In this document: one piece after another, positions 1 to 60,721 of the stretch | How positions within the stretch are numbered: position 1 is the stretch's first letter | How the letters are laid out: each line of letters opens with the position of its first letter | Assembly (NCBI GenBank): GCA_005503065.1 | Contig: SCOE01000037.1 | Coordinates: 1-60,721, forward strand | Reading direction: 5' to 3' | DNA from: Comamonadaceae bacterium ALPHA2B | GTDB lineage: Bacteria; Pseudomonadota; Gammaproteobacteria; Burkholderiales; Burkholderiaceae_C | Length of the DNA stretch: 60,721 nucleotides | Position numbers and translations under genes: made by a program | The notes under the pieces: generated by a model | Databases searched by the model: none | Told to the model about the DNA's origin: nothing | What the model saw: only the letters and a program-made list of their open reading frames with translations

Positions 1-1
1 C

Positions 2-1069
2 CCGCTCCACCGGCCGCGCCGCCGCGCCGCCGGCCTGCCGCACCCCGAGGAGCGCACCAGTTCGGCTGCCTGGCTGGTGGGGCTGCTGTCGATGTTCGAG
101 GCCGAGGGCCTGGCGGTGCCCGCGCTGCTGCGCGACGCGGGCTTCGACCCCGACTCGCTGCACCGGCAGAACACGCGCATCCCGGTGGACGAGATCACCG
201 TGCTGTGGCAACTGGCGGTCGCGCGCGCAGGCCGCCCCACGCTGGGCCTGCAGCGCGAACTGGCCGACACGCACAGCAACACCAGCACCGTCGGCCATGC
301 CATGGCCTGCAGCGCCGACCTGCGCGGCGGCCTGGAGCGACTGGTGCGCTACATGCCGGTCATCTCCGACTGCACCGCCTTCTCGATGCAGCCCGACCCG
401 CGCGGGTGCTGGCTGGTCATGGAGCACACCGGCGGGCGGCTGCCCATCCCGCGCCAGCGCCTGGAGCACGCGCTGCTCACGACGCTCATGCAGTGCCGCT
501 GGCTCACCCGGCGCGCCGTCGAGCCATTGGCCATGGAGTTCGTCTACCCGCCTCCCACGGACGACCGCCCGCATCGCGAAGCCTATGGCTGCGAGCTGCG
601 CTTCAACGCATCGGCCAACCGCATGCTGGTGTCCAGCGCCTGCCTGGCGCTCCCCCTTCCCACGCACCACCCCGAGCTGGGCCGCATGCACGACGCCCTG
701 CTCGATGCGCAGCTCGAACAGCTCGGCCAGACCACCACCGCCACCCTGGTGTGCGCCGAGATCGCGCGCCGCCTGCCGCACGGCGAGCCGCGGCGGCAGG
801 ACGTGGCCGCCGCTCTCGGCCTGGCAGACCGCACGCTGCAGCGGCGCCTGCAGGAAGAAGCCGTGTCCTTCCAGTCGCTGCTGGAGCGCACGCGCCGCGA
901 GCTGGCGCAGCAGTACCTCGCCGAAGACCGCCACAGCCTGGCCGACGTGGCCGACCGCCTCGGCTTCGTGGACACGAGCAACTTCTTCCGCGCCTGCAAG
1001 CGCTGGTTCGGCGTGCCGCCGGCCCAGTACCGCGCGCGCATCTGGGCCGCCCCCGCCACCGCCCGCTGA
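2..1069 (+). CDS. AraC-family transcriptional regulator (5' partial)
   Basis: DNA-binding regulator of the AraC type with an arabinose-binding-like N-terminal domain, as in OruR/ArgR-like members. The reading frame is open to the left edge of the window, so the true start is probably upstream; an internal GTG at 77 is the first possible start seen here. The C-terminal roughly 100 residues hold the double helix-turn-helix: a first HTH around [18 protein letters not shown] and a second ending in [17 protein letters not shown], followed by the usual PxxYR motif (PAQYRAR). It ends 59 bases before selO, which appears to have its own promoter. The effector and target are not visible. Confidence 0.85.
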
Positions 1070-1116
1070 ACCTGGGCCGGGATGGCCCGCCGCGCCCGGG
1101 GTTACAGCCACGGCCC

Positions 1117-1122
1117 GACAAT
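1117..1122 (+). promoter_or_regulatory. Candidate -10 box of selO, very close to the ATG
   Basis: GACAAT lies exactly six bases before the selO ATG at 1129. A -10 box at that distance would start transcription at or next to the start codon and give a leaderless or nearly leaderless mRNA. No convincing -35 was found. The same spacing is seen at map (9775). Confidence 0.35.
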
Positions 1123-1128
1123 CGGCGC

Positions 1129-2607
1129 ATGAGCCTGACCGCCGAGGACACCACGTCCGCCGACCTGGGCCTGCACTGGAAGCCCGGCTTCGAGTCGCTG
1201 GGGCCCGCCTTCTTCACCCGCCTGAACCCGACCCCGCTGCCCGCGCCCTATTGGGTCGGCCACAGCGACGCCGTGGCTCGGTGGCTCGGGCTGCCCGCCG
1301 ACTGGCGCACGCCCGAGGCGCTGCAGGCCCTCACGGGCAGCCTGCCCGTCGCCGGCACCCGACCGCTGGCCACCGTCTACAGCGGCCACCAGTTCGGCGT
1401 GTGGGCGGGCCAGTTGGGCGACGGCCGCGCCATCCTGCTGGGTGAGACGGCTGGCGGCCTTGAAGTGCAGCTCAAGGGCGCCGGCCGCACGCCCTACTCC
1501 CGCGGGGGTGACGGACGGGCCGTGCTGCGTTCCAGCATCCGCGAATTCCTGGCCAGCGAGGCCATGCATGGGCTGGGCATCCCGACCACGCGGGCGCTGT
1601 GCGTCACCGGCTCCGACGCGCCGGTGCGTCGCGAGACGCTCGAAACCGCCGCGGTGGTCACGCGTGTCGCGCCCAGCTTCATCCGCTTCGGGCATTTCGA
1701 GCACTTCGCGGCCCGCGGCCAGCACGAGGAGCTGCGCGCGCTGGCGGACTTCGTCATCGACCGCTTCTATCCCGGCTGCCGCGACGATGCCCGCTTCGAC
1801 GGCAACGCCTACGCCAACCTGCTCGACGCCGTGAGCGAACGCACCGCGGCCCTGATGGCGCAGTGGCAGGCAGCAGGCTTCTGCCACGGCGTGATGAACA
1901 CGGACAACATGAGCATCCTGGGCCTGACCATCGACTACGGCCCCTTCCAGTTCCTCGACGCCTTCGACCCCGGCCACATCTGCAACCACAGCGACTCCTC
2001 GGGCCGCTATGCCTTCAATCAGCAGCCGAACGTGGCCTACTGGAACCTGTTCTGCCTGGCGCAGGCGCTGCTGCCGCTGATCGGCGAGGAAGAACGCGCG
2101 ACGGCCGCCCTCGCCTCCTACCGCACGCTGTTCCCGGCCGGGTTCGAAGGCCGCATGCGCACCAAGCTGGGGCTGGGAGGGGCACAGGCGGGCGACCTCG
2201 CGCTCATCGACACCCTGCTGCGCCTGCTGGCCGCCGGCGGCATCGACTGGAGCATCTTCTGGCGCCGCTTCGCCGAGCACCGTGCCGGCGCCGAACTCGC
2301 GCCGGTGCGCGACCTGTTCCTCGACAGCGCCGGCTTCGATGCCTGGCTGCTATCGTTTTCGGAGCGCATTGCGAAGGAACCACGGGGGCTGGAGCCCGAT
2401 TCGATGCTCAAGGCCAATCCGAAATTCGTGCTGCGGAACCACCTGGCCCAGGAAGCCATCGAACTGGCCCAGCGCAAGGACTACTCGGGCGTCGCGCGCT
2501 TGCTCGCGCTCCTGCAGGCCCCATATGACGACCATCCCGGCATGGACGCGATGGCCGGCTTCCCGCCCGACTGGGCTTCCACGATCGAAATCAGCTGCTC
2601 CTCATGA
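1129..2607 (+). CDS. selO: Protein adenylyltransferase SelO (YdiU)
   Basis: Pseudokinase-fold enzyme that transfers AMP from ATP to Ser/Thr/Tyr residues of target proteins and is linked to oxidative-stress responses. The 492-residue product has the family hallmarks: [18 protein letters not shown] at residues 84-101, [15 protein letters not shown] near 115, the catalytic HGVMNTDN near 258 and DYGPF shortly after, and it ends in the conserved CSS tail. I chose the ATG at 1129 because homology begins there; the frame is open further upstream only as a GC-rich shadow. Its stop overlaps the msrB start (ATGA). Residues about 407-427 are encoded by DNA resembling the 60-bp repeat found elsewhere in the window. 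Confidence 0.96.
2349..2408 (+). repeat. Degenerate copy (H) of the 60-bp repeat, inside selO
   Basis: GCTAT at 2349, seven bases, then GGAGC instead of ATAGC, and 60 bases from the start the end motif GAGCCCGATTCGA. The spacing matches the complete copies but one inverted-repeat arm is lost. It codes for SelO residues in a variable stretch just before the conserved NPKFVLRN motif. Confidence 0.5.
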
Positions 2608-3020
2608 CCACTCCCAAGATCCAGAAGACCGACGCCGAATGGAAGGCCGTGCTGGCCGAGAAAGGCGCCGAGCGCGCGGCCTTCGAGGTGACGCGCCATG
2701 CCGCCACCGAGCGCCCCTTCACCGGCAAGTACGAGGCCCACTGGGCCGACGGCAGCTACCACTGCATCTGCTGCGGCGCCAAGCTTTTCGACTCCGCCAC
2801 CAAGTTCGACGCCGGCTGCGGCTGGCCCAGCTTTTCGGAAGCGGCCGAGCCCGGCGCGATCACCGAGATCGTCGACCGCTCGCACGGCATGGTGCGCACC
2901 GAAACGGTCTGTTCCAATTGCGGCGCGCACCTGGGGCACGTGTTCCCGGACGGCCCGGCGCCCACGGGCCTGCGCTACTGCATGAACTCCGCCTCGCTGG
3001 ACTTCGAACCGGAACAATGA
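2604..3020 (+). CDS. msrB: Peptide-methionine (R)-S-oxide reductase MsrB
   Basis: Reduces methionine-R-sulfoxide in proteins, with electrons normally from thioredoxin. The 138 residues cover the whole family length. Zinc ligands are C54/C57 and C103/C106 (CSNC), the conserved GCGWPSF is at 71-77, and the catalytic cysteine is C126 in RYCMNSASL. The start overlaps the selO stop by four bases and its own stop overlaps the yciB start in the same way, so translation is probably coupled. Pairing with selO fits an oxidative-damage role. There is no signal peptide, so the enzyme is cytoplasmic. Confidence 0.97.
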
Positions 3021-3559
3021 AACTGCTGCTCGACTTCTTCCCGATCCTGCTGTTCTTCGGCGCCTTCAAGCTCTACGGCATCTATGTGGCGACGGGGGTG
3101 CTGATGGCGGGCACGGTGGTGCAGATGGCCATCGTCTACGCGACCGAGAAGCGCCTGCAGCCGATGCAGAAGGCCACGCTGGCGCTGATCCTCATCTTCG
3201 GCACGCTCACGCTGGTGCTGCACGACGACCGCTTCATCAAGTGGAAGCCGACGGTGCTCTACGGCGCCATGGCCGTCGCGCTCGCGGTGGCGCTGTGGGC
3301 GATGCGCAAGAACTTCCTCAAGATGCTGTTGGGCAGCCAGCTGCAGTTGCCCGAGCGCATCTGGAACCAGCTCAACGTGGCCTGGATCGCCTACTGCGTG
3401 TTCATGGCCGCGATCAACGCCTACGTGGCGCTGTATTTCAGCACCGACGCGTGGGTGAACTTCAAGCTCTGGGGCTACGTGTTCCCGATCGCCTTCCTGG
3501 TGGCGCAGGGCCTGTACATCGCGCCGCACCTGAAGTCGGACGAGTCCGCCGCCAAATGA
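3017..3559 (+). CDS. yciB: Inner-membrane septation protein A family (YciB/IspZ)
   Basis: Small integral membrane protein of the YciB family, implicated in cell-envelope synthesis and septation; its biochemical activity is not established. The 180-residue product begins with the typical [20 protein letters not shown] segment and has about five to six hydrophobic stretches, with conserved [11 protein letters not shown] and PERIWNQLN between them. Both ends overlap neighbours by four bases (msrB upstream, bolA-like downstream), placing it in the middle of a coupled operon. Confidence 0.95.
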
Positions 3560-3834
3560 ACGCGAGCGTGATGGGCCTGCCCACGGCCGGGGAACTCGAA
3601 GCGGCGCTGCGCGCCGCGCTCGCGCCCACCGTGCTCGAAGTGATCGACGAGAGCGCGGCCCACGCGGGCCATGCGGGTGCCGGCTCGGCCGGTCACGGCA
3701 CGCACTTCCGGGTGCGCGTGGCCTCCCCCCGATTCACGGGACTGTCACGGCTTGCGCGACATCGGCTTGTGTATGATCCGCTGCAGGTTTTTGTCCCCCG
3801 TGGCCTCCACGCCATCGCCATCGAGACGCTCTGA
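3556..3834 (+). CDS. BolA family protein
   Basis: Short (92 aa) BolA-fold protein. Members work with monothiol glutaredoxins in iron-sulfur trafficking or act as stress morphogenes. The family pattern is seen in the [20 protein letters not shown] stretch followed by VYDPLQ, with the conserved His of HRLVY; a His/Gly-rich insert ([13 protein letters not shown]) precedes the beta strand. It starts inside the yciB stop (ATGA). The insert gives several histidines near the usual metal-binding loop. Which BolA subfamily it belongs to cannot be settled by eye. Confidence 0.9.
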
Positions 3835-3942
3835 GCCGTCCTGATCGCCGGATCCCACGGCGGCACTTCCCTCCCCTCCTTCGTCCCTCCGTTCATCGCG
3901 TCGCACGTTCAACGCGCCTTCCTGTTCCCGAGGTCTGCCTTC

Positions 3943-4722
3943 ATGAAAAAACAACTCCTGCAAGCTGTTGCGGCCGCCGCGCTGCTGGGTGCGGTGCCTG
4001 CCTTCGCGCAGAACGCCGCGATCGTCAACGGCAAGCCCGTGCCGAAGGCGCGCATGGACATGCTGTCGCAGCAGCTCGCCGCCGCCGGCCGTCCGGTGAC
4101 GCCCGAGATGCAGGGCCAGCTGCGCGAGGAAGTCATCGCGCGAGAGGTGTTCATGCAGGAAGCCCAGAAGAAGGGCCTGGATTCCACCGACGACTTCAAG
4201 GCCCAGATGGAACTGGCACGCCAGGCCATCCTGATCCGCCAGCTCTTCGAGGACTACCGCAAGGCCAACCCCGTGAGCGACGCCGACATCAAGGCTGCCT
4301 ACGACAAGCTCGTGGCGGCCAACAGCGGCAAGGAATACAAGGCCCGCCACATCCTGGTCGCCACCGAGGACGAGGCCAAGAAGGTCATCGCCGACCTGAA
4401 GAAGGGCGCGAAGTTCGAGGACCTGGCCAAGAAGCTGTCCAAGGACCCGGGCTCCGGCGCCAATGGCGGCGACCTCGACTGGACCAACCCCGCCGGCCTG
4501 GTGCCCGAGTTCTCGCAGGCCATGATCAAGCTCAAGAAGGGCGAGACCACGCAGGTGCCCGTCAAGTCGGAATTCGGCTGGCACGTCATCCGCCTCGACG
4601 ACGTGCGCGAGCAGTCCTTCCCGAAGCTCGAAGAGATCAAGGCGCAGCTCTCGCAGCAGTTGCAACAGCAGAAGCTGCAGGAATACCAGCAGTCGCTGCG
4701 CGAGAAGGCCAAGGTCGAGTAA
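3943..4722 (+). CDS. Periplasmic peptidyl-prolyl isomerase, parvulin type
   Basis: Folding helper for exported proteins. The first 23 or so residues are a Sec signal peptide (basic start, AAAALLGAVPAFA, cleavage before QN). A SurA-like N-terminal helical region follows, then a parvulin domain from about residue 130 to 225, bounded by KARHILV and FGWHVIRLDD. The C-terminus is a Gln-rich helix (QLSQQLQQQKLQEYQQ). At 259 residues it matches PpiC/PrsA-like single-domain isomerases of betaproteobacteria rather than SurA. It follows bolA by 108 bases, in which I see no clear promoter, and ends just before an intrinsic terminator. Confidence 0.93.
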   Translation: MKKQLLQAVAAAALLGAVPAFAQNAAIVNGKPVPKARMDMLSQQLAAAGRPVTPEMQGQLREEVIAREVFMQEAQKKGLDSTDDFKAQMELARQAILIRQLFEDYRKANPVSDADIKAAYDKLVAANSGKEYKARHILVATEDEAKKVIADLKKGAKFEDLAKKLSKDPGSGANGGDLDWTNPAGLVPEFSQAMIKLKKGETTQVPVKSEFGWHVIRLDDVREQSFPKLEEIKAQLSQQLQQQKLQEYQQSLREKAKVE

Positions 4723-4756
4723 GGACCGGCGCGGAGCCTGTGCCCCACCCAACGAG

Positions 4757-4782
4757 AGCGGCCTGCGGGCCGCTTTTCTTTT
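4757..4782 (+). terminator. Intrinsic terminator after the isomerase gene
   Basis: Stem AGCGGCC / GGCCGCT with loop TGCG, followed directly by TTTCTTTT. It lies 35 bases after the isomerase stop and closes the selO-to-isomerase run. Confidence 0.85.
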
Positions 4783-4801
4783 GGGGGCCGGCCGCCGGCC
4801 G

Positions 4802-5248
4802 CTAGCGCAGGTAGTCGCCCGCCGCCTCGGGCTGATAGGCCAGCGCCACGATGCGCGCCGTGCGCGAGGCACCGTCGGGCTGGCGCCAGCACACCGTCTG
4901 GCCCACACGGGCGCCCAGCAGGCTGGCGCCCACCGGCGACAGCACGGACACCTGCGCGTCCGAGGGGCGCGCCTGCAGGGGGTAGCTCAGCGTCAGTTCC
5001 TGGCCGGCCGGGTCGTCGCCCTCGCCGGCCAGGCACACGCGCGAGTTCATGGTCACGACATCGGGCGCGACCTCGCGCGGATCGACGAGTTCGCCCTCGT
5101 CCAGCACCGCCTGCAGGCCCTCGTGCTGGGCGGGTTGCAGCGAGAGCAGGCGCGTGAGGCGCGCATGGTCGAGCTCGGTCAGGATGCGTGCCGAATCCGG
5201 GGCGGCAGTCGAATGGCTGGAAGAAGGCGAGATGGAGGAAATGGTCAT
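4802..5248 (-). CDS. Rnk/GreA-like regulator of nucleoside diphosphate kinase
   Basis: Small protein (148 aa) resembling Rnk, which has a short N-terminal helical part and the C-terminal FKBP-like domain of GreA/GreB and binds RNA polymerase. Visible features are LDHARLTRLLSLQP near the N-terminus, then NSRVCLAGEG, LTLSYPLQARP, VSVLSPVGASLLGARVGQTV and WRQPDGASRTARIVAL, the order seen in GreA_C domains. I chose the ATG at 5248 because homology starts just after it; longer in-frame starts run through a low-complexity upstream region. That region (5249-5635) holds a long hairpin that may be its mRNA leader. It converges on the isomerase gene. Confidence 0.85.
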   Translation of the reverse strand: MTISSISPSSSHSTAAPDSARILTELDHARLTRLLSLQPAQHEGLQAVLDEGELVDPREVAPDVVTMNSRVCLAGEGDDPAGQELTLSYPLQARPSDAQVSVLSPVGASLLGARVGQTVCWRQPDGASRTARIVALAYQPEAAGDYLR

Positions 5249-5635
5249 GGCATGGGTTCCTGGTGGCCGTGTCGCGTGCGGGCCCCGCACGGCGCGTGAC
5301 GGATCGAAGCCGCAGGGCTTGCTGCGAGCACCGAAGCGTCGAAGGGCGCGCACCCCGCAGGGGCCCGAAAGATGGGCCCGGCGGTCGGGAGGTGCGCGCT
5401 GCGCGAAAGAAGGGAGAGAAGAAAGGCCGCCGGGCTCAGGAAAGCGCGGCGTCTGGAGCAGGCCACCACGCACCGGCACGCCGCGCGGGGTGCGCGGCGG
5501 CTCGGAGGCCAAGGCTGCTCGTCAGGGACATGCGCCCGAGTCTAGGACCATCGCGCGCCGACGCGGTGCATGACCCCAGGCACCTTGCCGGATTGCGCCC
5601 AAGCGCGCGCGGGACTGCGCCCGCGCAGGGTTCTC
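5249..5635. other. 387-bp intergenic region between purL and the rnk-like gene
   Basis: No credible gene: open frames here lack family features and ribosome sites. It holds a bipartite hairpin (5346-5399) and, just past the purL stop, a GCGCGGG / CCCGCGC stem at 5607-5626 with no T-run, so at best a weak terminator. On the minus strand the stretch after the bipartite hairpin is pyrimidine-rich (about 5400-5430). Confidence 0.6.
5346..5399 (-). promoter_or_regulatory. Structured leader candidate upstream of the rnk-like gene
   Basis: On the minus strand, outer arms GCGCGCACC (5391-5399) and GGTGCGCGC (5346-5354) pair over 9 bp. Inside is a CCGC/GCGG extension and then a GGGCCC / GGGCCC stem capped by ATCTTTC. 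A six-base bulge (TCCCGA) sits only on the 5' side, so this is a bulged two-tier hairpin rather than a simple terminator, and no T-run follows. It lies about 100 bases before the gene's ATG. Confidence 0.45.
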
Positions 5636-8600
5636 TCAGCCCACCCAGCGGCGCGCGTTGCGCCACAGGCGCATCCAGGGGCTCAGTTCGCTCACGTCGC
5701 CCGAGGTCCAGCTCATCTGCACGTTGCGGAACACGCGTTCAGGGTGCGGCATCATGGCCGTGAAGCGGCCGTCCGCCGTGGTGACCGCCGTGAGGCCGGC
5801 CGGGCTGCCGTTGGGGTTGAACGGGTAGCGCTCGGTCGCCGCGCCGGTGTTGTCGACGAAACGCATGGCGGCGATGGCGGTGTGGGCGTTGCCGCGGTAC
5901 TTGAAGTTGGCGTAGCCCTCGCCGTGCGCCACCGCGATCGGCAGGCGGCTGCCGGCCATGCCCTGGAAGAACAGGCTGGGCGATTCGAGCACCTCGACCA
6001 TCGACAGCCGCGCCTCGAAGCGCTCGCTGCGGTTGGTGGTGAAGCGCGGCCAGTCCTGCGCGCCCGGGATGATGTCGGCCAGCTCGGCGAACATCTGGCA
6101 GCCGTTGCACACGCCCAGGCCGAAGGTGTCGGTGCGGCCGAAGAAGCGCGCGAACTGCTCGGCCAGCGCGGGGTTGAAGGTGATGCTGCGCGCCCAGCCG
6201 ATGCCGGCGCCCAGCGTGTCGCCGTAGCTGAAGCCGCCGCAGGCGACCACGCCCTTGAAGTCGGCCAAGTCGGCGCGGCCGGCCTGCAGGTCGGTCATGT
6301 GGACGTCGAAGGCCTCGAAGCCGGCCTCCGTGAAGGCGTAGGCCATCTCGACGTGCGAGTTGACGCCCTGCTCGCGCAGGATCGCGACCTTGGGCCGGGC
6401 CAGGCCGAGGAAGGGTGCCGCTACGTTTTCGATAGCACCTTCCGCAAGCAGGACGTGCGCTCCGGGGTCGTTCGGATCGCCGGCCGCGGCATGCTCGGCA
6501 TCGGCGCACTCGGGGTTGTCGCGCTCGCGGCAGATCTTCCAGCTCACGCTGTCCCAGACCTGGTGCAGGTCGGCCAGCGTGGCGCTGAAGACGGCCTTGG
6601 TGTCGCGCCACACCTCCAGCTTGCCCTTACCGACCTCGAGCGGCGAGCTCTGCGGTCGCGTCTTGCCGATGAAATGGCTGAAAGCCGACAGGCCGTGCGC
6701 ACGCAGCGTCTGCATGACCTCGTTGCGCTCGGCGGTGCGCACCTGCAGCACCATGCCCAGCTCCTCGCTGAACAGGGCCTTGAGCGTGAGTTCCTCGCGC
6801 CGGGCGCTGACCTGCTGCGCCCAGTTCTTGGCGTCGCCGGTCTCCATGCGGCTGTCGGAGATGCCGTCGCCCTCCGTGACCAGCAGGTCGACGTTCAGCG
6901 CCACGCCGACATGGCCGGCAAAAGCCATCTCGGCGGCGGTGGCAAACAGCCCGCCGTCGCTGCGGTCGTGCATGGCGAGGATCTTGCCCTCGGCACGCAA
7001 CTGGTTCACCGCGTCGACCAGCTTGACCAGCAGCTGCGGGTCGTCGAGGTCGGGCACGCGGTCGCCGGTCTGGTTCAGCGTCTGCGCCAGGATGCTGCCG
7101 CCCATGCGGTGCTGGCCGCGGCCGAGGTCGATGAGCACCAGGGTCGTGTCGTCGGTGGTCGCGTCGAGCTGCGGCGTGAGCGTGCCCCGCACGTCGTCGA
7201 GGCTGGCGAAGGCCGTGACGATCAGGCTCACGGGGGAGCTGACCTTCTTCTTCTCGCCGCCCTCTTCCCACTGCGTGCGCATGGACAGCGAATCCTTGCC
7301 GACGGGGATCGACACGCCCAGCGCGGGGCACATCTCCATGCCGACGGCCTTCACGGTCTCGTACAGCGCCGCGTCCTCGCCGGGCTCGCCGCAGGCGGCC
7401 ATCCAGTTGGCCGAGAGCTTGACGCGCTTCAGCTCGATCGGCGCGGCGAGCAGGTTGGTGATGGCTTCGGCCACCGCCATGCGGCCCGACGCAGCGGCGT
7501 CCATGGCCGCGAGCGGCGTGCGCTCGCCCATGCTCATCGCCTCGCCCGCGAAGCCCTGGTAGTCGGCCAGCGTCACGGCGCAGTCGGCCACCGGCACCTG
7601 CCAGGGGCCCACCATCTGGTCGCGATGGCTCAGGCCGCCCACGGTGCGGTCGCCGATGGTGACGAGGAAGCGCTTCGACGCGACCGTCGGGTGCGACAGC
7701 ACGTCGATCGCGGCCTTCCGCAGCTCGACGCCAGTGAGTTCGAGCGGCTTGAACCTGCGGCGGATCGCCTGCACGTCGCGGTGCATCTTCGGCGGCTTGC
7801 CCAGCAGCACGTCCATGGGCATGTCGACCGGCTGGTCCGCGGCACCGGCGGTCTCGTCGACCACCTTCAGTTCGCGCGCCTCGGTCGCCACGCCGACCAC
7901 CGCGAAGGGGCAGCGCTCGCGCTCGCAGAAGGCGCGGAACTGCTCCAGCGATTCCGGTGCGATGGCCAGCACGTAGCGTTCCTGGCTCTCGTTGCTCCAG
8001 ATTTCCTTGGGTGCCAGACCCGACTCCTCGAGCGGCACGGCGCGCAGGTCGAAGCGCGCACCGCGGCCGGCATCGTTGGTCAGTTCGGGAAAGGCGTTGG
8101 AGAGGCCGCCCGCGCCCACGTCATGGATCGCCAGGATCGGGTTGTCCGCGCCCTGCTGCCAGCAATGGTTGATGACCTCCTGCGCCCGGCGCTCGATCTC
8201 GGGGTTGCCGCGCTGCACCGAGTCGAAGTCCAGTTCGGCCGCGTTGGCGCCGGTGGCCATCGAGCTGGCCGCCCCGCCGCCCATGCCGATGCGCATGCCG
8301 GGACCGCCCAGCTGGATCAGCAGCGTGCCGGCGGGGAACGCGATCTTCTTCGTCTGGATGGCGTCGATCTGCCCCAGGCCGCCCGCGATCATGATGGGCT
8401 TGTGGTAGCCGCGCTGCAGCGTGTCGACGTCGCTCGCCACCGTCTGCTCGTACTCGCGGAAGTAGCCCAGCAGGTTGGGCCGGCCGAACTCGTTGTTGAA
8501 GGCCGCGCCGCCCAGGGGGCCCTCGGTCATGATCTGCAGCGGGCTGGCGATGTGCTCGGGCTTGCCGAAGCCGCCGTCCCACAACCTGGACACCGTGAAG

Positions 8601-9673
8601 CCGGTCAGCCCGGCCTTGGGCTTGGAACCGCGGCCGGTGGCGCCCTCGTCGCGGATCTCGCCGCCGGCACCGGTCGACGCGCCCGGGAAGGGCGAGATCG
8701 CCGTCGGGTGGTTGTGCGTCTCCACCTTCATCAGCACGTGGTGCGTGGCGCTATCTTTTTGATAGCTGGGAGCGCCCGCCCCACCTGCGCCGGCGGCCGA
8801 TTTGGCCATGAATCGCTCGATGGCGCGGCCTTCCATCACCGAGGCGTTGTCGGCGTAGGCAATGACGGTGTGCTGCGGGTTCGTGGCGTGCGTGTGGCGG
8901 ATCATGCCGAACAGGCTCCTGTCCTGGCGCACGCCGTCGATGGTGAAGTCGGCGTTGAAGATCTTGTGCCGGCAGTGTTCGCTGTTGGCCTGCGCGAACA
9001 TCATCAGTTCGACGTCGGTGGGGTTGCGGCCCAGCTTGGTGAAGGCGTCGACCAGGTAGTCGATCTCGTCCTCGGCCAGCGCGAGGCCGAAGCCGGTGTT
9101 CGCCGCCTCCAGCGCCGCGCGCCCCCCGGCCAGCACGTCGACGTGCGCCATCGGCTGCGGCGGCAGTTCGGCAAAGAGCGCCGCCGCGTTCTCCAGCGTC
9201 GGCAGCACGGATTCGGTCATGCGGTCGTGCAGCAGGCCGGCCACGGCGGCGAGCGTCTCGCCCTCGAGCACCGGCGCCTTGCCGAGTAGAGGTGCCTTCA
9301 GGTGGACGAAGTATTGCGTCACCCGCTCCACCCGGCGCAAGGCCAGGCCGCAGTTGTGGGCGATGTCGGTGGCTTTCGAGGCCCAGGGCGAGACGGTGCC
9401 CAGGCGCGGCGTGACGACAAGGCTGGCGCCGTCCGCGGCGCCGGCGTCGAAGGGGTCGCCGTAGGTCAGGAGGGCCGCGAAGCGATCGCGCGCTGCGGCG
9501 TCGGGGGCCGTCTCGGTCAGCACCAGATGCACGAAACGCGCGCCCAAGCCCTGGATTTTCGGCTCGATGGCCTGCAGCTTGGGCAGCAGTTGCCGGGCGC
9601 GGAAGTCGCTGAGCGCCGCACCTCCCTCGAAAACGGTCACGACAGGGGTGGCGGTGTGGGCGGGCTGCGTCAC
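5636..9673 (-). CDS. purL: Phosphoribosylformylglycinamidine synthase PurL
   Basis: Fourth step of purine synthesis: FGAR, ATP and glutamine give FGAM. It is the large single-chain type (1345 aa), with an N-terminal PurS-like part, two ATP-grasp-like PurM halves and a C-terminal glutaminase. Diagnostic motifs are [32 protein letters not shown] and, in the glutaminase, [12 protein letters not shown] with the nucleophilic cysteine near residue 1188. The start is GTG. Residues about 289-308, just before the ETHNHPT motif, are Ala/Gly-rich and encoded by a complete 60-bp repeat on the opposite strand. A degenerate copy encodes part of the linker before the glutaminase. Both are probably tolerated loop insertions. 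Confidence 0.98.
6420..6482 (+). repeat. Degenerate copy (G) of the 60-bp repeat, inside purL
   Basis: GCTAC-GTTTTCG-ATAGC followed by CTTCCGCAAGCAGG and GTGCGCTCC, then a poor version of the end motif (TTCGGATCG). It encodes PurL residues about 1064-1085, the linker between the synthetase and glutaminase domains. Confidence 0.5.
8750..8809 (+). repeat. Complete copy (F) of the 60-bp repeat, inside purL
   Basis: GCTAT-CTTTTTG-ATAGC, then TGGGAGCGCCCGCC, and the end motif GGCCGATTTGGCC, 60 bases in all. It lies on the strand opposite to purL and is read through in frame, giving an Ala/Gly-rich insertion in the protein. Confidence 0.85.
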
Positions 9674-9774
9674 GGGTGAAGGGGCCTGGCGGCCGATGAG
9701 CTTTGGGAGTCTTGACCCGAAGGGCCGCTGACTGGGGCCATCCGGGAGAACCCGGCATTTTACGGGCCGAATGG

Positions 9775-9780
9775 GATAAT
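9775..9780 (+). promoter_or_regulatory. Candidate -10 box of map, six bases before the ATG
   Basis: GATAAT ends six bases before the map start codon, which predicts transcription starting at or beside the A of the ATG. No good -35 is seen at 16-18 bp. The only Shine-Dalgarno-like bases (AGG) touch the ATG. Confidence 0.4.
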
Positions 9781-9786
9781 CGCAGG

Positions 9787-10605
9787 ATGAGCATCACCTA
9801 CCACGATCCGGCCAGCCTGGGCGACATGCGCACGGCCTGCCGGCTCGCTTCCGAAGTGCTGGACTACCTCACGCCCTTCGTAAAGCCGGGCGTCACGACC
9901 AACGAGATCGACCGCCTCGCCGCCGAATACATGGTCAAGCAGGGCACCACCTCCGCCACGGTGGGCTACATGGGCGCCAGCAGCGTGCCCTTCCCGAAGT
10001 CGCTGTGCACCTCGGTCAACCACGTCGTGTGCCACGGCATCCCCGACGACAAGCCGCTGAAGAAGGGCGACATCATGAACATCGATGTCACCGTCATCTA
10101 CAACGGCTGGTTCGGCGACAACAGCCGCATGTTCGTGGTGGGCGATGCGTCCATCGCGGCCAAGCGCCTGTGCCAGGTCACCTTCGAGGCGATGTGGCAC
10201 GGCATCCTGCAGGTGAAGCCGGGCGCCCACCTGGGCGACGTGGGCCATGCGATCCAGAAGTTCGCGGAGGGCAACGGCTATTCGGTGGTGCGCGAGTTCT
10301 GCGGCCACGGCGTGGGCCGCACCTTCCATGCCGAGCCGCAGGTGCTGCACTACGGCCGCCCGGGCACCATGGAAGAGCTCAAGCCCGGCATGATCTTCAC
10401 CATCGAGCCCATGATCAACATGGGCAAGCGCGACATCAAGGAAGACCACAGGGCCGGCAAGTACGACGGCTGGACCATCGTCACGCGCGACCGCTCGCTG
10501 TCGGCGCAGTGGGAGCACACGGTGCTGGTCACCGACACGGGCTACGAGGTGCTGACGCTCTCGGCGGGCAGCCCGCCGCCGCCGGCCTTCGTGACCGCGG
10601 CCTGA
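9787..10605 (+). CDS. map: Methionine aminopeptidase, type I
   Basis: Removes the initiator methionine from nascent proteins in the cytoplasm. The 272-residue product has the metal ligands of the pita-bread fold: D in MNIDVTV, D in GDNSRMF, H in [12 protein letters not shown] in TIEPM and E in [21 protein letters not shown] carries the substrate-contacting His. I chose the ATG at 9787 because it gives the standard N-terminus; the frame is open for a further 28 codons through the promoter. glnD follows after 44 bases, so the two may be co-transcribed. purL is divergent. Confidence 0.97.
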
Positions 10606-10649
10606 CCGTGCGCATCCACGCTCGCCGCCACGGCCCGCGAGGCTGACGC

Positions 10650-13271
10650 ATGGCTTTTTCCGTGGTCGTCGACCTGCCCGCCACGCTGCGCGACGAACTG
10701 CGCGCGCGCAAGAGTGCCCTGTTCGACCGGCTGCGCTCGCCCACCGGCGTGCGCAACATCCACAGCCTTCTGCGTGGCATGGCCGGCGCCGCCGACGAGG
10801 CGCTGCGCGCACTGTGGCAGGACGCAGGCTTCGGCCAGGACTTCGCCCTGGTGGCGGTGGGCGGCTACGGGCGGGGCGAGTTGTTCCCCTACTCCGATGT
10901 CGACGTGCTGCTGCTGCTGCCCTCGGCGCCCGACGGCGCGGCCGACGGCGATACCGGCGGCATCGCGCCGCAACGGCTGGAGGCCTTCATCGGCCGCTGC
11001 TGGGACGCGGGCCTGGAGATCGGCTCCAGCGTGCGCAGCGTCGACGAGTGCCTGGCCGAGGCGGCCAAGGACGTGACGGTGCAGACCTCGCTGCTGGAGT
11101 CGCGCCTGATCACCGGCAACCGGCGCCTGTACGAGGAATTCCGCCAGCGCTTCGACGGCAGCATCGACCCGCAGTCTTTCTTCACCGCCAAGTCGCAGGA
11201 GATGCGGCACCGCCACCACAAGTACGACGACACGCCCTACGCGCTCGAGCCGAACTGCAAGGAGTCGCCGGGCGGCCTGCGCGACCTGCAGACGGTGCGC
11301 TGGGTGGCGCAGGCGGCCGGCTTCGGCCAGCGTTGGGACGACTACGCGAAGAACGGCCTGGCGACGCCCTTCGAGGTGCAGCAGCTCAAGCGCAACGAGG
11401 CCACGCTGTCGCTGATCCGCGCCCGCCTGCACGTGGTGGCCAACCGGCGCGAGGACCGGCTGGTGTTCGACCTGCAGACCGCCGTGGCGAGCACCTTCGG
11501 CTACGAGGGCGGCCAGCGCAAGGCCAGCGAGGCGCTGATGCGCCGCTACTACTGGGCGGCCAAGGCGGTGACGCAGCTCACCGAGATCCTGATGCTCAAC
11601 ATCGCCGAGCGGCTCAACCCGCAGTCGGCCACGCTCACCCGCATCAACGACCGCTTCTTCGAGAAGGGCGGCACCATCGAGGTGGCGAGCGACGACCTGT
11701 ACATCCGCGAGCCGCACGCGATCCTCGAGACCTTCCTGCTCTACCAGAAGACCGTGGGCGTGAACGGCCTGTCTGCCCGCACGCTGCGCGCGCTCTACAA
11801 CGCGCGCCACATGATGGGCAGCCGCTTCAGCAACGACCACGTCAACCACGTGACCTTCATGCGCATGCTGGTGGAGCCGCGCGGCATCACCCATGCCATG
11901 CGGCTGATGAACCAGACCTCGGTGCTGGGCCGCTACCTGCGCGTGTTCCGCAAGATCGTGGGGCAGATGCAGCACGACCTATTCCACGTCTACACCGTGG
12001 ACCAGCACATCCTCATGGTGCTGCGCAACGTGCGGCGCTTCTTCATCGCCGAGCATGCGCACGAGTACCCCTTCTGCTCTCAACTGGCGGCGGGCTGGGA
12101 CAAGCCCTGGATCCTGTACGTCGCCGCCCTCTTCCACGACATCGCCAAGGGCCGCGGCGGCGACCACTCGGAGCTGGGCGCGCGCGACGTGCGACGCTTC
12201 TGCAAGCAGCACGGCATCGAGCGCGAGGACGCGAAGCTGATCGAGTTCCTCGTCGCCGAGCACCTGGTGATGAGCACCGTGGCACAGAAGCAGGACCTGT
12301 CCGACCCCGAGGTGATCGCCGCCTTCGCGCGCCGCGTGGGCAACGAGCGCTACCTCACGGCCCTGTACCTGCTCACGGTGGCCGACATCCGCGGCACCTC
12401 GCCGCGCGTGTGGAATGCCTGGAAGGGCAAGCTGCTGGAAGACCTGTACCGCTACACCTCGCGGGTGCTGGGCGGCCGCATGCCCGACCCCGACGCCGAG
12501 GTCGAGGCCCGCAAGCGCGAGGCGCTGGCCGAGATCAAGCTCAACGCCCTGCCCTTCGACGCCCACAAGGCGCTGTGGGACACGCTGGACGTGGGCTACT
12601 TCATGCGCCACGACGCGGGCGAGATCGCCTGGCATGCCAAGAAGCTGTCGCGCTTCGTGCCGCCGAAGAACGTGCCGGTCGACCCGCATGCGCCGGCCGT
12701 GGTGCGCGCGCGCCTGTCGCCGCTGGGCGAAGGACTGCAGGTGGTCGTGTACACACCCGACCAGCCCGACCTCTTCGCGCGCATCTGCGGCTACTTCGAC
12801 CAGGCCTCCTTCAGCATCCTGGACGCGCGCGTGCACACGGCCAGCAACGGCTACGCGATCGACACCTTCCAGGTCGTGACCACCTTCCTGCCCGAGCATT
12901 ACCGCGAACTGATCAGCATGGTCGAGACCGACCTCGCCCACACCCTGAACACCGCCGGCGAGCTGCCTCCGCCCAGCCGCGGGCGCGTGTCGCGGCGCGT
13001 GAAGAGCTTCCCGATCCACCCGCGCGTGAACCTCACGCCCGACGAGAAGGCGCAGCGCTGGCTGCTCAGCATTTCGGCCAGCGACCGGGTCGGGCTGCTC
13101 TACTCGGTCGCGCGCGTTCTGGCGCGGCACCACCTGAACCTGCAGCTGGCCAAGGTCAGCACGCTGGGCGAGCGCGTGGAAGACAGCTTCCTCATCAGCG
13201 GCCCCGAGCTCCAGGGACAGAAGGCGCAGCTGGCCATCGAGACCGAGCTGCTCGAGGCGCTCGAGGCCTAG
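10650..13271 (+). CDS. glnD: Bifunctional uridylyltransferase/uridylyl-removing enzyme GlnD
   Basis: Senses glutamine and modifies PII signalling proteins (uridylylation when nitrogen is poor, removal when glutamine is high). The 873 residues show the full domain set: nucleotidyltransferase with [15 protein letters not shown] at 71-85, an HD hydrolase with [11 protein letters not shown] near residue 495, and two ACT domains beginning near 697 and 804. It follows map closely. Its 3' end faces the 3' end of hom across a REP-like inverted pair. Confidence 0.97.
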
Positions 13272-13298
13272 TGCCGGATTGCGTTCGAAGATCGAGAT

Positions 13299-13359
13299 CC
13301 GTTCACGCTGAGCTTGTCGAAGCGCTGTGCAGGGGCTTCGACAGGCTCAGCCCGAACGG
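13299..13359. repeat. REP-like inverted pair between glnD and hom 3' ends
   Basis: Two 25-base arms (13299-13323 and 13335-13359) of the GCTGAGC-TGTCGAAGC type pair with only three mismatches around an 11-base spacer. This is a widely found extragenic palindrome of GC-rich bacteria. It sits between convergent genes, where such elements stabilise 3' ends or stop transcription. Confidence 0.8.
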
Positions 13360-13389
13360 TACTTTTTGATCGCGACCTGTCCAGGTCCG

Positions 13390-14751
13390 TCAGGCGGCCA
13401 GCGTCTCGACGGGCAGTGCCTTGACCGGGCCCCGCACGGCGGGATGCGCGGCCAGCGCCCGCAGCGCATCGTCCAGGACAGCCTGCACCAGCGGTTCCGT
13501 GAGGCACAGCGCCTCGGGCGCCGCGGCGGGCGTGCCGTCGGCCCACACCGCGCGCTGCAGCAGCACGCCGTGCCCGGCCAGCGCGGCTTGCAGCGCGTGC
13601 AGCCCCTGCCCGGCGACCAGCGGCACGCGCAGCCATCGCACGCCACGGGCCGCCGCGCGAGGCAGCACGGGCAGTGCCTCGGTGGCATGCGGATGCACGC
13701 CCAGGTGCGGCACCTGCTGCGCCGGTGGCACGCCGGCCTGCCGCGCCACGTCGACCAGGTCGGCGATGACGGCCGAGGCGGTCTGCTCCGCGCCGGCTCC
13801 GGCGCCGTAGTACATCGTCACGCCCGCCGCGTCGCCCTTGACCATGACGCCGTTCATCGAGCCGTTCACCTGGGCCAGCAGGTGCGCGGCCGGCAGCAGC
13901 GCGGGCTGCACCCGCAATTCCACGCCCTGCGGCGTGCGGCGCGCCACGCCCAGCAGCTTGATGCGAAAGCCGAACTGCTCGGCGCCGCGCACGTCGGCCG
14001 CTTCCAGGCCGTCGATGCCCTCGACCTGCACTTCGGCGAAGCGCAGCGGCATGCCGAAGGCGTTGGCCGCCAGCAGCGTGAGCTTGTGGGCGGCGTCGAT
14101 CCCCTGCACGTCGAAGGCCGGGTCGGCCTCGGCATAGCCCAGGGCCTGCGCCTCGCCGAGCGCCTCGGCGAAGCCCAGGCCCTCGTCGCGCATCTTGCTC
14201 AGGATGAAATTGCTGGTGCCGTTGATGATGCCGGCCAGCCACTCGACGCGGTTGGCGACCAGGCCTTCGCGCAGCGCCTTGACGATCGGAATGCTCACGG
14301 CCACGGCGCCTTCGTAGGCCACCGCGACGCCGCGAGCCCGGGCCGCAGCGAAGATCTCCTCGCCGTGCACCGCGAGCAGCGCCTTGTTGGCCGTCACCAC
14401 GTGCTTGCCGTGGGCGATGGCGGCCAGCATCCAGTCGCGCGCCGGGCCGGTGCCGCCGGCCACCTCGACCACCACGTCGACTTCGGGATGGGTCGCGACC
14501 TCGAAGGGATCGGCCGTGACGGGCACCGCCGGGCCGACGATGCCCGCCGCGCGCGCCAGGTCGCGCGCCGCCACGGCCACGATCTCGATGCCCCGGCCGG
14601 CGCGTGCGGCGATCAGCCGCTGGTTTCGCGCCAGCACGCGGAAGGTGCCGCCGCCCACGGTGCCGATGCCGATCATGCCCACGCGCAAGGCTGGGGTGGC
14701 GGCCGGCAGCAGGCCGGGGGCTTCGAGGGAGGGAACGGGATCGCGGTACAT
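13390..14751 (-). CDS. hom: Homoserine dehydrogenase
   Basis: Reduces aspartate semialdehyde to homoserine, the branch point to threonine and methionine. The 453-residue protein has a Rossmann motif (GMIGIGTVGGGTF, residues 25-37), VTANKALLA, the catalytic-domain signature GIINGTSNFILSKM, and a C-terminal region with weak ACT character that would be the threonine-feedback domain. The ATG at 14751 has a good ribosome site (AGGAG). The gene stands alone: thrC and thrB are not adjacent. Its 250-base leader carries a Thr/Ile-rich peptide and a terminator. Another hom elsewhere in the genome is possible but cannot be seen here. Confidence 0.95.
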   Translation of the reverse strand: MYRDPVPSLEAPGLLPAATPALRVGMIGIGTVGGGTFRVLARNQRLIAARAGRGIEIVAVAARDLARAAGIVGPAVPVTADPFEVATHPEVDVVVEVAGGTGPARDWMLAAIAHGKHVVTANKALLAVHGEEIFAAARARGVAVAYEGAVAVSIPIVKALREGLVANRVEWLAGIINGTSNFILSKMRDEGLGFAEALGEAQALGYAEADPAFDVQGIDAAHKLTLLAANAFGMPLRFAEVQVEGIDGLEAADVRGAEQFGFRIKLLGVARRTPQGVELRVQPALLPAAHLLAQVNGSMNGVMVKGDAAGVTMYYGAGAGAEQTASAVIADLVDVARQAGVPPAQQVPHLGVHPHATEALPVLPRAAARGVRWLRVPLVAGQGLHALQAALAGHGVLLQRAVWADGTPAAAPEALCLTEPLVQAVLDDALRALAAHPAVRGPVKALPVETLAA

Positions 14752-14768
14752 GGACTTCTCCTGACGAC

Positions 14769-14797
14769 AAAAAACAAACCCGGCTGCCGGGCCGGGT
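14769..14797 (-). terminator. Intrinsic terminator in the hom leader (attenuator)
   Basis: On the minus strand ACCCGGC - CCGGCA - GCCGGGT is followed by TTGTTTTTTG, a strong intrinsic terminator. It ends only 18 bases before the hom ATG, so read-through must be regulated for hom to be expressed. That position is what an attenuator needs. Confidence 0.85.
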
Positions 14798-14827
14798 GGG
14801 TCAGTCGTTCGGGAGAAGATCGATCAC

Positions 14828-14871
14828 CAGGTGGCTGCCGGAACGGGCCACCTGCACGAGCTCAGGTGGCC
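14828..14871 (-). promoter_or_regulatory. Mutually exclusive hairpins of the hom attenuator
   Basis: Segment 14846-14854 (CAGGTGGCC on the minus strand) can pair with 14863-14871 (9 bp, overlapping the last leader codons). Alternatively its 14847-14854 part can pair with 14828-14835 (8 bp). The two stems cannot form together, which gives the 1:2 against 2:3 choice typical of amino-acid attenuators. How the 2:3 form would disrupt the terminator is not evident by eye, since the terminator arms lie further downstream. Confidence 0.65.
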
Positions 14872-14894
14872 GTGGTGGTAATCGAAATCATCAT
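14862..14894 (-). CDS. Thr/Ile-rich leader peptide of hom
   Basis: A ten-codon frame, ATG ATG ATT TCG ATT ACC ACC ACG GCC ACC TGA, encodes MMISITTTAT: four threonines and two isoleucines out of ten. These are the amino acids that control the enterobacterial thr operon through its ThrL leader (known). Here the frame lies 110 bases upstream of hom. Its last codons form one arm of a hairpin and a terminator lies between it and hom. No strong Shine-Dalgarno is visible before either ATG, which is the main weakness. Ribosome stalling at the ACC ACC ACG run would leave the downstream strand free for the alternative stem. Confidence 0.7.
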   Translation of the reverse strand: MMISITTTAT

Positions 14895-14990
14895 TCGTGC
14901 ATCCGGTGTCCGCCGGGCGGCGGACGGCATCGCACGGCCCGGATGGGCGGCGGATGCGGGGTGGAACGGGTGGCACGGCATGGAGCGGCG

Positions 14991-14996
14991 AGTATA
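14991..14996 (-). promoter_or_regulatory. Candidate -10 box for the hom leader transcript
   Basis: TATACT on the minus strand, the only good -10 hexamer in this GC-rich gap, about 100 bases before the leader peptide. No clear -35 is seen. A GTCCGCC/GGCGGAC stem lies between it and the peptide. Confidence 0.4.
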
Positions 14997-15005
14997 GGCC
15001 GGGTT

Positions 15006-16040
15006 TCACGGGGCGCTGGCCAGGTGCCGCTCCAGCCACGCGCTGTAGCGCGACAGGCCGAAGCACAGCACCCAGTAGACCGCCGCGATGAAGAGATAGC
15101 CCTCGAGATAGAACGGCCGCCAGGTCGGGTCGCCGCCCAGCGCCAGGCCCAGCGCGCCGGTCAGCTCGAACAGGCCGACGATGGTGACGAGCGAGGTGTC
15201 CTTGAGCGTGCCCACGACGTTGTTGGTCAGCGCCGGCACCACCAGGCGCAGCGCCTGCGGGAGCACGATGTCGCGCTGCACCGGCCAGCGGCCGAAGCCC
15301 AGCGCCATCGCCGCCTCGGTCTGGCCGCGCGGCACCGCCTGCAGGCCGCCTCGGATGATCTCGGCCAGGTAGGCCGCCACGAACAGGCTCAGCCCGGCCA
15401 GCACGCGCACCAGCACATCGGGCTTCCAGCCCGCCGGCCACAGCAGCGGCAGCAGGTACGAGGCCATGAACAGCACCGAGATGAGCGGCACGCCGCGGAT
15501 CAGTTCCACGTAGGTCGCCGCGAGCCCGCGCACCGCCGCCCAGGGAGAGCGCCGCGCCAGCGCGAGCACCAGCGCCAGTGGAAAGGCCAGCGCCAGCCCG
15601 ACCACGGCCAGGCCGATGGTCAGCGGCAATCCGCCCCACCGGTTGGTCGGCACCTGCGACAGGCCGGCCACGCCGCCGAACATCAGCAGCACCGCGACGG
15701 CCAACGTGCCCAGCCACAGCGGCAGCAGCCACCAGCGCCAGCAGCGCGGCCAGGCGCTCAGCAGGGTCGTGGCCGACAGAAGCGTCACCGCGACCGCCGG
15801 CCGCCACTGCTCCTCGTAGGGATAGCGGCCGAAGAGCATGGGCCGCCACTTCTCGGCGATCACGCCCCAGCAGGCGCCATGGTGCACCGCGCGGCAGGCC
15901 TGCGCGTCGGGTCGGAACACGGCCTGCAGCAGCGCCCAGTCGACGACGTGCCAGGCGGCCCAGCCCAGCGCGGCCAGCAGAAGCAGGCTCACCGCCGCAC
16001 GCACCGGCGTGCCGAAGAGTTCCGCGCGCCAATCCATCAT
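15006..16040 (-). CDS. aapM: Amino-acid ABC transporter permease, AapM type
   Basis: Inner-membrane subunit of a general L-amino-acid importer. The 344-residue product has the long N-terminal extension of AapM (first membrane segment, then a Cys-containing periplasmic loop around ACRAVHHGACWG), a second cluster of hydrophobic segments, and the BPD_transp_1 domain with the coupling EAA-type loop (EAAMALGFGRWPVQRDIVLP). ATG 16040 overlaps the aapQ stop (ATGA), so the genes are coupled. No ATPase gene follows; the next element downstream is the hom leader. Confidence 0.9.
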   Translation of the reverse strand: MMDWRAELFGTPVRAAVSLLLLAALGWAAWHVVDWALLQAVFRPDAQACRAVHHGACWGVIAEKWRPMLFGRYPYEEQWRPAVAVTLLSATTLLSAWPRCWRWWLLPLWLGTLAVAVLLMFGGVAGLSQVPTNRWGGLPLTIGLAVVGLALAFPLALVLALARRSPWAAVRGLAATYVELIRGVPLISVLFMASYLLPLLWPAGWKPDVLVRVLAGLSLFVAAYLAEIIRGGLQAVPRGQTEAAMALGFGRWPVQRDIVLPQALRLVVPALTNNVVGTLKDTSLVTIVGLFELTGALGLALGGDPTWRPFYLEGYLFIAAVYWVLCFGLSRYSAWLERHLASAP

Positions 16041-17050
16041 GACGACCATCCGCGCAGCGCCACGCGGGCGTTGTAGACGTCCATCGCCGCCGAGATGAGC
16101 AGCGACAACGTGAGGTACACGGCCATCACGATGGCAATGCACTCGAAGGCCTTGCCGGTCGAGTTGAGCGAGGTGTTGGCGACGGAGACCAGCTCGGGAT
16201 AGCCCACCGCCACGGCCAGCGAGGAATTCTTGGTCAGGCTCAGCAGCTGGTTGGTCAATGCCGGCACGATGACGCGCAGCGCCTGCGGCAGCACGACGAG
16301 CCGCAGTTCCTGCCCGGGCCCGAGGCCCAATGCACGCGCAGCCAGCTTCTGGCCCACCGACACCGACAGAATGCCCGCGCGCACGATCTCCGCGACGAAG
16401 GCGGCGGTGTACAGCCCGAGGCCGAGCACGATCGCCAGGTACTCGGGACTGAGGGCTGCGCCGCCGACCACATTGAAGCTGGTCGGCTCCGGCCAATCGA
16501 GCCGGCTGGGCCAGAAGGCGCCCTCCTCGGCCACCGGCCAGGGCATCGCGAGGCCGCCCTTGCTGAGCCACACGCCGGGCATGATGCGCAGCGGCTCGGT
16601 CGAGTCGGGCAGCAACTGCGTGAGGGCGAAATACAGCATCAGCAGCTGCACCAGCAGCGGCACGTTGCGCAGCGTCTCGACGTAGGCCGTGCAGATGCCG
16701 CGCACCAGTCGGTGCGGCGCGAGACGGCCGATGCCGACCAGCGTGCCCAGCATCACCGCCACCACGGCCGCCGGAACGGCCGCACGCAGGGTGTTCACGA
16801 CGCCGGCGAGGAAGGCGCGCCAGAAGGGCTCGCCCGAATCGAAGGCCAGCCAGCCTTCCGACAGCCCGAAGCCGGCCGGCTGGCCAAGGAAATCGAAATG
16901 CGCATGCGCCCAGCGCCACAGGCCCGCCACGCCGGGAAGGCCTCGCGCCAGCCACAGCAGTCCGGCGACCAGCGCCGCGCCCAGCAGGACCTGCAGCCCC
17001 GCGGGCAGCGCGAGCCGGGATGCGGCGCCGCGCCGCGCCGCGCGGCTCAT
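16037..17050 (-). CDS. aapQ: Amino-acid ABC transporter permease, AapQ type
   Basis: Partner permease of AapM. The 337 residues have an N-terminal membrane segment (LQVLLGAALVAGLLWLA), a periplasmic loop, the transport domain beginning at VVNTLRAAVPAAVVAV, and the coupling loop AARALGLGPGQELRLVVLPQ. It is somewhat shorter than rhizobial AapQ. Both ends overlap neighbours by four bases (aapJ upstream, aapM downstream). Confidence 0.9.
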   Translation of the reverse strand: MSRAARRGAASRLALPAGLQVLLGAALVAGLLWLARGLPGVAGLWRWAHAHFDFLGQPAGFGLSEGWLAFDSGEPFWRAFLAGVVNTLRAAVPAAVVAVMLGTLVGIGRLAPHRLVRGICTAYVETLRNVPLLVQLLMLYFALTQLLPDSTEPLRIMPGVWLSKGGLAMPWPVAEEGAFWPSRLDWPEPTSFNVVGGAALSPEYLAIVLGLGLYTAAFVAEIVRAGILSVSVGQKLAARALGLGPGQELRLVVLPQALRVIVPALTNQLLSLTKNSSLAVAVGYPELVSVANTSLNSTGKAFECIAIVMAVYLTLSLLISAAMDVYNARVALRGWSS

Positions 17051-18084
17051 CGCACCGGCAGTGCGTAGAGCAGGCCGCCCTTGTTCCAGAGGTTGTTGGC
17101 GCCGCGCGGCAGCTTCAGCACCGACTTGGGACCGACGTTGCGCTCGAAGATCTCACCGTAGTTGCCCACGGCCTTGATCGCGCGATAGGACCACTCCTTG
17201 TCCAGGCCCAGCAGCTTGCCCAGATCGTCGCCAGTGCCCAGCAGCCGCTGCTGCGCCGGGTCCTTGCTCGAGCCCTTGAGCTCGTCGATGTTGGCCTGCG
17301 TGATGCCGACTTCCTCGGCTTCGATGAGCGCGTTGGGCACCCACTTGGCGATCGCGAACCACTCGTCGTCGCCGCGCTTGACGGCCGGCGCCAGCGGCTC
17401 CTTGGAGATGAGCTCGGGCAGGATGACGTAGTCGTCGGGGTTGGGCGCTTCCTTGTTGCGCAGGCCGGCCAACGCCGAGGTGTCGGTGGTGAAGGCCTGG
17501 CAGCGGCCGGCGAAGAAGGCCTTGAACGAGGCCTCGAAGCTCTCGAACACCACCGTCTTGACCGGGATGCCCTGCGCCTTGGACCAGTCGGCCACGTTCT
17601 TCTCGTTGGTGGTGCCGGACTGCGTGCAGATGGTCGCGCCCTTGAGCTGCTTGGCGCTCGTGACCTTGATCTTCCTGGGCACCAGGAAACCCTGCCCGTC
17701 GTAATAGTTGATGGTGGTGAAGTTCAGGCCCAGCGAGGCGTCGCGGGTGAGGTTCCAGGTGGTGTTGCGCGCCAGGATGTCGACCTCGCCGGCCTGCAGG
17801 GCCGCGAAGCGCTGCTGCGAATTGAGCGGCACGAACTCCACCTTCTTCGCGTCGCCCAGCACGGCTGCGGCAATGGCGCGGCAGCTGTCGACGTCCAGGC
17901 CCGACCAGTTGCCTTGGGTGTCGGGCGCGGAGAAGCCGGCGACACCATTGGTCACGCCACACTTGACGGCCCCGCGCTGCTTGACGGCATCGAGGGTCTT
18001 GCCGGCGTACGCCGGCGCGGCGGCAAGGGCCGTGGCCAGCGCGATGGCGCCGGCCGCGAAGGCAATCAGGGGGCGTTGGGTCAT
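17047..18084 (-). CDS. aapJ: General L-amino-acid-binding periplasmic protein AapJ
   Basis: Solute-binding receptor of the polar amino-acid family 3. It has a signal peptide (MTQRPLIAFAAGAIALATAL, cleaved after AYA) and a 345-residue length normal for AapJ/BztA. The family fingerprints are GVTNGVAGFSAPD near the start of the mature protein, LDVDSCRAIAAAVLGD, and the ICTQSGTTNEKNVADW stretch of the second lobe. I chose ATG 18084 over an upstream in-frame start because it begins the signal peptide. It is first in the aapJQM operon. Confidence 0.94.
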   Translation of the reverse strand: MTQRPLIAFAAGAIALATALAAAPAYAGKTLDAVKQRGAVKCGVTNGVAGFSAPDTQGNWSGLDVDSCRAIAAAVLGDAKKVEFVPLNSQQRFAALQAGEVDILARNTTWNLTRDASLGLNFTTINYYDGQGFLVPRKIKVTSAKQLKGATICTQSGTTNEKNVADWSKAQGIPVKTVVFESFEASFKAFFAGRCQAFTTDTSALAGLRNKEAPNPDDYVILPELISKEPLAPAVKRGDDEWFAIAKWVPNALIEAEEVGITQANIDELKGSSKDPAQQRLLGTGDDLGKLLGLDKEWSYRAIKAVGNYGEIFERNVGPKSVLKLPRGANNLWNKGGLLYALPVR

Positions 18085-18258
18085 GAGGCGTGCTTCCGTT
18101 GACTGTGATCGCGGCCAGTGTACGGGGGCCACATCGCCCCTGCCAAAGACACCCGGGTGCGTTGCTTATGTGCCGCCCCGGAGCGCCGGGCGGTATCGCC
18201 GCGCAGCGAGTTTCACTAACATTCGGGCCCGTGACCAACTACCGCTGACCCAAAACAC

Positions 18259-18654
18259 ATGACCAAATCCGACGACTTCGGCAAGCTGATCCTGCGTGTC
18301 GCACTGGGCGTGCTCATTCTGCTGCACGGCATTTCCAAGCTGCACACCGGGGTGGGCGGCATCGGCGGCATGCTGGCCTCGCATGGCCTGCCGGCCGCGA
18401 CGGCCTACCTCGTCTACGTCGGCGAGATCGTGGCACCCGTGCTGCTGATCGTCGGTCTGTTCACGCGGCCCGCCGCGTGGGTGGTGGTGATCAACATGCT
18501 GGTCGCACTCTGGCTGGTGCACATGAAAGACCTCGCCGCGCTCAACGGCCAGGGCGGCTGGGCACTGGAACTGCAAGGCATGTTCCTGTTCTCGGCGCTG
18601 GCCGTGGCCTTCCTCGGGGGCGGACGCATCGGCATCGGTGGGCGGTTCAACTGA
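18259..18654 (+). CDS. DoxX family membrane protein
   Basis: Four-helix inner-membrane protein of the DoxX/DoxD family, whose members are linked to quinone or thiol redox but mostly have no assigned reaction. In 131 residues the typical N-terminal LILRVALGVLILLHGISKL helix is followed by AYLVYVGEIVAPVLLIVGLF, WVVVINMLVALWLVHM and a final Gly-rich helix. It is divergent from aapJ and ends 24 bases before a terminator. Confidence 0.88.
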   Translation: MTKSDDFGKLILRVALGVLILLHGISKLHTGVGGIGGMLASHGLPAATAYLVYVGEIVAPVLLIVGLFTRPAAWVVVINMLVALWLVHMKDLAALNGQGGWALELQGMFLFSALAVAFLGGGRIGIGGRFN

Positions 18655-18678
18655 GTCCACCCGTTCTCCGCACATGAC

Positions 18679-18706
18679 AACGGCCTGCATTGCAGGCCGT
18701 TTCTTC
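18679..18706. terminator. Bidirectional hairpin between doxX and def
   Basis: AACGGCCTGC / GCAGGCCGTT with loop ATT, followed by TCTTC on the plus strand. It sits between the convergent 3' ends of doxX and def. The T-run is poor in both directions. Confidence 0.7.
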
Positions 18707-18729
18707 GTCCTCTCGGCGCTTCGCAGCAA

Positions 18730-19269
18730 TCAGTCGTCGTCGCTCGCGTCCAGGCCGGGAAACAGCACCTCCGTGAAGCCGAAGCGACTGAAGTCGCGCA
18801 CGCGCATCGGGTACAGCTTGCCCAGAAGGTGGTCGACCTCGTGCTGGACCACACGGGCATGGAAGCCGTCCACCGTGCGGTCGATCGGGTCGCCGTACGG
18901 ATCGAAGCCCGTGTAGCGGATGCGCGCGAAGCGGGGCACCACGCCGCGCAGGCCGGGCACCGACAGGCAGCCTTCCCAGCCCTCCTCTTCCTCGTGGCCG
19001 ATCGGCTCGATGACCGGGTTCACCAGCACGGTGCGCGGCACCACGGGAGCATCGGGGTAGCGGGGATTGGGCGCGTCGGTGCCGAAGATCACCACCTGCT
19101 GGTCGACACCGATCTGCGGCGCTGCCAGGCCGGCGCCGTTCACCGCATGCATGGTCTCGAACATGTCGCGCACCAGCAGGTGCAACTCGTCGGTGTCGAA
19201 CGCGCCCACCGGCTGCGCGATGCGCAGCAGGCGGGGGTCACCCATCTTCAGGATCTCGCGGACAGCCAC
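18730..19269 (-). CDS. def: Peptide deformylase
   Basis: Removes the formyl group from the N-terminal methionine of new proteins; Fe(II)/Zn enzyme of the cytoplasm. The three family motifs are present: [18 protein letters not shown] (metal-binding Cys) and QHEVDHLLG (HEXXH). The 179 residues and the C-terminal tail with DFSRFGFTE fit the group common in betaproteobacteria. The start is GTG at 19269. It does not lie beside fmt, so this may be a second deformylase. Confidence 0.95.
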
Positions 19270-19284
19270 CTCAGCCCTGACGCC

Positions 19285-19695
19285 TCATGGGCGGTCCCTG
19301 TTGTTCCAGGACGGCTGCACCACCGCGCCGGGCACCCCGGGCGCAGGCGACGGCACCGCGATCGGGCGGGGCACGCCCGCCGGCGCAGCCGGGCGCCCAG
19401 GGCGCACCGGCACCGCACCCGGTCGCCCGGCGTAGCCCGGACGGGGTCCGTAGTAGCCGGGACGCCCCGGGTAATAGCCCGGATAGTGGTTCGGCCCGTA
19501 GTAGGGCCGGCCGCCCCAATAGCGTGGCCCCGACTCGACGCCGAGCACGACATTGGGCTGGACCACCACCGGACCAGGCTCCGCGTAGTACGGGTAGCCT
19601 CCATCCGAGTAGTACGGGCCGGGCGCGACACAGCCGGCGAGGACGGCGAACGCGCCCGCACCGGCCAGCATGCCCATCGAGCGAATCATGTTCAT
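19285..19695 (-). CDS. Tyr/Gly/Pro-rich small lipoprotein
   Basis: Unknown function. ATG 19695 follows a clear AAGGAG ribosome site. The signal sequence ends in a lipobox (VLAGC), so the mature protein should be a lipoprotein. The mature 110 or so residues are low complexity: Tyr-, Gly- and Pro-rich, with repeated PGYYPGRPGYYG-like units, then a Pro/Arg/Ala-rich tail ending QPSWNNRDRP. Similar short proteins are common in Burkholderiales as surface or envelope-associated proteins (inference from composition). It sits 15 bases from the def start and may be transcribed with it. Confidence 0.75.
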   Translation of the reverse strand: MNMIRSMGMLAGAGAFAVLAGCVAPGPYYSDGGYPYYAEPGPVVVQPNVVLGVESGPRYWGGRPYYGPNHYPGYYPGRPGYYGPRPGYAGRPGAVPVRPGRPAAPAGVPRPIAVPSPAPGVPGAVVQPSWNNRDRP

Positions 19696-19789
19696 GGCAA
19701 GGACTCCTTTCCACCCATCATGAGGCCGCGAAGCAACGGGACCATCTCCCCAAGGTGAAGCAACGTAACCTGAAGTTAACACCGGTGCG

Positions 19790-22002
<2,213 letters not shown>

Positions 22003-22009
22003 AAAGATC

Positions 22010-23119
22010 TCAGCTGAACAGGCGCCGCGCCAGCGACGACCCGGCCGCGAGGTCGCGCTCTTCCAGCGTGTCGTAGAGCTCCTCGAGGTCGGCGCCGATG
22101 GCATCCATCGTCTCTTCGCGCAGCGGCTGGCCGTCGCTGTCGGTGACCACGCCGTCCATCTCGCGCCCCAGCGCATCGGCGATCTCGCGCATGCGCAGGA
22201 AGGGTTCGGCGCCGCGGTCGACCTGCGGCACGTCCAGGCTCAGCCCCAGTTCGCGAATCGCGGATTGGGCCGGGTCGTCGGCCAGCGCGGCCTGGGTGTC
22301 GAAGCTCAGGCCGAGCACGGGCGGCGCGCCTGCGTCGGTGTTGGGCAGCACCATGCGCCCCGGCATCATCCCCGGCACGAAGCCCAGTCGCGCGGCATTC
22401 TGCTGGACGTAGCCGGGGCTCCAGGCCGCATGGCGCGCGCGCAGCACGAAGGCGAGCTGTGCGTCGTGTCCGCTGGCGAACTGGTCGAGTTCGCGGGCAC
22501 GCGCCACCTCGTCGAGCATCTCGGGAAACTCGGGCGCGCCATTCACCGCATCGGCGAAGGCCTGGGCCTTGACCACGAATTCGGAATACTCGATCTCGTT
22601 GAGCGCACCCGTGCGGTTGGCCAGCTGCACGCCGACCTGGAAGGCGCGGTAGCGCTGGCCGGCCACGGGCTGCTCCCACTGACCGCTGTGCTCGTTCAGT
22701 CCCTCGACCGCGATGGGCTTGCTGCCAGCGCGGCGCGTCGGCGGCATGGCGGCCAGCGCCGCGGCACCGGACACCGGGGCGTCGAGCGACACGGGCGCGA
22801 TGACGTCGATCAGCGGATCGAGCCCGCCGCGGCGGTCGACAAGCTGCGCCGCGGTCTGTGCGTTCGGCGGCGGCAGGTCGGGATCGAACAGGGGCTCGTG
22901 GCGCTCGGCGCTCGCCACCTCGTGGGGGTCGACGTGCAGCACCGGCTCCTCGTTGCCGGCCGGCAGCTCGATGCCGCCATGGCCGGTCGGGGGCGGATCG
23001 CCCTCCACCCGGTCGGGCTGGCGCGGCGCGTTGCGGCGCGACATCCAGGTGTTGTAGCCGATGACGGCGGCCAGCACGAGGCCGCCGAGGATCGCGAGGG
23101 CGACGGTGAGGTTGCTCAT
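22010..23119 (-). CDS. zipA: Cell division protein ZipA homologue
   Basis: Membrane anchor that tethers FtsZ to the inner membrane at the division site. The 369-residue protein begins with a single membrane helix (VALAILGGLVLAAVIGYNTW), followed by a charged/Pro-rich linker to about residue 100 and then a globular C-terminal domain with the ZipA_C pattern (ATHER-like GQRYRAFQVGVQLANRTG and FVVKAQAFADAV). It lies between smc and ligA, the usual place in betaproteobacteria. Sequence similarity to enterobacterial ZipA is low, so context carries part of the call. Confidence 0.85.
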   Translation of the reverse strand: MSNLTVALAILGGLVLAAVIGYNTWMSRRNAPRQPDRVEGDPPPTGHGGIELPAGNEEPVLHVDPHEVASAERHEPLFDPDLPPPNAQTAAQLVDRRGGLDPLIDVIAPVSLDAPVSGAAALAAMPPTRRAGSKPIAVEGLNEHSGQWEQPVAGQRYRAFQVGVQLANRTGALNEIEYSEFVVKAQAFADAVNGAPEFPEMLDEVARARELDQFASGHDAQLAFVLRARHAAWSPGYVQQNAARLGFVPGMMPGRMVLPNTDAGAPPVLGLSFDTQAALADDPAQSAIRELGLSLDVPQVDRGAEPFLRMREIADALGREMDGVVTDSDGQPLREETMDAIGADLEELYDTLEERDLAAGSSLARRLFS

Positions 23120-23165
23120 TCGAATTCTTGTGCGAGCGAAAAAAGGACCGTGGGGCGGGCGGCTG

Positions 23166-26681
<3,516 letters not shown>

Positions 26682-26776
26682 GGCGGATCGGCTTTGGAAG
26701 CCAAGGTGTTGATTTGTAAGGAAAAATGCACGAGGCGATGCGCTGCCGCCCAGCCGGGCGATGATAACGTGCAGGT

Positions 26777-27538
26777 ATGCGCTTCCCGGCCCCTCTCCCC
26801 CCGTCCCGCGGCCGGCGCCGCGCCTGCCTGGCGTTGCCGCTGGCCGCGGTGCTCGCGGGCTGCGCCGCCTTCACCGACACGCAGCGCGCCGAGCCCTACG
26901 AGGGCCGCGAATGGCTGCAGTCCGGCACCAACCGCATCGCCAACCTGGCGTTGCGCGACAACCTGCAGTCGGTGCAGCGCGTGCAGCTGTCGCTGTACCG
27001 CCGCAACCCGCGCGAGTGGCGCAAATGGGCCAGCAGCGCCGACGACGCCATCGCCCGCACCTGGGACGCGATCCACAACGACAGGCCCCTGCCCGAACTG
27101 CGCGGCGCCACCAGCATCGATGCGGTGCGCATGGCCTTCGAGGCCGGACCGGCGCCGGCCTACCAGGGCGACCGCATTGCGGCGCTGGTGGTGGGATGGG
27201 CGGCGATGCTCAAGCAGGCCAACGGCGACACCTGGCAGCAGACCATGATCGACGGCGTGAGCGCCGAGAACGCATACCGCGCCGCGCGCAACTTCGAGAT
27301 CTCGCTGTGGCTGCTGAGCTCGCGCACCGGGCCCGACGGCCATCCCCTGCTGTTGTCGACCGAGATCAGCGAGCGCGGACGCAACCTGGTGGTGGACCGG
27401 GAGTTGTCCAAGGTGGTGGGACGGCTCGACCTGCTGGCCGCCCAGGCCGACGAAAAATACCGCCGCGCGGCGCTCGACTTCAGCCAGAACTGGCTGATGG
27501 GCAGCCTGGGGCCCTTCCTGCAGATGGTGCAGCGCTGA
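26777..27538 (+). CDS. Conserved lipoprotein of unknown function
   Basis: No function recognised. The N-terminus has an Arg-rich start, a hydrophobic core and a lipobox (VLAGC), so a lipoprotein of 253 residues is expected. The mature part is helical and mixed in charge, with recognisable stretches LQSVQRVQLSLYRRNPREWR and NGDTWQQTMIDGVSAENAYR; related proteins occur next to smc in Comamonadaceae as far as I recall. It is divergent from smc, with 95 bases between them. GATAAC eight bases before the ATG could be a -10 box for a very short leader. Confidence 0.75.
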   Translation: MRFPAPLPPSRGRRRACLALPLAAVLAGCAAFTDTQRAEPYEGREWLQSGTNRIANLALRDNLQSVQRVQLSLYRRNPREWRKWASSADDAIARTWDAIHNDRPLPELRGATSIDAVRMAFEAGPAPAYQGDRIAALVVGWAAMLKQANGDTWQQTMIDGVSAENAYRAARNFEISLWLLSSRTGPDGHPLLLSTEISERGRNLVVDRELSKVVGRLDLLAAQADEKYRRAALDFSQNWLMGSLGPFLQMVQR

Positions 27539-27540
27539 GC

Positions 27541-27606
27541 CATATGCAGAGGATGTTGAATTCGGAATTTAATTTCCTTTTTTAAGCAATACGGTATTAT
27601 GTTTCC
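27541..27606 (+). promoter_or_regulatory. AT-rich hipBA promoter with palindromes
   Basis: This is the most AT-rich stretch for kilobases. It contains an imperfect palindrome GGAATTTAATTTCC (27564-27577) and a perfect AATAC-G-GTATT (27588-27598) immediately before the hipB GTG, with TATTAT as a possible -10. Hip-type antitoxins repress their own operon through such palindromes (known). Confidence 0.5.
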
Positions 27607-27942
27607 GTGGACAAGAAGGAACTCCTCCAACGCCTGGCGAGCCGGCGAGACGCCCTCGGCCTCACGGGCCAACAGGTGGCCGAGCGCGCCGGCCTGACCG
27701 AGCGCTCCATTCGCAACGCCCTCGGGGCGCAGGGCAATCCGCAGCTCTCGTCGTTGCTGGCCCTGGTCGACGCGCTGGACATGGAACTGCAGCTGGTGCC
27801 CAAGGGCTTCGGCGCGGCCGTCACGCCTGCCGGCGATGCGGGCTACCGGCCGGTGGGCACGCGCATCGGCGACGCGCTGGCGACCGCGCATGCCGAGGGC
27901 ACGCCCTCTCCGGCGCCCCTCCCGCGCCGGAGTCCGCCATGA
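27607..27942 (+). CDS. hipB: HipB-like antitoxin, HTH DNA-binding protein
   Basis: Small XRE-type DNA-binding protein, the antitoxin and repressor partner of HipA. The start is GTG at 27607. Residues about 5-60 form the helix-turn-helix (LASRRDALGLTGQQVAERAG then TERSIRNALGAQGNPQLSSL), followed by a strand LDMELQLVPKG typical of HipB-like proteins. The C-terminal third is Pro/Ala-rich and probably unstructured. Its stop overlaps the hipA start (ATGA), as expected of a coupled toxin-antitoxin pair. Confidence 0.85.
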   Translation: MDKKELLQRLASRRDALGLTGQQVAERAGLTERSIRNALGAQGNPQLSSLLALVDALDMELQLVPKGFGAAVTPAGDAGYRPVGTRIGDALATAHAEGTPSPAPLPRRSPP

Positions 27943-29240
27943 ACGTCAAGATCCTCGAGATCGCCCTCGCCGGGCGCCGCTGGGGCAAGCTGTTCCAGTA
28001 CGGCGACCTGTGCCGCTTCGTGGCAGAGCCCGCCATCGTCGCCAGCCCTCCGGAGGCCGTGCTGTCGCTGTCCATGCTCGCCAGCGATGCGGCCACGCAG
28101 TCCGCGCTGTGGGCCGACCTGAAAAACCCGCTCTTCAACGCCCAGGGCGGCCGCCTGCCCACCTGGTTCCAGAACCTGCTGCCCGAGGGCGTGCTTCGCA
28201 GCCACATCGCGCAGTTGCGCGGCTGCCGGGAGGACGACCACTTCGAGCTGCTGGCCGCCTGCGGCGGCGACCTGCCCGGCGCGGTGAGCGCCAGGCCCGT
28301 GGAGGTGGACCGTCCCACGCTGCAGCGCCTGGTCACGCAGGACCAGGACGCGCTGGAGATGTCGGTCGTGGCCAACCCGCTGCCGCAAGGCATCTCGGTG
28401 TCGGGCGTGCAGCCCAAGCTGGGGCTGGCGCGCCAGGGCGGGCGCTACACCGCACGAACACGCGCCGGCCCCAGCACGCGCGTGATCGCCAAGCTGCCGC
28501 TGGTCGGCCGGCCACACATGCCGCAACTGGAAATGCTCTCGCTGCAGATGGCTGCCGCCGCCGGCGTGACGGTCTGCCATGCGGAGCTGGCGCCGCTCTC
28601 GGCCATCCATGCCGAACACAGTTACGCGCTGCCCGACGAGCCCGAGTTCCTGGCCGTGACGCGCTTCGACCGCGAGGGCGCACGCCGCATCCATTTCGAG
28701 GACTTCGCGCAGGTCCTGGCGATCGACCCACAGGACAAGTACGGCGCCAGCTACCTCGCGATGGCACTGGCCATGCGCGCCTTCCCTTCGCTGGGCGACG
28801 AGGCCGTGCTCGAGCTGATCCGCCGCCTGGTGGTCAACGAGCTGCTCGGCAACCCCGATGCGCACCTGAAGAATTTTGGCGTGCTGTACCCGGAGGGCAC
28901 CGCGCCCCGGCTCGCGCCTGCCTACGACATCGTGGCCTACGCCGCCATGCAGGGCGCGGAGGGCCACGCCCTGCCGCTGCTGCCGCCCGCACGCGGCACC
29001 GCACCGGCCACGCGACGCGGCACCCTCTTCACGCCGGCCAACGTGCGCGCCTTCTGCTTCTCGGCGGGCCTGCACGAGCCGCTCGTGCGCAAGACCATCA
29101 CCGAGACGGCGCGCCTCGCCAAGGCACGCTGGCCGGAGATGCTCGAAGCCTCCACCCTGCCAGACGCCTGGAAGGCACGGCTCCAGGCCCGCTGGGCGGC
29201 ACACACTTTGCTGCACAGCGTGTCACGCGCCCGCTCCTAG
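27939..29240 (+). CDS. hipA: HipA-like Ser/Thr kinase toxin
   Basis: Toxin kinase of the HipA family; well-studied members phosphorylate glutamyl-tRNA synthetase and slow growth. In 433 residues an N-terminal subdomain (FEYGDLCRFV-like start, LPEGVLR) precedes the kinase core. SGVQPK near residue 153 is the ATP-loop signature, GNPDAHLKNF near 304 holds the catalytic Asp and the Asn, and PAYDIV holds the metal-binding Asp. All key residues are present, so it should be active. The stop codon is inside the left arm of a 49-base palindrome. Confidence 0.92.
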   Translation: MNVKILEIALAGRRWGKLFQYGDLCRFVAEPAIVASPPEAVLSLSMLASDAATQSALWADLKNPLFNAQGGRLPTWFQNLLPEGVLRSHIAQLRGCREDDHFELLAACGGDLPGAVSARPVEVDRPTLQRLVTQDQDALEMSVVANPLPQGISVSGVQPKLGLARQGGRYTARTRAGPSTRVIAKLPLVGRPHMPQLEMLSLQMAAAAGVTVCHAELAPLSAIHAEHSYALPDEPEFLAVTRFDREGARRIHFEDFAQVLAIDPQDKYGASYLAMALAMRAFPSLGDEAVLELIRRLVVNELLGNPDAHLKNFGVLYPEGTAPRLAPAYDIVAYAAMQGAEGHALPLLPPARGTAPATRRGTLFTPANVRAFCFSAGLHEPLVRKTITETARLAKARWPEMLEASTLPDAWKARLQARWAAHTLLHSVSRARS

Positions 29241-29285
29241 GAGCCTGTCGGGCTTGGGCATGCCCGAGCCCGACAGGGCTCCTAG
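29237..29285. repeat. 49-bp near-perfect palindrome at the hipA stop
   Basis: Left arm CTAGGAGCC-TGTCGGGCT (29237-29254) and right arm AGCCCGACAGGGCTCCTAG (29267-29285) differ by one extra base, around a GGGCATGCCC palindromic centre. It includes the hipA TAG stop. There is no T-run. TAGAAT at its right edge could serve as a -10 for the next gene. It resembles REP-type extragenic palindromes. Confidence 0.7.
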
Positions 29286-29367
29286 AATCGGCGCGCTTTC
29301 TCCGACGCCGGTGCCCGCGTGCCGTGCCGTCGCCTCCAACCCCTTCGGACTCCTTTCCCACCTATCC

Positions 29368-30060
29368 ATGAGCTCTCTCAATTTCATCGGCGGCGAAAAA
29401 GGCGGCGTCGGCAAGTCGGTCACCTCGCGCCTGCTGGCCCAGTACTTCATCGATCACAGCCGCCCCTTCGTCGGCTACGACACCGACCGCTCGCACAACT
29501 CCTTCACCCGCTTCTATGAAGGCTTCGCCTCGCCAGTGGCGGTGGACAGCTTCGAGGGGCTGGACACGGTGGTCAACGGCTTCGAGCACAACCCGCAGCA
29601 GAGCGTGATCGTCGACATGGCGGCCCAGACGCTGGCACCGCTGGCGCGCTGGATCGAGGAATCGCAGCTCTTCGACGTGTTCGCCGAGATCGGTGTCCAC
29701 GTGAATTTCTGGCACGTGATGGACGATGGCCGCGACTCCAGCGACCTGCTCGGCAAGCTGGTCGACACCTTCGGCAGCCGCGCCAACTACATCGTGGTGC
29801 AGAACTACGGCCGCGGAAGCGACTTCGCGCTCATGCTCGGCTCGCAGTCGCTGGCCAAGGCCACGGCCCAGGGCGCGCGGGTCATCTCGCTGCCCCGCCT
29901 GCAGGAGGCCAGCATGCGCAAGATCGACAACCGCAACACCAGCTTCTGGAAGGCCGTGAACGACAAGGACGGCCCCGATGCGCTGGGCCTGCTGGAGCGC
30001 CAGCGGGTCAAGAGCTGGCTGGCGCAGGTCTACGCGGCCTTCGACACGCTGCCGCTCTGA
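29368..30060 (+). CDS. Orphan ParA/MinD-like ATPase
   Basis: P-loop ATPase with the deviant Walker A motif GGEKGGVGKS at residues 7-16, the signature lysine of ParA/MinD proteins. The 230 residues continue with a Walker A' region (PFVGYDTDRSHNSF), VIVDMAAQTLAPL at the Walker B position, and SFWKAVNDKDG near the end. No ParB or centromere-like repeat is adjacent. Related stand-alone proteins are often labelled mobilisation protein, but no mobilisation gene is nearby, so I leave the role open. It follows hipA after a palindrome and ends at a terminator. Confidence 0.8.
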   Translation: MSSLNFIGGEKGGVGKSVTSRLLAQYFIDHSRPFVGYDTDRSHNSFTRFYEGFASPVAVDSFEGLDTVVNGFEHNPQQSVIVDMAAQTLAPLARWIEESQLFDVFAEIGVHVNFWHVMDDGRDSSDLLGKLVDTFGSRANYIVVQNYGRGSDFALMLGSQSLAKATAQGARVISLPRLQEASMRKIDNRNTSFWKAVNDKDGPDALGLLERQRVKSWLAQVYAAFDTLPL

Positions 30061-30082
30061 GCGAAGCGCCACGCGACAACGA

Positions 30083-30110
30083 AAACACCGCCCGAGGGCG
30101 GTGTTTCTTC
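30083..30110. terminator. Bidirectional terminator between the ParA-like gene and dsbB
   Basis: AAACACCGCCC / GGGCGGTGTTT around GA, followed by CTTC on the plus strand and preceded by A-rich bases that give Ts on the minus strand. It closes both convergent units. Confidence 0.8.
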
Positions 30111-30127
30111 TGGCGCGCGCCGTGGGC

Positions 30128-30649
30128 TCAGGCCGTCACGAAGCGCTTGGCCGGCCGGTTGCCTCGGCCGACGAGCAGGCCCAGGACGACCAGCCCGAAG
30201 ACGACGAAGCAGATGAAGGACCAGTTGGCGATCGACAGGCCCAGGAAGGTCCAGTCCACCTTGCTGCAGTCGCCGCTGCCCTTGAAGATCATCGGGATCG
30301 CGCGCTGCAGCGGGAAGGTCTCGATCATCCCGTAGATGTCGCGGCCGCAGCTCGCGAACTCCGGAGGGTGCCACTGCAGCCAGGTCTGACGCGCGGCCGT
30401 GTAGGCGCCGCCGATGGCAAACAGCAGGCCCAGGCCACCCCAGGTCTTTTGCAGGCCGATTCGGCCTGTAGCGCCCGCCAGTGCTGCGAAGATCGCTATC
30501 AAAATCAGAGCATAGCGCTGCACCACGCACATCGGGCACGGCTCCAGGCCGACGACGTGCTGCAGGTACATGCCGAAGGCCAGCATCGCCACGCAGGCGA
30601 TGCAGATGAGCCAGTAGGTGCGGCGCGGAGCGCCAAAAATCGCGTTCAA
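30128..30649 (-). CDS. dsbB: Disulfide bond formation protein DsbB
   Basis: Inner-membrane quinone-linked oxidase that re-oxidises DsbA. The 173-residue protein has four membrane helices, the first cysteine pair CPMC in the first periplasmic loop and the second pair ([14 protein letters not shown] ... GDC) in the second. The start is TTG at 30649, overlapping the cysA stop by four bases, so dsbB is the last gene of the sulfate-transport operon. Residues about 45-66 ([20 protein letters not shown]) coincide with a copy of the 60-bp repeat, which here codes for part of the second helix. Confidence 0.93.
30451..30516 (-). repeat. Copy (D) of the 60-bp repeat, inside dsbB
   Basis: On the minus strand GCTAT-N12-ATAGC (loop five bases longer than usual), then a middle and end that match copy B almost base for base (CGCAG-ACTGGCG, CAGGCCGA-TCG-CCTG). 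The end is a perfect AGGCCGATTCGGCCT palindrome. It lies in the coding orientation and in frame. Confidence 0.8.
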
Positions 30650-31749
30650 ATCCCGAGTCCTTGTTCGACGAAGACACGCGCCTTGCGCGGGCTGGCCACC
30701 ACGGTGTCGCCCTCGCGCAGCCCCAGTTCACGGTACTGTTGCGCAGAGATCTGCGCCTCGATGATGCTGCCGGAACCCGGATTGTCTGGATTCGGTTCCA
30801 CGGGTTCGAGTTCCATGCGCGCGATCGGGCCGACCACGATGGCGCGTCCGATGGTCGCGACGATCCCTTGCGCATGACCGCTGCCCGGCACGAAGCGGGT
30901 GATCTCGAAGTCGTGCGGCCGCACGTAGGCGAGCGCCTTGGCGTCCTCGGCCGTGTCCGCTTCGGCCGAGGCGATGCGCACGCCCTGCACCTCGACCTCG
31001 CCCTGGTGGGCGCGGCCGTGGAACAGGTTGACGTCCCCCAGGAAGCCGTAGACGAAGGGGCTGGCCGGGTGGTCCCACACGTCCTGCGGCGAGCCGACCT
31101 GCTCGATGCGCCCGGCGTTCATCAGCACCACGCGGTCGGCCACCTCGAGCGCCTCTTCCTGGTCGTGCGTGACGAAGATGGAGGTGACGTGCAGCTCGTC
31201 GTGCAGGCGGCGCAGCCAGCGGCGCAGTTCCTTGCGGACCTTGGCGTCGAGCGCGCCGAAGGGCTCGTCGAGCAGAAGCACCTTGGGTTCCACGGCCAGC
31301 GCCCGCGCCAAGGCGATCCGCTGTCGCTGCCCGCCCGAAAGCTGCGAGGGGTAGCGGTCGGCCAGCCAGTCCAGTTGCACCAGCTTGAGCAGGTCGAGCA
31401 CCTTGGCCTTGATCTGTGCGTCGCTGGGCCGCTGGCCGCGCGGCTTGATGCGCAGGCCGAAGGCCACGTTCTCGAACACGGTCATGTGCCGGAACAGCGC
31501 GTAGTGCTGGAACACGAAGCCGACCTGACGCTCGCGCACGTGCACGTCGGTGGTGTCCTCGCCCGAAAACAGGATCGAGCCGCTGTCGGCCGTCTCCAGC
31601 CCCGCGATGATGCGCAGCAGCGTGGTCTTGCCGCAGCCCGACGGGCCCAGCAGCGCGAACAGCTCGCCCGAATCGATGTTCAGGCTGACGTCGCGCAGCG
31701 CGTGGAAATCGCCGAAGCGCTTGTTGACGTTGCGAATTTCGATGCTCAT
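30646..31749 (-). CDS. cysA: Sulfate/thiosulfate ABC transporter ATP-binding protein CysA
   Basis: Energises sulfate and thiosulfate import. In 367 residues the ATPase shows Walker [12 protein letters not shown] (35-45), signature [15 protein letters not shown], Walker [13 protein letters not shown] and the switch His in [10 protein letters not shown]. The C-terminal 130 or so residues form the TOBE regulatory domain. It is separated from cysW by an unusual 114-base inverted repeat, whereas dsbB overlaps its stop. Confidence 0.97.
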
Positions 31750-31768
31750 GGAAAAACCTCAATACGGG

Positions 31769-31882
31769 CAGCCGAACGCAGAGGGCGCAGAGATTTCGCA
31801 GAGGGCGCAGAAGGAATACCGAGAATTTTCATGAATTCTTCTGCGCATTCCGCGTGACCTTTGCGACCTCTGCGTTCGGCTG
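31769..31882. repeat. 114-bp imperfect palindrome between cysW and cysA
   Basis: Arms CAGCCGAACGCAGAGG (31769-31784) and CCTCTGCGTTCGGCTG (31867-31882) pair perfectly over 16 bp. The pairing continues imperfectly inward through direct CGCAGAG/GCGCAGA units to a centre near GAATTTTCATGAATTC. It occupies almost the whole 141-base gap. It resembles a REP/MITE-type element rather than a terminator, because no T-run follows. Confidence 0.8.
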
Positions 31883-31890
31883 TCCGATTT

Positions 31891-32793
31891 TCAAGATGCA
31901 GCCGGCCGCTCCGGCGGGAGCTCGGAGATGGCTTTCATTTCACGGTCGTGGCGCCATTCGGCGACGGTCTTGATGACCAGGGTCACCAGCGCGAGGATGG
32001 CCAGCAGCGAGGCGACGGCGAAGGCGGCGACGGACTGGTACTCGTTGTAGAGCACCTCCACGTGCAACGGCATGGTGTTGGTCTGGCCGCGGATGTGGCC
32101 CGAGACGACCGACACGGCGCCGAACTCGCCCATGGCCCGCGCATTGCACAGGATCACGCCGTACAGCAGCCCCCACTTGATGTTGGGCAGCGTCACGCGC
32201 CAGAAGGTCTGCCAGCCGCTCGCGCCCAGCACGATGGCGGCCTGCTCCTCGTCGGTGCCCTGCGCCTGCATCAGCGGGATCAGTTCGCGCGCGATGAAGG
32301 GGAAAGTCACGAACACGGTGGCCAGCACGATGCCTGGCACGGCGAAGATGATCTTGATGTCGTGCGCCGCCAGCCATGGGCCCAGCCAGCCCTGCGCGCC
32401 GAAGACCAGCACGTAGATCAGGCCCGCCACCACCGGGGACACCGCGAACGGCAGGTCGACCAGCGTGGTCAGGAAAGCCTTGCCCTTGAACTCGAACTTG
32501 GCGATCGCCCAGGCCGCCGCCACGCCGAACACCAGGTTCAGCGGCACCGAGATCGCCGCGACGATCAGCGTGAGCCGGATGGCCGACCACGCATCGGGCT
32601 CCTTCAAGGCCTCCCAGTACGCGTCCCAGCCCTTGCGCAGCGCTTCGGTCGCGACGGCCGCCAGCGGCAGCACCAGGAAGAAGAACATGAAGAGCAGCGC
32701 CAGGCCGATCAGCGTCCAGCGGACGGCCGGCGACTCGGTGGTGCCGGCCTGCGCCCGCCGCACCGGGGCCCGCATTCCCGTGCCGCCGCTCAT
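31891..32793 (-). CDS. cysW: Sulfate ABC transporter permease CysW
   Basis: Inner-membrane permease subunit. It has 300 residues with six membrane spans, a transport domain with [20 protein letters not shown] and the coupling-loop sequence [20 protein letters not shown], and the CysW-typical [19 protein letters not shown]. The C-terminus is cytoplasmic and charged. It follows cysT by 58 bases. Confidence 0.96.
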
Positions 32794-32851
32794 GGTGAAA
32801 CCTCCGCGCTTCGCGCTTCGGTGCGAGCGCCTTGGGACGGCCGTGCGGCGC

Positions 32852-33739
32852 TCATGCCGACGCCCCCCGCCTGCGCTGCCAGCTCTGCAGCGCGTTGATG
32901 ACCAGCAGCATCAGGAACGAGAAGACCAGCATCACGAGGGCCACCGCGGTGGCACCGGCATAGTCGTACTGCTCCAGCTTGCCGATGATGATGAGCGGCG
33001 TGATTTCCGAGATCATGGGCATGTTGCCGGCGATGAAGATGACCGAGCCGTACTCGCCGATGGCGCGTGCGAAGGCCATCGCGAAGCCGGTCAGCAGCGC
33101 CGGGGTGATGGACGGCAGGATGACCAGGCGGAAGGTCTGCCAGCGTGTGGCGCCGAGCGAGGTCGCCGCTTCTTCCAGCTCCTTTTCGGTGTCTTCGAGC
33201 ACCGGCTGCACCGTGCGCACGACAAAGGGCAGCCCGATGAAGATCAGCGCGATCACCACGCCTGCGGGTGTGAAGGCAAGCTTGATGCCCAGCGGCTCCA
33301 GGTACTGGCCGATCCAGCCGTTGCCTGCGAGCAGCGCCGTGAGCGAGATGCCCGCCACGGCGGTGGGCAGGGCGAAAGGAAGATCGACCAGCGCGTCGAC
33401 GATCTTCTTGCCGGGAAACTTGTAGCGCACCAGCACCCAGGCCACCAGCAGGCCGGCGAAGAGGTTCACCAGTGCCGCCAGGAAGGACGCGCCGAAGGTC
33501 AGCCGGTACGAGGCCAGCACGCGCGGCGCCGTGACGGCGACCCAGAACTGCTCCCAGCTCATCGTGAAGGTCTTGAAGACCAGCGCCGACAGCGGGATGA
33601 GGACGATGAGGCAGAGGTACAGCAGCGTGTACCCCAGCGTGAGGTGGAAGCCCGGCAGCACCCGCTTGGCGCCGCCGGCCCTGCCACGCGAAATCGGCGC
33701 TGCCGCGGACGGCAGCGCCGATGAAACGGCACTGGTCAT
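32852..33739 (-). CDS. cysT: Sulfate ABC transporter permease CysT (CysU)
   Basis: Second permease subunit of the sulfate importer. The 295-residue product begins with a 35-residue Ser/Ala/Arg-rich tail, then six membrane spans, [20 protein letters not shown], and the coupling loop [15 protein letters not shown], with [14 protein letters not shown] near the end. ATG 33739 lies four bases after the sbp stop. Codons 6-16 contain a perfect 13-bp inverted repeat. Confidence 0.96.
33693..33722 (-). promoter_or_regulatory. Perfect 13-bp hairpin inside the start of cysT
   Basis: ATCGGCGCTGCCG and CGGCAGCGCCGAT pair without mismatch around a four-base loop, 17 to 46 bases into the cysT reading frame. 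It encodes an Ala/Ser/Pro-rich variable stretch. Such a hairpin at the junction after the abundant sbp message could hold back translation or protect the sbp mRNA end (inference). Confidence 0.45.
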
Positions 33740-33743
33740 GGCG

Positions 33744-34751
33744 TTACCGCCCAGGGGTGTAGAGCTTGTCGAACTGGCCGCCGTCGTTGAAGTGCACCTT
33801 CTGCGCTTCACTCAGGCTGCCGAAGAGTTCCTGCACCGTGAACAGCTGCAGCGGCTTGAAGACGGCGGCGTGCTTCTTGAGCACGGCCTGCGAGCGCGGG
33901 CGCAGCGCGTGCTTGGCAGCGATCTCCTGCGCCTCGTCGGAGTACAGCCAGTCCAGGTAGGCCTTCGCCAGCTCGCCGGTGCCCTTCTTGGCAGTCGTGC
34001 GCTCGACGACGGCGACCGGGTTCTCGGCCAGGATGCTGATGCTGGGATACACGGCGTCGACCTTGCCGGCGCCGAACTCGCGGTCGATGGACACCACCTC
34101 CGATTCGAAGGTGATCAGCGCGTCGCCGATGTTGCGCTGCAGGAACGCGGTGGTCGCGTCGCGGCCGCCACGCGCCAGCACCGGCACGTTCTTGAACAGC
34201 TTGCCGACGAACTCTGCGGCCTGCGCATCGGTGCCGCCCTTCTTCTTCACGTAGCCCCATGCGGCCAGGTAGGCGTAGCGGCCGTTGCCGCCGGTCTTGG
34301 GGTTGACGATCACGACCTGCACGCCGGGCTTGACCAGGTCTTCCCAGTCCTTGATGCCCTTGGGGTTGCCGTTGCGCACCAGGAACAGCATGGTCGAGGT
34401 GGTCGGCGCCGCGTTGTCGGGGAACTTCTTCGCCCAGTCCTTGGCCACCACGCCCTTGTCGGCGAGGAACTCGATGTCGGTACTGGTGTTCATCGTCACC
34501 ACGTCCGCATCGAGCCCGTCGGCCACCGCGCGCGCCTGCGCGCTCGAGCCGGCATGCGACTGATCGATCTTCACATCGACGCCCTTGATCTTCTTGTAGT
34601 GCGCGACGAAAGCGGCGTTGTAGTCCTTGTAGAACTCGCGCGCCACGTCGTAGGAGACGTTCAGGAGCTGGTTCTGCGCCCATGCGGCACCCGTGAAGGC
34701 GGATGAGGCGACGACGAGCGCGGCGGCGATGTTCTTGATTCTGGAAGTCAT
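33744..34751 (-). CDS. sbp: Periplasmic sulfate-binding protein
   Basis: Receptor that delivers sulfate to CysTWA. The signal peptide covers residues 1-25 (core [17 protein letters not shown]). The mature protein shows the family stretches [34 protein letters not shown] (sulfate contacts), [14 protein letters not shown] and [14 protein letters not shown]. The 335 residues match Sbp/CysP. ATG 34751 overlaps the upstream hydrolase stop (ATGA), which suggests the hydrolase belongs to the operon. Confidence 0.96.
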
Positions 34752-35335
34752 GTTGCTGTGAAGGTTTCGAAACTCTGGCGCCCGGTCTCCCGCTCCTCGA
34801 AAAGGCGGCTGGGCGCGTCCGTCAGGGATTCGAGCAGGGCCAGCCCAAGGGGCCAGTCGCCGTGTCCCGAATCGACGTTGATGTGGCCGGCATTTTGCAT
34901 CCGGACGAATTCGCTGCCCCAGGCGCGGGCATAGGCCCCCGCGAGGCGCACCGGGCAGAAGGGGTCGTTGCTGCTCGCGACCACGATGCTGCGGTACGGC
35001 AGCCGGGCGTAGGGCACCGGCGCGAAATCGTTGAGCACCGCGCGGCGCTCCGGGTCGGCCGGCGCCACCAGCAGTGCGCCGGCCACCCGGGCCGTGGCCG
35101 CCTCGCCCAGGTGCACCGCGGCGATGCAGCCCAGGCTGTGCGCCGCGATCACCACCGGCCGCTCCTGCGCCAGGATGAGCCGCTCCAGCGCACCCACCCA
35201 CCCCTCGCGCCTGGGCGACACCCAGTCGTCCTGCACCACGCGGCGGGCCGACTGCATGCGCTCCGCCCACAGGCTCTGCCAGTGGCCGGGGCCGGAGTCG
35301 CGCCAGCCGGGGACGATGATGACCGGGGTCGTCAC
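34748..35335 (-). CDS. RBBP9/YdeN-type alpha/beta hydrolase
   Basis: Small serine hydrolase (195 aa) of the RBBP9/YdeN family; substrates of bacterial members are unknown. It has the characteristic start VIIVPGWRDSGPGHWQSLW, the nucleophile elbow AHSLGC with Ser, the acid in SSNDPF and the His in NAGHINVDSGHGDWP. The start is GTG 35335. It lies six bases after the peroxiredoxin gene and overlaps sbp. Why a hydrolase would be coupled to sulfate uptake is not clear; a role on sulfur esters would be speculation. Confidence 0.88.
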   Translation of the reverse strand: MTTPVIIVPGWRDSGPGHWQSLWAERMQSARRVVQDDWVSPRREGWVGALERLILAQERPVVIAAHSLGCIAAVHLGEAATARVAGALLVAPADPERRAVLNDFAPVPYARLPYRSIVVASSNDPFCPVRLAGAYARAWGSEFVRMQNAGHINVDSGHGDWPLGLALLESLTDAPSRLFEERETGRQSFETFTAT

Positions 35336-35341
35336 GGAGAT

Positions 35342-35983
35342 CTACTTGTTCGGCTGAGGGGTCAGGCGCAGGTACGGGCGCACCGCGTTCCAGCCCTTGG
35401 GGAAGCGCTCCTTCAGTTCGGCGGGATCCTGCAGGCTGGGGATGATGACGACGTCGTCGCCGTCCTTCCAGTTGGCGGGCGTGGCGACCTTGTGGCTGTC
35501 GGTGAGCTGCAGCGAGTCGATCACGCGCAGGATCTCGTCGAAATTGCGTCCGGTGCTCGCCGGATAGGTGATGGTGGCGCGCACCACGTGCTTGGGATCG
35601 ATGATGAACACGCTGCGCACGGTGGCCGTGGCCGAGGCGTTCGGATGGATCAGGTCATAGAGCTCGGCCACCTTGCGGTCCGCATCCGCGAGGATGGGGA
35701 AGTTCACCGTGGTGTTCTGCGTCTCGTTGATGTCGCCGATCCACTCCTTGTGCTTGTCGACCGGGTCGACGCTGATGGCGATCGGCTTGACGCCGCGCTT
35801 GGCGAACTCGCCGCCCAGCGCCGCGGTCTTGCCCAGTTCGGTGGTGCACACCGGCGTGAAGTCCGCCGGGTGGGAGAACAACACGACCCATGAATTGCCG
35901 GCCCATTCGTGGAAATGGATCGGGCCTTCGGACGAGTCCTGGGTGAAGTCGGGGGCAGTGTCGCCCAGTCGCAAGGTGGCCAT
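35342..35983 (-). CDS. 1-Cys peroxiredoxin (Prx6-like)
   Basis: Thiol peroxidase that detoxifies peroxides. The 213 residues fit the AhpC/Prx6 group, with DFTPVCTTELG carrying the peroxidatic cysteine C46. The later part lacks the resolving cysteine of 2-Cys enzymes, and the long C-terminal extension (YLRLTP) is typical of Prx6. The conserved Arg is in the TATVRSVFIID region. It appears to open the peroxiredoxin-hydrolase-sbp-cysTWA-dsbB run. Its upstream gap carries a copy of the 60-bp repeat near the lysR end. Confidence 0.95.
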   Translation of the reverse strand: MATLRLGDTAPDFTQDSSEGPIHFHEWAGNSWVVLFSHPADFTPVCTTELGKTAALGGEFAKRGVKPIAISVDPVDKHKEWIGDINETQNTTVNFPILADADRKVAELYDLIHPNASATATVRSVFIIDPKHVVRATITYPASTGRNFDEILRVIDSLQLTDSHKVATPANWKDGDDVVIIPSLQDPAELKERFPKGWNAVRPYLRLTPQPNK

Positions 35984-36099
35984 GTCGCGCGCTCCTGTGG
36001 AACAGATGGGACCGGCGATTGTCGAAAGCGCGCCTACGAACTCAAACGAATATCTGCTTGTTTGATTATGTGGAAGTGCGCATAAGCAGGCTTTTGAAT

Positions 36100-36160
36100 G
36101 CTATGGAAACGATAGCATCCAGGGCCCGTCAGGCGTTGATCAACTCCAGATGATTCGACC
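36100..36160 (+). repeat. Copy (I) of the 60-bp repeat overlapping the lysR 3' end
   Basis: GCTAT-GGAAACG-ATAGC (arms extend to ATGCTAT/ATAGCAT), then a diverged middle and the end CAGATGATTCGACC. The right half runs into the lysR gene and codes for its last ten or so residues and stop. Confidence 0.55.
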
Positions 36161-37073
36161 CGGATCTGAGTTCGTCGTCGCAACGCTGCAGGTGCTCGGC
36201 AAAAAAGTCCAGCAGCAGCCGCACGGCCGGCACCAGCGCCCGCCGTGGCGGATACATCGCGTGGACGATGCCCGAAGGCGGATGCCAGCCGGGCAGCGCC
36301 TCGACCAGCCGGCCGGAACGCAGGTCGTCCTGGCACATGTAGTCTGGCATGAGGCCGGCGCCCACGCCCTGCAGGATGGCAAAGCGCAGCGTCAGCAGGT
36401 CGTTGGCGAGGTAGCGCGGGAAGGGCGTGTAGACGAAGCTGCGCCCCTCGGGGCCCATCAGCAGGGTGCCGGTGCGCGCATCGGCCGCCGACATGGCCAC
36501 CGCGTCGAGTCCGGCCAGGTTCTCCGGCCCCTGCAGCGGTTGGCGGCGCGTCAGCACGTCGGGCGCGGCCACCAGCAGGAGCCGGCTGCGATTGAAGCTG
36601 CGCGCTGCCAGCGTGGCGCTGTTCTCGATCTCGGCGCGCACGCGCAGGGCCATGTCCACGCCCTCCTCCACCGGGTCCACCGGACGGTTGAGCACGCGCA
36701 TCTCGACCGTGACGCCCGGATGGCGCTTCATGAAGATCGGCAGGATCGGCCCGACGCTGCTCTGCGCCAGCGTGACGGGGCAGCTCAGTCGCACGGTGCC
36801 CCGCGGCTCCTTCTGCACCTGGGCCACGGCTTCGGCGCCCGCCTCGGCCGTGTCGCGCACGGCAATGCAGTGGCGCAGGTAGATCTCACCTGCCGGGGTG
36901 AGCGACAGACGCCGCGTGCTGCGTTGCAGCAGCTGCACACCCAGCGATGCTTCCAGTTCCGCCACCCGGCGAGACAGCCGCGACTTGGGCACGTTCAGGG
37001 CCTTGCTGGCTGCGGTGAAGCCGCCCCGCTCCGCCACCTCGGCGAAGAACAGCAGGTCATTCAGGTCTTGCAT
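36129..37073 (-). CDS. LysR-family transcriptional regulator
   Basis: DNA-binding regulator, 314 residues, with an N-terminal winged HTH (FFAEVAERGGFTAASKALNV, SRLSRRVAELEASLGVQLLQ) and a C-terminal effector domain. Sequence is closest in style to the CrgA/AaeR-like group with TLLMGPEGRSF. I chose ATG 37073 because the HTH begins right after it; a longer start at 37112 would overlap the promoter. It is divergent from the azoreductase gene, its likely target. The last ten residues are encoded by repeat-derived DNA. Confidence 0.92.
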   Translation of the reverse strand: MQDLNDLLFFAEVAERGGFTAASKALNVPKSRLSRRVAELEASLGVQLLQRSTRRLSLTPAGEIYLRHCIAVRDTAEAGAEAVAQVQKEPRGTVRLSCPVTLAQSSVGPILPIFMKRHPGVTVEMRVLNRPVDPVEEGVDMALRVRAEIENSATLAARSFNRSRLLLVAAPDVLTRRQPLQGPENLAGLDAVAMSAADARTGTLLMGPEGRSFVYTPFPRYLANDLLTLRFAILQGVGAGLMPDYMCQDDLRSGRLVEALPGWHPPSGIVHAMYPPRRALVPAVRLLLDFFAEHLQRCDDELRSGSNHLELINA

Positions 37074-37106
37074 GGCGTCGATTGTTCTCTTGGCAGGACA
37101 AAGAAT

Positions 37107-37119
37107 CGCCATTTTGGCG
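37107..37119. promoter_or_regulatory. Short inverted repeat in the lysR-azoR divergent region
   Basis: CGCCA-TTT-TGGCG in the 143-base gap between the divergent starts, where LysR-type operators usually lie. Direct TCGATTGATT-like repeats flank it at about 37125 and 37166. No firm promoter hexamers are seen. Confidence 0.35.
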
Positions 37120-37216
37120 GCTTATCGATTGATTGGTGCGCCCATAGACTGATTGCCATGCCGCCTCGATCGATTCATTGCGGGGCGGCGCCCACCACCC
37201 CACCAAGAGGTTTCCC

Positions 37217-37864
37217 ATGAAGCTGCTCCAAGTCGATTCCAGCGTCCTCGGCACCAATTCCGTCTCGCGCCAACTCACGGCCGAGATCACCGCGCAATGG
37301 CGCGCCGCCCATCCCGACACCACCGTCGAATACCTCGATCTCGCCGTCGACACCCCCAACCACTTCAATGCCGACGCGCTGGGCATCAAGGCCGGCCTGC
37401 AGGCCGAGCCCACGGAAGCGCAACGCCGCGAGAACGCCGTCTCCGAGCGCCTGGTGAGCCAGTTCCTGGCGGCCGACGTGATCGTGGTGGGCGCCCCGCT
37501 CTACAACTTCTCGGTGCCCAGCCAGCTCAAGGCCTGGATCGACCGCCTCGCCCAGGCCGGCCGCACCTTCAAGTACACCGAGAAGGGCCCCGTCGGCCTG
37601 GCCGGCGGCAAGGTCGTGATCGTGGCCTCGACGCGTGGCGGCATGTACTCCACCAGCGACGCCGGCAACGCGTTGGAGCATCAGGAAAGCTATCTGAAGG
37701 CCATCCTCGGCTTCTTCGGCATCACCGACGTGCGCATCGTGCGCGCCGAGGGGCTGGCGATGGGCGAGGCTCCCAAGGCCGCCGCACTGGCAGCGGCACG
37801 TGCTGACATCGCCACGGTGACGGCCCGCGCCGCCAACCAGGACCAGGCCACCTTGGCCGCCTGA
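37217..37864 (+). CDS. azoR: FMN-dependent NADH-azoreductase
   Basis: Flavoprotein of the AzoR/acyl-carrier-phosphodiesterase-like fold that reduces azo compounds and quinones with NADH. In 215 residues the flavin-binding start [37 protein letters not shown] and [12 protein letters not shown] are all present. ATG 37217 is preceded by AAGAGG. It is divergent from the LysR gene, the usual arrangement for inducible azoreductases. Confidence 0.93.
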
Positions 37865-37902
37865 AGCGCCGCCCGCCGACGGCGGGCTGCATGAAAGCCA
37901 AC

Positions 37903-37932
37903 GCGCCGGCGGCCCTTGCGGACCGCCGGCGC
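37903..37932. terminator. Hairpin between convergent azoR and FMN reductase genes
   Basis: GCGCCGGCGG and CCGCCGGCGC pair over 10 bp around a ten-base loop; a second smaller stem GCCCGCC-GAC-GGCGGGC precedes it. There are few Ts on either side, so termination may be Rho-assisted. Confidence 0.5.
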
Positions 37933-37959
37933 GTCGCGTTGGGTGCCTGCCTGCGGCCC

Positions 37960-38514
37960 TCAGCCGTTGTGCGTCTTCACCCAGGCCACGTACTTGTCCA
38001 TCCAGCCCTGGAGGAACTTCTTCGTCGCCTCGTTGCCGACATGGCCCTTGTCGTCGAACAGGTCTTCCTTGTTCTGGATGAAGGCCTCGGGCTGGCCCAG
38101 GGTGGGCACATCGAGGTAGGCCAGCACGTTGCGCAGGTGCTGCTGCGCCAGCGCGGTGCCGATGGCACCGACGGAGACGCCGATCACGCCGGCCGGCTTG
38201 CCGGCCCAGGCGCTCTGGCCGTAGGGCCGCGAGGCCTGGTCGATCGCGTTCTTCAGCACGCCGGGAATCGAGCGGTTGTATTCGGGCGTGACGAACAGCA
38301 GGCCCTGCGCTGCGGCGATCTCGCTCTTGAACTTCAGCACCTCGGGCGCCTGCTTGCCGTCGTGGTCCTGGTTGTACAGGGGCAGGTTGTCGATGCGCAG
38401 ATGCTCGAAGGTGAAATTCTCGGGCGCCAGGTGCGCCAGCGCGAGCGCCAGCTTGCGGTTGAGTGAATCCTGGCGAATGCTGCCGATGACGACGGCGATC
38501 TTGTACTGGCTCAT
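37960..38514 (-). CDS. NADPH-dependent FMN reductase (ChrR/YieF-like)
   Basis: Flavodoxin-fold reductase, 184 residues, with GSIRQDSLNRKLA (FMN phosphate loop), TPEYNRSIPGVLKNAIDQAS (the ChrR/YieF signature) and GVSVGAIGTALAQQHLR. Members reduce quinones, chromate or free flavin. ATG 38514 has GGAG upstream. It stands alone between azoR (convergent) and panE (divergent). Confidence 0.92.
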   Translation of the reverse strand: MSQYKIAVVIGSIRQDSLNRKLALALAHLAPENFTFEHLRIDNLPLYNQDHDGKQAPEVLKFKSEIAAAQGLLFVTPEYNRSIPGVLKNAIDQASRPYGQSAWAGKPAGVIGVSVGAIGTALAQQHLRNVLAYLDVPTLGQPEAFIQNKEDLFDDKGHVGNEATKKFLQGWMDKYVAWVKTHNG

Positions 38515-38651
38515 GAGGGGCTCCTGGCGGTTGGGAGGAGAAGAATCGGAAGACCATTATGGGAGCCGGCGATGACCATGCAGCAGCAACGCCCGCGGCC
38601 TCGGCGCATCATCCGTCCTCCTCCTACATCCTCGACCGCGAGGCAATCCTC

Positions 38652-39581
38652 ATGAGAATCCTGATGGTGGGCGCAGGCGCGCTCGGCGGCTATTTCGGCG
38701 GGCGGCTGCTGGCCGCAGGCCGCGACCTCACTTTCCTCGTCCGCGCGGGCCGCGCGGCGCAGCTCGCGCGGGACGGGCTCGTCGTGCGCAGCCCCAAGGG
38801 CGACCTGCAGATCGATGCGCCGCCGCACGTGCTGGCCGAAGACATCGACCGCCCCTACGACCTCGTCGTGGTCAGCTGCAAGGCCTTCGACCTCGACCCG
38901 ACCATGGACGCCATCGCGCCGGCCGTGGGGCCTGAGACCGCGGTCCTGCCGCTGCTCAACGGCATGGCCCACTACGACCGGCTGGCCCAGCGCTTCGGCG
39001 ACGAGAAGGTGCTCGGCGGACTGTGCATGATCTCCGCGTCGCTCGACGAGCAGGGCCACGTGGTCCACCACAACGACCTCGACGGCCTCACCTTCGGCGA
39101 GCGCAGCGGCGGCCGTTCGGCCCGCGTCGACGCCATCGCCGCGCAGTTCCAGGCCGCGGGCTTCACCGACCACCTGAGCGAGGACATCCTGCAGGACCTG
39201 TGGGAGAAGTGGCTCTTCATCGCCTCGGCGGCCGCACTGACCACGCTGATGCGCGCCAGCGTCGGCGCGGTGCAGGCCGCGGGCGGCGCCGACGTGGCGC
39301 TGGCCCTGGTCGACGAATGTGCAGGCATCGCGGCCCACAACGGCTTCGCGCCGCGCCCGGCCACGCTCGCGCGGGCCCGCGCCATGTTGACGCAGGTGGG
39401 CTCGCCGATGACGGCGTCGATGTACAAGGACATGGCCCGCGGTGCGCGCGTCGAGGCCGACCACATCATCGGCGACCTTCTCGCGCGGGCGCCCGCCGGT
39501 CCGGCATCGCCCTCGGTCCTGCGCGCGGCCTACGTCAATCTCAAGACCTACGAGGTGCAGCGCGCGGCCTCCGCCGCCTGA
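38652..39581 (+). CDS. panE: 2-dehydropantoate 2-reductase
   Basis: Reduces ketopantoate to pantoate with NADPH in pantothenate/CoA synthesis, or acts on a related 2-oxo acid, since several paralogues are usual in Burkholderiales. The 309 residues have the NADP loop VGAGALGGYFGGRL, the catalytic Lys in LWEKWLFIASAAALT, and SMYKDMARGARVEADHIIGD near the end. I chose ATG 38652, where the Rossmann strand begins. It ends 15 bases from the epsC stop on the other strand. Confidence 0.9.
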   Translation: MRILMVGAGALGGYFGGRLLAAGRDLTFLVRAGRAAQLARDGLVVRSPKGDLQIDAPPHVLAEDIDRPYDLVVVSCKAFDLDPTMDAIAPAVGPETAVLPLLNGMAHYDRLAQRFGDEKVLGGLCMISASLDEQGHVVHHNDLDGLTFGERSGGRSARVDAIAAQFQAAGFTDHLSEDILQDLWEKWLFIASAAALTTLMRASVGAVQAAGGADVALALVDECAGIAAHNGFAPRPATLARARAMLTQVGSPMTASMYKDMARGARVEADHIIGDLLARAPAGPASPSVLRAAYVNLKTYEVQRAASAA

Positions 39582-39596
39582 ACCAGGGCCCGGCGC

Positions 39597-40517
39597 TCAA
39601 CAGTCGCCGGGTCGGTTGCCCTTGGCCTTCTGCAGGCTGGCCTGCGTGACGCTGGCGCCGGCCGGCACGTCGTCGGTGATCCACACGTTGCCGCCGATGG
39701 TGGCGCCCTTGCCGATGGTCACGCGTCCGAGGATCGTGGCGCCGGCATAGATCACCACGTCGTCCTCCACCACCGGGTGGCGCGGCAGGCCCTTCTGGAG
39801 GTTGCCCTCGGCGTCGGTCGGGAAGCGCTTGGCCCCCAGCGTCACGGCCTGGTAGAGCCGCACGCGCTGGCCGATCACGGCCGTCTCGCCGATCACGATG
39901 CCGGTGCCGTGGTCCATGAAGAAGCCCGGGCCGATGGTGGCGCCGGGGTGGATGTCGATGCCGGTCTGCGCATGCGCCCGCTCGGCCACGATGCGCGCCA
40001 GCAGCGTGAGGCCCAGCTTGTACAGCGGGTGCGCGATGCGGTGATGGATCATGGCCGTCACGCCCGGGTAGCACAGCAGCACCTCGTCCACGCTGCGCGC
40101 CGCCGGGTCGCCGTGGTAGGCGGCCATCACGTCGGTATCGAGCAGCGCCCGGATCGCCGGCAGCTGCGTCGCGAACTCGCGCGCCCGGGCCAGCGCATCG
40201 GCGCTCACGGCCGCGGCGTCGAAGGCGGTGTGGCGCAGTTCGTGCCGCAGTTCGAGCGTGGCCTGCGTGTGCAGCAGGTGCAGCGCCGCATCGAGCGTGT
40301 GGGCGACGTAGAAGTTCTCGCTCTCCTGCCGCAGGTCGGTCGGGCCCAGGCGCATCGGGAACAGCGCGCCCGTGAGCGCCTCCACCAGTTCGGCCACCAC
40401 CTGTCGGGAGGGCAGTTCGCGCTCGCCGCCGGCCTGCGAGCGCTGCTGCGATTCGCGCCAGTCGTGCCGCACGCGGTGCAGCGAGGCGACGATGTCTTCG
40501 ATGGGGAATGCGCTCAT
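39597..40517 (-). CDS. epsC: Serine O-acetyltransferase (EpsC/SrpH type)
   Basis: Acetylates serine to O-acetylserine, the carbon acceptor of cysteine synthesis. The 306 residues have an N-terminal helical domain and a left-handed beta-helix with hexapeptide repeats; GIDIHPGATIGPGFFMDHGT carries the catalytic His pair, and GNVWITDDVPAGASV is in the last coils. The C-terminus ends in Cys rather than the Ile seen in CysE, so complex formation with cysteine synthase may differ (inference). It links functionally to the sulfate operon 4 kb away. Confidence 0.92.
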   Translation of the reverse strand: MSAFPIEDIVASLHRVRHDWRESQQRSQAGGERELPSRQVVAELVEALTGALFPMRLGPTDLRQESENFYVAHTLDAALHLLHTQATLELRHELRHTAFDAAAVSADALARAREFATQLPAIRALLDTDVMAAYHGDPAARSVDEVLLCYPGVTAMIHHRIAHPLYKLGLTLLARIVAERAHAQTGIDIHPGATIGPGFFMDHGTGIVIGETAVIGQRVRLYQAVTLGAKRFPTDAEGNLQKGLPRHPVVEDDVVIYAGATILGRVTIGKGATIGGNVWITDDVPAGASVTQASLQKAKGNRPGDC

Positions 40518-40935
40518 GGCAATGCCTTGTGTGAGAGTCGGCTCGTGGGTGAGAGCATCGCACGCCTCGGCCAGCGCTGCAGTGTGGCACCTCCGGTGCG
40601 GCCCAGGATGCTACCAAAAGCATAGCTGGCCGCCCTGACGGGGTGGGAACTCCAGCCGTTTCGAGGAAAGAGAACACGGTGTACGTGCTGCTGGGCGATC
40701 CGGAGCCCCTTCACTCTTCCAGCACCGAGATTTCCGCCCCCCGGCTTGCCGCGCCACTGTCACCCGTCAAGGCGAGCAATGTGACCAGAGACAAAAACAA
40801 GCGACCCGAGCCGGATGCAATTCTCGAATGCGGCACCCGGCGGCGGGTTGCCGGTACCCAGGACCACGGCAACTTCCGCGAGCCGGCTGCGGACATTCAT
40901 CGCCCACCTCGCGAGGAGCGACACATGACTGCTTC
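40518..40935. other. 418-bp intergenic region upstream of epsC
   Basis: No supported gene. It holds a degenerate 60-bp repeat (40610-40669). A minus-strand frame (40711-40896, 61 codons) encodes a hydrophobic stretch RLFLSLVTLLALTG that looks like a signal peptide but ends at once, so it may be a gene remnant. Beyond 40680 the base composition becomes less GC-rich, marking the edge of the catabolic cassette. Confidence 0.5.
40610..40669 (+). repeat. Degenerate copy (J) of the 60-bp repeat upstream of epsC
   Basis: GCTAC-CAAAAGC-ATAGC, then TGGCCGCCCTGACGGGGTGGG and a changed end (CCAGCCGTTTCGAGG). It aligns best with copy C. Confidence 0.55.
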
Positions 40936-41703
40936 TCAGGTCGCGGCATGCAGGAGCCGCGAGACCGCCTGCGCCGAACGCACGAGATGACGAGCTATCG
41001 GGCTTTCAAGGTGCAGCTCTGGTGCCAAGCCTATGCCCGCCACAACCATCGCGCCGGTGGCGATTCCATCTGTTCCGACGAACGGATATGCCATGGTGCT
41101 CACGCCTGCATGTCGTTCGTCGGAACCAAACTCCATGCCGTCCTGCGCCCGAATCACCGACAGTCGCGGAAGCAGCCGCTCGAAGCGTTCGATGCCGATC
41201 AGCGCCGCGATCGCATCGTCGCTCATGGTGGACAGCATCGAGCGCCCACTCACCGACTCGTCAATTGGAAAGCGCCAGCCAATTCCGACGATGATGTTCA
41301 GCGGCACAAAGGGGGTCCAGATGCGATCGACAATCACCACCTCGTCCAAAGCGCAGCAGGTGATCGAAACGACCAGCGGTCGATCCCCGACGTCCGCGCG
41401 TTGAATGTCAACCGCAAAAGGCAGCGCCGTGTCGCGCAGCCGTGACGCATGCAGCCGTCCCGCCCCCAGTAGCGTGCACGCCGGCCCGAGGACGTAGCTG
41501 CTGCCTCGCGCTTCGACCATGGCCGCACCGCTGAGCGTGCGCAGCAGCCGATGCACCGTTGTGCGATCAAGTCCGGTAACCGCAGCAAGCTCGAGCGCAG
41601 TCGCACCCTGTGGCCTTCGGGCCAGAACCCGAAGGACTTCCATGGCACGGTCGATCGACTGGACGGACCCGCTGCGTACTGCTGACAAGGCGGTGTTGAC
41701 CAT
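40936..41703 (-). CDS. IclR-family transcriptional regulator
   Basis: Regulator of 255 residues with an N-terminal winged HTH (AMEVLRVLARRPQGATALEL then GLDRTTVHRLLRTLSG) and the C-terminal IclR effector domain (SGRSMLSTMSDDAIAALIG; GAMVVAGIGLAPELH). ATG 41703 overlaps the stop of the enoyl-CoA hydratase gene by one base, so it is the last gene of the operon and probably autoregulated. Two palindromes before the first gene of the operon are its likely binding sites. Confidence 0.9.
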   Translation of the reverse strand: MVNTALSAVRSGSVQSIDRAMEVLRVLARRPQGATALELAAVTGLDRTTVHRLLRTLSGAAMVEARGSSYVLGPACTLLGAGRLHASRLRDTALPFAVDIQRADVGDRPLVVSITCCALDEVVIVDRIWTPFVPLNIIVGIGWRFPIDESVSGRSMLSTMSDDAIAALIGIERFERLLPRLSVIRAQDGMEFGSDERHAGVSTMAYPFVGTDGIATGAMVVAGIGLAPELHLESPIARHLVRSAQAVSRLLHAAT

Positions 41704-42476
41704 CAGTCTTCGCGTTGCATCCGGCCCGCACCCTGTTTGCGCTGTACGACATCGGTGAACTCCGCCGAGCGGGTCACCTCGCGCCGAGCGCTGTCGATCT
41801 CCGCGGCATGCTCGAGTATCTTGCGCCTGCGCTCCAGCAGGACCAATCGTTTCGTGAGCCCAAGCGCAAGCATCGAATTCGCAGCCAACTTCGTGGCGAG
41901 CGAACGAGCAGCGACCAACACGTCCTGCGCGCTGACGCCGTCCACCACGCTGGAGAGCAGCCCCAGCTTCAACGCTTCCGCAGCCTCGAACACCCGGCCA
42001 GACAGCATGATGTCGAGCGCAGCATGCTCGCCGACGATGCCCGGCAGCGTGACCGCGCTCACGCCAGACAGCATTCCGTGCTTGACCTCCGGAAATGCGA
42101 ATCGGGCATTCTTTGTGGCGATCCGGAAGTCGGAATGGATTGCAAGTGTCATACCCATGCCCACCGTGAACCCATGGAGCGCCGCCACCACTGGCTTGTG
42201 GAGTTCGATTCCCACACCAGGAATAGCGTTCATGAGCGTTTCGGTGGACGCCATTTCTCCAGTGCTTTGCATCTCCTTGATGTCCGACCCGGCACAGAAC
42301 GCCTTGTCCCCAGCTCCCGAAATCACGAGAACCTTGCACAAGGGATCGGCGCAAGCGTCGCGCCAGATCTTGCCGAGTGCTTCCTTTGCGGGCACGTCGA
42401 GAGCGTTCATGCGCTCGGGCCGATTGATCAGGACGTGGCCCACGCCATCCGCGCCAAGGGTGTATTCGATGCTCAT
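41703..42476 (-). CDS. Enoyl-CoA hydratase/isomerase family protein
   Basis: Crotonase-fold protein, 257 residues. It shows the oxyanion-hole segments AFCAGSDIKEM and ALHGFTVGMGMTLAIHSDF, then FAFPEVKHGMLSGVSAVTLP, where one acidic residue is retained (PE). Crotonases hydrate, isomerise or cleave acyl-CoAs, and the exact reaction cannot be read off. With the acyl-CoA ligase and dehydrogenase upstream it should act on an activated acid in the same pathway. Confidence 0.9.
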   Translation of the reverse strand: MSIEYTLGADGVGHVLINRPERMNALDVPAKEALGKIWRDACADPLCKVLVISGAGDKAFCAGSDIKEMQSTGEMASTETLMNAIPGVGIELHKPVVAALHGFTVGMGMTLAIHSDFRIATKNARFAFPEVKHGMLSGVSAVTLPGIVGEHAALDIMLSGRVFEAAEALKLGLLSSVVDGVSAQDVLVAARSLATKLAANSMLALGLTKRLVLLERRRKILEHAAEIDSARREVTRSAEFTDVVQRKQGAGRMQRED

Positions 42477-42499
42477 TTTGCCCTTCGGGGTGTACAGAC

Positions 42500-43480
42500 C
42501 TATTGAGGTTGAATTCCGCTCTCGCGCACGATGCGCTCGTAGCGCATTTCCTCGTTGTGAAGAAATGCGCCGAATGCAGCGCCCGAAAGCGGCGTGGCCT
42601 GGTAGCCCTGTTGCTTCAGCCAGTCGCGAAACGCCTGGGAATCAAGCACCGTCTTTTGCGCTTGCGCGAGCCGCTGCTTGACGGCTTCGGGCGCGCCGCT
42701 CGGACACCAAATGCCATACCAGGTACTGAATTGCATATCGGCAAAGCCTGCCTCTTCAAACGTCGGCACCTCGGGGAACAGCGGATCCCGCTTGCTACCC
42801 GTGATGGCGAGCGCACGCAACTTGCCCGCTCGCACCTGCGGAATCGCCGTCAGCGTCGGTTCGATCATCGCGCTCAATTGCCCGCCGATCAGGTCGATGA
42901 GAGCCGGCGCCGTGCCCTTGTAGAGAAGAGTCGGAACTTCATTCAGACCCGCGCGGAGCTTGAACTGGGCGGCAGCCAGGTGAGGTGCCGACCCGTAGCC
43001 GCCGGTGCCGAAGTTGAAACTGCCGGGCTTGGCCCTGGCCTCCTTCACAAAGTCGCCAAGTGTTTTGGGCCCGTCAGCCGGAACCAGCATCAGCATCGGA
43101 CCCGAAGCCACCAGTGAGATGGCCTCGAGGTCACGATGCACATCGAAAGGGGGCTTGCCTTTGACCACAAGTGGATTCGCCAGCAACGTCGATGGGGCGA
43201 ACAGCAAAGTGTACCCATCCGCCGGCGCCTTGGAGACATACTCCCCCCCGATGTTGCCGGACGCGCCGGGCCGGTTGTCGATCACAACCGGCTGATCGAG
43301 GATTTCGCCGAGAGCCGTACCCAACTTGCGGGCCACCGCATCAACAGCGCCACCTGGCGCGTACGCCACCACCATGCGGATGGGTCTGGTGGGAAAGACC
43401 TGTGCATTGCTCATGGCGCACATCGACGCCAGGCCGACCGCGAAGGTGAAAAGTAAGTAGGAGCCCAGCCTGGTATTCAT
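42500..43480 (-). CDS. Bug-family solute receptor (TctC-like)
   Basis: Periplasmic binding protein of the large Burkholderiales Bug family for carboxylated or small organic compounds. A signal peptide (YLLFTFAVGLASMCAMSNA) precedes the standard start FPTRPIRMVVAYAPGGAVDAV. NRPGASGNIGGEYVSKAPADG and GKLRALAITGSKR are typical. In 326 residues nothing is missing. No TctA/TctB membrane proteins are adjacent, which is usual for Bug proteins. It lies between the ligase and hydratase genes. Confidence 0.93.
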   Translation of the reverse strand: MNTRLGSYLLFTFAVGLASMCAMSNAQVFPTRPIRMVVAYAPGGAVDAVARKLGTALGEILDQPVVIDNRPGASGNIGGEYVSKAPADGYTLLFAPSTLLANPLVVKGKPPFDVHRDLEAISLVASGPMLMLVPADGPKTLGDFVKEARAKPGSFNFGTGGYGSAPHLAAAQFKLRAGLNEVPTLLYKGTAPALIDLIGGQLSAMIEPTLTAIPQVRAGKLRALAITGSKRDPLFPEVPTFEEAGFADMQFSTWYGIWCPSGAPEAVKQRLAQAQKTVLDSQAFRDWLKQQGYQATPLSGAAFGAFLHNEEMRYERIVRESGIQPQ

Positions 43481-43527
43481 GACAGTTGTTCCTCGAAATG
43501 AACGACAAAAGATGCGGACAGATGCCT

Positions 43528-45042
43528 TCAGAGCCGGATCTGGTCTCGTAGCCTTGCTCGCAAGGGCTTGCCGTAGTGCGACCGAGGAATCTGATCCACG
43601 AAGAAGATCCGCCGAGGCTTCTTGAAACTTGAGAGCTGTTGTCGGCACCAGTCGATCAGGGCCTCTTCGGCCCGGTCGTGGCTACCGCAGCCAGGCCGCA
43701 GCACGACCACTGCGGCGACCACCTCGCCCCACTCCTCGTCCGGCAGTCCCACGGCAACCGCGTCGTCGACCTGGGGGTGGCGCATCAGCACTTCTTCGAT
43801 TTCTGCCGGCAGCACGCTCTTGCCGCCTGTTCGAATCAGTTCCTTCATGCGGCCCGTGATCGACAGGTAGCCATCTTCATCCAGGGAACCAAGATCGCCG
43901 GTGTGGAACCAGCCGTCCCGCAGCGCCTGGCGGTTCGCTTCAGGACGATTCCAGTAACCTGCCATCAGATGACCGCCGCGCAGGGTGATCTCCCCTTCTT
44001 CTCCGACGGCGAGCGGATCGCCGTTCGTCGAACGGATGCAGACTTCGACGCCATATAGCGGCCGCCCGACGCAGCGCATCCGGCGCTCTCGCCGCTCACC
44101 CTCGAGATGTGCCAAGGAAGACGGCGGCAGATAGCAACTCCAAGGCGCTTCCGTCAGGCCATACAGCACGCCAATGCGGGGACCGAGGGCCACGAGCAAG
44201 CGCTCGAACAGGGCCACCGGGATGGCTGCAGCGCCCACATCGATGGCTCGCAGCATCGGCAGGCTCTTCTCGTGAGGCGCCGCCTCGTCCATGAGCCGCG
44301 CGAGATGGGTCGGCACCAATGAGGTTGCAGCCACTTGGTTCGACCGCAACTGCTCCATGAAGGCTGCGGGCTCGAACCTCTGTCCCAGCAAAACAGTACC
44401 CCCGACGGCCAGATGCGCCAGAAGCACCACAGCGGCTATCGGCCACACGGGCCGGACGTTCAATAGCACGTCACCAGGCCCCATGTCGCGCACGCCGATG
44501 ATGTTCTGCACTGCAGCGCTCAGGCCTCCGTGCGTCACCATCACGGCTTTCGGGCTGGCCGTGGTACCACCCGTGTAGCTCAGAGAAGCCAGCCGATCGG
44601 CACCGGGGCCGATGCGACCCGTCTGGGGCGTACAGATGCGGTCCAGCAGCGCGCTTTGTGACGACAGCGCCAGGCCCGGCACCGCGCGAGCGATCTCGAG
44701 CGCCCGTCCCGCGTGTTCCGGGCCGTGAATGAGCAGGCGCACCCCGGCATCCTGAAGCTGCGCCGCCTGCTCGTCACAACGGAGGGACGGGTCCAGCGGC
44801 ACGCGCACCCGATCAGCGGCCATCACCCCGTAGTCGCATAGCAGGTAGCGCGCGTCGGCGGAGCCCAGCAGCGCGACGCGCTCCTGGGCCGAGACACCAG
44901 CGGCATCCAGACCCGCCTGAACCCTTCCGAGCGCTTCGTACAGTTCGTGGAAGGTCCATTCACGGCCCGACTCCAGTTGGCGGAGGGCCACCTTTGGGCC
45001 GTGCGCCTGCGCGGCTTTCTCGAACAGGGAGTAGACGTTCAT
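43528..45042 (-). CDS. AMP-dependent acyl-CoA synthetase/ligase
   Basis: Activates a carboxylic acid to its CoA thioester through an acyl-AMP. The 504 residues show the ANL-family motifs: YTGGTTASPKAVMVTHGG, LYGLTEAPW, the hinge GWFHTGDLGSLDEDGYLSIT, KELIRTGGKSVLPAEIEEVL and the catalytic Lys near the end (RSHYGKPLRARL). Aromatic-acid and medium-chain ligases share this layout; the substrate is not evident. It lies nine bases downstream of the alcohol dehydrogenase gene. Confidence 0.93.
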   Translation of the reverse strand: MNVYSLFEKAAQAHGPKVALRQLESGREWTFHELYEALGRVQAGLDAAGVSAQERVALLGSADARYLLCDYGVMAADRVRVPLDPSLRCDEQAAQLQDAGVRLLIHGPEHAGRALEIARAVPGLALSSQSALLDRICTPQTGRIGPGADRLASLSYTGGTTASPKAVMVTHGGLSAAVQNIIGVRDMGPGDVLLNVRPVWPIAAVVLLAHLAVGGTVLLGQRFEPAAFMEQLRSNQVAATSLVPTHLARLMDEAAPHEKSLPMLRAIDVGAAAIPVALFERLLVALGPRIGVLYGLTEAPWSCYLPPSSLAHLEGERRERRMRCVGRPLYGVEVCIRSTNGDPLAVGEEGEITLRGGHLMAGYWNRPEANRQALRDGWFHTGDLGSLDEDGYLSITGRMKELIRTGGKSVLPAEIEEVLMRHPQVDDAVAVGLPDEEWGEVVAAVVVLRPGCGSHDRAEEALIDWCRQQLSSFKKPRRIFFVDQIPRSHYGKPLRARLRDQIRL

Positions 45043-45051
45043 GTCGTTCCC

Positions 45052-46077
45052 CTACCAGCCTTGGAGAACGACGCGGCCGGCAACGCCCTTGCGATCCAGA
45101 AGCGCATGTCCTTTCGAAGCGCACGAGAACGGGAACGTCCGCGCTACCACGGGACGAACGGCACCGGAGTCCAGCAGCGCCAGAGACTGATGCAGATCCT
45201 CAAATGTCGCACTGCCGGAGCCCGACACATTGATTCGCCGACCGATCATCAGGCCCGGCAACACGTCAACCGCGGCAGTGCCGAGGTTTCCAAGGAGCAC
45301 GACGTGACCGCCGTGGGCCATGCACCGAAGCGTCTCGGGCAGCGTCGATCCGACGTTCTCGATGGCGATGTCGACGCCGCGCTTGCCGGTAAGGCGCCAG
45401 ACTTCTGATGAGTAGTCGAGGTCGGGTGACACCACGACGTCGTTCGCCCCGAGCGCCAGCAACGTGTCGGCCTTGCCGGCAGAGGTCGTCACCGCGATGG
45501 AGCGGCCGCCGAACGCACGAATCAACTGCAGTTGATGCACACCCAAGCCCCCGCTCGCACCGGTGACGAGCACCGTGTCGCCCGGTGCCATGCCTGCTAC
45601 GCCACGCAGTGCGCGCACGCTGGTCGCGATGGGGCAGGAAGAGAGGGCCGCTGCCGCCCAATCGAGGCTGTCCGGCACGACGACGGTGGCGGAGGCAGGC
45701 ACCGCAACATACTCGGCGTACCCCCCTTCGGTGTCCACGCCCGGCAGTCCGTCTGCACGACACATGTCCTGCCGACCGCACAGGCAGTTGCGGCACGTGC
45801 CACAAAAGCGCCTCTGATAGACGACGACCCGGTCACCCACTCGGCGTGACCGCACGTCTGCACCAACGGCGACGATTTCTCCTGCGGTCTCGTGCCCCAG
45901 CACCACATGGGTCTTCGCGCCCGGGAGTTTCCCGGCCCGGTGCAGAACATCGTGATGACAGATGCCGCCGGCTTGAACCGCCACCAACACGTCGAGCCTG
46001 CCGAGGTCGGGCAAGGCCACCTCCTTGAGCTGCAGAACCTCCGGCCCCCCAAATCCGCTGAGCACGACTGCCTTCAT
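45052..46077 (-). CDS. Zinc-containing medium-chain alcohol dehydrogenase
   Basis: NAD(P)-dependent oxidoreductase, 341 residues. The catalytic zinc site is GGICHHDVLHR and GHETAGEIVAVG, the structural zinc site is CGTCRNCLCGRQDMC with four cysteines, and the cofactor loop is VTGASGGLGVHQ. Domain order is normal for class III-like MDR enzymes. ATG 46077 has a GAGGGG ribosome site. It is the first gene of the cassette, downstream of two palindromic operator candidates. Confidence 0.93.
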   Translation of the reverse strand: MKAVVLSGFGGPEVLQLKEVALPDLGRLDVLVAVQAGGICHHDVLHRAGKLPGAKTHVVLGHETAGEIVAVGADVRSRRVGDRVVVYQRRFCGTCRNCLCGRQDMCRADGLPGVDTEGGYAEYVAVPASATVVVPDSLDWAAAALSSCPIATSVRALRGVAGMAPGDTVLVTGASGGLGVHQLQLIRAFGGRSIAVTTSAGKADTLLALGANDVVVSPDLDYSSEVWRLTGKRGVDIAIENVGSTLPETLRCMAHGGHVVLLGNLGTAAVDVLPGLMIGRRINVSGSGSATFEDLHQSLALLDSGAVRPVVARTFPFSCASKGHALLDRKGVAGRVVLQGW

Positions 46078-46090
46078 GCCGATCCCCTCG

Positions 46091-46109
46091 ATGTGCACAT
46101 TGCGCACAT
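46091..46109. promoter_or_regulatory. Operator candidate 1 upstream of the catabolic cassette
   Basis: ATGTGCACATTGCGCACAT is a 19-base near-palindrome (16 positions symmetric) between the presumed -10 box (TATACA on the minus strand, 46116-46121) and the start of the dehydrogenase gene, where a repressor would block transcription. Confidence 0.5.
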
Positions 46110-46123
46110 GTAGTGTGTATAGT

Positions 46124-46143
46124 GAACATTCTATGGAGTGTTC
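46124..46143. promoter_or_regulatory. Operator candidate 2 overlapping the -35 region
   Basis: GAACATTCTATGGAGTGTTC is a 20-base near-palindrome (16 symmetric positions). The minus-strand hexamer AGAACA (46139-46144) lies 17 bp from TATACA and could be the -35, so the palindrome overlaps the promoter. IclR-type proteins bind such short inverted repeats, often as two sites (known of the family). Confidence 0.5.
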
Positions 46144-46337
46144 TTTGTTGCGGTCAATACGCTGCGGCTCCGACGGTGGGGCGCAGCCTGCATCGACGCA
46201 GGACGGCTTGTGGCAGCATCGGCGCGCGATCCGCCTGCATGTGAACGCCGCGACACGACGCTCGGCCGTAGTCCACGAAGGCGGCCCACTCGGGCGCCGC
46301 CCCCAGCCTCGCCCCCGTACCCGGAAACCGCGCTCAC

Positions 46338-47540
46338 TTGTCCCGACCAGCTTGCTCTGCGACCTCCGAACGTCTGCTGCTCCTCGGCGCGGCGATCGTG
46401 CTGATCGCCTTCAACCTGCGGCCGGTGTTCTCCAGCCTCTCTGTCGTCCTGCCCGACATCGTGGCGGGCACGGACATGTCGGCCGCCGCGGCGAGCGCGC
46501 TCACCACGCTGCCGGTGATCTGCCTGGGCGCCTTCGCGATGGTCGCGCCCTGGCTCGGGCGGCGGGTGGGCATCGAGCGCACGCTGCTGGCCTGCATGGT
46601 GTTCATCACGGTGGGCACCGCGCTGCGCGGCACGGCGCAGGTGCCGGTGCTGTTCCTGGCGTCGGCGGTGGCGGGCGTCGGCATCGCGGTGGTCAACGTG
46701 CTGCTGTCGGCCCTGGTCAAGCGCGATTTCGACCGCCGCCCGGCATTCATGATGGGCCTGTACACCATGGCCGTGTGCGGCGGCGCGGCCAGCGGTGCAG
46801 GGGTGACCGTGCCGCTGCAGCATGCGCTGGGCACCGACTGGGCCGGCGCATTGGCGATGTGGGCGGTGCCGGCGGCATTGGCGCTGCTGCTGTGGGCGCC
46901 GTTCGCCCTGCGCGCTCGCCCGCAGCCCGGCGATGCCGACTACCGCGTGCGCGGCATGTGGACGGATCCCCTGGCCTGGCAGGTGACCTTCTTCATGGGC
47001 CTGCAGTCGGCGCTGGCGTACTCGGTGATGGGCTGGCTCGCGCCCATCCTGCGCGAACGCGGGCTGGCGGCAGCGACGGCGGGCTTCGTGGTCTCGGTGT
47101 CGGTGCTGGTGCAGGTGCCCGTTTCCCTCTTCACGCCGGCGCTTGCACAGCGCCAGCGCAACCAGGTCGCGCTGGCCGTCGGGCTGGCGGCGCTCACGGT
47201 CGCGGCGCTGCTCGGCGCGATGTTCGCGCCGCTGCCGACGGTGTGGCTGTGGGCGGTGCTGCTCGGCGTGGCGCAGGGCGGCACCTTCGCGCTGGCGCTC
47301 ACCTTGATCGTGATGCGCTCGCCCGATGCGCGGGTCGCGGCGCAGCTGTCGGGCATGGCGCAGGGCGTCGGTTACCTCGTGGCGGCCGCCGGGCCGATGC
47401 TGGTCGGCCTCCTGCGCGCATGGACCGGCAGCTTCCGCGCCAGCGCGCTGCTCTTCGTCGCCGTCGGCATCGTGCTCGCCATGGCGGGCGCCGGTGCCGG
47501 GCGCGCCCGGGTCGTGGGCGCGGCGGCCGTGCCGCGCTGA
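46338..47540 (+). CDS. MFS transporter, CynX/NimT type
   Basis: Twelve-helix major-facilitator protein of about 400 residues, of the group that includes cyanate (CynX) and 2-nitroimidazole (NimT) exporters. The start AAIVLIAFNLRPVFSSLSVV with the conserved NLRP is diagnostic. LGRRVGIERTLL and GGTFALALTLIVMRSPDA are further group features. The start is uncertain: the frame begins with TTG at 46338 and no ATG precedes the first helix. It is divergent from the dehydrogenase cassette but much more GC-rich, so probably not part of it. Confidence 0.87.
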   Translation: MSRPACSATSERLLLLGAAIVLIAFNLRPVFSSLSVVLPDIVAGTDMSAAAASALTTLPVICLGAFAMVAPWLGRRVGIERTLLACMVFITVGTALRGTAQVPVLFLASAVAGVGIAVVNVLLSALVKRDFDRRPAFMMGLYTMAVCGGAASGAGVTVPLQHALGTDWAGALAMWAVPAALALLLWAPFALRARPQPGDADYRVRGMWTDPLAWQVTFFMGLQSALAYSVMGWLAPILRERGLAAATAGFVVSVSVLVQVPVSLFTPALAQRQRNQVALAVGLAALTVAALLGAMFAPLPTVWLWAVLLGVAQGGTFALALTLIVMRSPDARVAAQLSGMAQGVGYLVAAAGPMLVGLLRAWTGSFRASALLFVAVGIVLAMAGAGAGRARVVGAAAVPR

Positions 47541-47559
47541 GATCGCCCGGAGTGCGGGT

Positions 47560-48462
47560 TCAGCGCTGCGCCTTGTCCTTCTGGTTCTGCGCCTCGATGC
47601 GCTCGCGTGCGGCCATCCAGTCGGTATCGCTCCACTGGCGCAGCTCGTAGAAGTTGCCGCCGGTGGCCAGGGCCTGGCCGCCGTCCATCATGATGCTCTG
47701 GCCGGTGAGCCAGTCGCACTGGCCCGGCGCCATGAGGAAGGTGGCGAGGTTCTGCAGTTCGCGCATCTCGCCCACGCGGCCCTGCGGGTTGAGCTTCTTC
47801 GTCTGCGCGCCGGGTTCCTCGCCGGGGTTCAGGCGCTTGCTCATGCCTTCGGTCGGGATCTCGCCGGGGCCGATGCAGTTCAGCCGCACGCCCCAGCGCG
47901 CCCACTCCACCGCCAGCGACTTGGTCATGACCTCGATGCCGGCCTTGCTCATGGCCGAGGGCACGACGTAGGGGCCGCCGTTGTCGACCCAGGTGACGAT
48001 GATGCTCATCACGCTGCGCATCGGATCGCCGGCCTTCCACTTGCCGGCGCGGGTGTCGGCGATCCAGCGCTTGCCCACGGCCTGCGTGACGTAGAAGGTG
48101 CCGTGGAAGACGATGTTGGCGATGGCGTCGAAGCCGCGCGACGACAGTGCCTCGGTCGGCGAGACGAAGTTGCCCGCCGCGTTGTTGATCAGGCCGGTGA
48201 GGCCGCCGCTCTGCCACAGCGAGTCGACCATCTCCTCCACCGACTGCGCGATGCGGATGTCGACGCCGAAGGTGTCGATGCGCCGCTCGGGGAACTGCGT
48301 GCGCCATTGCGCGGCCGTCTCCTCGCACACCGACTGGCGGCGCCCGCAGATGGCGATGTCGGCGCCCAGCCCGAGCAGCCGCTCGGCCATGGCCTTGCCC
48401 AGGCCGGTGCCGCCGCCGGTGACGAGGATGCGCTGCCCGCGCATGAGTTGGGAATCGAACAT
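47560..48462 (-). CDS. SDR-family reductase, 2,4-dienoyl-CoA reductase-like
   Basis: Short-chain dehydrogenase fold, 300 residues, with the cofactor loop TGGGTGLGKAMAERL and INNAAGNFVSPTE. The usual YxxxK is replaced by SAMSK. This is not decay: the DECR subgroup has S-x3-K there, and the whole stretch PSAMSKAGIEVMTKSLAVEW resembles mitochondrial-type 2,4-dienoyl-CoA reductases. A role in oxidation of unsaturated fatty acids is likely. It is divergent from a CoA-transferase gene and convergent with the MFS gene. Confidence 0.88.
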   Translation of the reverse strand: MFDSQLMRGQRILVTGGGTGLGKAMAERLLGLGADIAICGRRQSVCEETAAQWRTQFPERRIDTFGVDIRIAQSVEEMVDSLWQSGGLTGLINNAAGNFVSPTEALSSRGFDAIANIVFHGTFYVTQAVGKRWIADTRAGKWKAGDPMRSVMSIIVTWVDNGGPYVVPSAMSKAGIEVMTKSLAVEWARWGVRLNCIGPGEIPTEGMSKRLNPGEEPGAQTKKLNPQGRVGEMRELQNLATFLMAPGQCDWLTGQSIMMDGGQALATGGNFYELRQWSDTDWMAARERIEAQNQKDKAQR

Positions 48463-48587
48463 GGTGTCTCCTGTGAATCGTGAACGAGCGATGCGCGGGC
48501 CATGCTAGCGGGCGCGGTGCCGCGGCGCTTGTCAAATCCGGCTCATCGCGGGCAGCGCCGCACTGGCGACAATCGCATCCACGGTTT

Positions 48588-48647
48588 CAAGCCAAATCGG
48601 CCCGCAGCGCCCGCCCCGCCTGCGCGAGCAGCTACTGAATTCATAGC
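48588..48647 (-). repeat. Complete copy (E) of the 60-bp repeat upstream of the CoA-transferase gene
   Basis: On the minus strand GCTAT-GAATTCA-GTAGC, a middle ending GCGGGCGCTGC, and the end GGGCCGATTTGGCTTG. It sits in the divergent promoter region of the SDR and CoA-transferase genes, with the latter's ribosome site (GAGGAG) starting five bases beyond it. Confidence 0.8.
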
Positions 48648-48667
48648 ATCCCGAGGAGACGCCCCGC

Positions 48668-49549
48668 ATGGCCGACGCCCCGCCCCCGTCATTCCAGCCG
48701 CTGGCCGGCGTGCGCGTGCTGAGTCTCGCGCTCAACCTGCCCGGCCCGGCGGCGCTGATGCGCTGCCGCGCGATGGGCGCCGAGTGCCTCAAGTTCGAGC
48801 CGCCGGCCGGCGACCCCATGCGCCACTACAACACCCTGGCGTATGCGGCGCTGCACGCCGGCGTGGAGGTGCGCACGGTTGACCTCAAGCAAGCCGACGG
48901 CCGAGCCGCACTGCACGAGGCGCTCGCCCGCACCGACGTGCTGCTGACCTCTTTCCGACCTTCGGCCCTGGCCAAGCTCGGCCTCGACCCCGCCACCGTG
49001 CAGCGGCACCACCCGCGGCTGTCGCAGGTGGCCATCGTCGGGGCCGCGGGCGCGCGCGCCGAAGAGCCGGGCCACGACCTCACCTACCTGGCCGACGCCG
49101 GCCTCGTCACCGGCACCGCGCTGCCGCCCACGCTCTACGCCGACATGGGCGGCGCCCTGCTCGCCAGCGAGGCCGTGCTGCAGGCCGTGATCCAGGCGCG
49201 CGCCGGCGGCCGCGGCGTGCATCACGAAGTGGCCCTGAACGATGCCGCGCGGTGGTTGGCGCTGCCGCGCACCTGGGGCCTGACGGCGCCCGGCGGCGCC
49301 GTCGGCGGTGCGCATGCGGGCTACCGCGTCTACCCCTGTGCCGACGGTCGCGTGGCCGTGGCGGCGCTCGAGCCGCACTTCGCAGCGCGGCTGTGCGAGG
49401 CGGCGGGCCTGCCGCCGGCCGACATGGCCGATCCTGCGACGCACCGCGCGATCGCCGCATGGCTTGCGGACCAGCCGCGCGCCGCGCTCGATGCGCTGGC
49501 CCACGCGCGCGACATCCCGCTGCACACCCTCGCGCCCGAAGCCGCATGA
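48668..49549 (+). CDS. Short family III CoA-transferase (CaiB/BaiF)
   Basis: Class III CoA-transferase fold, transferring CoA between carboxylic acids, or an alpha-methylacyl-CoA racemase-like protein. It has the start LAGVRVLSLALNLPGP and the stretch GAECLKFEPPAGDP. The active-site Asp would be in GHDLTYLADAG, and the end is a compact RVYPCADGRVAVAALEP region. At 293 residues it is about a hundred shorter than typical members, so it may be a minimal or racemase-like form. Its stop overlaps the next gene (ATGA). Confidence 0.85.
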   Translation: MADAPPPSFQPLAGVRVLSLALNLPGPAALMRCRAMGAECLKFEPPAGDPMRHYNTLAYAALHAGVEVRTVDLKQADGRAALHEALARTDVLLTSFRPSALAKLGLDPATVQRHHPRLSQVAIVGAAGARAEEPGHDLTYLADAGLVTGTALPPTLYADMGGALLASEAVLQAVIQARAGGRGVHHEVALNDAARWLALPRTWGLTAPGGAVGGAHAGYRVYPCADGRVAVAALEPHFAARLCEAAGLPPADMADPATHRAIAAWLADQPRAALDALAHARDIPLHTLAPEAA

Positions 49550-50223
49550 GGTCCATCGGCACCGTGCGCCAGTGGGACGCCGCTCGCGGCTTCGGCTTCA
49601 TCCGCACCGCCGACAACCAGGACGTGTTCTTCCATGTCCGCGACTGGCGCGCCGGGTTCGAGCCGCAGGTCGGCACCGCCGTGCAGTTCGAGCGCATCGA
49701 AGTCGGCGGCAAGGGGCCGCGCGCCATGGCCGTGCAGCCCGTGGGCGCCGCCGCCGGCAGCGCGGGCCGCCCGGCTGCCGGCCCGACGCGCGATGCCCGG
49801 CGCGGTGTCGAGGGCTGCCCTACGGTGGCCCGCCGGCGTGCCGGCTCGCGCGCGCCGTCGAGCCTCGGTGCCGCGTGGTGGGTGGCTTTGCTCATGTGGG
49901 CGGCCTTGTTGGCGTTCGGCCTGGCCACGCGCCGACTGCCCGCCTGGCTCCTGGCCGTGCTCGCGGTGCTGAACCTCGCTACCTTCGTCGCCTACGGGAT
50001 CGACAAGCGCGCGGCCGAGGCCGGCCACCAGCGCACGCCCGAGAACACACTGCACCTCTTCGCCCTGCTGGGCGGCTGGCCGGCTGCGCGCATCGCGCAG
50101 CAGCGCCTGCGGCACAAGTCCAGCAAGGCCGAGTTCCTGCGCGTGTACGCCGCGACGGTGGTCGCGCACCTGGCTCTGCTCGCGACGTGGATGGCCGGCT
50201 GGATGGATCGCTTCGTGCGCTGA
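49546..50223 (+). CDS. Cold-shock domain / DUF1294 membrane fusion protein
   Basis: 225-residue protein with two unrelated parts. Residues 1-65 are a cold-shock OB fold (GTVRQWDAARGFGFIRTADN and VFFHVRDW, the RNP motifs). A Pro/Arg/Ala-rich linker follows, then from about 105 a membrane domain of the DUF1294 type with the signature AYGIDKRAAEAGHQRTPENT and FALLGGWPAARIAQQ. The role of the fusion is unknown; RNA binding at the membrane is a possible reading. It is translationally coupled to the CoA-transferase gene. Confidence 0.85.
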   Translation: MRSIGTVRQWDAARGFGFIRTADNQDVFFHVRDWRAGFEPQVGTAVQFERIEVGGKGPRAMAVQPVGAAAGSAGRPAAGPTRDARRGVEGCPTVARRRAGSRAPSSLGAAWWVALLMWAALLAFGLATRRLPAWLLAVLAVLNLATFVAYGIDKRAAEAGHQRTPENTLHLFALLGGWPAARIAQQRLRHKSSKAEFLRVYAATVVAHLALLATWMAGWMDRFVR

Positions 50224-50298
50224 CAGCGCGCCATGCCCCGGCCGCTGCGGGGTGATTGAAACGGGGGCGCGTTGGCGCTCGGCAGAATCGCGGCCCTC

Positions 50299-51948
50299 AT
50301 GGTCACTCTCCCCACCGCCGCCGGCCCGGCGGCCTCCCCCCGCCGCTTCTGGCCCGCGCTCGGCGCGCTCGCCGCCCTGCTGACGAGCGTGATCGTGCTG
50401 GGCCACGACGGGCGGCGCGTCGCGCAACTGCTCGTGCTGGCGCTGCCGCTGCTGGCCTGGCTGTGCTGGCCCGTGCGAAGCGCCGGCGTGCACCGGCTGC
50501 GGCAGGCGGCCGTCGCGCTGTGGGTGCAGGCCTTCGCGCTCGACGGGGTGGTGCGCGCCTACCTGCTCGACACCTACCAGTCCGCGCCCGACGGCGGGCT
50601 GGTGCTCGGCGCCGCCGCCAACACCAACCCGCGCGAGAGCGCGGAGTACCTGTCGATGCACTGGCGCACGGCGCTGCTGTGGCTGCTGGCCGTGCTGGCT
50701 GCGGCGGCCTGCGCCTGGCAGCTCGCGGCACGCGGCCGGCGCGGCGCCGCTGCGCCGCTGTCGCGCTGGGCCGTGGCCGGCGTGGCGGCGGTGCTGCTGC
50801 TGTCGGGCGTGGCCTACGCCAGCAAGCCGTGGCGCCGGCTGCACCCGGTGCTGTTCTGGAGCGGCTGGCAGTCGCAGCTCGACACCCTGCGCGCCGGCTG
50901 GGCCGACCAGCAGCGCGTGCGCGATGCGGCGCTGGCCCGCGCCCGCGCGGCGGCGCCGGTGATCGCGCGCGAGGGGCCGTCGACAGTGGTGCTGGTCATC
51001 ACCGACAGCATCAACCGCGACAACCTCGGCCTGTACGGCTACCGGCGCGCCACCACGCCGCGGCTGCAGGCGCAGCAGCGGCAACTGGGCGAGCAGCTCA
51101 CGGTGCTGCGCAACGCCTGGTCGGTCGACGCCAGCACCCTGCCCGCGCTGCGCAACCTGTTCGCCTTCGGCGAGCCCGATCGCGCCGACCCGCAGCACCT
51201 GCTGGCGATGGCACGCGCGGCCGGCTACAAGACCTGGTGGATGAGCAACCACGACGACGTGGCCATCGAGCAGCAGCACGCGCGCCTGGCCGACGTGGTC
51301 GACATCGTCAACCGCACGCCGGGCCGTGCCAGTGCGTCGCTCGACAGCGAGCTGCTCGACTGCGTGCAGGAGGCGCTGGAAGACCCGGCCGAGCGCAAGC
51401 TGATCGTGGTGCACCTGCTGGGCGCACACCCGCACTACACCCTGCGCTTTCCGCCGGGCCAGAACCCCTTCGACGACGAGGCCGACGCGGTGGAGGCCGA
51501 GATGGCCAGGAGCGGCCGCTCCGCCTGGGTGCGCCGCTTCCGGCAGGAGTACGACGCCGCGCTGCTGTACCACGACTTCGTGGTCGCCGAGATGCTGCAG
51601 CTCACCCGCACCGTGGGCCGCACGGACGGCTACCGTGCCTGGATGTACCTGTCGGACCATGGCCAGGAGGTGGGCCATGGCAGCGACCGCGCCGGCCACA
51701 GCCCCAGCACCGAGTCGGGCTACCGCATTCCGGCGCTGGTGTGGCGCAACCAGCCGCCGCCCGCCGGTGCCGCGCCGCCCGCGCAGGCGGCCCTGCAGCC
51801 CTTCCGCGCCGACTGGGCCGGCTGGACGCTGGCCGAGCTGCTCGCGCTGCGCTGGAGCGGCCTGCGCACCGAGCGCGACGTGCTGGCCGACGGCTACCGC
51901 TGGGAGCCTCCGGCGCTGCCCCTGGCGGTGCGCTCGTTCACCCACTGA
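50299..51948 (+). CDS. Phosphoethanolamine transferase-like (sulfatase-fold) membrane enzyme
   Basis: Five hydrophobic N-terminal segments are followed by a periplasmic alkaline-phosphatase/sulfatase fold, as in EptA/CptA enzymes that modify lipid A or core with phosphoethanolamine. The periplasmic part shows TDSINRDNLGLYGYRRATTP, the likely nucleophile Thr in DASTLPALRNLF, HLLGAHPHYTLRFP and the metal site YLSDHGQEVGH. The first metal ligand is Asp (TDS) instead of the usual Glu (GE). I chose ATG 50299; CAGAAT ten bases upstream may be a -10. Substrate uncertain. Confidence 0.82.
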   Translation: MVTLPTAAGPAASPRRFWPALGALAALLTSVIVLGHDGRRVAQLLVLALPLLAWLCWPVRSAGVHRLRQAAVALWVQAFALDGVVRAYLLDTYQSAPDGGLVLGAAANTNPRESAEYLSMHWRTALLWLLAVLAAAACAWQLAARGRRGAAAPLSRWAVAGVAAVLLLSGVAYASKPWRRLHPVLFWSGWQSQLDTLRAGWADQQRVRDAALARARAAAPVIAREGPSTVVLVITDSINRDNLGLYGYRRATTPRLQAQQRQLGEQLTVLRNAWSVDASTLPALRNLFAFGEPDRADPQHLLAMARAAGYKTWWMSNHDDVAIEQQHARLADVVDIVNRTPGRASASLDSELLDCVQEALEDPAERKLIVVHLLGAHPHYTLRFPPGQNPFDDEADAVEAEMARSGRSAWVRRFRQEYDAALLYHDFVVAEMLQLTRTVGRTDGYRAWMYLSDHGQEVGHGSDRAGHSPSTESGYRIPALVWRNQPPPAGAAPPAQAALQPFRADWAGWTLAELLALRWSGLRTERDVLADGYRWEPPALPLAVRSFTH

Positions 51949-51960
51949 CGCGTACCGGCT

Positions 51961-52020
51961 GCTATCTTTTCAATAGCTTTCCGCCCTTGCTGCGCGGGCG
52001 CTTTGGCCCGATCCGGCTTT
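51961..52020 (+). repeat. Complete copy (A) of the 60-bp repeat, convergent gap
   Basis: GCTAT-CTTTTCA-ATAGC, then CCGCCCTTGCTGCGCGGGCG (which can itself pair), and the end GGCCCGATCCGGCTT. It fills the 77-base gap between two convergent stops and may act there as a transcription end. Confidence 0.85.
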
Positions 52021-52025
52021 GAATT

Positions 52026-54830
52026 TCATGCCGGCGCCCGGCGCTGCGCATCCAGTTCCACCAACCGCGCCAGCAGGATCTCCACCTGTGCCGGTTTGGC
52101 GAAGTGGTCGTCGAAGCCCGCCTCCAGCGCTTTGCGCCGGTCGGCCTCGCGGCCGTAGCCGGTCAGCGCGATCAGCGCCATGGCCTGCGTGGCCGCCTGG
52201 CCGCGCAGGCGTGTCGCCAGGTCGTGGCCGCTCATGCCCGGCAGGCCGATGTCGATCACCGCGCCGTCGGCCGGCGCCTCGTCCAGTGCCGCCAGTGCCT
52301 CCTCGGCCGAGTAGGCGGTGCGCACCCGGTGCCCCTCCAGCTCCAGCCAGCTCGCCAGCGCGTCGGCCGCATCACGGTTGTCGTCGACCACCAGCAGGGC
52401 GAGGGTGCGGGCTGTCGCCGCGACTGGCGCCGCGGCATCCACCGCCACCACGGCGCCAGCCTGCAGCGGCAGCCGCAGCTCGAAGGTGCTGCCCTGTCCC
52501 ACGCCATCGCTGCGCACGCCGATGGCACCGCCGTGCAGCCGCGCCAGGCTCTGCGCGATCGCCAGGCCCAGCCCCAGCCCGCCGGCCGCGCGCTGCAGCG
52601 GCTGCTGGCCCTGCACGAAACGCTCGAAGACCTGCGGCAGCAGCTCGGGCGCGATGCCGATGCCCTCATCGATCACCTGCAGCACCGCCTGCGGCTCTCG
52701 CCCCGAGGCGTCGACCGCCAGCACCACGCGGATCGCCCGGCCCGCTTCGGTGAACTTGGCGGCGTTGTTGAGCAGGTTGCCCACGATCTGGGCCAGCCGC
52801 AGCGGGTCGCCATGGACGATGACCGCCTCGGCGGGCAGCTTCACCTCGGGCATCTCGCCGCGCTGCTGCAGCGCCGGCAGCGTGAGCTCCAGCGCGCGCG
52901 CCACCACGTCGCGCAGGTCCACCGCCTCGGGCCGCAGCACGATCTTGCCGGAGACGATGCGCGACACGTCCAGCAGGTCGTCGACCATGCGCGAGAGGTG
53001 CCGCACCTGCCGGTCGATGATCTGGCGCTCGCGCGGGAAGGCCTGCGCATCGCGCCGGTGCATCAGCTGCAGGGCCAGCGCCATCGGCGCCAGCGGGTTG
53101 CGCAACTCGTGGCCCAGCATGGCGAGGAACTCGTCCTTGGCCTGGTTGGCATCCTCGGCCGCCTTCTGCGCGGCGCGGGCCTGCGCGAGCAGGCGCACGT
53201 TGTCCAGCGCCAGCGCCGCGCGCTGCGCCACCTCCTGCATGAGCGTTCCGTCGTCGGCCGAGAAGCGCCGTCCGGACTCGGCCTGCAGCACGGCCATGGC
53301 GCCGATGGTGCGCCCGCGCGCCACCAGCGGCACGATGCAGCCGGCCGTGATGCCCAGCGCACGCACGAACTCGCGCAACTGCGGGTCGAGCGCAGCCGGC
53401 AGGTCGGCGTCGTCGATGTTGCGCAGGAAGGTCTGCCCGGTGGCGATGGCCCAGGGGAAGGACCCCGGCGCGTCGGACGGCGCCTGGCGCATGGTCACCA
53501 TGTGGGCGATGGCGGCCGTGCGCGCGGGGTCGAAGTGGTGGGTCAGCTTGCGCTGCAGCACGCCATGTTCGTCGAGCAGGTCGATGCGGCAGAGGTCGCC
53601 CACGTCGGGCACGATCACCTGCGCGATGGCGGCCAGCGTGGACTCCTCCTCCAGCGACTGCGACAGCGCCGCGCTGGCGCTCACCAGGCGTGCCAGGCGC
53701 TGCTCGGCGGCCTGCGCCGTACCCCGCGCGCGCTGCTCGGCCCGCAGCAGCTCCTCGCGTTCGGCCTCGCTGTGCCGGTGCTGCGCGGCGGCGGCGCCCA
53801 GGGCCTCGGCCACCGCGTCCACCTCGGCCACGCCCGAAGGCTCGACCGCCAGCGGCTGGCCCCGGCCCAGCGCGCCGGCCTGCTGGCCGAGGCGGGCAAT
53901 GGGGCGGGTCACCCCGCGCGCGATCCACCAGGCTGCCAGGCCACCGAACAGCAGCGAGAACAGCAGCCCGCTTCCGTAGGCCAGCACGCTGCGGCGGAAC
54001 GCCGCTTCGGCCACCGACAAGGGCACACCCACCACCACGAACCAGGGCGCCGACTCCATCCGCGCCACCGTCGTCTGCGAGGGCACGCCTTCCACGTTCA
54101 CCGAACGGCCGACGGCGTTGCGGGCGTCGCCCATCTCGTTGAGGATGCGCTTGAGGCTGGCACTCGGCGGGCTGCCCCGCAGGCGCGCCTCGTCGACGTT
54201 GCGGGCCACGCGCCGCTCGCGCGAGTCGAACACCGACACCGACCAGCCCTCGGGAATGCGCTGGCGCTGCAGCACGGCGCTGATCGCCTCGGGCAGCACC
54301 ACGGCCGTGAGGACATGGCGGGTTGCGCCGTCGCGCTGCACGGGCACCCGCACCGCGAAGGCCTGCCGGCCCGTGGGGCCTGGCGCCATCGCGCCGATCG
54401 TGGACTGACCGGTGCGCAGCACCTGCTCCAGGCTGTCGCGGTCGACCACGCGGTCCACGGCATCGCCTGCGTCGCGCTCGGTGTTGAAGAGCACCCGCCC
54501 ATCGGGTGCGGCCAGCAGCAGCGCGGCCCACTCGGGATGCGATCGGCGCACCGCAGCCGCCAGCGCACGGGCGGCTTCCAGGCCGTCGGGCGTGGTGGCC
54601 CCCAGCGGCTCGGTCAGCGCCAGGGCGTCGAGGGTGGCGATGGTCAGGCGCAACTCGCCGTCCACGGCGGTGGCCACGGCCCGCGCCACGCCCAGGGTGG
54701 AGGCCTGTGTCTGCGCGTATTGCGACTGGAGCAGCGCGTTGAGGGCGGCGCCGCACACCAGTGCCAGCGGCAGGATGGCCACCGATGCGATCAACATCAG
54801 GCGACCCTGCATCGTGATGATGCGGCGCAT
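52026..54830 (-). CDS. Hybrid sensor histidine kinase with C-terminal receiver domain
   Basis: Membrane signal transducer of 934 residues from ATG 54830. Order: first membrane helix (about 10-32), a large periplasmic dCache-like sensor, second helix (YGSGLLFSLLFGGLAAWWIA) followed by HAMP, a GAF domain (DLCRIDLLDEHG ... AVLQAESGRR), the HisKA dimerisation helix with phospho-His in LGHELRNPLAPMALAL, an HATPase domain (NLLNNAAKF; GLGLGLAIAQSL), and a receiver domain with phospho-acceptor Asp in AVIDIGLPGMSG. No response-regulator gene with an output domain is adjacent. The ligand is unknown. Confidence 0.93.
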   Translation of the reverse strand: MRRIITMQGRLMLIASVAILPLALVCGAALNALLQSQYAQTQASTLGVARAVATAVDGELRLTIATLDALALTEPLGATTPDGLEAARALAAAVRRSHPEWAALLLAAPDGRVLFNTERDAGDAVDRVVDRDSLEQVLRTGQSTIGAMAPGPTGRQAFAVRVPVQRDGATRHVLTAVVLPEAISAVLQRQRIPEGWSVSVFDSRERRVARNVDEARLRGSPPSASLKRILNEMGDARNAVGRSVNVEGVPSQTTVARMESAPWFVVVGVPLSVAEAAFRRSVLAYGSGLLFSLLFGGLAAWWIARGVTRPIARLGQQAGALGRGQPLAVEPSGVAEVDAVAEALGAAAAQHRHSEAEREELLRAEQRARGTAQAAEQRLARLVSASAALSQSLEEESTLAAIAQVIVPDVGDLCRIDLLDEHGVLQRKLTHHFDPARTAAIAHMVTMRQAPSDAPGSFPWAIATGQTFLRNIDDADLPAALDPQLREFVRALGITAGCIVPLVARGRTIGAMAVLQAESGRRFSADDGTLMQEVAQRAALALDNVRLLAQARAAQKAAEDANQAKDEFLAMLGHELRNPLAPMALALQLMHRRDAQAFPRERQIIDRQVRHLSRMVDDLLDVSRIVSGKIVLRPEAVDLRDVVARALELTLPALQQRGEMPEVKLPAEAVIVHGDPLRLAQIVGNLLNNAAKFTEAGRAIRVVLAVDASGREPQAVLQVIDEGIGIAPELLPQVFERFVQGQQPLQRAAGGLGLGLAIAQSLARLHGGAIGVRSDGVGQGSTFELRLPLQAGAVVAVDAAAPVAATARTLALLVVDDNRDAADALASWLELEGHRVRTAYSAEEALAALDEAPADGAVIDIGLPGMSGHDLATRLRGQAATQAMALIALTGYGREADRRKALEAGFDDHFAKPAQVEILLARLVELDAQRRAPA

Positions 54831-55006
54831 GCGTCTCCTAGGAGGGATGGGCGTGGAAGCGACGGGATGCCCGCCTGCGCGGCGGACCGGCGCCCGTTCG
54901 CCGACGATTGTGCAGCAGCGACACAGGCGCCCCGCCGCCCCGGGGCGGCCCGCACTCGGCGCCTTGGCCTGCATGCGCGGTAGCCGGTGCGTGGCCCAAT
55001 CCCAAC

Positions 55007-55297
55007 ATGGATCTCGAACCCGCGCGCTTCCGGCGCCTCATCCTGCTGTGCACCGACTGCGAGAAGCGCGACGACGGCCCCAAGGGGCTGGCCGCCAAGG
55101 CCGCGCTGCGGCAACTCAAGCACCTGGCCGCCGACGGGCCGACCAAGGTGAAGCTGCTGCGCACGCGCTGCATGGGCCTGTGCCCGCGCAAGGCCATGGC
55201 TGCCATGGTGTGCGGCGAAGGCCTCGCGCCGGCGACGGCCGAACTCTCGAAGGACAGCGAGCTCGAAGCGCTGGCGCACGCGGCCAGTGCGCGCTGA
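55007..55297 (+). CDS. Small four-cysteine (ferredoxin-like) protein
   Basis: 96 residues with LLCTDCEKRDDGPKG near the start and TRCMGLCPRKAM near the middle: a C-x2-C and a C-x3-C pair that could hold a [2Fe-2S] cluster, as in thioredoxin-like ferredoxins and the DUF1636 group. The rest is helical. It is divergent from the histidine kinase. Function unknown. Confidence 0.75.
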   Translation: MDLEPARFRRLILLCTDCEKRDDGPKGLAAKAALRQLKHLAADGPTKVKLLRTRCMGLCPRKAMAAMVCGEGLAPATAELSKDSELEALAHAASAR

Positions 55298-55388
55298 CGG
55301 ACCATGGGCGCCCGGGTGCGGCCACGCTGACAGCACCTGGCGCCGCTCTCCGGCGGCAGTGCGCACCCGATCGGCGTGGGATGGGGAC

Positions 55389-55748
55389 ATGTCCAGTTCG
55401 CCACCGTCCGGCCCGCGTTCGCGGCGCCCCACCCCCCGCCCGGGAGCGCGCCGCTCGCCCGCGCCCGCGCCCACGCAATGGAGCGGCACCGACACCGGCC
55501 CCTTCCCAGTGCCGGGCCTGCGGCCGCTGCAGCGCGCGGCCCTCTCCACCCTGCATTCCGGCAGCCGCATTGCCAGGGGCGGACTGCGCGGCGTCGATGC
55601 CGCCGATGCACAGCAGGTCGTCGCCTTCCCGACACCCACCGTGCAGGCCCTGCTGCGCTACGGCTTCATCGAGGAAGAAGACCACAGCGGGGTGTACCGC
55701 GCGACCGACCACGGCCTGCGCGCGCTGGAGGTGCTGCCTCCATGGTGA
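55389..55748 (+). CDS. Small hypothetical protein, possible winged helix
   Basis: Not recognised. The ATG at 55389 gives 119 residues: a Ser/Pro/Arg-rich disordered first half, then a compact region (GLRPLQRAALSTLHSGSRIA; FPTPTVQALLRYGFIEEEDH; YRATDHGLRALEVLP) whose pattern of helix, helix, then GxYR/ATDxGLRAL suggests a winged-helix fold. The end of this gene overlaps the next start. Confidence 0.6.
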   Translation: MSSSPPSGPRSRRPTPRPGARRSPAPAPTQWSGTDTGPFPVPGLRPLQRAALSTLHSGSRIARGGLRGVDAADAQQVVAFPTPTVQALLRYGFIEEEDHSGVYRATDHGLRALEVLPPW

Positions 55749-56176
55749 GGCGGCCCCGCACTGCCTGTGCAGCAGGGCTCGCGCTGCTGCTCGGGACGGT
55801 GGCGTGCACGCCGGCCACGCCGCCGCCCGCGGCCACCGTGGAGATTGCGATGTGCCCCGAACCCTGGCGCCTGGAAGACTGCGGCAGCCGTGAAGGCGAA
55901 GGGCCGAGCTGCGCCTTCGTGCCGGCCTCGGCCGGCAATACGGCGGGCCAGCCGCGGGCCTGGGTCTACGACGCCGAGGGCACGAAGCTCACCGATTTCG
56001 CGCTGCCGCTCGTGTCCGGTGCGCAGGGCGAGTCGCGCCGCGTGCGGCTTGCGCTGGAACACGCCCCGCGCCCGGTGCACCGCATCGTCGTCTGCTCCGT
56101 CGACCCGCGGCTGCCCGTGGTGCGCGAACGCATCGTGCCGGTCGTCCAGCGCACCGCGTCGCTATCGAATCCATAG
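55742..56176 (+). CDS. Small exported or lipoprotein-like protein
   Basis: Not recognised. 144 residues: an Arg-containing start, a hydrophobic core (AAGLALLLGTVAC) with a poor lipobox, then a mature part with paired cysteines (CPEPWRLEDC; CAFVP; VVCSVD) that suggests disulfides in the periplasm. It overlaps the preceding gene by seven bases. The last four codons and the TAG stop come from the first inverted repeat of a 60-bp repeat copy, so the C-terminus (SLSNP) is probably not ancestral. Confidence 0.65.
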   Translation: MVRRPRTACAAGLALLLGTVACTPATPPPAATVEIAMCPEPWRLEDCGSREGEGPSCAFVPASAGNTAGQPRAWVYDAEGTKLTDFALPLVSGAQGESRRVRLALEHAPRPVHRIVVCSVDPRLPVVRERIVPVVQRTASLSNP

Positions 56177-56221
56177 CTGCAACCGCAGAACTGGCGCGGG
56201 CTTCAGGCCGATTCGACCTGA
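56161..56221 (+). repeat. Complete copy (B) of the 60-bp repeat, supplying a stop codon
   Basis: GCTAT-CGAATCC-ATAGC, where the TAG of ATAGC is the stop of the upstream gene. The middle has CGCAGAACTGGCGCGGGC and the end is CAGGCCGATTCGACCTG. It nearly fills the gap to the convergent nadE stop. Confidence 0.85.
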
Positions 56222-56232
56222 AGACCCGAGGT

Positions 56233-58314
<2,082 letters not shown>

Positions 58315-58327
58315 GGGCGGAAATCCT

Positions 58328-58936
58328 TCATCGGCGGGCCGGCAGGCGGATGCGCGAGCCGGGCGTGGTCGCCACGCGGAGCACCGTTGCGAACTGCTCC
58401 AGCACCATCGCCTGGCGCCGCGCCGTCTGCGTGGCGACACAGTCGCGCGGCACCGTCACTTCCAGCGCATGCATGCGCGCGTCGGCCACGGTGGCCAGTA
58501 TGCATTGGTCGCTGGCGACCCCGGTCACGATGATGCGCCTGGCCTGCAGGTGCTGCAGCAGCAGGGCCAAGGGCGTGCCCGAGAAACCCGAGAGATGCGG
58601 TTTGAGCACGAAGTAGTCCTCCGGCCCGGGCATCAGCGCCTGCGTGACGGCCGCGCCCGCCCCGCCCTGCGACACCGACAGCTCGACCAGGGACGGGAAG
58701 TCGGAGCGCCAGCGGCCCCGGTTGTCGTTGGCGTAGATCACCGGCACGTGCACGGCCCGCGCCCGGCGGCACAGGGCGGCCAACGGCCGGGTGATGGCCT
58801 GCGCGCCCGGCAGCAGCTTGTCGGCATCGGGGAAGTCCCAGGCGCTGATCATGTCGACCACCAGCAGCGCCCACCCGCCGGGGGCCGGCCCGTCGGCCAG
58901 GGCGCCGTTGCGGCGGGCGGGTGCTTGGCGGCCCAC
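58328..58936 (-). CDS. Isochorismatase-like cysteine hydrolase
   Basis: Hydrolase of about 200 residues with the family triad: Asp in [14 protein letters not shown], Lys in [12 protein letters not shown] and Cys in [15 protein letters not shown], so all three catalytic residues are present. Nicotinamidases and isochorismatases share this. Being next to nadE favours a nicotinamidase-like role, without proof. No ATG precedes the core; GTG 58936 is the most plausible start, 11 bases after the methyltransferase stop. Confidence 0.82.
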
Positions 58937-58947
58937 GGCGCGCGCCC

Positions 58948-59562
58948 TCAACCGATGCCTTCGCGCGCCGCCACCGAACGCGCGTCCCGCGACCACAGCT
59001 GCAGCACGAAGTCGTCTTCCTCGTGGCGCACCAGGCGCCGCAGGCCCAGGCGCTCCAGCGCCTCGTGCACGGCCTGAGTGGACTGACGCCGCTCGGCGAA
59101 GTCGGGCCGCCAGTCGCAGGCCACGAGGTCGCCGTCCGCCGCGAGGGAGCCGAGGCAGGCCAGCGCCACCTCGTTCCATGCCGCGGCTTCGATGAAGTAG
59201 CCGATCTCGCCCAGCACGATCAGGTCGAAGGGCCCATCGGCGCGGGGCCAGTCCTGCGGCAGTGCGTGGCGCTCGACACGCACGTGCGGCTGCTCCGCCG
59301 TGCGGCGCCGGGCGACATCGACGGCGTGGGCATTGAAATCGCTGGCCAGCACGCGCTCGCAGCGCTCGGCGAGGGCGGCGGTGAGTTCAGCCGTGCCGCA
59401 AGCGGGCTCGTAGGCGCTGCGGTAGCGTGGCCGCGTCAGGCTGGCCAGCAGCAGCGCGCGCTTGCGGGCCTCGTACCAGCGGCTGCGTACGCCGTACGGG
59501 TCCTCGGCCGCACCGTAAAGCGAGTCGAAGTACGCAGGAAGCGAAGAAGCCTGGGCGCTCAC
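58948..59562 (-). CDS. SAM-dependent methyltransferase (NodS-like)
   Basis: Class I methyltransferase of 204 residues with PAYFDSLYGAAEDPYGVRSR and YEARKRALLLASL at the start, motif I as YEPACGTAELTAAL, an acidic turn ASDFNAH and LIVLGEIGYF as motif IV. This sequence style matches NodS-like N-methyltransferases that sit next to PIG-L deacetylases. The start is GTG 59562, overlapping the PIG-L stop (GTGA). The acceptor is probably an amine freed by the deacetylase (inference). Confidence 0.85.
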   Translation of the reverse strand: MSAQASSLPAYFDSLYGAAEDPYGVRSRWYEARKRALLLASLTRPRYRSAYEPACGTAELTAALAERCERVLASDFNAHAVDVARRRTAEQPHVRVERHALPQDWPRADGPFDLIVLGEIGYFIEAAAWNEVALACLGSLAADGDLVACDWRPDFAERRQSTQAVHEALERLGLRRLVRHEEDDFVLQLWSRDARSVAAREGIG

Positions 59563-60323
59563 GCGAACATCAGCTCGAACGGGCGTGCGGCCCGCGCCAC
59601 CGAGCCCGCGTCGAGGATCGGCGCCGCCCCGGTCGAGGGGTCGGGCCGCAACTGGCTCTCGAAGGCCTGCACCGCGGCGCACTTGCGCTGCACGGTCGCC
59701 TCGTCCAGCTCCAGCCGGCGGGCACGGTGCCAGGGCAGGCGCGGGTCGTCGGGGCGGGACCAGTGCCAGCCCCAGACCGGCACTTCGACCAGGCGCGCGC
59801 CGGTGCGCGCCGCCGCCCAGGCGCAGGCATGGCCGACCGCCTCGTGGTCCGGATGGCCGTCCATGCGCCAGGTGGTGAAGACCACGTCGTCCTCGTCGAA
59901 CAGCTGCACGAGGCGCTCCGCGAGGTCGAGGTACAGCCGCTGCACGCCGCCGTCGGGCAGGCCCAGGCGGTGGATCTCGGCGTCCGTCACGCCGAGCCGC
60001 GCCAGCGCCCTCGCCTGCTCGCGCGGCCGCTCCTGGCCCAGCCGTTCGGCGGGCCATCGGCGCGAGCCTGGGTGGCTGGCGGTGCCGTCGGTCACCGCCA
60101 CCAGCGCCAGCCGCCGTCCGGCGCGCGCCAGCTGCGACATCAAGCCGCCAACGGCCAACACCTCGTCGTCAGGGTGCGGGGCCACCACCACGGCACGCGA
60201 ACGCAGCGGCACCAGTTGGGTGGCGCTGGTGGGCGGCGCATCGCGCAGCGCGGCGCAGGCCATCCAGGCATCCTCCGGTGTGCCCCGGCCGGGGTGGATG
60301 GTGCGATCGATCACAGCTGCCAT
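59559..60323 (-). CDS. PIG-L family deacetylase (LmbE-like)
   Basis: Zinc-dependent N-deacetylase of sugars or related molecules, 254 residues. Zinc ligands are in APHPDDE and DGHPDHEAVGHA, with TDGTASHPGSRRWP between them. The N-terminal 45 residues form an extra lead. Its start lies 13 bases inside the 3' end of the acyl-CoA dehydrogenase gene and its stop overlaps the methyltransferase start. Confidence 0.9.
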   Translation of the reverse strand: MAAVIDRTIHPGRGTPEDAWMACAALRDAPPTSATQLVPLRSRAVVVAPHPDDEVLAVGGLMSQLARAGRRLALVAVTDGTASHPGSRRWPAERLGQERPREQARALARLGVTDAEIHRLGLPDGGVQRLYLDLAERLVQLFDEDDVVFTTWRMDGHPDHEAVGHACAWAAARTGARLVEVPVWGWHWSRPDDPRLPWHRARRLELDEATVQRKCAAVQAFESQLRPDPSTGAAPILDAGSVARAARPFELMFA

Positions 60324-60721
60324 GCGAAGCTCTCCTCGTGGGGGTCGGCGTCCAGCGCCAGGGCGCCGAGCGCGGCGAGGTCGCGCTCGGCATGGCTCTG
60401 GCGGATGAAGACGGGAAGGTCGGCCATGGCGCGTGCGAAGCGCGCGTCCCGGCACAGGGGTGCGGCCCCGAGGCCGCGGGCCGCATGGCGCACCACCGCG
60501 TCGGCGGCCTCCTCGACGGCCAAACGCACGCGCAGCGCCCAGGCCTGCGCGTTGGCGCCGGGATGCGCATCGATCCAGGCGGCGCACTCGCGCAGCAGGG
60601 CCGCGCTCGCCGCCAGCGCCGTGTCGATGCCGCCCACATGGGCCAGGCGGTGCGGGTCGCTGCGGCTGCCCGCCTTGGCGCGCACCATGGCCGCGATGCC
60701 CGCCGCCCCGCCCCACCAGCA
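60311..60721 (-). CDS. Acyl-CoA dehydrogenase family protein (5' partial)
   Basis: Only the C-terminal part (about 136 residues) lies in the window; the frame is open to the right edge. WWGGAAGIAAMV followed by helices around AASAALLRECAAWIDAHP and LPVFIRQSHAERDLAALG is typical of the C-terminal helical domain of acyl-CoA dehydrogenases. Several such proteins occur beside PIG-L and methyltransferase genes in operons of unknown product. The active-site region and the true start are off the window. Confidence 0.75.
   Translation of the reverse strand, partial: CWWGGAAGIAAMVRAKAGSRSDPHRLAHVGGIDTALAASAALLRECAAWIDAHPGANAQAWALRVRLAVEEAADAVVRHAARGLGAAPLCRDARFARAMADLPVFIRQSHAERDLAALGALALDADPHEESFAWQL

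Follow-up and report, generated by a model that had tools for sequence, protein, structure and literature searches.

The second homoserine dehydrogenase gene (hom2) of Comamonadaceae bacterium ALPHA2B appears to be controlled by a ribosome-sensing attenuator, in which a leader peptide rich in isoleucine and threonine codons, translated from a leaderless start, would act through an antiterminator formed between a third RNA segment and the terminator itself (3:T). We put the probability of this reading at roughly 0.8. The logic is that of a leader-peptide attenuator and the wiring differs from the textbook version. The window, that is, the whole stretch of DNA analyzed here, comprises 60,721 nt of contig SCOE01000037.1 (GCA_005503065.1), and all positions refer to its forward strand. 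The leader codons are found on the minus strand between the end of a permease gene (15006) and the start of hom2 (14751), together with an intrinsic terminator and three segments that are complementary to one another (Table 1). The fold of 14740-14996 is more stable than all 200 of 200 dinucleotide shuffles (z -4.60), and a stop codon preceded by at least six Thr or Ile codons in ten occurs only once in the whole window, both strands included, and in none of ten first-order Markov copies of it.

Table 1. Elements of the hom2 leader and their positions in the window.
Feature	Sequence or size	Position	Strand	Remarks
-10 promoter box	TATACT	14991..14996	-	9 nt upstream of the leader ATG
Leader ORF	39 codons, MPCHPFHPASAAHPGRAMPSAARRTPDARMMISITTTAT	14862..14981	-	frame conserved in relatives; probably leaderless
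Ile-Ser-Ile codons	ATT TCG ATT	14880..14888	-	codon starts at -24, -21 and -18 relative to the stop; in the model, a ribosome stalled on them leads to antitermination
Thr-Thr-Thr codons	ACC ACC ACG	14871..14879	-	read in the window sequence
Segment 1	CGGCCACCTG	14863..14872	-	overlaps the leader stop codon; pairs with segment 2
Segment 2	CAGGTGGCCCG	14844..14854	-	partner of segment 1 or 3
Segment 3	CCGGCAGCCACCTGG	14827..14841	-	partner of segment 2 or of the terminator; 3:T covariation
Anti-Shine-Dalgarno (anti-SD)	CTTCTCC	14812..14818	-	follows segment 3 and precedes the terminator; can pair with the hom2 SD
Terminator hairpin	ACCCGGC-CCGGCA-GCCGGGT	14778..14797	-	segment 3, as antiterminator, pairs with its loop and both arms
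U-tract	TTTGTTTTTT	14769..14778	-	absent in a sister lineage
hom2 Shine-Dalgarno (SD)	GGAGAAG	14755..14761	-	just beyond the terminator; partner of the anti-SD
hom2, homoserine dehydrogenase	453 aa	13390..14751	-	no Pfam ACT match

The first-pass annotation of this region had proposed a threonine/isoleucine attenuator in front of hom, and the parts from which it was assembled are real. The Thr/Ile codon stretch is present as described (ATGATGATTTCGATTACCACCACGGCCACCTGA, translated as MMISITTTAT and a stop, 14894-14862 on the minus strand, with four Thr and two Ile codons), as are the two mutually exclusive hairpins, in which CAGGTGGC (14854-14847) pairs with either GGCCACCTG (1:2) or GCCACCTG (2:3), and the strong intrinsic terminator just before the gene (hairpin and U-tract, 14797-14769). 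Alignment of related leaders, among which an absence of Thr/Ile codons was to count against the proposal, finds these codons in the relatives together with the segments and the hairpin, so that, as far as sequence can tell, a Thr/Ile leader-peptide attenuator before hom is well supported. The original description had not included the longer ORF and its promoter box, nor the pairing between segment 3 and the terminator or that between anti-SD and SD.

The extent of the leader ORF was established in an alignment of 68 leaders (A3), all of which, the window included, carry a hexamer resembling a -10 box at a distance of 6-10 nt from the in-frame ATG that follows it (TACACT in 40, TATGCT in 18, TATACT in 6, TAGACT in 2, and TAAGCT and TATCCT in 1 each); no conserved -35 element was seen in these 68 leaders. 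In 53 leaders the ORF spans 31-49 codons and takes 14 different lengths with the frame intact throughout. Since the long start was selected with the help of the hexamer pattern, part of this agreement between -10 box and ATG is built in. The residues upstream of the regulatory codons are not conserved in the 53 leaders, a free variation that is expected if only the frame and the codons matter, and a coding-selection test on this upstream part failed, changes being spread evenly over the codon positions (103/93/110, from pairs that are not independent). From this arrangement we infer that transcription starts at, or within a few nucleotides of, the ATG at 14981, and that the leader is probably translated as a leaderless message.

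The peptide had previously been taken to begin at MMIS, and it is conceivable that MMISITTTAT is the real leader, read from a weak internal site within a longer untranslated leader, with the long frame being incidental. This short peptide holds all the regulatory codons, an in-frame ATG does occur within the last 13 codons of 54 of the 68 leaders, and both the lack of conservation of the upstream residues and the way in which the long start was picked would be compatible with it. An SD-like 4-mer 4-14 nt before the late ATG is found, however, in none of these 54 leaders, which confirms what was noted earlier, that no ribosome site serves the short ORF, and the other 14 leaders have no late ATG at all. 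What is conserved is thus not the short peptide; the long frame, by contrast, is kept over its 14 lengths and always beside a -10-like box. We consider the short reading unlikely, and the missing ribosome site is probably explained by leaderless translation of the long ORF.

The 68 leaders of A3, 52 of them distinct, were read in three batches. In the first, 33 loci were tried and 32 read, and in the second 22 were tried and 21 read, all of those read having the -10/ATG arrangement. The one failure of the second batch, L085, which failed again in the third, was read by eye and checked separately; it fits the pattern (30 codons, TATGCT 7 nt before the ATG) and is not counted among the 68. In the third batch 20 loci were tried and 19 read, 15 of them at new places, since L088, L089, L093 and L095 are the places of L052, L057, L050 and L053; the two leaders with TAGACT, L091 and L092, lay outside the script pattern. 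L054 was excluded, having another Thr/Ile leader and no anchor; L056 and L060, with hom1-like upstream regions, were untried; L034, at 48% identity, and L035, which lacks its 5' end, were set aside; and duplicates of used loci (L003, L004, L017, L023, L024, L025, L027 and L028) were omitted. Xenophilus sp. E41 carries two contigs, L025 and L026, with hom2 stretches that agree at every one of their 9359 bases, either through recent duplication or as an assembly artefact. In L054 (G239), a hom2 relative, a different short Thr/Ile-rich leader (MRPQPIAITITTTTAQRDVAVGI, identified by eye) is followed by a terminator-like hairpin and lacks the segment 2/3 anchor; it is perhaps an independent attenuator.

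The regulatory codons occupy nearly constant positions. Counted from the stop, 52 of 53 leaders have their first Ile codon at -27 or -24, and 47 of 53 their first Thr codon at -24 or -21; the leader as read is rich in codons for the amino acids of its own pathway. Ile is encoded by ATT in 96 of 99 leader codons, as opposed to 6 of 85 in five genes of the window, where ATC accounts for 79. The exception for Thr is the window's own group of five leaders, in which Ile codons at -24 and -18 flank a Ser codon at -21 and Thr appears only from -15. With a ribosome footprint of +12 the Thr codons of the window fall in the modelled off zone, so that the label of threonine attenuator, appropriate insofar as a Thr/Ile leader is kept in the relatives, fits the window species less well than them. 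The late position of Thr in the window suggests that Ile may be the stronger signal there.

The link between the alternative stem and the terminator, which the first-pass annotation had left open, is, on the evidence of the alignments, an antiterminator between segment 3 and the terminator. A consensus fold of 26 aligned leaders presents the 1:2 pairing alongside an unexpected 3:T pairing. In a first alignment of 32 leaders (A2), 3:T shows pairing and hardly any covariation, and is not above shuffles, segment 3 being nearly invariant there; the wider A3 changed this result. Among its 52 distinct leaders, 3:T pairs hold in 91.6% of cells, and both sides are changed in 26 cells, where shuffles give 7.1 (sd 2.1); covariation scores 0.142, versus 0.092 for shuffled and at most 0.047 for slid versions. 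None of 500 shuffles is as high in paired cells, double-changed cells or covariation; this shuffle test is inflated by relatedness, which the slid controls retain while scoring much lower. Neither the number of pairs with double changes (3 versus 2.1; 117 of 500 shuffles) nor that of pair types (10 versus 10.8; 444 of 500) exceeds shuffles. On three of five measures in A3, an antiterminator exclusive with the terminator is therefore seen to covary. The double changes fall in three pairs: UA/GC (unpaired in 23 of 52 rows), CG/UA, and AU/UA/GC (unpaired in 13 of 52).

The two upstream helices, for which covariation had also been sought, present no double changes in A3, because segment 2 is nearly fixed. 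Pairs of 1:2 hold in 97.4% of cells in the 52 distinct leaders, the same as in shuffles and with changes of G-U type only, and 90.8% of cells are compatible with the 2:3 pairing together with the hairpin. In the E. coli trp model, a four-segment attenuator, the 2:3 pairing is the antiterminator. The same scheme could be proposed here, given that 1:2 and 2:3 are mutually exclusive and that the regulatory codons lie upstream of segment 1, yet it is quite improbable that 2:3 directly excludes the terminator in the hom2 leader: the two occupy separate columns of A2 (47-73 and 116-138) and have no base in common, so 2:3 cannot exclude the hairpin, and the actual competitor of the terminator is 3:T. 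Duplexes of segment 1 or 2 with the terminator are about as strong as those with shuffled partners. In the unmasked fold of the window, the nearly fixed regulatory codons pair with the 3' end of segment 3.

From these elements we infer a start site, stalling, switching in cells and a response to Ile and Thr along the following lines. Transcription would begin at or near the ATG at 14981 and the leader would be read from its leaderless start. When charged isoleucine tRNA (and, in most relatives, threonine tRNA) runs short, the ribosome would stall 18-27 nt short of the stop, on the regulatory codons, leaving segment 1 free to pair with segment 2 and segment 3 unpaired. Free segment 3 would then capture the 5' arm, the loop and the 3' arm of the terminator as they are transcribed, no terminator would form and hom2 would be made. 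When Ile and Thr are plentiful, a ribosome at the stop would cover segment 1, allowing 2:3 and then the terminator to form, and RNA polymerase would stop. With no ribosome, the codons would pair with the 3' end of segment 3 and, in the model, the terminator of the window is mostly formed. The sign of control would be the usual one, on in starvation and off in plenty.

Folding with ribosome masks, as had been suggested, makes the window switch with a +12 footprint and gives uneven results among the relatives. In these equilibrium models, for which footprints of +10, +12 and +14 were compared in the window, an A-site at -30 to -18 yields the antiterminator with probability 0.99-1.00 under +12, and the terminator reaches 0.98 at -15 to -3, 0.92 at the stop and 0.80 without a ribosome; the flip falls between codons -18 and -15. 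The +10 footprint leaves the first Thr codon intermediate (terminator 0.44). Under +14 the outcome changes between -21 and -18 instead, and a ribosome at the stop gives the antiterminator (0.90), so the modelled off state of the window depends on the footprint. When the window RNA is cut one base past the hairpin core, the change is only from 0.00 (stalled) to 0.45 (stop). A stall at -24 still leaves the terminator at 0.9 or above in 12 of 32 leaders (L031, L032, L036, L040-L043, L045, L047-L049 and L053), and four of the 32 (L052, L055, L057 and L058) give the antiterminator at 0.84 or above even at the stop with +12. With the codons masked, the minimum free energy fold contains 1:2 and 3:T together in 26 of 32 leaders at the earliest cut and in 19 of 32 two columns later, and a modelled switch above 0.5 is obtained for 20 of 59 leaders versus 26 of 295 spacer-shuffled copies. 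Masked folding is in agreement with starvation-on control for the window, as modelled, and not for all relatives.

The leader also carries an anti-SD able to pair with the hom2 SD. Across 32 leaders the mean energy of this duplex is -17.35 kcal/mol with the partner from the same genome, versus -13.90 with partners from other genomes and -8.12 with shuffled ones, and such pairing might render leaked readthrough transcripts poorly translated. In the class with a U-tract, the accessibility of the SD in full-length folds is constant with respect to ribosome position (0.27-0.28), and a translational switch in this class is thus unsupported by that model.

The hairpin of the window has the U-tract of an intrinsic terminator, and in 46 of the 68 leaders the 10 nt that follow the hairpin contain at least six T; the other 22 fall short of this, and the absence of a U-tract makes it unlikely that their hairpin is a standard terminator. 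In the hom2 tree, from which L050 was omitted and in which the U-tract-less group was scored only against hom1 rows, a single branch (100/99) separates these 22 rows, along with L074 and L083 (7 and 6 T in 10), from the rest, 24 rows in all. Where the tree is rooted is unsure, and hence so is the direction of the change in the U-tract. In this sister form the mean unpaired probability of the SD is 0.28 with the ribosome at the stop versus 0.45 on stalling, a modest difference in a model that allows no pseudoknots. As a guess, the hairpin of the sister form may control translation by hiding the SD.

The gene behind the leader is a homoserine dehydrogenase, as annotated, and specifically the second paralogue, in which no ACT domain is detectable. 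The host genome has two hom genes, the paralogue being 54% identical to the leader-bearing copy, and among 15 genomes of the host genus that were searched all 15 have a hom1-type match and 6 have hom2 as well. A match at E <= 1e-142 was obtained in 28 of 399 genomes of the wider family, a number that is not an exact hom2 count because L056 and L060 have hom1-like upstream regions and some leader-bearing genomes fall below the cut. The Pfam ACT domain scores above cut-off in all three hom1 proteins examined (L002, L009 and L015) and in none of seven hom2 proteins (that of the window, P0001, and six others), even at E <= 1. Conversely, no Thr/Ile leader was found in the 350 nt scanned before any of 17 hom1-type loci. 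An ACT-bearing hom1 without a leader and an ACT-less hom2 with one suggest a split between feedback at the level of the enzyme and at the level of RNA.

A covariance model of the leader finds one copy in the host genome and matches in 24 of 100, 5 of 9, 1 of 1 and 14 of 17 genomes of four other genera; over the order, with stricter filters, it finds 3 of 399 genomes, all in the family of the window. Named records bearing the leader include Xenophilus, Variovorax and Acidovorax. In the window, three genes for an amino-acid-type ABC transporter (a family 3 binding protein and two permeases; 15006-18132, minus strand), which we take to be aap-like, abut the leader, and the last permease is followed by hom2 and not by an ATPase gene. 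Because a same-strand permease gene ends upstream at 15006, the hairpin might be no more than a terminator that shields hom2 from the transport genes and senses nothing. The leader stays with hom2, however, when its neighbors differ (in Acidovorax radicis, L032, a DUF72 gene lies upstream and an FMN_bind_2 gene downstream), its Ile/Thr codons persist and 3:T covaries, all of which makes mere insulation highly improbable. Still less probable is a known RNA class (a T-box, a riboswitch or the Rfam threonine leader), which the shared function of the gene with that of thr leaders might suggest: no Rfam family matches at gathering score anywhere in the window, the Thr_leader covariance model has no match in it, and relaxing to E values of up to 10 in 14740-15040 returns four unrelated families, the best at E 0.02.

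The closest counterpart of the proposed attenuator is thrL, the attenuator of the E. coli thr operon (Rfam Thr_leader). In both, a gene for homoserine dehydrogenase is preceded by a leader with Thr and Ile codons, and the position of the ribosome would set the choice between terminator and antiterminator. Unlike thrL, the hom2 leader belongs to another lineage, precedes a lone ACT-less gene, has no Rfam match, is probably leaderless, chains 1:2, 2:3 and 3:T, has an antiterminator that takes both strands of the terminator and contains an anti-SD/SD pair. A start site close to the leader ATG, as is proposed for hom2, has been described for ilvBNC of C. glutamicum, where it lies one nucleotide from the ATG of a 15-residue peptide and terminator, antiterminator and anti-antiterminator hairpins are likewise present (PMC11857589); that system, as presented there, is actinobacterial, with branched-chain codons and an acetohydroxy acid synthase (PMC11857589). 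Within the proteobacteria, the RNA 5' end of Sinorhizobium meliloti trpL coincides with the ATG of the leader ORF (PMC7298713), providing a leaderless leader peptide comparable to the one predicted here from sequence, although it serves a trpE(G) operon and has 14 residues (PMC7298713). Parallels to the U-tract-less sister form are leader peptides of actinobacteria for which no terminator is obvious, and T-boxes in which a hairpin hides the SD for amino-acid control, both described in PMC1262725; these cases involve other genes and another phylum, and those that hide the SD are T-boxes (PMC1262725). Our literature search found no such leader for the Comamonadaceae, key surveys lying outside its coverage so that an earlier description is possible; the main text of PMC2965389 contains neither "homoserine" nor "threonine".

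A broader and more tentative proposal, to which we would give somewhat less than even odds, is that the Comamonadaceae have swapped allosteric for RNA feedback, with a hom2 that has lost its ACT domain standing solely under the leaderless Ile/Thr relay of 1:2, 2:3 and 3:T, and with the U-tract-less lineage having become a translation switch, the whole forming a natural series from transcription to translation. If the attenuator read here is real, Thr/Ile attenuation would take in the Comamonadaceae, where it is wired differently, and a single leader would be on hand in dozens of natural versions, some with a U-tract and some lacking it, making testable both the coupling of a leaderless leader peptide to RNA polymerase and the interconversion of transcription and translation attenuators.
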